Positions 1 through 45,718 of a stretch of 45,718 nucleotides of DNA are shown one piece after another. Made by a program: the position numbers and the translations under genes. The DNA comes from Clostridiaceae bacterium. Its GTDB lineage: Bacteria > Bacillota > Clostridia > Acetivibrionales > DUMC01. The DNA lies in the NCBI GenBank assembly GCA_012840075.1, contig DUMC01000118.1, positions 1-45,718 on the forward strand. The letters run 5' to 3'. Position 1 is the stretch's first letter; the number at the start of each line of letters is the position of its first letter. A model generated the notes under the pieces. It had not been told where the DNA came from and made no database searches. It saw only the letters and a list, made by a program, of their open reading frames with translations.

Positions 1-389
1 ACAGGCATTCCCACTTTTTCCGCATGACGGAATAAATTCTGAACAAGGGGGTGTATAACGGGCAAGTTGGGCATGACCTCTCCTATCCCTTTACAACCTC
101 TGTCGCGATAGTAAGCAAGCACTTTATCAAGCGGTGCTTCAGGTGAATTTGTGAGGGCACGCGGATCAATATTACAAAACGGAATAAACCTGTCAGGATA
201 TTGCTCTGCCATATCAAGTATATCCTCATTAGCTTGCGGGAAATATATTTCCGGATTAACAATCGGAAGTAACACACCTTTCTCGATTCCCAATTCATCA
301 TAACGTTTTATTAATTCTTCAGCCGTACAAAACCTCACTACAAACGGCACGGGTTTTCTATAAGCATGAGCGTGTATATCTATGAACAT
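1..389 (-). CDS. amidohydrolase family protein, C-terminus cut by window edge
   Basis: This is the N-terminal ~129 residues of a metal-dependent amidohydrolase (TIM-barrel, Amidohydro_2-like); the gene runs off the left edge. The ATG at 389 follows an AGGGGGAA ribosome binding site. The protein opens MFIDIHAHAY, the His-x-His metal ligand pair on the first beta strand that is typical of this superfamily. Further on it reads LPIVNPEIYFPQAN, then FIPFCNIDPR, then a Gly-rich CKGIGEV segment, all usual for the family. There is no signal peptide, so it should act in the cytoplasm. It is the last visible member of the minus-strand catabolic region and could hydrolyse or decarboxylate a breakdown product. 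The substrate cannot be told. Confidence 0.8.
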   Translation of the reverse strand, partial: MFIDIHAHAYRKPVPFVVRFCTAEELIKRYDELGIEKGVLLPIVNPEIYFPQANEDILDMAEQYPDRFIPFCNIDPRALTNSPEAPLDKVLAYYRDRGCKGIGEVMPNLPVIHPLVQNLFRHAEKVGMP

Positions 390-480
390 TTAAATTCCCC
401 CTCTAAAATATATATTACCAAGTAGTTTACCAAATCCTTGTTACAATTTATTGAATTTTTATTAAATCCTATAATATGCT

Positions 481-1587
481 TTATGCTTTTTTCTGTAATA
501 TGCCGTTTATCTTATTTCTCATCTTTTCAGCTTCATCAGGGGTCAGCAAACCTGCTTTTACATGGAATTCAACTTTTTCCCCACCTTTAATAATTTTTAT
601 ATTTCCTTTCTCCTTCTCGGCCAAATACCCTTTGTGTTCCGCCGTTGCGGGTAAAACAATTCCAAGAGCATCTTCATCCTTAGTTCTCGAAATCCAGCGT
701 AATCCATATGGAAGTTCAGAAGGTTTGTGAGAAATATAACTTGCGTATCCGTCGGGATGAACCAGCATGCTGTGGGCATATCCATCATCATCTGCTTTAT
801 AATTGATTGTAAATAGAATTTCTGGGTCAAATATAAGGTCCGGTGAAAGTGTGTGATGAAGCTCAGGGTTAGTTTTAAGTTTTTCAAGGAAGTCCACCAG
901 TTTGGCAATATCGGGATTTGACTTGATATGGGAGGGTATATCTGCATGTACCCTTACGTCTTTCGGATTGCAATCTGCACTGTAAACCAAGGTTCCGTCA
1001 TCTACAGGTCTGAAATTAACATGCATAAGATACATCAGTTCCATCGCGGTTTTCCTGAAATTTGTAATTTTTATTGAAATATCAAACACGGAAGAATTTT
1101 CATAAACTTTTACTAATGGTTCTGCTATGTAGTTGTAATTAAATGCTACCATGTGATGATATTGCCCGCCAAGAGCTATGTAATGTCCCTTATCGTCACA
1201 ACCTACTTCCAAATATGCTTTTTGGTATTGTGCATTTGGTAACTCACCATGTTGAGGATGTTTATCCTTTTCAGAAGGAACACCCATTGCCGTTGCACCA
1301 CAATGAACAAGAAAACCTCCGTAATTTTTTAGAAACTCATTTGTTGCAACAGGTTCTGTAAACATAGATTTCATTTCTAGGTCCCGACCGTAAAAGCTTA
1401 AGCTCCATATTTGCTGTCCTTGGTAAGGTAATAATACCATGTTGCCCAACTCATTTGTAATTCTCAGCCCATATACGCCGCTATCAAAGAGAAAAACCGA
1501 TGCACAGATGCCGTAATTTTTAACAAGAATTTTTTCTTTTGGAGTGAAAAAGCATTTATCGAGATTAATCGTAACTGAGTAGCTCAT
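481..1587 (-). CDS. DUF4432 family (aldose epimerase-like) protein
   Basis: A 368-residue protein that resembles the DUF4432 family, a galactose-mutarotase-like beta-sandwich fold thought to act on sugars. Visible hallmarks are an HxHGELPN stretch near residue 115, the LMYLMHVNFRPV segment near 186-197 that carries a likely active-site His, and a C-terminal ISRTKDEDALGIVLPATAEHKG block. No signal peptide is seen. The ATG at 1587 follows a GGAGGT ribosome binding site. It is the first gene of a minus-strand unit that probably includes the partial amidohydrolase 91 bp downstream. A sigma-A-like promoter and a LacI-type palindrome precede it. Its context beside sugar dehydrogenases and a sugar importer fits carbohydrate catabolism. 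The family call is firm; the substrate is unknown. Confidence 0.78.
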   Translation of the reverse strand: MSYSVTINLDKCFFTPKEKILVKNYGICASVFLFDSGVYGLRITNELGNMVLLPYQGQQIWSLSFYGRDLEMKSMFTEPVATNEFLKNYGGFLVHCGATAMGVPSEKDKHPQHGELPNAQYQKAYLEVGCDDKGHYIALGGQYHHMVAFNYNYIAEPLVKVYENSSVFDISIKITNFRKTAMELMYLMHVNFRPVDDGTLVYSADCNPKDVRVHADIPSHIKSNPDIAKLVDFLEKLKTNPELHHTLSPDLIFDPEILFTINYKADDDGYAHSMLVHPDGYASYISHKPSELPYGLRWISRTKDEDALGIVLPATAEHKGYLAEKEKGNIKIIKGGEKVEFHVKAGLLTPDEAEKMRNKINGILQKKA

Positions 1588-1682
1588 AAAAATACCTCCT
1601 ACTACTTCCCCTTAGATTAATACTTCATGACTTGCCCAAGAGGTGATTAAATAATCAACTAAAAAATAAAATTTTTAAATTA

Positions 1683-1700
1683 TGTGATAACGTTTTTACA
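1683..1700. promoter_or_regulatory. LacI-type operator candidate
   Basis: TGTGATAACGTTTTTACA is an 18-bp imperfect palindrome (14 of 18 positions symmetric) centred on AACGTT, the central-CG layout typical of LacI/GalR operators. It covers about +1 to +17 of the predicted minus-strand start. That position suits steric repression of the DUF4432/amidohydrolase unit by a sugar-responsive regulator encoded elsewhere. It is not a good CcpA cre match. Confidence 0.4.
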
Positions 1701-1705
1701 ATTTT

Positions 1706-1734
1706 ATATTATATATTTTATTATACAAAGTCAA
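1706..1734 (-). promoter_or_regulatory. sigma-A-like promoter of the DUF4432 gene
   Basis: On the minus strand TTGACT (1729-1734) and TAATAT (1706-1711) are separated by exactly 17 bp. Transcription should begin near 1699, inside the operator-like palindrome at 1683-1700. The match is good, but the surroundings are very AT-rich, so chance matches are possible. Confidence 0.5.
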
Positions 1735-1879
1735 TATATATAATAAAGTCAGCAAAAAATTCTACCTTACGAATAATGAAAACAAATATGCAAAAACTAT
1801 GAAAGCTACAATTCAATTCATATAAATATTTTTTGCTAAGCAAAAATACTAATAAATTTTTAGAGAGGGAAATAAATTT

Positions 1880-2539
1880 ATGAAGAAATTATTATATATA
1901 ACTTGCAATTCCAAACCTGAATATATGTCAACCAGCAAAATAGTAGGAAGAGAATTTGTTAATCGTTTTTTGGCAGCAAATCCTGATCATTATTTAGAGG
2001 AACTTGATCTTTATAAAGAGGATGTTCCCGAAATAAATCACAAGATTTTTACCGGAAGGGCAGAACCTGTTTCAGGTGAAAAATACGATGCATTAACGGA
2101 AAGTGAAAAACGACAGGTAGAAAAAATCATCTCTCTGTGTGACCAGTTTTTAAGTGCGGATACTTATGTAATTGCAGCTCCTATGTGGAGTTTAAGTTTT
2201 CCATCCAGGCTGAAAAGATATATTGACTGTATTATTATAAACAACAAAACAATCAAGGTTTCTCCTGAAGAAGTAAAAGGTCTTTTAAATGATAAAGAAA
2301 GAAACATGGTTTATATCCAATCATCAGGAGGAGATTATCCAATGATCCTTTCCTGGAAATTTAATCACGGCATCAATTATATCAAAGATATATTTAAATT
2401 TCTTGGCATAAGCAGGTTTGAAAAGATACTTGTAGAAGGAGTTGATAAATTATCTATCGGAAAGAATGAAGCAATTGCAAAAGCTTTTAAAGATATAGAT
2501 GTTGTAATTGATAAGTTATCTGGCAAAGTTTTAGTTTAA
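1880..2539 (+). CDS. FMN-dependent NADH-azoreductase / NAD(P)H quinone oxidoreductase
   Basis: A 219-residue flavodoxin-fold reductase of the AzoR type, which uses FMN and NAD(P)H to reduce quinones or azo compounds. The N-terminal beta strand and loop (KKLLYITCNSKPE...STSK) form the FMN phosphate-binding site. APMWSLSFPSRLKRYID near residues 101-117 is the conserved P-M-W-x-x-x-P family block that holds the isoalloxazine ring. IQSSGGDYP near 157 is the second flavin loop. The ATG at 1880 follows an AGAGAGGGA ribosome binding site. It stands alone on the plus strand, divergent from the DUF4432 gene and convergent with the FAD oxidoreductase. A redox-housekeeping or stress role is more likely than sugar catabolism. 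Confidence 0.88.
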   Translation: MKKLLYITCNSKPEYMSTSKIVGREFVNRFLAANPDHYLEELDLYKEDVPEINHKIFTGRAEPVSGEKYDALTESEKRQVEKIISLCDQFLSADTYVIAAPMWSLSFPSRLKRYIDCIIINNKTIKVSPEEVKGLLNDKERNMVYIQSSGGDYPMILSWKFNHGINYIKDIFKFLGISRFEKILVEGVDKLSIGKNEAIAKAFKDIDVVIDKLSGKVLV

Positions 2540-2542
2540 CTC

Positions 2543-2620
2543 AAAGGAAAACGCTTCCTTATAGGTAAGAAGAATTTTCAACGGTTAATAAAATTTCCTT
2601 AAAGGAAGCGCCTTCCATTA
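2543..2620. terminator. paired palindromes between convergent genes, probable bidirectional terminator
   Basis: Two related palindromes lie in this convergent gap. Copy 1 (2544-2560) pairs AAGGAA with TTCCTT around AACGC. Copy 2 (2604-2616) pairs GGAAG with CTTCC around CGC. They can also pair with each other, CGCTTCCTT (2552-2560) with AAGGAAGCG (2602-2610). The site probably ends transcription of the azoreductase and of the opposing FAD oxidoreductase. No strong T-run follows on either strand. Confidence 0.5.
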
Positions 2621-2655
2621 ATATATTAGATTCATTAATAATATGAAATTAGGTT

Positions 2656-3825
2656 CTAAGTAGCCTCTATTACTTTTGTAAACAATTCAGGTCTCAAAGG
2701 TACACCGTTTTTACGTAATACTTCCTGCAATTCTGAGATATCAGGCTCTTTCCCAGTAGCAGAAATCATTGCTGCCGCAGTACCTGCAGCTTCTCCTGTC
2801 ACAGCACAAGTAGGTATTACTCGGGTCAAATCCCATCCGCTTTTATCAGCACAGCAGCAGCGTCCCACTGCAAAAAGATTTGAATTTTTAACAGCTTTTA
2901 TTGATCTATATGGAATACTGTAACGTTTATGAGGTACCTTCCAGTTACCAATCATGCCGATAGCATCAGTGAACCAGCAACGTTCATGAAGTTCTTCGCT
3001 AAATTCAAAGGTACCTGCTAACCTGCGTGTCATTCTAAATCCCGGAATTGCCGGTATTATTAAGGGATATACATCCGGATTTCCGGACTTTCTCATTTTT
3101 AGCACATGTTCTAAAATCATTTTTCTTCCATCAATGCAATGCTGGCTTATATCATCCAGGTTTGTACCTGAATAGAGTCGGCTATCTTCAGGAATATCCG
3201 AATATAAAGGATCTGTTAACTGGTGAAGTTTAATTTCTTTTCCATCATATGAAAAATACCATCCAGTACGCCTATTAGTATCATCATCTACCGTATCTTC
3301 TCCTGCCATCCAGCACACATCCGCATCTCCTGTAGCATCAATAAAAACATTACCTAAAACTATTTGCTTTCCTCTCTTGGTCTCTACAATAACACCAGTA
3401 ATCTTTCCGTTTTTGCGTTCTACGCCAGAAATTCTTGCATCATAATAGATTTTCACACCTTCAGATAATAGCAATTCTTCGGCTGCAATCATTAAAGAAG
3501 CTGCATTATATTGTACCCTGTATCTAATACCTGCACGTTCAGATTCTGTTGCATCCTCTCTTTCCCATACTTCAGGAATTTTTCCAGGTCCATATTTTAA
3601 AGATAATTTTAAAAGTTCCTCGGCAATACCACCAGACATTTTTACTCCGTCACCGTCGCAAAGAGGAAGGTAAATTACGATCAATCCTAAAGTTGCCAGC
3701 CCACCTAAAGCGTACTCCTTCTCAAGAATACATGTCCTGGCACCACCTCTTGCAGCAGCAAGAGCTGCAGTAATTCCACCAATACCTCCGCCACAAACAA
3801 CCACATCATAATTCAAATTAACCAT
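2656..3825 (-). CDS. FAD-dependent oxidoreductase (FAD_oxidored family)
   Basis: A 389-residue flavoprotein of the FAD_oxidored (PF12831-like) family. The N-terminal Rossmann motif is VVVCGGGIGGITAALAAARGG (residues ~8-28, a GxGxxG dinucleotide site), followed by the adenine-ribose acid in CILEKE. IDATGDADVCWMAGE (~165-180) is the second FAD-contact motif common to this family, and a C-terminal VIPTCAVTGEAAGTAAAM block closes the FAD site. The full family length appears to be present. The ATG at 3825 follows GGGAGG. It sits 63 bp downstream of the Gfo/Idh/MocA gene on the same strand, a pairing often seen in carbohydrate loci, and is probably co-transcribed. It is soluble, with no signal peptide. 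The substrate is unknown; oxidation of a sugar or polyol derivative is an inference. Confidence 0.85.
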   Translation of the reverse strand: MVNLNYDVVVCGGGIGGITAALAAARGGARTCILEKEYALGGLATLGLIVIYLPLCDGDGVKMSGGIAEELLKLSLKYGPGKIPEVWEREDATESERAGIRYRVQYNAASLMIAAEELLLSEGVKIYYDARISGVERKNGKITGVIVETKRGKQIVLGNVFIDATGDADVCWMAGEDTVDDDTNRRTGWYFSYDGKEIKLHQLTDPLYSDIPEDSRLYSGTNLDDISQHCIDGRKMILEHVLKMRKSGNPDVYPLIIPAIPGFRMTRRLAGTFEFSEELHERCWFTDAIGMIGNWKVPHKRYSIPYRSIKAVKNSNLFAVGRCCCADKSGWDLTRVIPTCAVTGEAAGTAAAMISATGKEPDISELQEVLRKNGVPLRPELFTKVIEAT

Positions 3826-3888
3826 AATATATACCTCCCTTAACTCCGGCTCCGCCGGTCATGAATGTTTTCACAAATTAATCAAAAA

Positions 3889-5199
3889 TTAATCAAAACC
3901 TACTACCCTATTTTCCTCCATAGATTTATCAGCCCTAAATACCGCCAGATGCCCGTATATGGAATCATGTATTGATGTGCATGATATTGATCTAGGTTTG
4001 TCAAGAATATAGTCTACGAAATCACTCACAAGCCGTAAATCTCCACCGCCGTGTCCTCCGAATGCGCCCGTCATATCACCTGTTATATTAAGGTCAACTA
4101 CTTCTTCGCTATATTCTCTTCCCGGTCTTGGGTCAATTTTTCTTATTACAAATTTTGACTCATCAAACACTCCCTGGATTTCCCCAATAGTTCCGACAAT
4201 ATGAATTGAGCGTTGGGGTTTTGCTGCTCCACCTATCATATTGTGAGTTACAGTGCTTCCGTCTTCGAATCTAATAACTAATGACTGGTGATCTACAACG
4301 TTGTTATCACATTTCCATACACATCTTCCATAAATATTATTTGTTTTTAGGGATTCAATTTTTTGTTCGATTGTAGGATTTTTGATATGCTCCAATGAAT
4401 CCCACACATAAAATGACCATCGTTCAGGATGATCTATGTAGTGCTTCTTAGCTGAATACAGACAATTTTCCTCAATAGGGCAATCTACAAGACATCTAGT
4501 ATCTGCACCTTTAGGAGCTTTTTCTTTTATAAACTGAAATAAACCTCCCATGCTGGAAATAGCAACAGGTTTTATCCCACTCTTAAACCACATTATTAAA
4601 TCAAGGTCATGGCAGCATTTTGCTAAAAGCATGGATGTTTTACAAATATCCTTATTTCTCCATTTGCCTCTCACATATCCTACTGCCATATGATGATAGC
4701 TTACATGCTCAACTGTTTGTATATTAATTATATCACCGATTTCACCGGATAATAGCCTTTTTTTAATTTCAACATAGAAGGGTGCATATCGTAGAACATG
4801 GCATATCATTACTTTTCTTTCATATTTTTCTGCAGTTTTTACAAGTTCCCACATTTCTTCCTCATTAGTCGCAAAGGGTTTTTCCAGAAGAATATGATAT
4901 CCTGCCTTAAGAAGGGGGATTGAAGTTGGTACATGGTCCTGATCCATGGTACCGTTTATAACTGCATCTGCAAACTTTGGTCTTGTCGCTAATTCTTCAG
5001 CAGATGTAAAGCAAAATTCTTCACTTAAATTAAACTTTTCAGCTACCATTTTTCTTCTTAATTCATTAGGATCTGCGACTCCTACAATTTTCAATCTGTC
5101 AGGATGAAGCAGTGCATAATTTGCATACGCTAAAGCCCTGTGACCTGCACCTACTATAATCGCTGTTACAGGACCGCTTTCTTTATATAAATTAGTCAT
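3889..5199 (-). CDS. Gfo/Idh/MocA family oxidoreductase with extra Cys cluster
   Basis: A 436-residue NAD(P)-dependent dehydrogenase of the Gfo/Idh/MocA family, which oxidises sugars, inositols or sugar acids. The N-terminal Rossmann fold shows IIVGAGHRALAY (~14-25), the EKPFA motif (106-110) carries the conserved catalytic Lys107, and CCHDLD (195-200) holds the usual active-site His/Asp. Unusual for the family at large is a Cys set, C236-x3-C240-x5-C246 and C293-x3-C297, inserted in the C-terminal beta domain and resembling a metal site. At 436 residues it is longer than the common 330-390. The ATG at 5199 follows AGGAG. It is probably co-transcribed with the FAD oxidoreductase downstream. 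The family is certain; the substrate is unknown. Confidence 0.9.
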   Translation of the reverse strand: MTNLYKESGPVTAIIVGAGHRALAYANYALLHPDRLKIVGVADPNELRRKMVAEKFNLSEEFCFTSAEELATRPKFADAVINGTMDQDHVPTSIPLLKAGYHILLEKPFATNEEEMWELVKTAEKYERKVMICHVLRYAPFYVEIKKRLLSGEIGDIINIQTVEHVSYHHMAVGYVRGKWRNKDICKTSMLLAKCCHDLDLIMWFKSGIKPVAISSMGGLFQFIKEKAPKGADTRCLVDCPIEENCLYSAKKHYIDHPERWSFYVWDSLEHIKNPTIEQKIESLKTNNIYGRCVWKCDNNVVDHQSLVIRFEDGSTVTHNMIGGAAKPQRSIHIVGTIGEIQGVFDESKFVIRKIDPRPGREYSEEVVDLNITGDMTGAFGGHGGGDLRLVSDFVDYILDKPRSISCTSIHDSIYGHLAVFRADKSMEENRVVGFD

Positions 5200-5326
5200 T
5201 CGTAATAAACTCCTTTCTGCCCGATATTAATAAATGCATAATTCACATTCTTTTCACCTGCATAACACCACTGAAGATCGTCTATCGGAATATTTTCGGG
5301 ATTCTCAATTCTCCCTTCTTTGTAAA

Positions 5327-6043
5327 CTAAAGTTCAATCTCTGCAATATAAGGTCTATGATCCGACGTGGTTTCGGCAGGTGCTTCGGCTGAAAGAATTT
5401 TTATATTTTTTGATACAAAAATATAATCAATTTTCCTATCAGGCGCATGAGAAGGGAAAGTCAGCAATTCGTCCTTGCTTATTGCCGCAGTATCATTAAG
5501 AATCTCATAAATAGGTACGAGCCTTTCGTCACTCGGCTCCATGTTTAAGTCGCCCATAAATACTATAGGTTTTTTATCACATTTTATTAACTCAATGGTT
5601 TTTCTTAATGCATTAACCTTTTCACTGTTAGCCAGCCCGTAATGACTAACATATACATTTAACCCTTCTTTGACATCCAACAATGCTTTTAATACGCAAC
5701 GGGTTTCATAATATGCATCTTCGTGTTTAACGGGCGGATCTTCAATCAGATGAGTTTCAGCATGTAAAATTGGAAATCGCGAAAGTAAAGCATTACCATA
5801 GGGGCCATCCTCAAAATCAATTGCTTTAGCAAAGTAGTAATAATATCCCAGCATTTCACCAAGGGTTTTGGCTTGATCGGTAAAAAATTTTTCAACATTA
5901 CCAAGCCCGCGGACTTCATTTAAACCGACAACATCCGGTGAGTATTTTCGTATTACTTCACCTGCATCGCATATGTTAATTACTTTGTTATTATTGAAGT
6001 TGCGCCCGGAACAAACATTGTAAGTCATGATTTTAAGCTTCAT
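5327..6043 (-). CDS. endonuclease/exonuclease/phosphatase (EEP) family hydrolase
   Basis: A 238-residue single-domain EEP-fold metal-dependent phosphodiesterase. It opens MKLKIMTYNVCSG, where Asn9 is the first-strand metal ligand. VVGLNEVRG (~39-47) carries the conserved Glu, GDLNMEPSDERL (~164-175) carries the catalytic Asp and Asn, and SDHRPYIAEIEL at the C-terminus carries the Asp-His pair. No signal peptide is seen, so it acts in the cytoplasm. The fold covers phosphodiesterases for lipids, inositol phosphates and nucleic acids, so its substrate cannot be read from sequence. Neighbouring sugar-oxidising genes suggest a small phosphoester rather than DNA. It lies 127 bp upstream of the Gfo/Idh/MocA gene on the same strand and may share its transcript. 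Confidence 0.86.
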   Translation of the reverse strand: MKLKIMTYNVCSGRNFNNNKVINICDAGEVIRKYSPDVVGLNEVRGLGNVEKFFTDQAKTLGEMLGYYYYFAKAIDFEDGPYGNALLSRFPILHAETHLIEDPPVKHEDAYYETRCVLKALLDVKEGLNVYVSHYGLANSEKVNALRKTIELIKCDKKPIVFMGDLNMEPSDERLVPIYEILNDTAAISKDELLTFPSHAPDRKIDYIFVSKNIKILSAEAPAETTSDHRPYIAEIEL

Positions 6044-6160
6044 ATATAATCTTCCTTTCTATCTTCATTCTGTGGTAAATTTATATGTATTTATACCTGA
6101 ATACTATTAACACGCTGATAGTATTTATTTCAATAGTGATTTTATTTCAATAGTGTTTGA

Positions 6161-7468
6161 TTATACTCCAACATATTTTCTCATTATATCTTTAAATTTA
6201 CTCTGATAATATTTACATGGAACTTCAAGGTCTTCTTTTAACACAAAACCTCCGCCTGTTTTTATTTTTCCACCTTTTATCATGTAATCTTTCACTTTGG
6301 CTTGCAATGAAGAATTTGCAGGCAGTTCTTTTGGATCGCAAACATTCACATTAAAAAGGAACCTATATACTCCTGTGTTGTTTGGTGAGTATAAGGGAAA
6401 AAGATAGAAACAATCCTGGAATTTAACTATGTTTGAGTCTTCGCTTAAGAATTCACGTAGCTTTGTATCAAGAAGCCAACTATTGCAAACTAAAGCTTTC
6501 CATTGGAAATCCGGAAAATATGTATCAAAAAAAGGTATGGTTCTTAAAAACGATTCTCTTACTTTATCATAGTCAAGCCTTCCCACGGCCGGTATATGTA
6601 TGTTGAGCACCGGATCTCCTTTTATCAGTTTTAATTCCCATTCTTCCTTGTTAAGACAGACTTTTTTAGGAACGGCATAAGATTCAGGAGATATGGGATT
6701 GCCGCAAATAATCTCGTTAATTTCCTTTAATTCACTTTTCCATGGGTGTTTCTCGTCTATAATGCCATTTGTCCCATTATATTGACCGTCGCTTCTAAAA
6801 TCTTGGTTATCTTCCGCAAGACATATCACTTCGTTGGTTCTTCTGTTACGGAAAACAAGAATATTATTTCTGAATTTTATCATTTCATATTGAAGTCTGC
6901 CAAGATAAAAGAGAGTTCCTCCAAAATAACGTACAGCCCAGGCAAAAACCCCGTTTCCTACTCCTGGCGTTTTAAACATTTTTTTAAACCAATTAAAGGA
7001 TATTTCAATCCCGAAATTATTAGAATCTCTGACTTCCTGAGGAATGTTCCTTTTGTTATAAAAATCAATCATTTTATCATGTCCGGCAAAAAGCACCAAA
7101 ATAGGTATCATGCCTTCAAGTTCACCTAAAGCTTCTGATAAGTTTGGCCATAAATATATTGTATCCCACTCATGTGCAACATAAACTGTGTAATACCACA
7201 GCCAGGCTATGGCTGAAATATTTACATCATTTCTTGCTATTTTAGCTGCTTGTTTAAACATATCCCTAAATTCACTTATAAAACTATATTTTTCCAGCAT
7301 TTCATTTATAAAGTTATCTTCCAGAAAAAACGGCGTATTTTTGGGAAACGCCTTAATTGCAGCTTCCCAGTTACGTTTTAGTTCTTCAGGTATATGAGAA
7401 AAATTAAATTGCTGGGCTAAAGTTTCAAGTTCTTCGATTACACCTTTGAATTTAAAATTTTTATTCAT
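6161..7468 (-). CDS. acyltransferase domain-containing protein (NAT_N / GNAT_C type)
   Basis: Probably 435 residues, starting at the ATG at 7468, which follows CGAGGAAG; an in-frame ATG at 7564 lacks a ribosome binding site. The C-terminal half resembles the GNAT_C domain: LNIHIPAVGRLDYDKV, then FFDTYFPDFQWKALVCNSWLLD, a stretch typical of the SWLL signature of this group. The N-terminal half (NISAIAWLWYYTVYV...LGELEGMIPILVLFAGHDKMIDFY) fits the matching N-terminal partner domain. Such proteins are annotated as acyltransferases, but no substrate is established. It is soluble and has no signal peptide. It lies 117 bp upstream of the EEP gene and heads the minus-strand group; palindromes and tandem repeats fill its promoter region. 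Confidence 0.7.
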   Translation of the reverse strand: MNKNFKFKGVIEELETLAQQFNFSHIPEELKRNWEAAIKAFPKNTPFFLEDNFINEMLEKYSFISEFRDMFKQAAKIARNDVNISAIAWLWYYTVYVAHEWDTIYLWPNLSEALGELEGMIPILVLFAGHDKMIDFYNKRNIPQEVRDSNNFGIEISFNWFKKMFKTPGVGNGVFAWAVRYFGGTLFYLGRLQYEMIKFRNNILVFRNRRTNEVICLAEDNQDFRSDGQYNGTNGIIDEKHPWKSELKEINEIICGNPISPESYAVPKKVCLNKEEWELKLIKGDPVLNIHIPAVGRLDYDKVRESFLRTIPFFDTYFPDFQWKALVCNSWLLDTKLREFLSEDSNIVKFQDCFYLFPLYSPNNTGVYRFLFNVNVCDPKELPANSSLQAKVKDYMIKGGKIKTGGGFVLKEDLEVPCKYYQSKFKDIMRKYVGV

Positions 7469-7880
7469 ATTATTCACTTCCTCGTATAATATAATTTGTT
7501 GATACAATTCTATCTTATTTCCAGTTAATAACTGGAAGTTAAATCGTTCACTATACCATATCAATATACCATATCAATGGACAAACTTATTTAATATAGT
7601 TTTATAATCAAATCTCAAAGTATTCGTAACATTTAGCTTATTAAAATTATTATACATTGCAATTTACGCTTGTACAATCAAATAATCAAAACTTACCGCA
7701 TGAATACGTTATGAATACGTTTATTTATATGAATAATTTAATATGTATAAATATTTTAATATTAGGTATATTTAAATCTACACAAATAAAAATATGATAC
7801 TATTATAAATTAACACAATTATTTTTATAGATAAAAATTAATAATTTTATAAACTTATATATTGTGGAAGGATTGATTTT
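7469..7880. other. divergent AT-rich intergenic region with palindrome and tandem repeats
   Basis: No gene is seen here. On the acyltransferase side lies a perfect palindrome, TTCCAGTT-AAT-AACTGGAA (7519-7537). Two 13-bp tandem copies of TACCATATCAATA/G follow (7554-7579). Nearer the URO-D gene are two exact tandem copies of ATGAATACGTT (7700-7710 and 7711-7721), one helical turn apart. These look like binding sites for regulators of the divergent genes. The remainder is AT-rich without a clear promoter. Confidence 0.5.
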
Positions 7881-7890
7881 ATGAATTCTT

Positions 7891-8673
7891 ATGAAAGATT
7901 TGAAAAAATATGCAACCATCGGCTATAAAGACGTTGATCATTTAGCTGAAGATCTGAAAAAACAGATGAACCAGGATATAAATGTATCAGATGAAATTCT
8001 GGAAGAAACATACAAAGATCAGCTTGACTTTAAGAGAAGGGCCGATCCGTATTTCCCTACTATTGCAGGGGCTGCCGGTTTAGCAATTCCAATGTATGAT
8101 ACGGTATGGCTTGAAGCCAGTATTCTATATGCTGACCTTTTAGCTGATTATTTCATGTATAAAGCCGAAATATATGTACACCATATCAGATGGCTTGCTA
8201 AAAAAGGTTTTAAATGGATTAACGGAGGTGGTGATCTGGCGTCAAAACAAGGACCTGTATACTCTCCGAAATCATTCAGATATATATTTTCAAAGCCATA
8301 TAAAAAGATTATAGATGAATGTAAAAGACATTCTATAATATATTGTTTTCGCTCTGACGGTAATTTATGGAGTCTTCTTGATTGTATGGTTAACGAAATG
8401 GGTTTGGAAGCTCTAGGAGAAGTTGACCGTGAAGCATCAATGACTGTTGGTGAAATTAGGAAGAAATATCCCCAATTAATTGTTTTGGGAAATATAAATT
8501 CATCTACTCTTTGCACCGGTACTGAGGAAGAAGTAAGAAAAGAAACAAATAACGGACTTGTTGAATCTCAGGGTATTAACTACATTCCTGGCCCATCAAA
8601 TGCAATAGTTCACGGTACTCCGGTTGAAAATGTATATGCTATGATCGACGAAATTGAGAAATATAAACCTTAG
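7891..8673 (+). CDS. uroporphyrinogen decarboxylase (URO-D) family protein, probably N-terminally truncated
   Basis: A 260-residue reading frame covering the middle and C-terminal parts of a URO-D/methyltransferase-A family barrel. Recognisable parts are WINGGGDLASKQGPVYSP (~105-122), FRSDGNLWSLLD (~152-163), IVLGNINSSTLCTGTEEEV and a final YIPGPSNAIVHGTPVENV block. Family members usually run 330-380 residues, so ~80-110 N-terminal residues appear to be missing. The only good ribosome binding site (GGAAGGA) serves an ATG at 7881 in another frame. That frame reads MNSYERFEKICNHRL, a typical family beginning, and stops at 7926. The ATG at 7891 has no good site of its own. The gene is therefore probably a deletion- and frameshift-damaged remnant. 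Intact relatives are often corrinoid methyltransferases or sugar-locus proteins of unknown role. Confidence 0.65.
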   Translation: MKDLKKYATIGYKDVDHLAEDLKKQMNQDINVSDEILEETYKDQLDFKRRADPYFPTIAGAAGLAIPMYDTVWLEASILYADLLADYFMYKAEIYVHHIRWLAKKGFKWINGGGDLASKQGPVYSPKSFRYIFSKPYKKIIDECKRHSIIYCFRSDGNLWSLLDCMVNEMGLEALGEVDREASMTVGEIRKKYPQLIVLGNINSSTLCTGTEEEVRKETNNGLVESQGINYIPGPSNAIVHGTPVENVYAMIDEIEKYKP

Positions 8674-8770
8674 CCTCTTTGACCTGCGCTATGAACATAC
8701 CTTTGAAATTACATTTTGCTATACTAAGAGAATATCATTGAAACAACATTTTACTTAGCTATAATCTATT

Positions 8771-8853
8771 ACAAGCAGAGGATATGATTATTTCCACATT
8801 CACATTGCTGCTATCTTTATTCTAAGTCATAAAACAATCAATCCTCTGCTTGT
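8771..8853. terminator. long hairpin between convergent genes
   Basis: ACAAGCAGAGGAT (8771-8783) and ATCCTCTGCTTGT (8841-8853) form a perfect 13-bp stem enclosing 57 nt. The stem can extend inward by pairing GATT with AATC around a small bulge. It lies between the URO-D remnant and lplC, which converge. It could terminate both transcripts, but its loop is unusually large and no T-run follows on either strand. The rest of 8674-8943 shows nothing further. Confidence 0.45.
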
Positions 8854-8943
8854 GAATAATTGAAAGTTTAACATTTATTAAACCTCGCTATTTCAGTTCA
8901 TTCATAGGAATAATTTAGCAATTATTAATTAGTTGGCAAATAC

Positions 8944-9813
8944 TTAACCTTTTACCGCTCCAAGCATCATACCTTTTACAAAGTATTTCTGAGCAAACGG
9001 ATATATGAGCATAACGGGAATCATTGAAACAACAATGGTAGCGTTTTTCATCGCTTCCGGTGTTAAATTATCAGGAATGGCAAGGTTGTAATTAGCAGTA
9101 TCATCATTAATGAGCATCTGCCTTAAAACAACCTGCAATGGATATTTAGCCGGATCCTTTAAATAAATAAGCGGAGCAAGATAATTGTTCCAATGTCCCA
9201 TAAAGAAAAACAGTCCTACCGTTGCAAAAGCCGGTTTTGAAAGCGGTACCATTATCTGCAAAAATATTCTAAATTCCGATGCACCGTCTATGTTAGCAGA
9301 CTCATGCAAGCTTTCCGGAATTGACATATAAAAGCTTCTTACAATCAACATTTGGTAAGTCCATATAGCATTCGGAAGCACAATGGACCAAATAGTATTA
9401 AGCATTCCAAGGCTGCTTACAAGCAAGAACATCGGTATCATTCCTCCGGAAAAGAACATTGTGAAGGTTATCATCTTCATGAAAAATGAACGACCCCACA
9501 TGTTTTTTCTGGATAACGGATATGCCGTTAGAGCAGTCATGGACAAATTTACCATCACACCTACTGCAGTATATAATATAGTATTCCAGTACGCAAGCGG
9601 AACACGATTGTTCGAAAGTATTTGTTTGTATGCTAATACATTAAATCCTAAAGGCCAAAACTTCACATTTCCTGCCGTAATATTATAGGTATCTGAAAAT
9701 GATACAATTATTGTATAATATACGGGGTACAGGAAAACAAAACCAAGCCCCAACAAAATTATTGTTATAACATAATCCAGTGTTGTAAATCTTTTTAACA
9801 TTGATTTTACCAT
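8944..9813 (-). CDS. lplC: carbohydrate ABC transporter permease, LplC/YtcP type
   Basis: A 289-residue inner-membrane permease of a CUT1-class sugar importer. About six hydrophobic segments can be seen, starting with YVITIILLGLGFVFLYPVYY near residue 14. The cytoplasmic EAA loop, which docks the ATPase, is ESLHESANIDGASEFRIFLQIMVPLSKP (two parts, ~170-197). The C-terminus, KYFVKGMMLGAVKG, is typical of LplC/YtcP proteins. The ATG at 9813 follows GAAGGGTG. It begins 16 bp after lplB and is co-transcribed with it. No ATP-binding subunit is encoded nearby; importers of this class usually borrow a shared MsmX-type ATPase. The role is assigned by family; the sugar is unknown. Confidence 0.9.
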   Translation of the reverse strand: MVKSMLKRFTTLDYVITIILLGLGFVFLYPVYYTIIVSFSDTYNITAGNVKFWPLGFNVLAYKQILSNNRVPLAYWNTILYTAVGVMVNLSMTALTAYPLSRKNMWGRSFFMKMITFTMFFSGGMIPMFLLVSSLGMLNTIWSIVLPNAIWTYQMLIVRSFYMSIPESLHESANIDGASEFRIFLQIMVPLSKPAFATVGLFFFMGHWNNYLAPLIYLKDPAKYPLQVVLRQMLINDDTANYNLAIPDNLTPEAMKNATIVVSMIPVMLIYPFAQKYFVKGMMLGAVKG

Positions 9814-9829
9814 AATTTTTCACCCTTCA

Positions 9830-10834
9830 TTACCAAAGACTGGTCTCAGTCAGCTTGCGGCTGATTGCATTTGTTAATACTAACAGTATAAGTGCTATGA
9901 CTGAGTTAAATAAATCTACTGCGGTTCCAAGTCCGAAGTTTCCGCCCTGCAATCCTCTACGATATACGTAAGTAGAGAATACATCAGCCGTAGAATAAGT
10001 TGCTGCATTATATAAAATCAAGATTTTTTCATATCCTACATTTATAATTGAACCAACATTGAGAATAAGCATTGTAATAACCGTAGGCAGGATTGAAGGA
10101 ATAGTAATATGCCATATGGATCTCAATCTGCCACAACCATCTACTCTTCCGGCTTCATACAACTGTGGATCTATATTTGTAAGTGCAGCAAGATAAACTA
10201 TTGAACTTGTACCTGTTCCTGACCACATTCCTGTAGCAACATATACTGTTCTGAACCATTCAGGTTTTATCATAAAATAAATCGGTTTTCCGCCAAAAAA
10301 TTGAATTATACGGTTTATAACACCACCTGAAGGTGATAAAAAGTCAATTGCCATACTACATACAATAACCGTAGACAAGAATGACGGCAAATAACTAACT
10401 GTTTGAACCCCTTTTTTAAGCTTCTGTATGCGGGATTCATTTAGAATAATTGCAAATATTACAGGCGCCGGGAAATTCCATAGCAAGTTATAAAATCCTA
10501 TCAATAACGTATTCCTAAACAACATGAAAAAGTCTGGGCTGTTAAAGAAGTTCTTAAAATTACCTAAACCAATCCAGGGACTCTTTGATACTCCCAGGAA
10601 TGGGCTATATTTCTTAAAAGCTATCAAAATTCCATACATTGGTGCATATCGAAACAGCAAGTAAAAAATAAGACCGGGCAAGAACAGGATCAACAACTGT
10701 CTACTCTTCAAAAACTTATGATAACTTGCTATGCATCTTGATTTTAAGCTTATTTTTTCCTTACGTAGGCTCGCTTTTTCACTATTCTGTTTTATCTGTT
10801 TTACTGTATTCACGGTTGTCTGATTTTCACGCAA
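9830..10834 (-). CDS. lplB: ABC transporter permease, LplB type
   Basis: A 334-residue membrane permease that pairs with LplC. A ~45-residue basic cytoplasmic N-terminus precedes the first membrane segment (LLILFLPGLIFYLLFRYAPMYG), a signature of this subfamily. Helices follow at roughly 110-135, 145-165, 195-225, 250-275 and 300-325. The EAA loop reads DPQLYEAGRVDGCGRLRSIW followed by HITIPSILPT. The start is TTG at 10834 behind AAAGGGTG; no nearer ATG fits. A strong hairpin (10866-10908) separates it from the upstream solute-binding protein gene, which probably sets different expression levels of receptor and channel. The transported sugar is unknown. Confidence 0.9.
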   Translation of the reverse strand: MRENQTTVNTVKQIKQNSEKASLRKEKISLKSRCIASYHKFLKSRQLLILFLPGLIFYLLFRYAPMYGILIAFKKYSPFLGVSKSPWIGLGNFKNFFNSPDFFMLFRNTLLIGFYNLLWNFPAPVIFAIILNESRIQKLKKGVQTVSYLPSFLSTVIVCSMAIDFLSPSGGVINRIIQFFGGKPIYFMIKPEWFRTVYVATGMWSGTGTSSIVYLAALTNIDPQLYEAGRVDGCGRLRSIWHITIPSILPTVITMLILNVGSIINVGYEKILILYNAATYSTADVFSTYVYRRGLQGGNFGLGTAVDLFNSVIALILLVLTNAISRKLTETSLW

Positions 10835-10865
10835 ATCTATACACCCTTTACTTCCAAATTAGTAA

Positions 10866-10908
10866 TTTTCAGGAAACAAGGTTGCACATAAACCTTATTT
10901 CCTGAAAA
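10866..10908 (-). terminator. intercistronic hairpin between binding protein and permease genes
   Basis: TTTTCAGGAAA (10866-10876) pairs with TTTCCTGAAAA (10898-10908); after one C/A mismatch, AAGGTT (10878-10883) pairs with AACCTT (10891-10896) around a 7-nt loop. On the minus strand no T-run follows. It therefore looks like a partial terminator or an mRNA-stabilising 3-prime hairpin, as is common after binding-protein genes, not a full stop. Confidence 0.55.
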
Positions 10909-10957
10909 TATTTATTGGTAACTAAAAATTGAATTTAGAATTAATCCGCATCTTTAA

Positions 10958-10998
10958 ATCTGTAATTAATCTACATTGTTATCTGTATTTAATCTACA
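10958..10998. repeat. two 18-bp direct repeats, 23-bp period
   Basis: ATCTGTAATTAATCTACA (10958-10975) recurs with one change as ATCTGTATTTAATCTACA (10981-10998), just past the stop codon of the binding-protein gene. It looks like a local tandem duplication in untranslated RNA. No function is evident. Confidence 0.5.
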
Positions 10999-11000
10999 AT

Positions 11001-12617
11001 TTATTGTGCGTCATATACCTTTTGTGCGTCATTGTAGTTCTTTTCAATTTCATCCAATCCTAAGGATTTTGCTTCAGCAATCCACTTGTTCCACTCAGCG
11101 TCTCCGTAGTTTGCATTCATAACATATTTAGCCGCAAATTCATAAGCTTTTGTGTCAAGGTTTGTCAAAATCTCGTTGTTGCGTTCAAGAACGGCGTCAC
11201 TGAATCTCAAAATCGGATCCATTGGAGCAAATAAATCATTGTTTACTATTAAATCATTAGCTTCTTGCTCCTTAGGAGTAAGCCTGTGATACAAGCTTCT
11301 GCGGTCGCATCTTACATACATACTTTGGTTCCACAAACCGTATTTTTCAGCCAAATTGTTGATTTCAATTTTTTCAAGTGCTTTAAGTTCAGGATCTGTA
11401 TATACAGGTACACCGTTTTCATCAAAGTTGAACCATTCGCCTTCAACACCAATTGTGTTCAAAGTAGCACCTGAAGGACTGAATAAATAGTCAACCAGTT
11501 GAAGAGCTTCCAATTTATTCTCAGTAATATTCGAAATAACTACTCCGTAATAAGCAAGATTCGGGAGCTGGAAGTGTTGTCCGGTCGGCCCTATTGGTGG
11601 AGCAGGACTTAATTCGTAAGTTGGATTTTCTGCCTTTACCTGCATTGGGAAAAGGTCCATTCTGGAAATCCAGTCAAATGTTACAAAACTAGTTTCCGGA
11701 GCAGCCATCTTAGCTATCCAGTCGTTTTGAGTATTTGTCAAGAACTCAGGATCAAGCAGTCCTTCCTGATATAGCTTCTGGAAGAAGTCAAGCATTTCCT
11801 TAAATTCAGGAGTAGTTCTTGAGTATTCCCATGTCTTAGTTTCTTCATCATAGGACATTCCTTGTACTCCGCCATAGATTCCCCAACCGGCTTGCTGATA
11901 CCACCAGAAGTTATTTCCCATCTTGGAGCTAAGCGGTACTGAGTTAGGATAAAGTTCCTTCAATTTCTTTAGAGTTTGATAGAAGCCTTCTGTATCTCCT
12001 GCTTCCCAAACTTTAAGTCCATGCTTGTCAAAAATATCCTTACGGTACATATACAAGTGGTTAACTTTACGTTGAAGGTCCATTATCGGCCATCCGTAAA
12101 TATTACCTGCTTCTGTAGAGTAAGATTTAAGATACCAGTTATTTTCCGGATTATCAACGATTACTGATTTAAAGTTAGGAATTAAATCATAGTACTCGTT
12201 TAAAGCAACAAATGCGCCTTGCTCACCATAAGTGTTTGCTATGGCAAGGTTTACATTCATTATATTCGGCATTTGTTTTGAAGCCAGTGAAGTATTAACT
12301 TTTTCTTGGTATACATCACTTGGCACGTTTTGGATTTCCAAGTAAACACCAGTACGCTTCTTAAGTTCCTTTACCAACGGACTGTCAGCAAAATCAACAT
12401 TAGGATGAGAAGTCATCCATGTTACTTTTACATCCTTAGTTGTAATAGGAAGTTTTAATCCACCCGTATCGCCATAGTCAGCTGTTTGAGTTGTATCGGA
12501 AGTTTCATTTGTTGTCTTATCCGTACCGTTATTTCCGGACTTATTTCCACCACAACTAACAAACACGCTTAATACGACAAATACGACGAGAACTAATGAA
12601 ATAAGGCGTATTTTCAT
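11001..12617 (-). CDS. lplA: extracellular solute-binding lipoprotein, LplA type
   Basis: A ~538-residue membrane-anchored sugar-binding protein, the receptor of the LplABC importer. The likely start is ATG at 12617, eight bases after GAGGAG; a TTG two codons earlier is too close to that site. A lipoprotein signal (basic KIR, hydrophobic core, then FVSC with the lipidated Cys at ~22) is followed by a Thr/Ser/Asn-rich linker. The mature part begins KLPITTKDVKVTWMTSHPNVD and carries features of large (>500 aa) CUT1 receptors, including an ENKLEALQLVDYLFSPSGATLNT block near 360. It heads the lplA-lplB-lplC unit. The promoter at 12757-12785 and three palindromes lie in front of it. The ligand is probably an oligosaccharide; its identity is unknown. 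Confidence 0.9.
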   Translation of the reverse strand: MKIRLISLVLVVFVVLSVFVSCGGNKSGNNGTDKTTNETSDTTQTADYGDTGGLKLPITTKDVKVTWMTSHPNVDFADSPLVKELKKRTGVYLEIQNVPSDVYQEKVNTSLASKQMPNIMNVNLAIANTYGEQGAFVALNEYYDLIPNFKSVIVDNPENNWYLKSYSTEAGNIYGWPIMDLQRKVNHLYMYRKDIFDKHGLKVWEAGDTEGFYQTLKKLKELYPNSVPLSSKMGNNFWWYQQAGWGIYGGVQGMSYDEETKTWEYSRTTPEFKEMLDFFQKLYQEGLLDPEFLTNTQNDWIAKMAAPETSFVTFDWISRMDLFPMQVKAENPTYELSPAPPIGPTGQHFQLPNLAYYGVVISNITENKLEALQLVDYLFSPSGATLNTIGVEGEWFNFDENGVPVYTDPELKALEKIEINNLAEKYGLWNQSMYVRCDRRSLYHRLTPKEQEANDLIVNNDLFAPMDPILRFSDAVLERNNEILTNLDTKAYEFAAKYVMNANYGDAEWNKWIAEAKSLGLDEIEKNYNDAQKVYDAQ

Positions 12618-12667
12618 AAACAATTCTCCTCTTATTTAACATTTTAACATTTTGTGTTAACATTTGT

Positions 12668-12683
12668 GGTATGATATCATACC
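12668..12683. promoter_or_regulatory. perfect 16-bp palindrome in the lplA leader
   Basis: GGTATGATATCATACC is fully self-complementary and lies ~50 bp before the lplA start, about 70-80 nt downstream of the predicted transcription start. It may be an operator of a GntR- or similar-family regulator acting as a roadblock, or an RNA hairpin in the leader. No matching regulator gene is in the window. Confidence 0.45.
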
Positions 12684-12733
12684 TATTATTTCTTAAACTC
12701 TAAGTTAGAGATCTGGTATAATAGTAACTAGAG

Positions 12734-12747
12734 TAACTATATAGTTA
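12734..12747. promoter_or_regulatory. operator-like palindrome at the lplA transcription start
   Basis: TAACTATATAGTTA is a perfect 14-bp palindrome covering about +3 to +16 of the predicted lplA start. It overlaps a direct repeat of AGTAACTA (12723-12730 and 12732-12739). Such a position suits a repressor. The low-complexity composition leaves some risk of chance. Confidence 0.42.
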
Positions 12748-12756
12748 ACAATGCAT

Positions 12757-12785
12757 ATTCTAGCACAGAGGAGAAAGAACGTCAA
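12757..12785 (-). promoter_or_regulatory. sigma-A-like promoter of lplABC
   Basis: On the minus strand TTGACG (12780-12785) and TAGAAT (12757-12762) are separated by 17 bp, predicting a start near 12750 and a ~130-nt leader before lplA. The leader holds three palindromes: TAACTATATAGTTA, CTCTAAGTTAGAG (12698-12710) and GGTATGATATCATACC. The remainder of the 387-bp gap (12618-13004) has no supported gene. Confidence 0.55.
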
Positions 12786-12936
12786 TGGAAATTTGTCGTA
12801 ATATGTCGAATTTTGTAGATATTTATCGACTTGCTTTGAACAGTACAATTTCCTAAATAGCATACTCTGCATGACAATAAGACTTGCTAACATTCCTAGC
12901 ATTGCGGGTGATTTTATTTTATATAAAGAAAGTGTC

Positions 12937-12989
12937 GCCAAGAGGCATAAATTATAGTGCTGTAAGTATCGTAGCTACGCTCTCTTGGC
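12937..12989 (-). terminator. hairpin after the sulfatase gene
   Basis: GCCAAGAG (12937-12944) pairs with CTCTTGGC (12982-12989) around a 37-nt loop that itself holds a GTAGCTAC palindrome. On the minus strand the stem is followed by GACACTTTCTTT. It probably ends the sulfatase transcript before the lplA promoter. Confidence 0.42.
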
Positions 12990-13004
12990 AATATGAAAAA
13001 ATAC

Positions 13005-14558
13005 CTATAATTTTTTTTGCCTTACAAGTTGGTTTCTGAGCCATTCATTATTAAGCACCAAATCATCCTCATCTTTTATTAATTCTTCATATAGTAGCAT
13101 CCTTAACTCTTTAAGTAATGTACTTATCTTCTTATCATATTTGGCTTCATATATTAAATTATGCAATTCCCAAGGATCTTCATCCAAATTGTATAATTCG
13201 TCAATATCAGTACAATTCCATATATATTTCCACTTATTTGTTCTGATCATTCTTTGAGAGTACAACCCAAATTGCTGACCGTTATAAGTAGAGACAACAA
13301 AACTTCTCCAATCATCAACCTTTCCATCTAATAATAGAGGTAAAATGGACTTTCCTTGAAAACGGGCATTCAATCTTCTGTTATATTGTACTTTATTGTT
13401 AGCATTGCTATTTTTGTTATTGTTACATTTTCCGCATTCACTCATTTCATTTACAAAAGCACATTCTTGTTCAAAACCATATATTTGTCCTTTTTCACAT
13501 AATTCAATCAACTCAATGATTGTAGGTGGTAAGTCTAGAGAGTGGCAAATAAAATCATCTCGTTTTATTCCCTTTTTTATTTTCCCGGGCCATCTTATTA
13601 TAAGCGGAACTTTAACAATATCATCATAAAGCACGTAATGTTTGTCTATCATTCTGTGGGAGCCACACATATCACCATGGTCAGTTGTATATATTATAAT
13701 AGTGTTATTTTTCAACCCCAATTCGTCAATTTTATTTAATATTCTACCAATAGCATCATCCATCTGGCTAATAATTCCATAATATCTTGCAACAATCGGA
13801 GCCCAGTCATCCCATGTATAATTCTCTATATTCCAACTTAACAATTGCTGTTTTTGTATATACGGTTTATTCTCAAAATTTTCATCAAAACTGGGCCACT
13901 TAGGCACAGATAACGGGTCATACATGCTTGCAAAGGGTTCAGACGGCCTACAGGGCAAATGAGGTTCTGAAAAATTCAGGCTTATCATCCAGGGTGAACC
14001 GTCGCAGCTATTACTATTTTCTTCATTAAACTGTTCTATCAGTTCAACGGTCTTTTTAGCAAGCCAGTGGGTGCGGGAGTTTTCAACAGGTACGGGATCA
14101 ATTTCACCAAAATAACCATTTGTAAATTTGACTTCCGGATATTTTTCCTTACGAAATTTACTATATTCACCATCAAGTATGAAATAATCAAATCCATAGT
14201 AATTGGGGTTATAATCAGGGTTAATGTTCCATTTACCTATATGTGCCGTTTTATATCCTCTTTCTCGAATATGTTTTACCCATGTATATTCATCAGGGTT
14301 TAAGGACTTAACGCTCATGCCAAAAGTGTAATTCCATAATGCTCCAAAAGTCTCAGGACGCCTCCCTACCAGCATTGACTGCCTTGCAGGGCAACATACA
14401 GGTGTAGGTGTATAGGCATTTGTAAACCATACTCCCTCACTTGCAAGCTTATCCAAATTAGGCGTTTTTATTGGCCATATTCCGCTGTATTCTACACAGT
14501 CATAACGGTGCTGATCAGCCATAATAAACAAAATATTGGGTAAACTGTTGTGTTGCAA
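13005..14558 (-). CDS. sulfatase-like hydrolase (type I, formylglycine-dependent)
   Basis: A 517-residue alkaline-phosphatase-fold sulfatase. ILFIMADQHRYD (~9-20) supplies the first metal ligands. C55-C-P-A-R59 is the C-x-P-x-R sulfatase signature, in which Cys55 must be oxidised to formylglycine. IIYTTDHGDMCGSH (~283-296) gives the second metal site and HIGKWN (~115) the family Lys. Because an anaerobe would modify Cys, a radical-SAM maturase (anSME) is needed; none is in the window. No signal peptide is seen, so it acts in the cytoplasm on an imported sulfate ester. The start is TTG at 14558 behind GGAGGT. An Asn-rich segment (~395-410) is an odd local insert. A phosphonate monoester hydrolase role is a less likely alternative. 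Confidence 0.88.
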   Translation of the reverse strand: MQHNSLPNILFIMADQHRYDCVEYSGIWPIKTPNLDKLASEGVWFTNAYTPTPVCCPARQSMLVGRRPETFGALWNYTFGMSVKSLNPDEYTWVKHIRERGYKTAHIGKWNINPDYNPNYYGFDYFILDGEYSKFRKEKYPEVKFTNGYFGEIDPVPVENSRTHWLAKKTVELIEQFNEENSNSCDGSPWMISLNFSEPHLPCRPSEPFASMYDPLSVPKWPSFDENFENKPYIQKQQLLSWNIENYTWDDWAPIVARYYGIISQMDDAIGRILNKIDELGLKNNTIIIYTTDHGDMCGSHRMIDKHYVLYDDIVKVPLIIRWPGKIKKGIKRDDFICHSLDLPPTIIELIELCEKGQIYGFEQECAFVNEMSECGKCNNNKNSNANNKVQYNRRLNARFQGKSILPLLLDGKVDDWRSFVVSTYNGQQFGLYSQRMIRTNKWKYIWNCTDIDELYNLDEDPWELHNLIYEAKYDKKISTLLKELRMLLYEELIKDEDDLVLNNEWLRNQLVRQKKL

Positions 14559-14695
14559 TATAATTTACCTCCATTTTCATTTCTTTTATAAGCGTAACAT
14601 TTCATAAAATATATTATATTATTTTCCACGTATTATTTCCAGATACCGGTGCCACTGGACGCAGAAATCCTTCTTACGCAACTTAAATATATCAG

Positions 14696-15973
14696 TCACT
14701 CCTCAAAGCAATATTTGAGCATAAAATGCATTAAATGTTTCATACCTGTTTTGATTGAATCTATTATGAGATATTCTTCCATAGTATGCACTCCGTTCCC
14801 GTCACCAATACCGAAAGATATGGAAGGAATGCCTAAACTTATGGGATAATTAGCATCAGTGCTTGATGCTCTGAAGTTTGTTTCCATCCCAAGTTCATGC
14901 CTTGTCTCTTTTATTCTTTTTATTAGCTTAGTGTCATGGTAGGTCTTGCCACAAGGTCTCTCACCCAGTGCCTTTATGGAAATTTTAGCCTTTACGGATT
15001 TATGACTATTTATAATATTAATAAAGTCCCGATACAGGTTATCCAGACATGTTTTGTCTACAGAACGCAAGTCAACTTCCATTTCAGCCCTTTCGGCTAT
15101 GGTATTAATTGAGGTTCCTCCTTTTATTATACCTACATTGTAAGTGGTTTTAGGATTATTGGGTACTTTTATATTATAGATATCTTTGACAATTTCAGCA
15201 GCATGAAGTATTGCATTGCTATTTCCAAAATTCTTCCAGCTATGTCCACCTTCGGTTTCAATAATTATACGATACCGTCTTGAGCCAACGGCAGTATCCA
15301 CAATATCTTTATACCCTAAATCAAGAGCTATCACTTCATCAATACGGTCTTTCCATGTGTCAACAATATGCTTTATACCCTTTAAATTGCCAAGGCCTTC
15401 TTCTCCTACATTAAAAGCAAATATAAAAGGCTTTTTTATGAGGATATCTAATTCTCTTATGATTTTTATACAAAACAATAGACCGGCAACATTAACAGAG
15501 TTATCAAGAATTGAAGGAGCATATATTTTATTTTCCTTTATAATGGGATTGATATTCCATAAGTCCTTAAACACCGTATCAATATGAGCAGCAACTACTG
15601 TAATACCTTCTTTGCCTGTTGTTTCTTTCACGCAGGTTATCTGGTTATCCACATTGGATTTATTTTTTATGTTGTTCTCATATTTGGTATCAGCTTTGTG
15701 CTGAAAGATGTTATTTACTTCATGCGGGCACATGTTATTTATATTGTGCGTATAGATATTATTTATATTATGTAGATATATCACATTTCCCACATCATCA
15801 ATGTAAGCATTTTCAATCCCAAGTTCTTTTAATTGCATCAATATAAAATTCGCTTTTTGTTTTTCAAATCCCGTCATGGATGGTATTTTACATATGTTTA
15901 TCGTAAGGTTGTAAATATATTCAAACTCATTTTCTATGTACTCGTTTATTTTATGCTTTAATTTTTCTCTCAT
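14696..15973 (-). CDS. M20-family metallopeptidase with low-complexity insert
   Basis: A 425-residue zinc amidohydrolase of the M20 peptidase clan, resembling PepT/M20 exopeptidases. The di-zinc ligands are visible as H130 and D132 in VVAAHIDTV, D157 in SILDNSVN, the catalytic Glu pair in NVGEEGLG (E191/E192), D218 in ALDLG, and the final His in GVHTMEE. The dimerisation lid lies around residues 228-330. Between the first beta segment and the zinc motif, residues ~68-110 form an Asn/His-rich insert with repeated HNINN words, absent from typical relatives. The start is ATG at 15973. It is soluble. It lies between the ceramidase-like and sulfatase genes on the same strand; removal of an N-acyl or peptide group from the imported substrate is an inference. 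Confidence 0.85.
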   Translation of the reverse strand: MREKLKHKINEYIENEFEYIYNLTINICKIPSMTGFEKQKANFILMQLKELGIENAYIDDVGNVIYLHNINNIYTHNINNMCPHEVNNIFQHKADTKYENNIKNKSNVDNQITCVKETTGKEGITVVAAHIDTVFKDLWNINPIIKENKIYAPSILDNSVNVAGLLFCIKIIRELDILIKKPFIFAFNVGEEGLGNLKGIKHIVDTWKDRIDEVIALDLGYKDIVDTAVGSRRYRIIIETEGGHSWKNFGNSNAILHAAEIVKDIYNIKVPNNPKTTYNVGIIKGGTSINTIAERAEMEVDLRSVDKTCLDNLYRDFINIINSHKSVKAKISIKALGERPCGKTYHDTKLIKRIKETRHELGMETNFRASSTDANYPISLGIPSISFGIGDGNGVHTMEEYLIIDSIKTGMKHLMHFMLKYCFEE

Positions 15974-16060
15974 ATTTCCATTAATTCACCTTTCATGAAA
16001 AATTTCATAGAAAATTTATTATAGCAAGAAATAAATTAATAAGAAATAAATGTCAAAATG

Positions 16061-16081
16061 GGGGACAAATACTTTGTCCCC
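16061..16081 (-). terminator. GGGGACAAA hairpin
   Basis: GGGGACAAA (16061-16069) and TTTGTCCCC (16073-16081) form a perfect 9-bp stem with a 3-nt loop, between the ceramidase-like gene and the M20 gene. On the minus strand it is followed by CATTTTGACATTT, so it may weakly terminate. It belongs to a dispersed GGGGACA repeat family in this window. Confidence 0.5.
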
Positions 16082-16128
16082 GGATAATTTAATGTTATTC
16101 AATCAAATGGATACTCTACCATGCATTT

Positions 16129-17442
16129 TTATGTTTTAATTTTCATAAGAAGTTCTACTGAACCTTTGATGATGGCTTCAGCTACACCCGGCTTAAATTT
16201 TGAACTGCGGGCTTCATAGCCTCCTTCATCATATGCAGACTGCATAGGGAAATAACCTTCATAACCATTAGCACAGCAGCATACTATTGTCATTTCAAAC
16301 GGAGATCCTTCTTTTATTCCTCTTCCTATATCAGTAAAAGGTTCACCTGGAACCCCGGCTATACAAACATCACCAAATCTAATTGCTGTAAGAGGCAGCG
16401 TAAATGAATCAGGTCCGTTTTCTAACCTTTTTATGCGATAAGCTTCAGCAACTACAGTAGTAAGCTCCATTCCTTTATAAGGTATTTCATCATCTCTGCC
16501 CGCTTCATGTAATGCAATTATTTTCTCAGCTTCAAGAATTTTTGATTTGTCTGCTCTGTTCGAAGGAACTTCTATATTATTCTGCCCAAAGCTTACTATA
16601 TCTGCTTTCACCGGTTCCGTTTTTCCGTAAACTTGCAGAACTGCACCTGCTATGCATCTTCCCATATGTTTTGAGTGTTCATATCCTTTATTAGCTCTGT
16701 CAGGAGTTGTAAATACATTTATATGGTTTGTATCACCTTGGGCACCATTAAAATAAATGCAGCGGACATTATCAAGAGCTCTTTCCAGTGTATCCCGTAC
16801 GAACTTAGGGTAATCGGCAGAAAATTTGGTTCCTCCAATCACATCAGGATGTACCTGGAAATTCACAAGCGATATTTCTTCCGCATTCTCACGCTGAATT
16901 CGTACGAGCTGTACAGTTTCGTCAGGAGTGCCAATTGGTTCTAGTATATTTGGATTGCCTACACCCGGATTTGTTTGGATCTTTCCATCCTTCATACGGA
17001 AACGGCGCACGAAGGAAATTCCTTGTGCCTTGCTGCGTCCAATGCTTAAAGTTGCTGGTTTTAAATATGCTATAGCAAGGGCTGCAGCATCGCACAGTTT
17101 TCGTCCAAGATAAGCATTATACTCTGGATCCTCTGAGAACAATTTGCTATCCATTACGGGTCCCGTATGGGTATGTGTACATGCTATGAAGACGGCTTCA
17201 AAAGGTATGGAATTTTTCTCAGCAATTAATTTTCTGTAAGCGTCCATTTTATCCTTAGGAACACCTATAATGTCAAGGCTTAGTGCAACCGCAGTATTGG
17301 TTCCGTCACTAACTGCAACAGATGAAGCGTAAAGATTATCAAGAATCCCATCTGCAATGCGTTGACTGTAATAACCCGCAATATTAACACCAAGAGGAGG
17401 TGTTACATCAAGACGTGCAAAACCGGCTTTAAAATTACCCAT
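16129..17442 (-). CDS. neutral/alkaline ceramidase-like hydrolase
   Basis: A 437-residue protein matching the N-terminal catalytic domain of neutral/alkaline non-lysosomal ceramidases, zinc amidases. It opens with AGFARLDVTPPLGVNIAGY, the standard family beginning. CTHTHTGP (88-95) is the family zinc/active-site motif, NFQVHPDV (~200) gives a further His, and YFNGAQGDTNH (~234-244) is another conserved block. True secreted ceramidases are ~650-700 residues, with a signal peptide and a C-terminal beta domain. This version lacks both, so it is cytoplasmic and probably cleaves another amide or ester. The ATG at 17442 follows AAAGGGGG. It is upstream of the M20 and sulfatase genes on the same strand. 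The family is sure; lipid specificity is doubtful. Confidence 0.82.
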   Translation of the reverse strand: MGNFKAGFARLDVTPPLGVNIAGYYSQRIADGILDNLYASSVAVSDGTNTAVALSLDIIGVPKDKMDAYRKLIAEKNSIPFEAVFIACTHTHTGPVMDSKLFSEDPEYNAYLGRKLCDAAALAIAYLKPATLSIGRSKAQGISFVRRFRMKDGKIQTNPGVGNPNILEPIGTPDETVQLVRIQRENAEEISLVNFQVHPDVIGGTKFSADYPKFVRDTLERALDNVRCIYFNGAQGDTNHINVFTTPDRANKGYEHSKHMGRCIAGAVLQVYGKTEPVKADIVSFGQNNIEVPSNRADKSKILEAEKIIALHEAGRDDEIPYKGMELTTVVAEAYRIKRLENGPDSFTLPLTAIRFGDVCIAGVPGEPFTDIGRGIKEGSPFEMTIVCCCANGYEGYFPMQSAYDEGGYEARSSKFKPGVAEAIIKGSVELLMKIKT

Positions 17443-17624
17443 ATTTAATTGCCCCCTTTATAAAAATAACATTGTATGCTTATAATTAGTTAGTTCAATT
17501 ATGTAATCAAAAGTTTTGTATTTTTTATCCTGTTTTATAAAGTTTTTACTTTAGCAAATATATTTTATACAACTTCTATGCAAAACTCAATCCTTTAATC
17601 TCATTTTTCTGTATTTTTCCGTAC

Positions 17625-18446
17625 TTAAATTGTTCCTAATATAAATTTATTTATTACATATGCTACTCCATTATTATCATTAGATAAAGTAATAAAATTT
17701 GCCTTATTCTTTACAATGTCATTTGCATTTTCCATAGCTACACCTAATCCTGCATACTCTATCATTGAGAGATCATTTAAACCGTCCCCAACTGCTATCA
17801 TTTCACTTTGTTTAATGCCATAATACTCTCCGAGTTTTTCCATAGCTTTTGCTTTTGAAGCCGATTTATCAACAAATTCTAGGAAATATGGCTGTGAAGT
17901 ATGAAAATTGACGTCATCACTCAAATATTTCCCTACTTCTTTTAGATACTCATTAATTACTTCCACTTCATCATACCATAATATCTTTGTAACACCTTTT
18001 TCAATATTCTTTTCAATAGTTTCCCTACTATCGCCCAGGAACAACGGTGTAACTCCTGAAATACTGCTATAATCATATGCTTTCTTGCTTAATTCACTTG
18101 CATATAATTTGTTATCCGTCCATACCATAACAGCGGTCCCAAACCTTTTGCCCAATTCTATTATATTCGTAGCATCTTCGTGTTTTAGTGTGGATTGAAA
18201 AAGAATCTCCTTTGATTTCCATTTAATTACCATAGCTCCGTTATAGGTTATTAGCGGCATATCCTTGGTAATCCCAAGCTTTTTTATCAGCCCTTCAACC
18301 CCTTGCGGTGGTCTTCCTGTAGATATTGTAAAAATCATGCCCTTTTCTATTCCTAGGTTAACAGCTTTAATAGTCTCTTCAGTTAGATTGCCTTTGCTAT
18401 CAAGTAAAGTTCCGTCTATATCGACTGCTAGTAGTTTGTATGACAC
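17625..18446 (-). CDS. Cof-type HAD-IIB family phosphatase
   Basis: A 273-residue HAD hydrolase of the Cof/YidA type, a group of broad-specificity sugar-phosphate and nucleotide phosphatases. Motif I is VDIDGTLLDS (nucleophile Asp9, acid/base Asp11), motif II is FTISTGRPP, the conserved Lys lies in ASKAKAMEKL, and motif IV is VGDGLNDLSMIEYAG. The IIB cap domain occupies residues ~85-190. The start is GTG at 18446 behind AAAGGAG. It is soluble, at full family length, and likely transcribed alone, since repeat-bearing gaps flank it. The physiological substrate cannot be inferred. Confidence 0.92.
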   Translation of the reverse strand: MSYKLLAVDIDGTLLDSKGNLTEETIKAVNLGIEKGMIFTISTGRPPQGVEGLIKKLGITKDMPLITYNGAMVIKWKSKEILFQSTLKHEDATNIIELGKRFGTAVMVWTDNKLYASELSKKAYDYSSISGVTPLFLGDSRETIEKNIEKGVTKILWYDEVEVINEYLKEVGKYLSDDVNFHTSQPYFLEFVDKSASKAKAMEKLGEYYGIKQSEMIAVGDGLNDLSMIEYAGLGVAMENANDIVKNKANFITLSNDNNGVAYVINKFILGTI

Positions 18447-18472
18447 TGGTTTTCTCCTTTCTGTTTAAGGTT

Positions 18473-18617
18473 AGGGGACACCTCTCTCGAGCAAGGGGGT
18501 ATTTATTTTACATTGAGGAATGCCCCATTCGAATGGATGGTACACACCTTTCTTGTCGCATGAGGACACACCCCTCTCGAGTTATAGGTAGTCATTTTAC
18601 ATTGGGGAATGTCCCCA
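18473..18617. repeat. two imperfect ~56-bp direct repeats with GGGGACA ... TGTCCCC ends
   Basis: Copy A (about 18473-18528) and copy B (about 18563-18617), 90 bp apart, share GGACAC-rich starts, the word CTCTCGAG, and ATTTTACATTGRGGAATGYCCC near the end, written here as consensus. The outer GGGGACA and TGTCCCC words are complementary. They fill the gap between htpG and the HAD gene, where no gene is supported. Confidence 0.6.
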
Positions 18618-18653
18618 TATAAGGTTAGAATAAGGAATATCCCTATTTATTGG

Positions 18654-20561
18654 TTATTGTACTGCTGACTTGGCTATTCTTTCAAGAAGTATGTTACTTC
18701 GCTCTATAAACCTTGTCATTGCCTCAGGTTCAAGTTGCTTATGACTCATCAATGCCAAATCATATACATGCTGACAAAGTAAAGTGATATCTTCTTTGTT
18801 TTCTTCCTTATCTTTCATTTTTAATATTAACTGGATGATGCTGTTCTTATGATTTAATACCAGGCTTTCTTCCGTAGGGAACAAATTGCTCATGTCCTGT
18901 CCTCCGAAGAAACGGCTTAAATCATACATTCTTCTTGAATATTCAGGAAGTAATATCATGGCCGGAACAGATGTTGTTCTCAGATTTTCAACCTGTACTT
19001 TCAATTTCTCATCTTTTACAGCTTCTCTAAACAGCTTTTCAAGGGCGTCCTGTGTTTCCTTGTCTATTTTATCCTGCTCACTTGCGGTATCCTTAAGAAT
19101 ATCGGAAATATCAGCATCTACTCTGCTAAAACTTACACTCTTTTCATGCATTTCAAGGAACTGTATAAAATGCGTATCAATTATCGTATTCAAGATAACA
19201 GCTTCCAAGTTATTATCTTTGAAAAGTTTGATATATTGTGCCTGTTGTTTTGTGTCAGTTACATAAAACACCTTATTCTTATGTTTGGATTCATTCCGTT
19301 GCAAATATTCTTTAAGAGTAACATATTCATCGTTTATTGTTTTGAATATGATATAATCCTTTACACGGTCATAAAATTTTTCTTCCCGCATACAACCGAA
19401 TTTTACAAACGGGTTTATGTCATCCCAATATTTATTATAGTTTTCCCTCTCATGTTCAAAAAGTGAAATTAGTTTATCAGCTACTTTCCTTGTAATGTGA
19501 TTTGACAATGTTCTCACTTGACTGTCATTTTGCAAAAAGCTTCTTGATACATTAAGAGGCAAATCAGGGCAATCTATGGTACCTTTAAGCAGCAAAAGAA
19601 ATTCCGGGATAACTTCTTTTATATTATCAGCGACAAATACTTGGTTATTATACAATTTAACCTGGCCTTCAATAGTGTCAAATTCATGTTTAAGCTTGGG
19701 GAAATAAAGTATTCCTTTCAACCTAAAAGGATAATCCATGTTAAGATGTATCCAGAACAATGGATCATTAAAATCATGGAATACTTTTTTATAAAATTCC
19801 TTATATTCTTCATCCGTACAATCTTTAGGATTTTTTAGCCACAGCGGATTCGTATCGTTTATAGGCTTTGCTGCTTCTTCTTTCCCGCTGTCAGTATCTT
19901 TTTTGTCTTTCTCTTCTTTCTGGTCTTTTGCATTCTCAAGATATATTTCATACGGCATAAAATAGCAATACTTCGTAAGAATTTCTCTCATTTTGAATTC
20001 ATCAAGATATTCTTCGTCGTCCTTGGATATATACAAAGTTATGGTTGTGCCACGCTCTTTTCTGTCAGATAGATCCATCTCATACTTTTCACTTCCGTCG
20101 CTTATCCATCTAACAGCTTGGGCACCCTCTTGATATGACAAAGTATCAATCTGAACCTTATCGGAAACCATAAAAGCTGAATAAAAACCCAATCCAAAAT
20201 GACCGATTATCTGACTATCCTTGTCAATTTTATCTTTATATTTTTGTACAAAATCCGTTGCACCTGAAAAAGCAATTTGATTTATATATTTCCTTACTTC
20301 ATCAAATGTCATTCCAATTCCGTTATCAATAAATTGAATGGTTTTATTATCTTTGTCTAAAACAACCCTGATTACAAACTTTTCATCTTCTTTTACTGAC
20401 GCTTCGTTTATGGATACAAGCCTTTTTAGTTTATTTATGGCATCTGTAGCATTAGAAATCATTTCACGAACGAATATATCTTTATCTGAATAAAGCCATT
20501 TCTTTATAATTGGTAAAATATTTTCTGTTTGTACTGACAAAGTGCCGACTTCACGAGTCAT
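18654..20561 (-). CDS. htpG: molecular chaperone HtpG (Hsp90)
   Basis: A 635-residue cytosolic Hsp90, an ATP-driven homodimeric chaperone. The N-terminal GHKL ATPase domain shows EMISNATDAINKL (the catalytic Glu and Mg-binding Asn), FIDNGIGMTFDEV and IGHFGLGFYSAFMV. A charged linker (~215-240, rich in K, E and D) leads to the middle domain with PLNVSRSFLQND and FVKFGCMREEKF. The C-terminal dimerisation domain ends with the family-typical EPEAMTRFIERSNILL. The length matches the family. The ATG at 20561 follows GGAGGG. A sigma-A promoter and a perfect CIRCE element lie upstream, indicating HrcA heat-shock control; in Bacillus subtilis htpG is not a CIRCE gene. It is transcribed alone. Confidence 0.97.
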   Translation of the reverse strand: MTREVGTLSVQTENILPIIKKWLYSDKDIFVREMISNATDAINKLKRLVSINEASVKEDEKFVIRVVLDKDNKTIQFIDNGIGMTFDEVRKYINQIAFSGATDFVQKYKDKIDKDSQIIGHFGLGFYSAFMVSDKVQIDTLSYQEGAQAVRWISDGSEKYEMDLSDRKERGTTITLYISKDDEEYLDEFKMREILTKYCYFMPYEIYLENAKDQKEEKDKKDTDSGKEEAAKPINDTNPLWLKNPKDCTDEEYKEFYKKVFHDFNDPLFWIHLNMDYPFRLKGILYFPKLKHEFDTIEGQVKLYNNQVFVADNIKEVIPEFLLLLKGTIDCPDLPLNVSRSFLQNDSQVRTLSNHITRKVADKLISLFEHERENYNKYWDDINPFVKFGCMREEKFYDRVKDYIIFKTINDEYVTLKEYLQRNESKHKNKVFYVTDTKQQAQYIKLFKDNNLEAVILNTIIDTHFIQFLEMHEKSVSFSRVDADISDILKDTASEQDKIDKETQDALEKLFREAVKDEKLKVQVENLRTTSVPAMILLPEYSRRMYDLSRFFGGQDMSNLFPTEESLVLNHKNSIIQLILKMKDKEENKEDITLLCQHVYDLALMSHKQLEPEAMTRFIERSNILLERIAKSAVQ

Positions 20562-20614
20562 AAGAAACCCTCCTTATCAAACAAAAAACCGTCAACCATT
20601 TATTCATAACAATT

Positions 20615-20644
20615 ATTTTACAATTCTATTCTTAAGCTTGTCAA
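20615..20644 (-). promoter_or_regulatory. sigma-A promoter of htpG
   Basis: On the minus strand a perfect TTGACA (20639-20644) is followed after 18 bp by TAAAAT (20615-20620), predicting a start near 20608, ~47 nt before the htpG ATG. Confidence 0.65.
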
Positions 20645-20651
20645 GAGCATT

Positions 20652-20678
20652 TTAGCACTCTACAAACGAGAGTGCTAA
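20652..20678 (-). promoter_or_regulatory. CIRCE element (HrcA operator)
   Basis: TTAGCACTC, nine bases, GAGTGCTAA: a perfect 9-9-9 CIRCE inverted repeat, the HrcA-repressor site of groE and dnaK operons. Unusually it lies 7 bp upstream of the -35 box of the htpG promoter rather than at or after the start site. Either HrcA blocks polymerase from upstream, or another promoter reads through the element. Confidence 0.9.
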
Positions 20679-20682
20679 AGCA

Positions 20683-20768
20683 TAAGACAAAAGAACCGTC
20701 CCTCTGTCTATTTATATTTATAAGACAAAAGAACCGTCCCCCTGTCTATTTATTCCCCTGTCTATTTA
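20683..20768. repeat. two 32-bp tandem repeats plus a partial third copy
   Basis: The unit TAAGACAAAAGAACCGTCCC followed by YCTGTCTATTTAT occurs at about 20683-20714 and 20721-20753. A partial CCCCTGTCTATTTA copy (20755-20768) runs into the znuB stop codon. The unit ends AGACA and TGTCT are complementary. The copies lie between znuB and the CIRCE element. Confidence 0.65.
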
Positions 20769-21559
20769 ACACGTTTATATAATAAAGTCGCTAGTAGCAG
20801 GATGACACTTGTTAGTACAATTGTGGCTCCTGGCTTTAAACCAGCGTAAAAGGAAATAACCAGCCCTAGTATGGTTGATGTGACAGCATATAAAATCGAG
20901 TATATAACAGCTTTTTTATAGCTTTTGGCAATGAGTATAGCAGAAGCCACAGGAACTACCATGAGAGAAGATACTACCATTGTACCGATAGTCCGTGCTG
21001 ATATTGATATTGTAATTGCTGTTAGAGCCATGAATATTCTATTGACTATTACAGCGTTAACGCCTGCAAATTTGGCAGTTTCTTCGTCAAAGGTTAAACA
21101 AAATAAATCCCTATAAAGTAATGTAACGGATAATAATACAATTATACTCAATATAATTACTATTACTAATTCAAAGCTGCTTATTGCTACTATACTTCCA
21201 AAGAGAAAACTCGTAAAAATCGAGCTGTTCTTAACAAACCCCGATAATATTCCGGCTAAACCAATACCTGTTGCCATTATTACTGCTAGGGATATCTCCG
21301 CGTATTTTGAAAAGGATTTGCGTATTTTTTCAATTCCAAAAGTAGCAAGGATTGAAAATGCTATTGCCCCGACAACGGGATTTATTCCTGATATTAATCC
21401 TGTTGCCACACCCGCAAGAGATATATGGGAAAGAGTATCGCCTATCATGGACAGGCGTTTTAATACAACAGTGATACCTATACATGGTATAATTACGGAT
21501 AGAAGCAATCCTACAACAAAAGCATTTCTCATAAATTGATATTCAAATATTTCCAGCAT
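20762..21559 (-). CDS. znuB: metal ABC transporter permease, ZnuB type
   Basis: A 265-residue membrane permease of the ABC-3 family that imports zinc or manganese. Seven to eight hydrophobic segments span nearly the whole protein. The family-typical GDTLSHISLAGVATGLISGINP (in two parts, ~37-58) is present, as is RTIGTMVVSSLMVVPVASA (~188-206). The ATG at 21559 lies 3 bp after the stop codon of the ATPase gene, indicating tight coupling. The stop codon lies within a short repeat copy. Zinc rather than manganese is favoured by the His-rich binding protein of the same operon. Confidence 0.92.
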   Translation of the reverse strand: MLEIFEYQFMRNAFVVGLLLSVIIPCIGITVVLKRLSMIGDTLSHISLAGVATGLISGINPVVGAIAFSILATFGIEKIRKSFSKYAEISLAVIMATGIGLAGILSGFVKNSSIFTSFLFGSIVAISSFELVIVIILSIIVLLSVTLLYRDLFCLTFDEETAKFAGVNAVIVNRIFMALTAITISISARTIGTMVVSSLMVVPVASAILIAKSYKKAVIYSILYAVTSTILGLVISFYAGLKPGATIVLTSVILLLATLLYKRVK

Positions 21560-21562
21560 ATT

Positions 21563-22414
21563 TTATTTTATCCCCCTGCCGTTTTCCATATTGTTATTGC
21601 TGTTATTGTAACAGTTCACACAAATGTGCTTGCGCAGATTTAGGTTTATTTTATATCCATACAGGTCACTGAGAACTTCATCGGTTATTTCTTCCGGATC
21701 AATAATCCTTACGTTTTTATTCCCTGTTATTCCAATTTTATTGGCATGAACTTTTATTGCCCCAATGTCATGAGTTACCATTATGATTGTAATCCCTAAT
21801 TCTTCATTTAATCTAGCTAAAAGGCAGTACATTGCCTCCTCGGATTTTGCATCAATTCCTGACGTAGGTTCATCTAAAAATATGATTTTTGGGTTGTTCA
21901 CTAACATTCGGGCGATAAAAACCCTTTGTTGTTGACCTCCTGATAGATTGCCTATTAACCTATTAGCATATTTTTCCATCTCAACAATTTTAAGAACATC
22001 GTATACCTTTTCTCTGCGTCTTTTCTGTTCTTCTTTAAAGCGACGGAAAAGGCCATGCTTACTGTTGATGTTCATTGAAACAATTTCTTCGACGGTTGCA
22101 GGAAAACTCACATTGAATGATGTTACATTTTGAGGTAAATATCCTACTATGCTCCAATCACCAATATCCTTAACATCAAACCCGTTTATTTTAATTTCTC
22201 CTCGTTGCGGTGTGAGAAAACCAAGCAATAATTTAATTAAGGTGCTCTTCCCTGATCCGTTGGAGCCTATTATGCCAAAGTAATCTCCTTTACTGATGTC
22301 AAAACTTATGTTTTCAAATATTGGTACTTCAGCATAGCTAAAACTTAAATTTCTGACTTCCAGAATTTTTGTCGGAGTTTTATCCTTTGTAGAATTAACC
22401 GGTGTTTTATCCAT
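21563..22414 (-). CDS. znuC: metal ABC transporter ATP-binding protein, ZnuC type
   Basis: A ~283-residue cytoplasmic ATPase powering the metal importer. It shows Walker A GSNGSGKST (~48-56 from the chosen start), a Q-loop near GYLPQN, the signature LSGGQQQR, Walker B IIFLDEPTSG and switch HD in MVTHDIG. The start chosen is the ATG at 22414, nine bases after AGGGA; two ATG codons slightly upstream touch that site. The start region overlaps the end of znuA. A short Cys/Asn-rich tail (HICVNCYNNSNNN) extends past the ATPase domain and could bind metal, though that is inference. Confidence 0.93.
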   Translation of the reverse strand: MDKTPVNSTKDKTPTKILEVRNLSFSYAEVPIFENISFDISKGDYFGIIGSNGSGKSTLIKLLLGFLTPQRGEIKINGFDVKDIGDWSIVGYLPQNVTSFNVSFPATVEEIVSMNINSKHGLFRRFKEEQKRRREKVYDVLKIVEMEKYANRLIGNLSGGQQQRVFIARMLVNNPKIIFLDEPTSGIDAKSEEAMYCLLARLNEELGITIIMVTHDIGAIKVHANKIGITGNKNVRIIDPEEITDEVLSDLYGYKINLNLRKHICVNCYNNSNNNMENGRGIK

Positions 22415-23474
22415 TATCATCATTCCCTAATGCCTTTTTCAACGATTCAAGATTTTCTCTCATAATAACAAAATAATCCTTTCCTTCTTCTATTTCTTTT
22501 TGGCTAAGACTTGCTATGGGATTTAATATCCCCACCTTCGCACCCGTTGCATCTGCAATTGTCTGTGCTACCCTGGGACTGACCATGTTATCAAAAAATA
22601 TAACACTGATATTATTCTTCTTTACAAAATTTGCTACTTCAACCATTCTGGAAGCAGTTGGTTCAGCTTCCGCATCCAGTCCTGAAATTCCAATTTGATT
22701 CAATCCATATGCAGAGCATAAATAACCAAAAGCTTCATGGGACACAACTATATCTTTCTTGACAAAATTTGATATAGCTTCCTTATATTCCTCATCCAGC
22801 TTGTCCAGTTCTTTTGAATATCTTTCAAAGTTATTCCTGTAATAATCAGCATTATGTGGATCAAATTCAACCAAAGTGTCAGCAATTGCTTTCATTTGCA
22901 TCTTGGCCAGCATTGGATCAAGCCACACATGGGGATCATATAATTCACTTAATTCATCCTCTTTATGTTTTTCTCCATCTTCGTTTTGATAACCTTTATC
23001 CGGTTCTTGATAATCCTCGTGTTCTTGCTTTTCATTTTCATATTCATGGCTGTGGATTCCTTTGAGTAAATTTATACCCTTTGAAGTTTCTAGAACAATT
23101 AAATCTTTATTTTCTATGCTATTTAGAACTTTGTGCACCCAGTTTTCCATACCGGCACCATTGTATATAAAAATATCTGCGTTTTCTATTTTTATTATAT
23201 CTTTAGGTGAAGGTTCCCAGCTATGAGGATCCGATCCGGATGGCAAAAGATTAACAACCTTAACTTTATCACCACCTATTTTAGCGGCAAAATCATACAT
23301 AACATAAAAAGAAGCTACAATAAATGTTTTATTCTCGCTTCCGTCCTTCTCATCCATTCTTTTCCCAAGAGAACATGATACAAACAGCATTGATAATATC
23401 ATTACTACTGCTATCAATAAAAAAATCAGTTTATCCGGCCTTTCATCAGACCTTATCTTTATTCTCTTATTCAT
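22407..23474 (-). CDS. znuA: metal ABC transporter substrate-binding lipoprotein, ZnuA/AdcA type
   Basis: A ~355-residue high-affinity metal receptor on the outer membrane face. The ATG at 23474 follows AAGGATG and starts MNKRIKIR; an in-frame ATG 90 bp earlier adds residues ahead of a normal signal. The lipoprotein signal ends at FVSC (Cys ~34). The metal ligands expected are His in DPHSWEPSP, His in LYDPHVWLDP, His in VVSHEAFGYL, and an acidic residue near ISVIFFDN. A His/Glu/Asp-rich loop (~132-175: HSHEYENEKQEHEDYQEP...) just before the second ligand is the hallmark of zinc-specific receptors. It heads the znuA-znuC-znuB operon. No clear Zur box was found upstream. Confidence 0.93.
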   Translation of the reverse strand: MNKRIKIRSDERPDKLIFLLIAVVMILSMLFVSCSLGKRMDEKDGSENKTFIVASFYVMYDFAAKIGGDKVKVVNLLPSGSDPHSWEPSPKDIIKIENADIFIYNGAGMENWVHKVLNSIENKDLIVLETSKGINLLKGIHSHEYENEKQEHEDYQEPDKGYQNEDGEKHKEDELSELYDPHVWLDPMLAKMQMKAIADTLVEFDPHNADYYRNNFERYSKELDKLDEEYKEAISNFVKKDIVVSHEAFGYLCSAYGLNQIGISGLDAEAEPTASRMVEVANFVKKNNISVIFFDNMVSPRVAQTIADATGAKVGILNPIASLSQKEIEEGKDYFVIMRENLESLKKALGNDDNG

Positions 23475-23956
23475 ATCAACATCCTTCTTATGCTGCATTA
23501 TTAATAGAACGTACTTAAAATATACATTTCCAATTTTAGAACAAGCACCTACTTTTTTCAACACTGTTCATATTTTAACAAATTTTATTTACAAATTTAA
23601 TTTATTGAAAAAAATCCTTGCATAAAAAAATAAAATTATATAGCTATTCTTACCATTTAGTTATCAGCTTAAAACCATTTATTTATTTACTATTACAACG
23701 GCACTATCTTGACAAATATTTATTTTATAATTGCATGTTCGCATGGAAAAAGTCAGAAAATATTTCTTCATATTTATTTGTTTATTCGATACACTTATAT
23801 AAAATTATTTAATTGTTTTAACATTTGCTTTCCTTTGATATAATTGATAAGTGTTTATTGTATATAATTTTTTAAATATTTATTATAAAATTTTTAAATT
23901 TTTAAATATTTAACTATACATAACCAAAAACTAAAGAAAGGATTGTTGAAACTACT
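23475..23956. other. 482-bp AT-rich divergent region between znuA and the chromate transporter genes
   Basis: No gene or structured RNA is supported here. TTGACA at 23710-23715 on the plus strand could be a -35 box for the chrA pair, but no good -10 follows at 17 bp. On the minus side TTGTAA and TATGAA with a 16-bp gap might serve znuA. No convincing Zur, Fur or MntR palindrome could be found by eye. Confidence 0.4.
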
Positions 23957-24505
23957 ATGAAGGAACTATGGGATTTATTTAAGATCTTCTTCCGAGTAGG
24001 GGCTTTCACTTTTGGCGGTGGGTATTCGATGCTTCCCATCTTGCAAAAAGAAGTTGTAGAAAACAGAAAATGGTGTTCTTATGAAGAAATTATTGATTTT
24101 TATGCAATCGGACAATCTACACCCGGCATAATTGCAGTTAATACGGCAGTATTTATTGGGTACAAATTAAAAGGGGTAATAGGTGGTATCACCGCTGCAT
24201 TGGGTATTGTGTTTCCATCGCTAATAATAATAACAATAATCGCAGAATTTTTTGGACGAATTCAGGACAATGAAATAGTAAACAGTGCTTTTGGAGGCAT
24301 CAGGGCAGCCGTACCGGCACTTATTTTGAGCGCGGTTCTTAAGATGTGGGGTAAATCTGTTGTTGATAAGTTTGCAATTGTTATTTTTATAATTGCTTTT
24401 ATATTAACAGCTTTCACAGGAATATCCCCTATAATTATAGTAGCTGTATCGGCTATTGTAGGAATTATTATAAAATCTTTAAAGAAAGGTGAGAGAATAA
24501 AATAA
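23957..24505 (+). CDS. chrA1: chromate transporter, first half (short-chain CHR)
   Basis: A 182-residue single CHR-domain membrane protein. It begins with a cytoplasmic helix and the family motif FRVGAFTFGGGYSMLPILQKEVV (split across ~11-33), then GQSTPGIIAVNTAVFIGYKLKG (~54-75), and four to five membrane segments. Short-chain CHR proteins work as heterodimer pairs, here with the next gene, and are linked to chromate/sulfate transport, though the natural substrate of many is unproven. The ATG at 23957 has an AAAGGA site rather far upstream. It ends 1 bp before its partner. Confidence 0.92.
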   Translation: MKELWDLFKIFFRVGAFTFGGGYSMLPILQKEVVENRKWCSYEEIIDFYAIGQSTPGIIAVNTAVFIGYKLKGVIGGITAALGIVFPSLIIITIIAEFFGRIQDNEIVNSAFGGIRAAVPALILSAVLKMWGKSVVDKFAIVIFIIAFILTAFTGISPIIIVAVSAIVGIIIKSLKKGERIK

Positions 24506-24506
24506 T

Positions 24507-25082
24507 ATGATATATATTATACTCTTTTTAGAATTCCTTAAAATCGGTTTATTCTCAATTGGCGGCGGTCTCGCAACCCTTCCTTTTTTGAAGGAACTTG
24601 TTAATAAATATGGTTGGATAACTTCTCAAGAGCTTATTGACATGATAGCCATAGCTGAATCCACCCCCGGTCCTATTGGAATAAATGCAGCTACATATAT
24701 GGGATATAAAACCGCAGGTGTATTTGGAGGAATAGCAGCAACTTTGGGCATTGTTGTACCCGCTGTTATAATAGTATCTATCATCGCTCATTATTTCATG
24801 AAATTCAACGAACATAAAACGGTTAAATCAGCATTCTACGGTCTGCGTCCTGCAGTGACCGGAATGATAGCGGCAGCCGGTTTTGAGGTAGCTTTAGTTT
24901 CTATTTTTAATACCAATATTTCGGTACAACTTAATAATTTAATTAAATTAATAGGAAGTTTCATTAACATTAAAGAGCTTATCCTGTTCATTGTTATATT
25001 CTACTTGCTGGAAAAGTATAAGAAGCATCCTATTTTTTATTTAATAGGTGCTGCGGTTATAGGAATAATATTTAAATTCTGA
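24507..25082 (+). CDS. chrA2: chromate transporter, second half (short-chain CHR)
   Basis: A 191-residue partner of the preceding gene with the same fold: FLKIGLFSIGGGLATLPFLKEL (~9-30) and AESTPGPIGINAATYMGYKTAG (~49-70), then several membrane helices. The 1-bp gap indicates translational coupling and 1:1 production. Together the two halves equal one fused ChrA of ~370-390 residues. A strong terminator hairpin follows at 25115. Confidence 0.92.
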   Translation: MIYIILFLEFLKIGLFSIGGGLATLPFLKELVNKYGWITSQELIDMIAIAESTPGPIGINAATYMGYKTAGVFGGIAATLGIVVPAVIIVSIIAHYFMKFNEHKTVKSAFYGLRPAVTGMIAAAGFEVALVSIFNTNISVQLNNLIKLIGSFINIKELILFIVIFYLLEKYKKHPIFYLIGAAVIGIIFKF

Positions 25083-25114
25083 TTTTTCATCTGATTTCTT
25101 TCTAATTATCTGAT

Positions 25115-25145
25115 GTCCAGTGGGAAAATGAAGTTCCCACTGGAC
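25115..25145 (+). terminator. terminator hairpin after the chromate transporter pair
   Basis: GTCCAGTGGGAA (25115-25126) and TTCCCACTGGAC (25134-25145) form a perfect 12-bp stem with a 7-nt loop. It lies between convergent genes (chrA2 and the HD-domain gene) and may serve both, though no long T-run follows. Confidence 0.7.
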
Positions 25146-25195
25146 TTAGCAATTAAGTTTATCTAACAATAAAATTTCCTTGTTTAAAAAAATTA

Positions 25196-26395
25196 TCATT
25201 GTTTAAAATAATCAAACATTTTCCCAAAATCTATACTGGCAATATACTTATTTTCATATCTTTCTTTTAATGAATCAAGACCCTCTTTGAGATATTTTGA
25301 GGTAATTCCGTGTGCTATAGAGAGAGAAGCTTCTATGTATGCTGCAAGATGATCGCACCCTCTCATAATTTCCCCGTCTATGGGAGAATAGATGTCGTCA
25401 TTATAATATTCATTAATTTCTTCGGAGGTTACAAACTGTATCTTTCCTTCTCTTTTAATTCTGCTTATAAATTCATTTTCAACTAAATATCTAAATTCTT
25501 CTATCCATGTTGACGGAATCAGCGGAAATATTTTCTCTTCAATCTGGGCATTCTCTATTTCTTTTATAATTTCATCTATTCCCGGCACCGCTCTTTTAAT
25601 CGGGGATACTATGTCTCTTGTTAGAACCTCCGGGAGATCATGCAATAATCCTGAAAAGAAATTATTCACAACTCTTCTGTCACAACCACCTAACTCCTCG
25701 GTGCAAAAATAAGTCAGTATTGCAACTACCAGCATATGACCTAACACAGAAGTTTCAGGGACTCTAGGAGATTGTGCCCATCTTTGCTGGAATCTAAGCT
25801 GCCCTACAAGGCTAAGAAAATTACGCGTTTTTTTTCCAAGAATTATTTTCTGTACACCTGCAAGATCATAGTGATCTTCTATCTGGTTTTCAATCTCTTC
25901 TTTAGTAATTTCTATTCCATAGCGGTTTTTATTCATATTATATATAATCTCAAATTCCCAATTGGTTGCCAAATAATGGGATGCTTTCAAAATTCTTTTT
26001 TCAAAATAGCTGTATTCCGGATCTTTTAGATATCTTTGAAATCGGTCAAAAAAACCGCCTTTTATTTGGTCAAGACCTTCTTTTTTTAGTTGTTCCAAAA
26101 CCCAATCATTTAATAAATCGCCCTTCTGGGCCATCAATTTATGAAATATCGGTGGTTTTATATCAGTTAAAACTATTCTGTGAAAAAATTCAAAAATTCC
26201 ACCTTCAATCAATTGTTTCCAGTTAATTTTAGCCTTTCTGTCGCTTTCTTCTGTTTTTGCAAGGACATATGCATACATCATCTTATGAGATTGTTTGTCA
26301 AGCTCCGTAAAACCTTTATTAGGTCGTATATGATCATTCCATCTTTGAATGCTTGCTGCATCGTAAATCAATTCAAGAACAGGTTTGGTTAACAT
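25196..26395 (-). CDS. HD-domain hydrolase of unknown substrate
   Basis: A 399-residue soluble protein with a metal-dependent HD phosphohydrolase domain in its second half. Visible ligands are His in SVLGHMLVV (~217), the HD pair in GLLHDLPEVL (~252-253) and Asp in GCDHLAAY (~345). The spacing resembles the YfbR/HD_3 group, which removes phosphate from nucleotides, but the ~190-residue N-terminal part, rich in Lys, Tyr and Trp, is not recognised. The ATG at 26395 lacks a strong ribosome binding site. It is divergent from the RluA gene and appears to be a single-gene unit. Confidence 0.75.
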   Translation of the reverse strand: MLTKPVLELIYDAASIQRWNDHIRPNKGFTELDKQSHKMMYAYVLAKTEESDRKAKINWKQLIEGGIFEFFHRIVLTDIKPPIFHKLMAQKGDLLNDWVLEQLKKEGLDQIKGGFFDRFQRYLKDPEYSYFEKRILKASHYLATNWEFEIIYNMNKNRYGIEITKEEIENQIEDHYDLAGVQKIILGKKTRNFLSLVGQLRFQQRWAQSPRVPETSVLGHMLVVAILTYFCTEELGGCDRRVVNNFFSGLLHDLPEVLTRDIVSPIKRAVPGIDEIIKEIENAQIEEKIFPLIPSTWIEEFRYLVENEFISRIKREGKIQFVTSEEINEYYNDDIYSPIDGEIMRGCDHLAAYIEASLSIAHGITSKYLKEGLDSLKERYENKYIASIDFGKMFDYFKQ

Positions 26396-26629
26396 TCAAT
26401 CACCGCCGGTTTATTGGAAATATCCCTTTTTGAATGTATATTTTACCATAAGAGGGCAAATAATACAAGGTTGTAGGGGATGTACCTTATTTATTATTTA
26501 AATGCACCCACACACCTTATTTCTACTTGCAATCAAAATATAGCTATAATATCATATCATATAGTCTATTTATCATATTTTAGTTTATCCGTAAAATTTA
26601 AATATATGTTTGAAAGTTTGGGTGGTATT

Positions 26630-27691
26630 TTGGAACTGAAATATGTAGCTAATGAGAAGGATAATGAAAGAACTGTTAAATCAATATTGAAAAATGAATT
26701 AGGTATTTCTTTGAGCATGCTAAAACGCTTGAAACATGAATCCGGACCGGACTCAGGAATATATGTTAATTCTCAACCGGTTTATGTCAACTATAAAGTT
26801 AAACCGGGCGACGTTGTTCTTGTGCGTATGAATTTTGACGATAATTGTGATGATATAGTCCCTGAAAATATAAAAATAGATATTCTTTATGAAGATGAAT
26901 ATTTAATAGTTATTAACAAAGCCGCTAATATGGTAGTTCATCCGGTAGCAATGCATCAATCGGGAACTTTGGCAAATGCCATCACGTATCATTTAGCTCA
27001 AAAAGGAATTAATATCAAGGTCAGACCTGTAACCAGGCTTGACAAAGATACATCAGGTGTTATAGTTTTTGCTAAAAACCCATATATACAAAACGCTCTG
27101 TCGGTTCAAATGTCTAACAAGAGTTTTTTGAAAGAATATATAGGAATTGTCTGGGGTACTATTAATGAAGACAGAGGTACAATTAACCTTCCTATTGAAC
27201 GTAAGCCGAACAGTATAATGCTCAGGCATATATCTGAAACAGGTAAACCTTCTATAACTAACTATGAAGTTATTAAGCGCTATGAGTATGCAACTTTACT
27301 GAAATTTTCTTTGGAAACGGGAAGAACCCATCAAATCAGGGTTCATTGCCAAGCAATAAATCATCCTATCATGGGAGATACCTTGTATTGGAAATGGGTT
27401 TATGCCATAGATTTGTTCATTCAAAAATATAGCCTTTGTTTTCCGGATGAAATAGAAAGGTACAAGATAACAGAAAAACAATGCTATGAAAATCAATCCT
27501 TGGAAAACCAATGTTCAGATGAATATTTATTTAATATATATAAACATGTAAATTCCATGCTTATACAGCGGCAGGCACTTCATTCATATAAAGTCAGGTT
27601 TTTGCATCCCATAAAAAAGAGTGAGCTTGAAATAATTGCACCTTTACATGACGATATGAAAAAAGCTTTGGAAATATTGGAAAATAAATAG
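26630..27691 (+). CDS. RluA-family RNA pseudouridine synthase with C-terminal insert
   Basis: A ~353-residue enzyme that isomerises uridine to pseudouridine in rRNA or tRNA. The start proposed is TTG at 26630, four bases after GGGTGGT; the open frame extends upstream to ATGs at 26606 and 26480, but neither has a ribosome binding site and the extra N-terminus looks unlike the family. An S4-like RNA-binding region covers ~12-65. The catalytic motif is RPVTRLDKDTSG with Asp138, followed by KEYIGIVWG and the GRTHQIRVHC block (~230-239). After GDTLY, where relatives pass straight to the final RQALHA motif, this protein has an extra ~45 residues (WKWVYAIDLF...ENQCSDEYL). Confidence 0.88.
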   Translation: MELKYVANEKDNERTVKSILKNELGISLSMLKRLKHESGPDSGIYVNSQPVYVNYKVKPGDVVLVRMNFDDNCDDIVPENIKIDILYEDEYLIVINKAANMVVHPVAMHQSGTLANAITYHLAQKGINIKVRPVTRLDKDTSGVIVFAKNPYIQNALSVQMSNKSFLKEYIGIVWGTINEDRGTINLPIERKPNSIMLRHISETGKPSITNYEVIKRYEYATLLKFSLETGRTHQIRVHCQAINHPIMGDTLYWKWVYAIDLFIQKYSLCFPDEIERYKITEKQCYENQSLENQCSDEYLFNIYKHVNSMLIQRQALHSYKVRFLHPIKKSELEIIAPLHDDMKKALEILENK

Positions 27692-27766
27692 ATTTCATTT
27701 TAAAATCGTGTTATTATAAACCTAAACAATAGTGGTATTTCTTAGTCTGTTATCGGAGGTTATAAT

Positions 27767-28411
27767 ATGGTAACTACAAAAGAAAAATTATCAATTACCG
27801 AATTAAGTAAACTTTTAAATGTGACAGACCACACACTCAGATACTATGAAAAAGAGTTTAATTTGCAAATTCCTCGTGATTCCAGAGGAAGAAGATATTA
27901 TACCGAAGATTTATACAACATCTTTTTAAGAATAAAACAGTTAAGAGATGAAGGCTTGGAAATTAAATCTATCAAGGAGATACTGCAAAATACCGTAAGC
28001 GATGAAAGTGTATTTTTTACCGGACATTCAACGTTGGACGACTCCTTAACTTCACCAAATTCTTCAAATTACGGGCATGATTTCGAATACATATTATCAT
28101 CCATTGAATGTATTAAAAACAACATTGATGAGATGAAAATATTAATGAATGAACTGGTAAACAGTCTACCTGAAAATATTTCATCTGAAATAAATGCATC
28201 TACCAAGGAAATAATAAATGAACTGAATATCCAAAGTTGTAAGTTGAATGATTCAATAAGGATAAGCAATAAACTTATTGAAGCAAAATTAGAAGATCAT
28301 TTAAAAAGGCATTTTGATAAAATAGACGAATCGTTATCCGAGTGGAGAAAGAGAAACAAAAGTGGAGCTTTTAAGCACTTATTTAGGAAATTGGGTATCG
28401 TATCTTACTAA
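27767..28411 (+). CDS. MerR-family transcriptional regulator
   Basis: A 214-residue DNA-binding protein. Residues ~9-75 form the MerR winged helix: LSITELSKLLNVTDHTLRYYEKEFN, then RDSRGRRYYTEDL, split here for clarity. No effector domain or Cys cluster follows. Instead there is a variable linker and a helical, probably coiled-coil region (~90-190, IKNNIDEMKILMNELV...), and a basic tail. That plan resembles RacA-like or chromosome-associated MerR proteins more than metal sensors, but no firm role can be given. The ATG at 27767 follows GGAGGT. It lies 75 bp after the RluA gene and ends before a strong terminator shared with spo0A. Confidence 0.82.
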   Translation: MVTTKEKLSITELSKLLNVTDHTLRYYEKEFNLQIPRDSRGRRYYTEDLYNIFLRIKQLRDEGLEIKSIKEILQNTVSDESVFFTGHSTLDDSLTSPNSSNYGHDFEYILSSIECIKNNIDEMKILMNELVNSLPENISSEINASTKEIINELNIQSCKLNDSIRISNKLIEAKLEDHLKRHFDKIDESLSEWRKRNKSGAFKHLFRKLGIVSY

Positions 28412-28528
28412 ATCCCTTACCTAAATATCTTCTAAATATCTTAATGATATTGCATTAAGTATCTTTCTAATTAAATATCTCACCGATTATTTAACTAAAC
28501 ATTTCATAAATTGTTCAACTAATAAAAC

Positions 28529-28568
28529 TAAAGTGCGTATTCCCTTTCTTGAAGGAATACGCACTTTA
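28529..28568. terminator. bidirectional terminator between the merR-type gene and spo0A
   Basis: A perfect 15-bp stem, TAAAGTGCGTATTCC (28529-28543) with GGAATACGCACTTTA (28554-28568), and a 10-nt loop. Flanking A/T-rich sequence on both sides suits Rho-independent termination of both convergent transcripts. Confidence 0.8.
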
Positions 28569-28612
28569 TATGTATTATAATCATATGTCAAATATTTTTT
28601 ATATATGTTGAA

Positions 28613-29422
28613 TTAACTTACTTTCATTGATAGTCTTAATTTATCAGCTACCATAGCAATGAATTCAGAATTTGTCGGTTTACCTTTTCCCATACTAATT
28701 GTATATCCAAATATGGAATTTATAGCCTCTATTCTTCCTCTGCCCCACGCTACTTCAATTGCATGTCGAATTGCTCTCTCTACTCTGCTTGAAGTTGTAT
28801 TATATCTTTTGGCAATAGTAGGATAAAGCTGTTTTGTTATTGAATTAATAATTTCCAGATCCTCTGTTGCCATTATTATGGCATCCCTCAAATACTGATA
28901 TCCTTTTATATGAGCAGGTACCCCTATTTCATGCATTATATTAGTTACTTCCACTTCAATATCTCTTTTTTCCGATACTATATTATAATTATTATTTACA
29001 TAAGTTTGATAATCACCTTTCGTCACAACCTCATTGGAAACATGGCCTTTTAATTGACGTATTCTTGAAGCCAGTACCTTCATATCAAAAGGTTTTATAA
29101 CATAATATTCAGCTCCGAGGGATAAAGCTTTCTGTGTAATTCTGTCCTGACCCACAGCGGAAAGGATTATAAATATGGGTCTGTTTTTGTTTAATGTCGA
29201 ATTTACTTTTTCCAATACACCCAATCCGTCAAGATGTGGCATGATAATGTCCAGAATTACTACATCGGGTTTTTTCTCCATTATCATATCATATCCTTCT
29301 AAACCATCCAATGCTGTGCCGACAACTTCAATATCACTTTGACTGTTCAAAAATTCGCTCAGAATTTCACAAAATTCTTTGTTGTCATCAATAATTAATA
29401 TTTTGATTTTTTTATCACTCAA
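28613..29422 (-). CDS. spo0A: sporulation transcription factor Spo0A
   Basis: A 269-residue master regulator of sporulation. The receiver domain (1-125) shows acidic residues D12/D13, phosphoacceptor D58 in [13 protein letters not shown], the Ser in [10 protein letters not shown] and Lys in YYVIKPFD. The C-terminal Spo0A domain (~150-269) carries the DNA-recognition stretch [17 protein letters not shown], near-invariant in spore formers, and [24 protein letters not shown]. The start is TTG at 29422, seven bases after AAGGGGG. It ends the long minus-strand array after spoIVB, as in most Bacilli and Clostridia. A promoter at 29709-29737 gives a ~280-nt leader, so it can be expressed apart from the upstream operon. 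Confidence 0.98.
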
Positions 29423-29827
29423 AAGTATACCCCCTTAGAAAAGTCTAAATTCTAAAATACAAAAAATTAAGAAATTCAACATAAAAGTGAGCAATAGGCT
29501 TCATGAGAATTTAGATTATTATTTAAATTATTTATGTTGTCATTATTATATGTTTAATTCAATAAAATTACAATAGTTGTAGGTATTTTACATTTAAATT
29601 TTACAAAAGTGCATAAAAAGCATTATAATAACGTTTGCAGTAAAATATGCAAGAATATTGATGTTTCAGTACTTTGAGCATTTTTCTGTTTCCCATCTTA
29701 GTTTAGAAATATTATTACATTTTGGTCAATAAGACAACTAATTTGGGAAATACAATTTCCCACAAAAGTGTGGGGAATTTCCCCTTATTCAGGAGAAATT
29801 TTTGCTAAAGAGTCTTAAAAAGACACC
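29423..29827 (-). other. spoIVB-spo0A intergenic region with overlapping alternative hairpins
   Basis: This 405-bp gap holds no gene. Just after spoIVB three mutually exclusive hairpins overlap. GGGAAAT pairs with ATTTCCC (29745-29761). TTCCCACA pairs with TGTGGGGAA (about 29757-29775). GGGGAA pairs with TTCCCC (29772-29784). They may terminate spoIVB or control read-through into spo0A. The spo0A promoter follows; the remainder is AT-rich. No clear 0A box or sigma-H site was seen. Confidence 0.5.
29709..29737 (-). promoter_or_regulatory. sigma-A-like promoter upstream of spo0A
   Basis: On the minus strand TTGTCT (29732-29737) and TAATAT (29709-29714) are 17 bp apart, predicting a start near 29702 and an untranslated leader of ~280 nt. 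It is a reasonable but not exceptional match. Confidence 0.45.
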
Positions 29828-31123
29828 CTATTCATACATCTTCTTAATCATATTTTCAATAAAAATACCATAACCTCTAGTTGGGTCGTTTATTAGGACG
29901 TGAGTTACCGCTCCTACTATTTTGCCGTTTTGTATTATAGGGCTTCCTGACATCCCTTGGACTATGCCTCCTGTTTCGTTTAAAAGCTTTTCATCCGTGA
30001 TTTTTATTACCATACCTTTTGAACCGTTTTCAGGTTTTAAAGATACCTTTTGTATTTCAATGGAATATTCCACTACTTCATCATCTTTGATATTAGCCAG
30101 TATGCTGGCCGGACCTTCTTTAACTTCTGTTTTAACTGCTATAGGGTAATATCTTCCCGGGAGTTCATTTAACACATGGGGATGTAGAGTACCGTATATC
30201 CCAAGGCTGCTGTTCACATGTACAACTCCGAGATTATCCTTGAATTCATTGAAAATGCCTTTGATTTCTCCCGGAATACCGTCTTCCCCCTTTTTGATTT
30301 CCAATATACTTGATTCAATAATTTCCCCGCCTTTTATAGGCAAAAGGATACCCGTGTCTATATCTGTAATACCATGGCCAAGTGCTCCGAAATTTAATGT
30401 CTGAGGGTCATAAAATGTAAGAGTTCCAATTCCTGCAGTATTATCCCTAACCCATAAACCAATATGATATTTATTGTCATCAATGGATTTAACAGGATAC
30501 ACATGTACATCTTTATATACATCACCGCTTCTGTATCTTAAGTGCATGCCGTTTTTTCCGCTCTCGTGAATAGCTTCAATTAATTCACTTATGCTGTTAA
30601 TATCTTTGTTATTGGCTTGTACTATAAAATCTCCGGGTTGTATTCCCGTATCCTTTACAGGAATTACACTTTTTCCGTCGACGGTTTCAACTTCACCGAT
30701 ACCTACAACCAAGATACCGTCAAGTTTTAGTTTCACCCCTATTGTATTACCACAAACAACGATTTTTTCTTTCGGTATTACATCAACTCTTACCGTCTTA
30801 ATGGGGAATATCCCAAAAAGTTTTACTTTTAGACTTGCATTTCCCTTGTTAAGGGTTTTCATTAATATTGGATTGTAAAAAGGTGACTGGCTTACAGGTT
30901 TAAAATGCCCTTTTTCAAGGTGCAGTATTTCGCTTTGCTGTTTATCGTGAATTACCTTTAGCGGTAAAAGGCTTTTTAATTCATATAAGTATTCTTCATT
31001 TTCAAGTAAAATCAAATTATCAGGTATAATCCATGTTGTATATGCACAAGTAAATAAAGATGTTACGATTGCCAATATAAGTAATATTTTTATTTTTCTG
31101 AATAAATTCAATCTAAGCCTCAT
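29828..31123 (-). CDS. spoIVB: SpoIVB peptidase
   Basis: A 431-residue forespore serine peptidase that cleaves SpoIVFA and so triggers pro-sigma-K processing in the mother cell. One N-terminal membrane segment (~12-32) anchors or exports it. A PDZ domain covers ~115-215 (DTGIQPGDFIVQANNKDI). The S55 peptidase domain follows, with likely catalytic His250 in ALGHGITDIDTG and Ser392 in GMSGSPIIQNGKIVGAV. The start is ATG at 31123 behind GGAGGA. It lies between recN and spo0A, the conserved order in spore formers. Length and motifs are intact. Confidence 0.96.
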   Translation of the reverse strand: MRLRLNLFRKIKILLILAIVTSLFTCAYTTWIIPDNLILLENEEYLYELKSLLPLKVIHDKQQSEILHLEKGHFKPVSQSPFYNPILMKTLNKGNASLKVKLFGIFPIKTVRVDVIPKEKIVVCGNTIGVKLKLDGILVVGIGEVETVDGKSVIPVKDTGIQPGDFIVQANNKDINSISELIEAIHESGKNGMHLRYRSGDVYKDVHVYPVKSIDDNKYHIGLWVRDNTAGIGTLTFYDPQTLNFGALGHGITDIDTGILLPIKGGEIIESSILEIKKGEDGIPGEIKGIFNEFKDNLGVVHVNSSLGIYGTLHPHVLNELPGRYYPIAVKTEVKEGPASILANIKDDEVVEYSIEIQKVSLKPENGSKGMVIKITDEKLLNETGGIVQGMSGSPIIQNGKIVGAVTHVLINDPTRGYGIFIENMIKKMYE

Positions 31124-31271
31124 GTCATTCCTCCGAGCTAAAAAATCACAAATAATAAGTCACTCATTCATCCCCTCCTGCAATAACCATCACAGGATTT
31201 CAAGGGATGTTTTTAAAAATACTATTCATAACTTTGCCTCGAAGGAATTTTATTATTCAGGTAAAATAATT

Positions 31272-33023
31272 CTAATTTGATTTAAATTTCCTTGCATTGT
31301 TAAGCATTTCGATTGCGAGGTTCCTTGTGTGCTGTGTTATTACATCACCTCCAAGAATTCTGGAAATTTCATCTACAATTTTTTCACCGTAAAGCTTAGT
31401 AACTTTGCTAGTCGTGATGTTATTCCGCGTTACTTTTTCTATTAAGTAATGATTATCAGCCATGCAAGCTATTTGAGCCTGGTGAGTTACACATATTACC
31501 TGGTGATTCCTGGAGATAAAAGATAGCTTTTCCCCAACTCTTTGAGAAGCTTTCCCACTTATACCAATATCTATTTCGTCAAATATTAATGTTGGAATTT
31601 TATCTACTTCAGCAAGAATTGATTTGATTGCTAACATTATCCTTGCCATTTCTCCTCCGGATGCGATTTTTGAAAGGGGTTTTAAAGGTTCTCCCGGATT
31701 TGTGGATATAAGGAATTGAACTTTATCCAGACCGTTTTCATTAAACTTGATTTCTTTGGTATTCAACCTGCTTTCTTTACTATCGGTTTCATTGTCATCA
31801 TTTCTGCTAATCATTTCAATATTTACTTTAAATTTTGTGTTTTTCATTTCCAGCTCTTCCAACTCATTGCATATCCTGCTTTCAAGAAGGGCTGCTGCTT
31901 TTGATCTTTTTTCATTTAACTTGACACCTATGTCATAGAGTGCTTTTTCATTATCAATGAGCTGTTTTTGAAGCTCAGTTATATATTCTTCGCTTTTTAG
32001 AAGCATATCGAGTTCAATTTCACTGTTTTTGCAATATTCAATTATATCCTGTATAGTATTTCCATACTTCTTTTTTAACTTGTAAATCAAATCAAGCCTT
32101 TCTTCTACTTGTTCCAGAGCAACCGGATCATATTCGATGTTTTCCTTTGCATATCTGATATTTTCTCTAATATCTTCCATTTGATATTTGATCTCTTCTA
32201 AATTTTGCTTTATTTGTTCATATAACGGATCAAAAACTGAAATTGCTCCTAACCTGTAAATTGCTTCATCAATCCTGTCATAAACCGAATTAACTATATC
32301 ATCGCCTATGTAAAGAATATTATAGACATCTTCAATAGTGTCAGCTATTTTTTCGGAATTACTAAGTATAACTCTTTGTCGGTGTAGTTCTTCATCTTCT
32401 CCTGTTTTTAGCTTTGCGCTTTTAATTTCATTGATCTGATATTTAAGTAAATCTATTTTTCTTTCCCTGTATTTTTCATCTCCTATAAGCTCCTGCAATC
32501 TTTTTTTTATTTCTTTCCTTTTTATGTACAATTGAAAGAATTCATTTCTTAATCTCTGAATCTCTTCTCCGCCAAAAGCATCAAGCAATTCAATATGATT
32601 TTCTTCTTTTAGAAGGGATTGATTATCATATTGACCGTGAACATCAATAAGTCTCTCCCCTATTTCTTTTAGCATGGAAACCGTTACAATCCGGCCGTTA
32701 ACTCTACATACGTTTCTACCGCTTAAAGAGTATTCCCTTGATATTAAGAGAGTACCGTCACTTTCAGGCTCAATACCGTATTTTTCATAAATATCTTGGA
32801 ATTTCTGATTATTAACGCAAAAAACAGCTTGAAGAAAAGCCTTTTCTTGACCGGTTCTTATAAATTCTTTGGAAAATCGTTCACCCAATAACATATTTAT
32901 TGAATCGATTATAATCGATTTTCCTGCACCTGTTTCTCCGGTTAATATATTTAACCCTTCCCCCAATTCAATATCCAACTCATCAATTAACGCAAAGTTA
33001 CGTATCTCCAACCGTAACAGCAT
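31272..33023 (-). CDS. recN: DNA repair protein RecN
   Basis: A 583-residue SMC-like ATPase acting early in double-strand-break repair. The N-terminal half-site carries Walker A GETGAGKSIIIDSI (~29-42), a central antiparallel coiled coil spans ~155-375 (long Glu/Lys/Leu-rich helices such as LQELIGDEKYRERKIDLL), and the C-terminal head has the signature LSKIASGGEMAR and Walker B TLIFDEIDIGISG. The family length is normal. The ATG at 33023 begins a gene 120 bp after argR on the same strand, as in most Firmicutes. Confidence 0.97.
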   Translation of the reverse strand: MLLRLEIRNFALIDELDIELGEGLNILTGETGAGKSIIIDSINMLLGERFSKEFIRTGQEKAFLQAVFCVNNQKFQDIYEKYGIEPESDGTLLISREYSLSGRNVCRVNGRIVTVSMLKEIGERLIDVHGQYDNQSLLKEENHIELLDAFGGEEIQRLRNEFFQLYIKRKEIKKRLQELIGDEKYRERKIDLLKYQINEIKSAKLKTGEDEELHRQRVILSNSEKIADTIEDVYNILYIGDDIVNSVYDRIDEAIYRLGAISVFDPLYEQIKQNLEEIKYQMEDIRENIRYAKENIEYDPVALEQVEERLDLIYKLKKKYGNTIQDIIEYCKNSEIELDMLLKSEEYITELQKQLIDNEKALYDIGVKLNEKRSKAAALLESRICNELEELEMKNTKFKVNIEMISRNDDNETDSKESRLNTKEIKFNENGLDKVQFLISTNPGEPLKPLSKIASGGEMARIMLAIKSILAEVDKIPTLIFDEIDIGISGKASQRVGEKLSFISRNHQVICVTHQAQIACMADNHYLIEKVTRNNITTSKVTKLYGEKIVDEISRILGGDVITQHTRNLAIEMLNNARKFKSN

Positions 33024-33143
33024 TCATTTAAACCTCCTGAAAACAAAAGACAGATAAACGCATACTTACAAAATACTATGCACGAATAAAAAAGTCTTCT
33101 CTTCTGAGTGTTTTTATGGAACTCTTCTTATATTCAAAAATTT

Positions 33144-33614
33144 TTATTTATTTTCCTTGTTATATTTAGCCATTTTATTGAATTCTTCTACTATGTTTTC
33201 TGCAATTTTCTCCGCACGGCAAACAATCATTACAGTGTCGTCTCCTGCGATTGAGCCGATGATATCAGGCCATTTAAGTGAATCAATAACGGACGCAACA
33301 GCTTGCGCCATACCGGGAAGTGTTTTGACTACAACTATATTATTAGCATAGTCGCTTGATACGTACGCTTCGCTGAAAACTCTTAAAAGTTTACTGGATA
33401 TGGTGTTTACATTCTGGGGTATAGCAGCATACCGGGATACGCCGGTTGCTTCATCAATGACCTTTGCCAATCTTAATTCTTTAATATCCCTTGAAATAGT
33501 GGCCTGAGTAATATCCATGCCTTCTTCTCTAAGCTTTTCAACAAGTTCCTCTTGAGTTTCAATAACATTTTGTTCAATTATCTCAAGTATTTTAGCATGC
33601 CTGTTATACTTCAT
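33144..33614 (-). CDS. argR: arginine repressor ArgR/AhrC
   Basis: A 156-residue hexameric regulator of arginine metabolism. The N-terminal winged helix reads RHAKILEIIEQNVIETQEEL and ITQATISRDIKELRLAKV. The C-terminal oligomerisation and arginine-binding domain ends with SIAGDDTVMIVCR (~118-130), where the Asp pair binds arginine. The start ATG at 33614 overlaps the nadK 3-prime end by 11 bp and uses GGAGAGAG inside nadK, showing coupling. Arginine biosynthetic genes are not in the window; the gene is placed here by conserved synteny with recN. Confidence 0.97.
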   Translation of the reverse strand: MKYNRHAKILEIIEQNVIETQEELVEKLREEGMDITQATISRDIKELRLAKVIDEATGVSRYAAIPQNVNTISSKLLRVFSEAYVSSDYANNIVVVKTLPGMAQAVASVIDSLKWPDIIGSIAGDDTVMIVCRAEKIAENIVEEFNKMAKYNKENK

Positions 33615-34497
33615 TTTTTCTTAAACTCTCTCCCCTAAAGTATATTTTGCTTCTTAGAATATTATAGAAATTTTTCGGATTGATTCTTATAAGCTTAATT
33701 GTATAGTTGGATTTTTGCACCTCGACTATGTCCCCACCCCGTATTTCATAACCTTTCTGTCCATCTACCGTCACCATGGCCTTGTGCCCGTAATCTTCAT
33801 CTATAACTGCTCTTACCTTTCTGTTACTTGCCGTAATGAAAGATCTTGAATACAATATATGAGGACAAATCGGACTTACAATAATCAGGTCAATATCAGG
33901 TTCAACTATAGGTCCACCTACCGCTAAAGAATACGCAGTTGAACCGGTAGGGCTGGAAACAATCAATCCGTCACCCGGGAACATGTCCACAAAAACATCA
34001 TTTATATATGTTTTGACACGTAATATACGTGATAAAGCTCCTCTTGAAATAACAATATCGTTGAGAGCCGTATCATTGCCTATAATTTTGTCGTTTCTTA
34101 TTATTGTAGCTTCCAACATCATTCTTTCTTCTACAATATATTTACCAACCATCAAACAATTTACAGCTTCCTCTATCTCATTTTTTTCAACTTCCGTAAG
34201 AAACCCAAGGTTGCCGAGATTTATTCCAAGAATAGGGATATTTTTCTTGTACACGGCTCTCGCTGCTTTCAGAAACGTCCCGTCCCCTCCAAGGCATACT
34301 AAAATATCAGCATCTTTTATTATTTCCCTTTCCTTTGACTTCTTACGAATAAAACAACTATCAATATTTAGCTTTTCTGCTATTTCCGACAGCATTACAA
34401 CGTTTGCTCCCGCTTTACATAAACATGAAGCCAGAATTCCGGTATACTTAAGTTCCGTATCTCTATCGGTATTAACTATTACACCTACATTCTTCAT
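33604..34497 (-). CDS. nadK: NAD kinase
   Basis: A 297-residue cytosolic enzyme that phosphorylates NAD to NADP. The family signature LVCLGGDGTFLKAAR (~85-99) supplies the GGDG catalytic motif, with the second conserved block NDIVISRGALSRI (~145-157) and VSSPTGSTAYSLAVGGPIV (~180-198) binding NAD. The ATG at 34497 follows an AGAGGC stretch. It lies between tlyA and argR, and a 247-bp AT-rich gap (34498-34744) without evident genes separates it from tlyA. Confidence 0.96.
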   Translation of the reverse strand: MKNVGVIVNTDRDTELKYTGILASCLCKAGANVVMLSEIAEKLNIDSCFIRKKSKEREIIKDADILVCLGGDGTFLKAARAVYKKNIPILGINLGNLGFLTEVEKNEIEEAVNCLMVGKYIVEERMMLEATIIRNDKIIGNDTALNDIVISRGALSRILRVKTYINDVFVDMFPGDGLIVSSPTGSTAYSLAVGGPIVEPDIDLIIVSPICPHILYSRSFITASNRKVRAVIDEDYGHKAMVTVDGQKGYEIRGGDIVEVQKSNYTIKLIRINPKNFYNILRSKIYFRGESLRKNEV

Positions 34498-34744
34498 TTG
34501 AGGCCTCTTTCTTTTACTATTTTTTCATTTATTTTAGTTTTCTGTATTTATTAGTGTTTATTTTTATAGTGTTTTTTATCGTTCAAATTTATTATAACGA
34601 TTATGCTATAAAAATATATTATTATATACGATTAATGTTACTTAAATTCTATATTATAAAGACGCTGTTGTAAAGATTTCCTTTTTTTAAACGTCAGTCT
34701 ACGGCAAATATTATTTTATAATTTTTAAATTTACCTTTTTTATA

Positions 34745-35554
34745 TTATTTCACTTTTTCGTGTGCTTCCATCACAGTCTCCTTTATTAGCTTACTAAATT
34801 CATTTCTGTCAAAAATCAAAGTTTTTTTTGATGAATATAATAAATACTCAATGTTGCCTTCAGGACCTTTTATGGGAGAGTAAGTTAGTCCTTTAATAAA
34901 TAAGCCTAACTCAATTACGGTATCGACAATTTCCTCAATGACTTCTATATGTGTTTCTTTTTCTCTTACCACTCCACCTTTACCTACTTTTTCCCTTCCC
35001 GCTTCAAATTGAGGCTTTATCAATGAAACAATTTCTCCTTCCGCTCCAATAAGGTTAATTACAGCAGGAAGAACTTTTTTCAGTGATATGAATGACACGT
35101 CAATTACTGCGAAATCAGCTATAAATTGAACATCCTCCGGCTTTACATACCTTATGTTCGTCCTTTCCATGCAAATAACACGTTCATCGTTTCTTAATTC
35201 CCATGCAAGTTGTCCGTAGCCGACATCTATTGCTATAACTTTTTCAACTCCACGCTTTAACATGCAGTCAGTAAAGCCTCCCGTAGAAGCTCCCACGTCT
35301 ATTGCCTTTTTTCCCCGCAGGTCTATATTAAATGTATCCAAGGCTTTTTCAAGTTTTAACCCTCCTCTGCTGACGTAAGGGTTAATATCTCTTTTAACGG
35401 ATATTTCTACGTCTCTTTCAAACCTTGCACCGGGCTTATCCTCGCGTATGCCGTTAACATAAACTACTCCGGCCATTATTGAAGCCCTGGCTTTTTCTCT
35501 GCTCTGAAACAGTCCTTTTTCTACAAGCAATACATCCAGCCTTACTTTTGACAA
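34745..35554 (-). CDS. tlyA: TlyA-family rRNA 2'-O-methyltransferase
   Basis: A 269-residue SAM-dependent rRNA ribose methyltransferase (TlyA/hemolysin A family). An N-terminal S4 RNA-binding domain covers residues ~3-62 (RLDVLLVEKGLFQSREKA). The FtsJ-like domain starts with the SAM motif KKAIDVGASTGGFTDCML (~78-95), followed by IAIDVGYGQLAWELR, AVIDVSFISLKKVL and LIKPQFEAGREKVGKGG. The start is TTG at 35554 behind AAGGATG, 20 bp after dxs, so the two are co-transcribed. The dxs-tlyA pairing is usual in Firmicutes. Confidence 0.95.
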   Translation of the reverse strand: MSKVRLDVLLVEKGLFQSREKARASIMAGVVYVNGIREDKPGARFERDVEISVKRDINPYVSRGGLKLEKALDTFNIDLRGKKAIDVGASTGGFTDCMLKRGVEKVIAIDVGYGQLAWELRNDERVICMERTNIRYVKPEDVQFIADFAVIDVSFISLKKVLPAVINLIGAEGEIVSLIKPQFEAGREKVGKGGVVREKETHIEVIEEIVDTVIELGLFIKGLTYSPIKGPEGNIEYLLYSSKKTLIFDRNEFSKLIKETVMEAHEKVK

Positions 35555-35573
35555 GCTTTCACATCCTTTGATG

Positions 35574-37469
35574 TTACTTTTTATCTATCTCTAAAAACTT
35601 CTTTATTTGTTCCGTGAGGGATTCTTCATCCATTGCATATTTTTTAAACAAGCTTTCCCTAGAGCCGTGAGGAATCGGTTCATCAGGAAATCCGAAAATT
35701 TTTACTTTAATGCTGTTTAATAAACTCTCATTTAACAACTCCAGGATGCTGCTTCCAAACCCTCCTATTATTACCCCGTCTTCAATTGTAACAATTCTTC
35801 CCGTTTTTATTGCCGAACTTAAAATTAATTCTTTGTCCAAAGGTTTTACAAATCTTGGGTTTATCAGATCAACGCTTAGCCCATCCTTTTCCAGTTCGTT
35901 TGCTATTTCTAAAGCAACACTGAACATATTCCCCAAACCTATAATTGTAATGTCTTTTCCTTCTTTTGCAATTAAACCTTTACCAAATTCTATATCGACA
36001 TTTTTTCCATTAATGTTAATACATTCCAAAATATTTTCTTTTCCTGTTCCACGGGGATATCTAATAGCTATGGGACCTGCATAATCAAACAGTGCAAACT
36101 TCAACATGCATCTTAATTCATTGTAATCTATCGGAGCTAAGATGGTCATGCCCGGCATGTGTCTTAGGTAACAAATATCATATATTCCCTGGTGAGTTTC
36201 GCCGTCTTCTCCTGTCACCCCGGCTCTGTCAATCCCAAATACAACATGAAGATTTTGCAAAACAACATCATGCAAAATCTGATCATAAGCACGCTGAAGA
36301 AATGACGAGTATATTGCTACAACCGGCTTCAGCCCGTTACTGGCCAAACCTGCCGCAAATGTTACTGCATGCTGTTCTGCAATACCTACATCGAAAAAAC
36401 GCTCCGGATATGTAATACTAAAATCAGATAAACCTGTTCCCTGTAGCATAGCTGCAGTTATAGCAACAATATCCTCATTGTCATGAGCTAACTTTGAAAG
36501 CTCTTTACCGAACACCTCGGAATAACTCGGCCCGCTTTGTTTTTTTACTTCTCCGGTTTCTATTTCAAAAGGAGCTATTCCATGATATTCATCCGGGCTC
36601 TTTTCGGCAAAAAAATAACCTTTGCCTTTTTGCGTACATACATGTACTAATACCGGCCCTTTTGAATTTCTGGCTCTTTCCAAAACATCAATAAGTTCAG
36701 CTATATTATGGCCATCAATTGGACCTAAGTATTTAAAACCTAACTCTTCGAAAATTATTCCCGGTGTCAAAATATATTTAATTGTTCCTTTTGCTCGCTT
36801 AAGCAGCCTTGCTGCACTTTTACCCAATGAAGTTTTATTAAGTATTATGTCTAAATCCCGCTTTACTTTAAAATAAATAGGTTCGGTTCTGATTTTACTT
36901 AAATAGCGGGAAAGGCTGCCAACATTTTTATTAATTGACATTTCATTATCATTCAAAATTACTATCAAATCCGTAGAAGACTGGCCGGCATTATTTAAAG
37001 CTTCGAAAGCCATCCCCCCGGTTAACGCTCCGTCTCCTATAACTGCAATAACAGAGTAATTTTCTTTTTTCAGATCCCTTGCCTTAGCCATCCCAAGTGC
37101 AGCGGATATTGAAGTACTGCTGTGTCCTGTATTAAAACAGTCATAGCAGCTTTCCGAAACTTTGGGAAATCCTGCTAAACCGTTTAGTTTCCTGAGAGTT
37201 CCAAACTGGCTTTTTCTACCCGTCAATATTTTATGAACATAAGTCTGATGACCCACATCCCATACAATTTTATCTTTTGGTGTATTGAAAACTTTGTGTA
37301 AAGCCAATGTTAATTCTACAACGCCTAGGTTTGATGCAATATGTCCGCCGGTCTTTGATACATTTTCCAGCAAGAAATTCCGCAACTCGCCGGCTAAGGT
37401 TTCAAGTTCGTTAAGACTTAGCTCTTTTATATCTTCAGGATAACATACCTTATCTAGTAATGATCCCAG
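35574..37469 (-). CDS. dxs: 1-deoxy-D-xylulose-5-phosphate synthase, CTG start
   Basis: A ~631-residue thiamine-diphosphate enzyme that makes DXP from pyruvate and glyceraldehyde 3-phosphate, the first step of the MEP isoprenoid pathway. It shows GHQTYVHKILTGR, the ThDP motif GDGALTGGMAFEALNNAG (~150) with its trailing NDNEMSI, HVCTQKGKGY, and the transketolase-like GIAEQHAVTFAAGLA. The first standard start, TTG at 37385, would omit MGSLLDKVCYPEDIKELSL, which is a typical Dxs N-terminus encoded in frame upstream. A GAGG ribosome binding site lies eight bases before CTG at 37469, so CTG is the probable start. An in-frame TGA lies just above. It is 42 bp after oapA and near ispA. Confidence 0.94.
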   Translation of the reverse strand: MGSLLDKVCYPEDIKELSLNELETLAGELRNFLLENVSKTGGHIASNLGVVELTLALHKVFNTPKDKIVWDVGHQTYVHKILTGRKSQFGTLRKLNGLAGFPKVSESCYDCFNTGHSSTSISAALGMAKARDLKKENYSVIAVIGDGALTGGMAFEALNNAGQSSTDLIVILNDNEMSINKNVGSLSRYLSKIRTEPIYFKVKRDLDIILNKTSLGKSAARLLKRAKGTIKYILTPGIIFEELGFKYLGPIDGHNIAELIDVLERARNSKGPVLVHVCTQKGKGYFFAEKSPDEYHGIAPFEIETGEVKKQSGPSYSEVFGKELSKLAHDNEDIVAITAAMLQGTGLSDFSITYPERFFDVGIAEQHAVTFAAGLASNGLKPVVAIYSSFLQRAYDQILHDVVLQNLHVVFGIDRAGVTGEDGETHQGIYDICYLRHMPGMTILAPIDYNELRCMLKFALFDYAGPIAIRYPRGTGKENILECININGKNVDIEFGKGLIAKEGKDITIIGLGNMFSVALEIANELEKDGLSVDLINPRFVKPLDKELILSSAIKTGRIVTIEDGVIIGGFGSSILELLNESLLNSIKVKIFGFPDEPIPHGSRESLFKKYAMDEESLTEQIKKFLEIDKK

Positions 37470-37511
37470 ATTAATTACCTCACTTTCTAACGTTCAGTTA
37501 ATCTTCATACT

Positions 37512-38171
37512 TTATTGCGGCATTTTGCTTTTTACTTTTTTCTTTTTTAATTTCTCGTTTCTTTTTATACTTCCACTTAAAAATTGTAATATAACTCCAA
37601 CTTTATATACTATATAATTACTATTAGAAATTGCAAGAGTTTTTCCTGCAGCTTTACCTCCTACTGTAGCTGCCGCAATAAATCCGCTCATAAGCAGGCT
37701 ATATATCAGTTTTTCCAGGGGACTTTTACCTTCCGCTATGTCAAGAACAATCATTGCCCCTGCTGTACCGCTTATTATTCCACATATGTCTCCTATAACG
37801 TCATTGCAAATACTGGATACTTTGTTGGCATTTCTGATTAAACTTATTGATTTTTTTGCACCATAATATTTTCTTGATGCCATGGAATGGAAAGGAACTT
37901 CATCAGCTGCAGTAACCGCAATTCCGATGATATCAAAGAGAATTCCGATTAATACAATAAAAAATACAACTAAAATTGCCACAATACTGCTTACATCTTG
38001 AAGTATTAAATCCGAAACAAACAGGAAAAAAACTGATAATATAAAAGAAAATGAGGTTATGAAAATAACCCAATGTCTATCCTTTTTCTTATTTTTTGCT
38101 TTTTTTGAACCTAAAGGATTTTTTCTAAATTTCACCTTATTTCCGTTAAAGCGTTTATAACCATCGTCCAC
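37512..38171 (-). CDS. oapA: OLE-associated membrane protein OapA
   Basis: A 219-residue integral membrane protein encoded immediately after the OLE RNA, as in every described OLE locus. It has a very basic cytoplasmic N-terminus (Lys/Arg at ~14-32), four hydrophobic segments at about 33-54, 61-88, 121-146 and 153-182, and a Lys-rich tail (204-215). The acidic pair Asp80 and Asp90, followed by Glu91, lies in and at the end of the second segment (FDIIGIAVTAADE), and SMASRKYYGAKKS follows. In Bacillus halodurans OapA binds OLE RNA and brings it to the membrane, affecting cold, ethanol and Mg2+ responses. The start is GTG at 38171 behind GGAGGA, 44 bp after the RNA closing helix. Confidence 0.88.
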   Translation of the reverse strand: MDDGYKRFNGNKVKFRKNPLGSKKAKNKKKDRHWVIFITSFSFILSVFFLFVSDLILQDVSSIVAILVVFFIVLIGILFDIIGIAVTAADEVPFHSMASRKYYGAKKSISLIRNANKVSSICNDVIGDICGIISGTAGAMIVLDIAEGKSPLEKLIYSLLMSGFIAAATVGGKAAGKTLAISNSNYIVYKVGVILQFLSGSIKRNEKLKKKKVKSKMPQ

Positions 38172-38215
38172 TAAAAATATTTCCTCCGTTTAGGCTGACT
38201 ATATTTAATTTAGCT

Positions 38216-38842
38216 TGGCTAACAGGTGGTAATGTAATGAGTAAATTTTGCGGCTTAGGTCAGGTAGGATTTCCCCAGGGTATCCTGAAACGTCGCCGTC
38301 TCAGGGGTTTCCCATTAAATACCCAGTTGCTTGGTTGCCCAGAGCACAGCCTGATTGCCACTTAGCTCACACTGCAATCCTCATTACATCTCCAAGCGGA
38401 ACAGTCTAGGAGTTTTCCTCAACAAAGGGACCTGCTTTCTAGCCTCTTTTGCAAATTTGGTTTCAAATGGCAATAATGCGGAAAATATCGGCCAATATCC
38501 CCCACACCTGATCCATTATCCACCAAATTCACTCAAGGCAGGCTACGCTGTTCACAGCACCCTACGGTACCGCAAAACAGGTTCTATCCCACCTCGTAGT
38601 TACGCGGCTATAGTTTATAGTACCCTTTTATAGCCGTTCCCACGAAAGTGGGTCTCCGCGGTAAAGGGGTCCACGCCTGCATGCCATTGCAGATCGCCCC
38701 TAAACCTTAACTCCCAGCACCAGCCCATTACTGGGCGTAACAAGCCGGCACAAGGAACTTCATCGATATGCCCTTTAACGGATTTTTAGGCCCGTCTTCA
38801 AAAACAGGTTCTTTGACTAGAATACTGCACCACCTGTAGCCA
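38216..38842 (-). ncRNA. ole: OLE RNA (ornate, large, extremophilic)
   Basis: A ~627-nt structured RNA read on the minus strand. The stretch is much richer in G and C than its neighbours and has no credible coding frame. Its ends are complementary: TGGCTA-ACAGGTGGT (38216-38230) pairs with ACCACCTGTAGCCA (38829-38842), a 14-bp closing helix with a single bulged base. Many internal helices are evident, for example CCCAC/GTGGG near 38640 and GCCCA/TGGGC near 38723-38735. The length (~610 nt is usual), the location between ispA and dxs, and the OapA gene directly downstream identify it as OLE. This RNA forms membrane-associated ribonucleoprotein particles. The call rests on synteny, size and structure, since no covariance-model search could be run. 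Confidence 0.9.
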
Positions 38843-38982
38843 ATTCGAATATTAATAAATTTTCAACTTTATATTTATTTTTTCGGTTTATTAAATCCCT
38901 ATTCATTGAATCCGTTACTCATAGTGTCATAATGCCAATGCTAATGCTTCATAAACCTACAATTCAATGAGGTTTAGAGAAC

Positions 38983-39010
38983 ATTATAGCACAACCGTCA
39001 TCTTTATCAA
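38983..39010 (-). promoter_or_regulatory. extended -10 promoter upstream of OLE RNA
   Basis: On the minus strand TTGATA (39005-39010) and TATAAT (38983-38988) are 16 bp apart, with the extended -10 dinucleotide TG one base before TATAAT. Transcription should start near 38976, ~134 nt before the OLE closing helix. That leader holds an inverted repeat TCATTGAAT/ATTCAATGA (38903-38911 and 38962-38970) and three AATGCY words (38931-38948). Confidence 0.65.
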
Positions 39011-39085
39011 AGAAGATTAAACATTCAAAATTGGTCTTTAAAAGCTTCCTTTATACTTTATTTAATTTTATCAAGTTTATGCTTA

Positions 39086-39985
39086 TCAATTCTTTCTCTC
39101 TGCAATATATACGGCTAATTCTTTTAAAAAGATTGCCTTATCTCCGAATAATTGCAAGCTGTCTACTGCGTCTGAGATAAGTTCGCTTAATATTTCCCGT
39201 GATTTCTCAATGCCATACATGGATACGAAAGTGGACTTGCCTGAACTTGCATCTTTTCCCGTAGTTTTCCCCAATAATTTAAAATCTCCTTCAGCATCCA
39301 AAATATCATCCTTAACCTGAAAGGCAAGCCCTATATTGGATGAATATCTTTCCAGGGCATTTCTCTTCTCATCATCCAATGAAGTTAATATCGCAGGAAC
39401 CATCACTGACGCTTTGATTAAAGCACCTGTTTTATGTTTGTGGATATATTCCAAAAGCTCCACGGTAATTTCTTTATCTTCGGATTCAATATCAACTATT
39501 TGACCTCCTATCATACCGTTTATACCTGCTGCTTTTGCTATGTAGCTCATAGCTTTTACTCCGGCTGCCAAACTATAGGTTTTCTTTTTGCTTTCATCCA
39601 TCAGCCAGTCTAATATATATTCATATGCATAATTTAACAAAGCATCTCCTGCCAATATTGCAGTTGCTTCACCGAAAACCTTATGGTTTGTGAGCATTCC
39701 TCTCCTGTAGTCATCGTTATCCATTGCAGGCAAATCATCGTGTATTAAGGAATAAGTGTGTATCATTTCAAGAGCGCAGGCATAGGGCATAACTTCTTCA
39801 AAGTCAATCTCCAGCATTTCGGATACTGCTAACAACAAGACAGGTCTAAGCCTTTTCCCTCCGGCCATTAAGCTATAGTTCATGGCTTTATAAATTGTAT
39901 TTTCTGGACTTTCTTTCTCGGTAATCAAAGTAGACAAAACATCATTAACCTTTTTGAGCAGATAATCATATTTAGTCTTAAACAT
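39086..39985 (-). CDS. ispA: farnesyl/geranyl diphosphate synthase, IspA type
   Basis: A ~299-residue polyprenyl synthase that condenses isopentenyl diphosphate with allylic diphosphates. The first Asp-rich motif is HDDLPAMDNDDYRRG, the bacterial DDxxxxD form; the second is KDDILDAEGD. GGKRLRPVLLLAV (~43-55) is the conserved substrate Lys/Arg block. Two ATGs are possible: 40003, overlapping the xseB stop, and 39985, eight bases after AAGGGTG; the latter is chosen. It is soluble. It precedes the OLE RNA and, with dxs, gives an isoprenoid pair bracketing the OLE-oapA unit, the classic OLE setting. Confidence 0.95.
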   Translation of the reverse strand: MFKTKYDYLLKKVNDVLSTLITEKESPENTIYKAMNYSLMAGGKRLRPVLLLAVSEMLEIDFEEVMPYACALEMIHTYSLIHDDLPAMDNDDYRRGMLTNHKVFGEATAILAGDALLNYAYEYILDWLMDESKKKTYSLAAGVKAMSYIAKAAGINGMIGGQIVDIESEDKEITVELLEYIHKHKTGALIKASVMVPAILTSLDDEKRNALERYSSNIGLAFQVKDDILDAEGDFKLLGKTTGKDASSGKSTFVSMYGIEKSREILSELISDAVDSLQLFGDKAIFLKELAVYIAERKN

Positions 39986-39999
39986 ATGCGTTACACCCT

Positions 40000-40275
40000 T
40001 CATTTATCTTCTAAACTGAAAGATTCTTCAATTACTTCACCATTTTCATTTTCAATTAGCATGGTTATCCTTTTTTCAATTTCATCAAGCTTTTTGGTAC
40101 ATTCTCTTGAAAGTTCAATGCCCCTTTGAAAATATTCAATTGACTCTTCCAAAGGCAGATCTCCTTTTTCCAATAACTGAACTATTTCCTCAAGTTCATT
40201 CATAGCTTCCTCAAAAGTTTTATTTTTCTTTTTTGCCTTGCTACTGTTACTCTTTTTTGTTTTATTTCCTTCCAT
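40000..40275 (-). CDS. xseB: exodeoxyribonuclease VII small subunit
   Basis: A 91-residue subunit of ExoVII, which degrades single-stranded DNA with XseA. After a Lys/Ser-rich N-terminus (~20 residues longer than the core), the family core reads TFEEAMNELEEIVQLLEKGDLPLEES followed by IEYFQRGIELSRECTKKLDEIE (split here), two helices of an antiparallel hairpin. The start ATG at 40275 overlaps xseA by 14 bp, and its stop overlaps the alternative ispA ATG, so the three genes are translationally coupled. Confidence 0.95.
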   Translation of the reverse strand: MEGNKTKKSNSSKAKKKNKTFEEAMNELEEIVQLLEKGDLPLEESIEYFQRGIELSRECTKKLDEIEKRITMLIENENGEVIEESFSLEDK

Positions 40276-41506
40276 CTTTAACTACCTCTCCATTTATTGC
40301 TATTGTTGAATCTATGACTGATGCTTGTATCAAGCCATCATTTACAGTTACTTCTATATTATCACCAGTTTTAACATCATTAATTGATTTAACCAGTTTA
40401 TCGGTATCTTTCAATTTTACTATACTGTAACCTCTTGCTAAAATATTAAGAGGACTTAATGCATTAAGCTTTTCTATTAAAAATTTTACTTTTGCTTTCT
40501 CCTGCTCCTTTTGGCTTAATAAAATTACAGTCATATTGCGTAGCAAGCTGTCAAGCTTCATTCTTTCCTGGTTTATCCTATTATAAGGTTGTCGGAATAC
40601 TATGCTTTCTTTCAACCTTTTAAGATTTACCCTATTAAAATTAATATTCTTTATCACGGCATTTTGTAATCTAAATTCAAGATCAATAATTCTTTGTTTT
40701 AAAATACGTTTTTCAGGAATAACAAGTTCCGCTGCCGCTGAAGGAGTAGGCGCCCGTAAATCGGCCACGAAATCGGCAATGGTAAAGTCAGTCTCATGAC
40801 CAACTGCAGAAATGATAGGAATTTCAGATTCAAATATACTTCTGGCAACTTGCTCTTCATTAAAAGGCCAAAGTTCTTCCAGGGATCCTCCTCCTCTTGC
40901 TAAAATTATTACATCTACGCATTTGAGTTCATTTAATTTTTTAATGGCTTTTGATATTGATGATGCTGCCTGAACACCCTGCACCGGAACAGGAAACAGT
41001 TTTAAATTGAAGTTTTCAAACCTTCGGCTTAGAATATTTATGATATCTCTTATCACAGCTCCCGTTGATGAAGTAACTACCCCGATTGACCTTGGCAAAA
41101 AAGGGATTTTCTTTTTGTACCTGAGATCAAATAAACCTTCTTTTTCAAGCTTATTTTTAAGCTGCTCAAATGCAAGGTAAAGACTCCCTATGCCATCCGG
41201 TTGCATTTCTTCTACATAGAGCTGGTATTGACCGTCCCTTTCGAATACGGATATATAACCTCTCGCTATTACTTTCATACCGTTTTCAGGTTGAAACTTT
41301 AACCTGAAAACCTGGCTTCTGAACATCACACATTTTATTATGCTCTTTTCATCTTTGAGAGTAAAATACATATGCCCGGAATAGTGGTACTTGTAATTTG
41401 AAATCTCTCCTTTTATCCATATGTCTGATAAATTAAGATCCCCGTCTATTATTTCTTTTATATATCTGTTTATTTCCGATACCGTAAAAACATACTGTGC
41501 GTTCAT
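40262..41506 (-). CDS. xseA: exodeoxyribonuclease VII large subunit
   Basis: A 414-residue catalytic subunit of ExoVII. The N-terminal OB-fold (1-100) begins YVFTVSEINRYIKEII and contains WIKGEISNYKYHYSGHMYFTLKD. The catalytic domain shows GVVTSSTGAVIRDIINIL, ARGGGSLEELWPFNEE, and GHETDFTIADFVADLRAPTP. A coiled-coil tail (~270-360) binds XseB. The ATG at 41506 overlaps the nusB stop codon (ATGA), so it is coupled to nusB. Confidence 0.97.
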   Translation of the reverse strand: MNAQYVFTVSEINRYIKEIIDGDLNLSDIWIKGEISNYKYHYSGHMYFTLKDEKSIIKCVMFRSQVFRLKFQPENGMKVIARGYISVFERDGQYQLYVEEMQPDGIGSLYLAFEQLKNKLEKEGLFDLRYKKKIPFLPRSIGVVTSSTGAVIRDIINILSRRFENFNLKLFPVPVQGVQAASSISKAIKKLNELKCVDVIILARGGGSLEELWPFNEEQVARSIFESEIPIISAVGHETDFTIADFVADLRAPTPSAAAELVIPEKRILKQRIIDLEFRLQNAVIKNINFNRVNLKRLKESIVFRQPYNRINQERMKLDSLLRNMTVILLSQKEQEKAKVKFLIEKLNALSPLNILARGYSIVKLKDTDKLVKSINDVKTGDNIEVTVNDGLIQASVIDSTIAINGEVVKDGRK

Positions 41507-41919
41507 TCGATCAATCCTATTCCCTTTGGTATATTGCTGAATATTCCGTTAATAAATGCACCAGAATCTTCCGTACTGTATTTTTTTGCCAATTCAACTG
41601 CTTCGTTTATTGTAACCGTATATGGTATATCATCTCTGAATAAAATCTCATATGCTCCAAGTCTTAATATGGCAAGGTCGACTTTGGGGATTCTGTTAAG
41701 CTTCCACCCTATAGATCTTTCCTCAATTATTTTATCTATTTTGTCTAAATTGTTTAAAACTCCTTTTACAACATCTTCAATATACTCTTTATCTTTCTGG
41801 CTAAAAGAATACTTTTCAAGTGCTTCCTTTAGTTGCTCTTCCTTATTATCCGGTTGAATCTGCATTTGATATAACAGTTTCATTGCAATTTCTCTTGAAA
41901 ACCTTCTTCCCATATGCAT
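41503..41919 (-). CDS. nusB: transcription antitermination factor NusB
   Basis: A 138-residue all-helical protein that joins NusE/S10 on boxA RNA during rRNA transcription. The family features are RRFSREIAMKLLYQM (~4-18), a middle DKIDKIIEERSIGWKLNRIPKVDLAILRLGAYE region, and the C-terminal TINEAVELAKKYSTEDSGAFINGI. The start ATG at 41919 is five bases after GAGAGG. A good promoter (42005-42033) lies ~90 bp upstream, so nusB heads its own transcription unit reading into xseA, xseB and ispA. Confidence 0.96.
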   Translation of the reverse strand: MHMGRRFSREIAMKLLYQMQIQPDNKEEQLKEALEKYSFSQKDKEYIEDVVKGVLNNLDKIDKIIEERSIGWKLNRIPKVDLAILRLGAYEILFRDDIPYTVTINEAVELAKKYSTEDSGAFINGIFSNIPKGIGLIE

Positions 41920-42004
41920 GGAAACCTCTCATTTAGTAATTTATTAACTGTCTTTTTTATTTATTCATACTCCTTGTTATATATCTTACTTAATTTTATT
42001 AATC

Positions 42005-42033
42005 ATTATAAATCATTTTCTGAGATTATGCAA
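42005..42033 (-). promoter_or_regulatory. sigma-A promoter of the nusB-xseA-xseB-ispA unit
   Basis: On the minus strand TTGCAT (42028-42033) and a perfect TATAAT (42005-42010) are 17 bp apart. The start should be near 41998, leaving a ~79-nt leader before nusB. Confidence 0.62.
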
Positions 42034-42109
42034 AATTAAAGTTAGCAGTTTCCTAATTATAATATTATGATAATGCTTTTTAATTATTATTAAATATAAT
42101 GCTTTGCAA

Positions 42110-42346
42110 TTACGCACCCGGAGGAAATATCTTCTCCTTTATTTCATGAAAAATCCTTCTAATAAAATACCGGTCTTCTCCTGTCTTTTTTCCGATATAG
42201 TAGCCTAATGCCATACAAAAGACTATAAATAATACTTTTATAAAACCGAAAGCAAGAAAAGCAAGTGCTAAAATTAGCCCGATAATACTCCCGTTAACAG
42301 CCCCTCTATTTCTATGATAGTAATCTGATATAACCCTCCAATTCAT
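42110..42346 (-). CDS. DUF2273 family small membrane protein
   Basis: A 78-residue protein when started at the ATG at 42346, which follows GGGAGGAAA; an upstream in-frame ATG adds 18 residues with no ribosome binding site. Two hydrophobic segments (~18-34 and ~37-50) follow NRGAVNGSIIGLILALAFLAFG, the typical DUF2273 sequence, and a basic tail ends it. The family is nearly always found with amaP and asp23, and probably helps anchor Asp23 at the membrane. It starts 28 bp after amaP. Confidence 0.85.
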   Translation of the reverse strand: MNWRVISDYYHRNRGAVNGSIIGLILALAFLAFGFIKVLFIVFCMALGYYIGKKTGEDRYFIRRIFHEIKEKIFPPGA

Positions 42347-42374
42347 GAATTTTCCTCCCTTCTTCAGTAATTTT

Positions 42375-42944
42375 TCATTTATTCGCATATTTTGATACAA
42401 TGCTGTTCTTTGTGAGATTTTCCTGATATATGTCCTCTATGTACACTTTAACGTCATTAACTGCAATTCCTGTACTCTCCTCTATAAAAATCTTTACCTT
42501 TTCTTGCACCTGTTTAATTAAGTCAGGGATGGAAACACCGGGTAAAACCTGAGACTTAATTAAAATGCTAATACCTCCGTCAGCATTCGATACTGACACA
42601 TCGACATTTTTTAATTCGGTGAAGCTATAAGTAGCATTTATAACAAGATTTTGTATGGCCATAAAAGATATTCGCACTTCACCGTTATCGGTGGATCTGA
42701 TTACATACTTTTTGTTCTTGTCTTTTTTCAATCCAAGGACTAAAAACATCAACGCTGACAGCAAAAAAAAGACGGAAACAACCACAGCACCGGCAAAAAA
42801 ACTGTTTCTGTTTAATCTATTCAAAAAGGAGTAACTTCTTTCCAACGCCTGGAAATCAAAAGCTGCAATTATCGTAAATACCGCCGTTAATAAGTAAAAC
42901 ACAGCAAATATAATCATTAAAATCCTTTTAATAACATTATTCAT
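42375..42944 (-). CDS. amaP: alkaline shock response membrane anchor protein AmaP
   Basis: A 189-residue protein if begun at the ATG at 42944 behind GGAGGG; the open frame starts 12 codons earlier without a site. Two membrane segments (~5-27 and ~50-75) are followed by a cytoplasmic Asp23-like domain (VIRSTDNGEVRISFMAIQNL to the GIAVNDVKVYIEDIY block). In Staphylococcus AmaP anchors Asp23 to the membrane. It lies between asp23 and the DUF2273 gene on the same strand, the standard order. Confidence 0.87.
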   Translation of the reverse strand: MNNVIKRILMIIFAVFYLLTAVFTIIAAFDFQALERSYSFLNRLNRNSFFAGAVVVSVFFLLSALMFLVLGLKKDKNKKYVIRSTDNGEVRISFMAIQNLVINATYSFTELKNVDVSVSNADGGISILIKSQVLPGVSIPDLIKQVQEKVKIFIEESTGIAVNDVKVYIEDIYQENLTKNSIVSKYANK

Positions 42945-43065
42945 ATAAAACCCTCCGATTTTCGATAATTTTCGAGACAATTACCAAGAATTCTATACCT
43001 TACTGTATTATATTATATTTCTACAGGAAAATAAACCCTGGATTTGGAGTATACTCAATAAAATA

Positions 43066-43091
43066 GGGACACTACAAAAGTTGAGTGTCCC
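43066..43091 (-). terminator. GGGACACT hairpin between asp23 and amaP
   Basis: GGGACACT (43066-43073) pairs with AGTGTCCC (43084-43091) around a 10-nt loop. On the minus strand TATTTTATT follows, so it is terminator- or attenuator-like. It would reduce read-through from asp23 into amaP. It also belongs to the dispersed GGGGACA repeat family. Confidence 0.55.
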
Positions 43092-43186
43092 CATTAAATA
43101 CCAAGTTAATATCAATAGATTGATTTATTTAATTTGTTTATGTATACTATATAACATGTTATTAGCCAGTTTAAAGATTACACATT

Positions 43187-43624
43187 TTATTCTTCACTTT
43201 TTTCAGCTTCTTCATCTATCTTTTGTTCTTCTGTTTTCTGGGGATTTGATTTTTTACTTTCCTTTGCCAGGTTTATGCCTTGAACATGGATGTTTACTTC
43301 TGTTACATTAAGTCCTGTCATGGATTCTACTGCTTTCTTAACGTTGTTCTGAATATTCCAAGCAACCTCAGGGATTCTTACTCCATATTCCACTATTATA
43401 AATAGATTTATAATTGCTTCTTTTTCAGTAACTTCCACCTTGACGCCTTTGGACAAATTTTTCATGCCAAGAGCTTCAGCTATGCCTCCTGCAAATCCTC
43501 CACTCATGCTTGCTACGCCTTCTACTTCAATTGCTGCAAGTCCTGCTATAATGGCAACTACATCATCAGTAATTCTTACTGTTCCTAATCCTTCTTGTTG
43601 AGTGCTAGTAATAATTTCATCCAT
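43187..43624 (-). CDS. asp23: Asp23/Gls24 family envelope stress protein
   Basis: A 145-residue cytoplasmic protein of the Asp23/Gls24 family. The core reads LGTVRITDDVVAIIAGLAAIEVEGVASM, then KGVKVEVTEKEAIINLFIIVEYG and IPEVAWNIQNNVKKAVESMTGL, ending VTEVNIHVQGI (split here); a Lys/Glu-rich tail follows. These proteins form a membrane-associated layer, with AmaP and DUF2273, that responds to cell-envelope stress. The ATG at 43624 follows CGGGGG. A likely extended -10 promoter lies at 43667-43696. It heads the long conserved array. Confidence 0.93.
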   Translation of the reverse strand: MDEIITSTQQEGLGTVRITDDVVAIIAGLAAIEVEGVASMSGGFAGGIAEALGMKNLSKGVKVEVTEKEAIINLFIIVEYGVRIPEVAWNIQNNVKKAVESMTGLNVTEVNIHVQGINLAKESKKSNPQKTEEQKIDEEAEKSEE

Positions 43625-43666
43625 ATTACCATACCCCCGTTTTTGCTTATTATTTCCATGTTATTT

Positions 43667-43696
43667 ATTATATCACCTATCTAAACCGTTAGCAAA
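43667..43696 (-). promoter_or_regulatory. extended -10 promoter of asp23
   Basis: On the minus strand TATAAT (43667-43672) carries an upstream TG one base away, and a weak TTTGCT (43691-43696) lies 18 bp before it. It starts transcription ~35 nt before the asp23 ATG. Confidence 0.5.
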
Positions 43697-43801
43697 TTTA
43701 TTTCCGAAAAGAATAACAGCCTCCAGGCAAATATTTCTTCATATAAAATAAAAACATACTCCGGAAAGAATTGCTCTTAATAGGAAATATAATAAAAGAA
43801 A

Positions 43802-43830
43802 AGTTCAACCGCGTTAAATACAGTTGAACT
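43802..43830 (-). terminator. terminator after the right-edge solute-binding protein gene
   Basis: AGTTCAAC (43802-43809) pairs with GTTGAACT (43823-43830) around a 13-nt loop, and on the minus strand TTTCTTTTATT follows. It should stop transcription from the lipoprotein gene before the asp23 promoter. Confidence 0.65.
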
Positions 43831-43905
43831 CTTCTTTAAAATATTTCTTCATAATTTGTTAAATGCACCTTATGAATATGGTTATCTCCATTATTACCTT
43901 TAATT

Positions 43906-45597
43906 TTATCTTCTCCATCTATCATAAGCAGCTTGTTTGATCTGCAAAAGTTCTTCAAGTCCCATGGAGTATATGGTTTTTACATATTCATCCCATTTGC
44001 TTAAAGGTTCTTCTCCGATTATAAATTTAGCTAACATTTGGTCTACGTAAGTCTCTATGTCATTCTGCAAGAAGCTCATTCTTTCAGCTTCTTCTTGAGT
44101 ATATCTTACAGTGTTTGGATATACGGGTATAGTATATGGGAAATAGTGCTTTTCACTTTCTTCTGCTTTTAACAGTAACAGTGGGTCAGCGCTGGGTACT
44201 GCATCTGTTACAACCCAACCAAAACCTATAGGCATTACATGTTTATTGATATACTCTACAGGATTCAAACCTTCTACCTTAGATACTCTCGTATAGGTCT
44301 TCCTTGTTTCATCATCAAAGTACCAATTGTAACCATATACCCCAAGGAAATTACTTAATCCGCAAAGTCCTTCAACATGTTCATCCACTGTTCTGAAGAA
44401 TACATCAGCCCATCTTATCATGGCTTCCGGATACTTACATTTATCAGTAAGTACAAACACACCTGTAATAATACCGGGAAGTTCTGCAGTTACCTTCTTA
44501 TCATTCATTGAAGATGTCAAAGGTGGTAGTAACTCATAATTTACAGTTTGTCCGGGTTCTATAACATTTGATAATGACGTTGTGCTTATGCCCATTCTGC
44601 CTTCTTTGTACTTGGCAATATACTCCTGCATTGTTTGAGTAAACATCTCATTGTCCAATAATTTTTCAGTATATAGTTTATTCATGTATGCAAGGAATTC
44701 TTTAAATGCCGGCTGTACAGGATTATAAACTACCTTATCGCCTATAAGGTCAAAATTTGCTCCTCCGGCTTGGCCGCTGAAAGCTGCATAGAATATCGGA
44801 TTGAGAATTCCTGCCATACTGTTGGTTTGTTTCCAATATGATAATGGAATTTCATCCTGCTTACCATTCTTGTTGGGATCTTCTTCGTTAAAAGCTTTTA
44901 AAACTTCATAGAATTCTTCTACTGTTTCCGGCTTGCTCATACCTACATTAGCCAACCAATCCATATTTATATATAGAATATTAGCTGCCGTTGTCTTTGT
45001 TCTGACTATATAAGGTAAGCTATAGATATGTCCGTCGCTTGCTGTTATTGCATTTTTTACTTCGGGATACTGTTCAAGTATTTTCTTTATATGAGGACCA
45101 TATTTGTCAATATAATCTTCAAGTGGTAAGAATACACCTTGAGGTCCATATGTCTCTTCATCCTGAACATTTATGGCTCCACCGTAAAATACATCGGGAT
45201 AATCGCCGCTTGCTAAAGCTAAATTTTTCTTTTCAGTATAACCTTGTGCAAGAGGAGTATCAAATTCAAAACTTATATTGGTCAATGCTTCCATTCTTTT
45301 AAATACTTCCATATCCTGCCATTCTCCGTGCAATGGAGACTTAGAACCCATTAGTTTGAGAGTGATTTTTTCTTTTACAATTGGAAATCCTGTTGGATTC
45401 AGGTAATCCGGAACATCATCATCGGTTGATTTTGATGGTTCCTCACTTATTTTTGCACCTTCAGTTTGTGTTTTTGTTTCTTGGGTTGTTGAAAATTGGC
45501 CTTCATTTTTACTGACACACCCGGACATTACTCCTGCAATTAGTGATAATGCAAGAATAATCAATAAGATTCTTTGAAAAATTTTACTTTTTCTCAT
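43906..45597 (-). CDS. extracellular solute-binding lipoprotein, second LplA-type receptor
   Basis: A 563-residue sugar-binding lipoprotein related to the receptor at 11001. The signal has basic RKSKIFQR, a hydrophobic core and a lipobox ending MSGC (Cys27), followed by a Thr/Glu/Ser-rich linker. The mature part starts VKEKITLKLMGSKSPLHGEW and holds the large-receptor features QDMEVFKRMEALTNISFEF and EEFYEVLKAFNEEDPNKNGKQDEIPLS (split here), the last resembling the usual calcium-like DPNKNGKxDE loop. The ATG at 45597 follows GGGGGAAA. Its permeases are not downstream, so they must lie beyond the right edge or elsewhere. The ligand is unknown. Confidence 0.9.
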   Translation of the reverse strand: MRKSKIFQRILLIILALSLIAGVMSGCVSKNEGQFSTTQETKTQTEGAKISEEPSKSTDDDVPDYLNPTGFPIVKEKITLKLMGSKSPLHGEWQDMEVFKRMEALTNISFEFDTPLAQGYTEKKNLALASGDYPDVFYGGAINVQDEETYGPQGVFLPLEDYIDKYGPHIKKILEQYPEVKNAITASDGHIYSLPYIVRTKTTAANILYINMDWLANVGMSKPETVEEFYEVLKAFNEEDPNKNGKQDEIPLSYWKQTNSMAGILNPIFYAAFSGQAGGANFDLIGDKVVYNPVQPAFKEFLAYMNKLYTEKLLDNEMFTQTMQEYIAKYKEGRMGISTTSLSNVIEPGQTVNYELLPPLTSSMNDKKVTAELPGIITGVFVLTDKCKYPEAMIRWADVFFRTVDEHVEGLCGLSNFLGVYGYNWYFDDETRKTYTRVSKVEGLNPVEYINKHVMPIGFGWVVTDAVPSADPLLLLKAEESEKHYFPYTIPVYPNTVRYTQEEAERMSFLQNDIETYVDQMLAKFIIGEEPLSKWDEYVKTIYSMGLEELLQIKQAAYDRWRR

Positions 45598-45718
45598 TAA
45601 TTTTTCCCCCTTTATATTGTTTTTTTATTTAATAAAATTTATTATCACTTTTTAATTTGCACATTTTTCATATATTTGAATAATAGGTATATCATGTAAA
45701 TTCAAAAGCATGAAACCA

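Follow-up and report, generated by a model that had tools for sequence, protein, structure and literature searches.

Among the structured RNAs of bacteria that lack a known biochemical function, OLE RNAs are some of the largest, and a literature count gives 2,822 OLE-bearing genomes in the Bacillota (PMC11332333). Their genes are known from clusters that combine isoprenoid, DNA repair, translation and sporulation genes, and one helix of the RNA, P3, has been proposed to cross the membrane (PMC12265935). In the cryo-EM structure, the run of A residues in loop L4 provides an A-A dimer contact, and a GGCC sequence in P9 forms the symmetric kissing loop of the OLE dimer (PMC12286853). Shortened OLE variants have been described from TANB77 and RF39 (PMC11332333). 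Here we analyzed a stretch of 45,718 nucleotides from a Clostridiaceae bacterium (assembly GCA_012840075.1, contig DUMC01000118.1; the window from here on), in which a first, sequence-only reading had proposed an OLE RNA together with its membrane partner OapA.

The proposal was to be checked with the Rfam covariance model, and RF01071, whose curated cut-off is 50 bits, matched positions 38849-38210 of the minus strand end to end (model positions 1-616) with 545.5 bits and an E-value of 2.4e-157.

38210-38849, minus strand: ole, OLE RNA of the full-length type, about 640 nt (Rfam RF01071)

The location given in the sequence-only reading was right to within a few bases, but the RNA is about 640 nt long instead of about 627, with its 5' end around 38849 rather than 38842, and the description as GC-rich holds only against the AT-rich flanks, the RNA itself having a GC content of 48%. 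It is the single OLE copy of the 3.78-Mb genome (193 contigs, 97% complete), is 66-77% identical to the related OLE RNAs aligned with it, and contains P7, P8 and P13, as expected for the full-length type.

As had been read from the sequence, the RNA fills noncoding DNA that separates ispA from the pair formed by oapA and dxs, and the gene order around it was also as described. All of these genes point in the same direction.

39086-40003, minus strand: ispA, polyprenyl/farnesyl diphosphate synthase, upstream neighbor (PF00348, 1e-56; NF045485, 2.1e-107)
37512-38171, minus strand: oapA, OLE-associated membrane protein OapA, 219 aa, GTG start (48-64% identity to relatives' OapAs)
35574-37469, minus strand: dxs, downstream neighbor (TIGR00204, 5.8e-240)

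Along the minus strand the order is an Asp23/YqhY-like ORF, nusB, xseA, xseB, ispA, ole, oapA, dxs, tlyA, nadK, argR and recN, followed 3' of recN by ORFs resembling spoIVB and spo0A; the last two, like several other neighbors, were named from their own sequences without a family match. This cluster is of the kind reported around OLE (PMC12265935). As a side observation, the dxs ORF as listed begins at a TTG at 37385, where the TIGR00204 profile starts at its position 25, and the start is apparently a CTG at 37467-37469 (GAGGTAATTAATCTGGGATCATTACTAG). No in-frame ATG, GTG or TTG was found close upstream, the family model wants around 24 residues more than the TTG start gives, and the conserved N-terminus extends back to the likely CTG start at 37469.

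The secondary structure was studied in an alignment of 36 OLE RNAs, mostly of the order to which the window belongs, onto which the Rfam structure was carried over from the RF01071 match. With this structure 90.3% of the cells were paired and 81 of the 158 pairs were doubly changed, values that none of 500 shuffles reached on any measure; a shift of one strand by 1-3 columns lowered the pairing to 40-49%. These data strongly support, at the level of covariation between sequences, the published OLE secondary structure. The structure line of RF01071 leaves the first 53 nt unpaired, so that P1, P2 and P3 are left out. We paired these three helices by hand, their names being our own assignment according to position in the published model.

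OLE nt 17-21 with 620-624: P1, 3 of 5 pairs doubly changed
OLE nt 23-26 and 30-33 with 441-448: P2
OLE nt 43-50 with 411-418: P3, 7 of 8 pairs doubly changed, 97.6% paired
38825-38833, minus strand: conserved GUGGUGCAG at the OLE start, which holds the P1 5' strand GUGGU (38833-38829)
38230-38226, minus strand: P1 3' strand ACCAC
38800-38807, minus strand: P3 5' strand, with its 3' strand at 38439-38432

Together they were 98.4% paired over the alignment, again with none of 500 shuffles as high, and in the window P3 extends to 10 unbroken base pairs (38809-38800 with 38439-38430). P1 and P3 thus covary strongly in the aligned sequences, and the inclusion of P1-P3 in RF01071 would improve the family model.

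The two loops that make the dimer contacts in the cryo-EM structure are intact, as CUAAAAA and UGGCCG are both present in the window.

38783-38788, minus strand: L4 loop UAAAAA (CTAAAAA in 94 of 94 OLE RNAs)
38490-38493, minus strand: P9 tip-loop palindrome GGCC (86 of 94 OLE RNAs match)

Two features of the RNA could be taken as signs of decay, namely that 9 of the 158 Rfam pairs are non-standard in the window copy and that it carries an insertion relative to the Rfam consensus.

38607-38627, minus strand: 21-nt insertion in the tip of the helix that follows P6 (P7 region), from the RF01071 alignment

The support that they give to a decayed, non-functional relic is little. The non-pairing occurs at the same places in relatives (the inner pairs of P6 and the tips of P7 and P9), and the site of the insertion is variable in length across the order. 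Moreover, the RNA has only six departures from near-invariant bases, a mid-range number among the 36 relatives, which argues against decay, and the adjoining OapA is intact with all its hallmark residues. A relic is therefore extremely improbable. The insertion was also considered as a novelty and rejected, the widely varying lengths of relatives there marking it as ordinary variation.

In H. halodurans the P6 stem binds bS21, and an exact CCUCCU mimic of the anti-Shine-Dalgarno sequence has been reported there (PMC12054373).

38659-38706, minus strand: P6 region with the conserved GGGG/CCCC core (bS21-binding stem in H. halodurans)

The exact mimic is absent from P6 of the window, which has GACCCCUUUACC instead, and among 89 OLE RNAs it was present in a single one, from Halalkalibacter wakoensis. 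By contrast, all 36 aligned RNAs keep the G-C core of P6 unchanged. This agrees with the published mutants, since changes of the mimic that spare the G-C pairs of P6 (M1-M3) keep bS21 binding, whereas inversion of these pairs (M4-M7) weakens or abolishes it. Binding of bS21 by the OLE RNA of the window would be an extrapolation because of the missing mimic, and the site, if it works, does so without the exact mimic in nearly all sampled OLE RNAs.

Upstream of the RNA, a promoter-like sequence was detected, which is probably a dedicated ole promoter as judged from its match to consensus.

38983-39010, minus strand: promoter-like TTGATA-16-TATAAT with an extended -10 (TGC), 11 of 12 consensus bases
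38850-38976, minus strand: 5' leader from the presumed transcription start to OLE, sequence not conserved

In 54 of 70 loci, a few of which come from the same genome counted twice, the 220 nt preceding OLE contain a perfect TGnTATAAT, against 1.2 expected from shuffles. The extended -10 is therefore conserved upstream of OLE, and its distance to the RNA is not: in Bacillales it mostly lies about 10-25 nt before GUGGUGCAG, and in the order of the window 12-152 nt before it, with 149 nt in the window itself. The leader (38976-38850) was also examined as a conserved structured element, a candidate that we rejected given its weak fold (z -1.5) and the unrelated leaders of relatives; no Rfam family was found in it.

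The ORF located 38 nt downstream of ole had been read as OapA, and this identification held. No model for OapA matching it was found in Pfam or NCBIfam, and a PDB sequence search with an OapA profile gave chance matches only. The protein is 48-64% identical to the OapAs encoded beside OLE in relatives of the order, and its N123-D124-x-x-G127-D128 is invariant among 97 OapA sequences. The same aspartates are residues 100 and 104 in the 202-aa OapAs of Halalkalibacter wakoensis and a related Bacillus, so that D124 and D128 correspond to the published D100 and D104, the residues mutated in the OapA PM1 of H. halodurans (PMC9723947). An AlphaFold model (pLDDT 75) had as best PDB matches MtCorB (Z 13.2, rmsd 2.4, 126 residues aligned) and CorC (Z 12.2), with the next family at Z 8.6; in Foldseek, the probability against MtCorB was 0.96-1.0, yet with E-values of just 0.1-0.8. 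A CNNM-like fold has been published for OapA of H. halodurans (PMC11332333). The alignment with OapAs of OLE loci, the invariant DxxxD and the CNNM-like predicted fold thus identify the product as OapA, on sequence and model grounds. Neither a missing covariance-model match nor a product unrelated to OapA, which would have refuted the proposal, was observed.

The predicted similarity is confined to the CNNM transmembrane domain (residues 60-194), with nothing beyond around residue 215. The Pfam CNNM model itself scored 12.8 bits, below its cut-off of 28.4, and no CBS, CorC or other domains were found in the protein by the domain search. This bears on a hypothesis already proposed (PMC11332333, PMC12265935), in which OLE and OapA would be an RNA-regulated metal-ion transporter, the RNA replacing the CBS and CorC domains of MpfA that OapA lacks. 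The match of the model to the transmembrane domain alone speaks for such a transporter, but a similar fold does not demonstrate transport. The numbers of CNNM genes per genome (mean 0.79 with OLE; 2, 0, 2, 0, 0, 2 and 0 in those without it) do not clearly differ, in such a manner that this clade adds no new support, and on balance we regard the hypothesis as rather unlikely. It concerns mechanism and not identity, and is compatible with a functional OLE ribonucleoprotein. OapA is not alone with this fold in the genome, where one full MpfA-type CNNM protein is encoded as well.

The other partners, oapB and oapC, had been expected outside of the window, and both were located elsewhere in the genome. 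OapB, a KOW protein, is encoded on contig C171 (L027:1201-1479) between map and infA, with 7k9b, "OLE-associated protein B", as its best PDB match (E 3e-11). OapC/YbxF, an L7Ae-like k-turn binder, is encoded on contig C36 (L024:1456-1749) between rpoC and rpsL and matches YbxF (4lck, E 8.7e-15); the second L7Ae protein of the genome (L025) is YlxQ-like. The OapC/YbxF ORF opens 17 codons before its likely start; translation probably begins at the internal Met18, as in the long form the family match sets in around residue 23-28. The bS21 gene is on contig C89, followed by yqeY.

To place the locus in its clade, 60 related genomes were compared. OLE was present in 53 and OapA in the same 53, whereas OapB (56 of 60) and OapC (57 of 60) were also found in genomes without OLE. 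In 79 of 80 named OapA loci OLE lies directly upstream, and the remaining one is cut at a contig end. The OLE system is nearly universal in the clade, and the window holds, from its genes and RNA, a complete and ordinary member of this system. In a related genus, the species G006 and G029 (the latter a single-contig genome) lack both ole and oapA and retain oapB and oapC, and the third member, G020, has both ole and oapA, so these two were lost as a unit while oapB and oapC stayed. The gap between ispA and dxs is 132 bp in G006 (L111) and 98 bp in G029 (L113), where a TGTGCTATAAT box remains. An apparent loss in G044 was discarded, as dxs is at a contig edge and an assembly gap is probable. 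A gain of MpfA upon OLE loss was also considered but does not follow from the counts: two CNNM genes are present in each of G006 and G029, one or two in relatives from the same family that bear OLE, and the numbers overall do not clearly differ.

The position of ole, inside an operon and with the co-directional oapA following after 38 nt, could also be that of a cis-acting leader or processing spacer of an oapA-dxs transcript and not of a trans-acting RNA, and the two species without ole, where ispA and dxs are still adjacent with a promoter-like box between them, might be read in the same way. Nevertheless, an RNA of 640 nt with 81 doubly changed pairs, conserved loops for intermolecular contacts and a partner gene adjoining goes well beyond a leader, OLE of H. 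halodurans is a stable RNP of around 630 nt (PMC9723947), and the loss of ole takes oapA along while dxs remains. We consider a cis-acting element very improbable.

From the promoter and loss data a further reading arises for the order of the window, in which, unlike in Bacillales, the OLE transcript would first carry a 5' leader specific to the clade, extending over 12 to about 150 nt from the promoter, that has to be trimmed off this precursor or serves regulation, and ole-oapA would be a removable cassette whose loss leaves its promoter on dxs. We put it forward tentatively, leaning somewhat against it; if true, it would give natural OLE-minus strains for comparison.

With the presence and integrity of the RNA, the conservation of its structure, its partner genes and the strict co-occurrence of ole and oapA, we are almost certain that a functional OLE ribonucleoprotein is encoded here. 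The dimerization, membrane location, partner binding and stress role of its RNA would follow those described in the literature. In such a scheme, ole would be transcribed together with the other genes of the isoprenoid/nusB-recN operon, with a promoter of its own (39010-38983) probably contributing as well, and the transcript would then be trimmed to the RNA of about 640 nt. This would fold and dimerize through the A-A contact of L4 and loop-loop contacts, while dimers of OapA, with a transmembrane fold like that of CNNM-type Mg2+ transporters, would hold it at the membrane. OapC/YbxF would sit on the k-turn near P5, OapB on the P12.2/P13 arm and bS21 on the P6 stem. Judging from Halalkalibacterium halodurans, this RNP may help its host to withstand stress from cold, alcohol, Mg2+ and poor carbon sources, probably through metal homeostasis linked to OapA.

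The locus adds an intact OLE representative with all core partners encoded. Two comparisons are possibly useful, namely that two congeneric species have cleanly lost ole along with oapA but kept oapB and oapC, and that the exact mimic is so rare at the bS21 site, although neither changes the picture of the family.

Compared with the full-length OLE RNAs of H. halodurans, C. acetobutylicum and C. botulinum, that of the window has in common its length, the end-to-end model match, the conserved blocks, the dimer-contact loops, the covarying helices including P1-P3, the P7/P8 regions, the P13 loop and the place between ispA and oapA-dxs. It is unlike the shortened variants of TANB77 and RF39 in retaining P7, P8 and P13, differs from H. 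halodurans in a P6 without the CCUCCU mimic, and from most Bacillales in a promoter-to-RNA distance of 149 nt instead of about 10-25 nt. Its OapA resembles those of other OLE loci as a membrane protein with D124xxxD128 and a CNNM-like predicted fold, with a slightly longer lysine-rich N-terminal stretch (KKAKNKKKDR) than in relatives. With the CNNM Mg2+ transporters MpfA, CorC and CorB it shares the predicted transmembrane fold (Z 12-13), but it remains under the Pfam CNNM cut-off and lacks their CBS and CorC domains, and CNNM domains in turn are without the DxxxD motif (PMC11332333). The OLE ribonucleoprotein system is already known from many Gram-positive bacteria, and the window is one more complete member of it.
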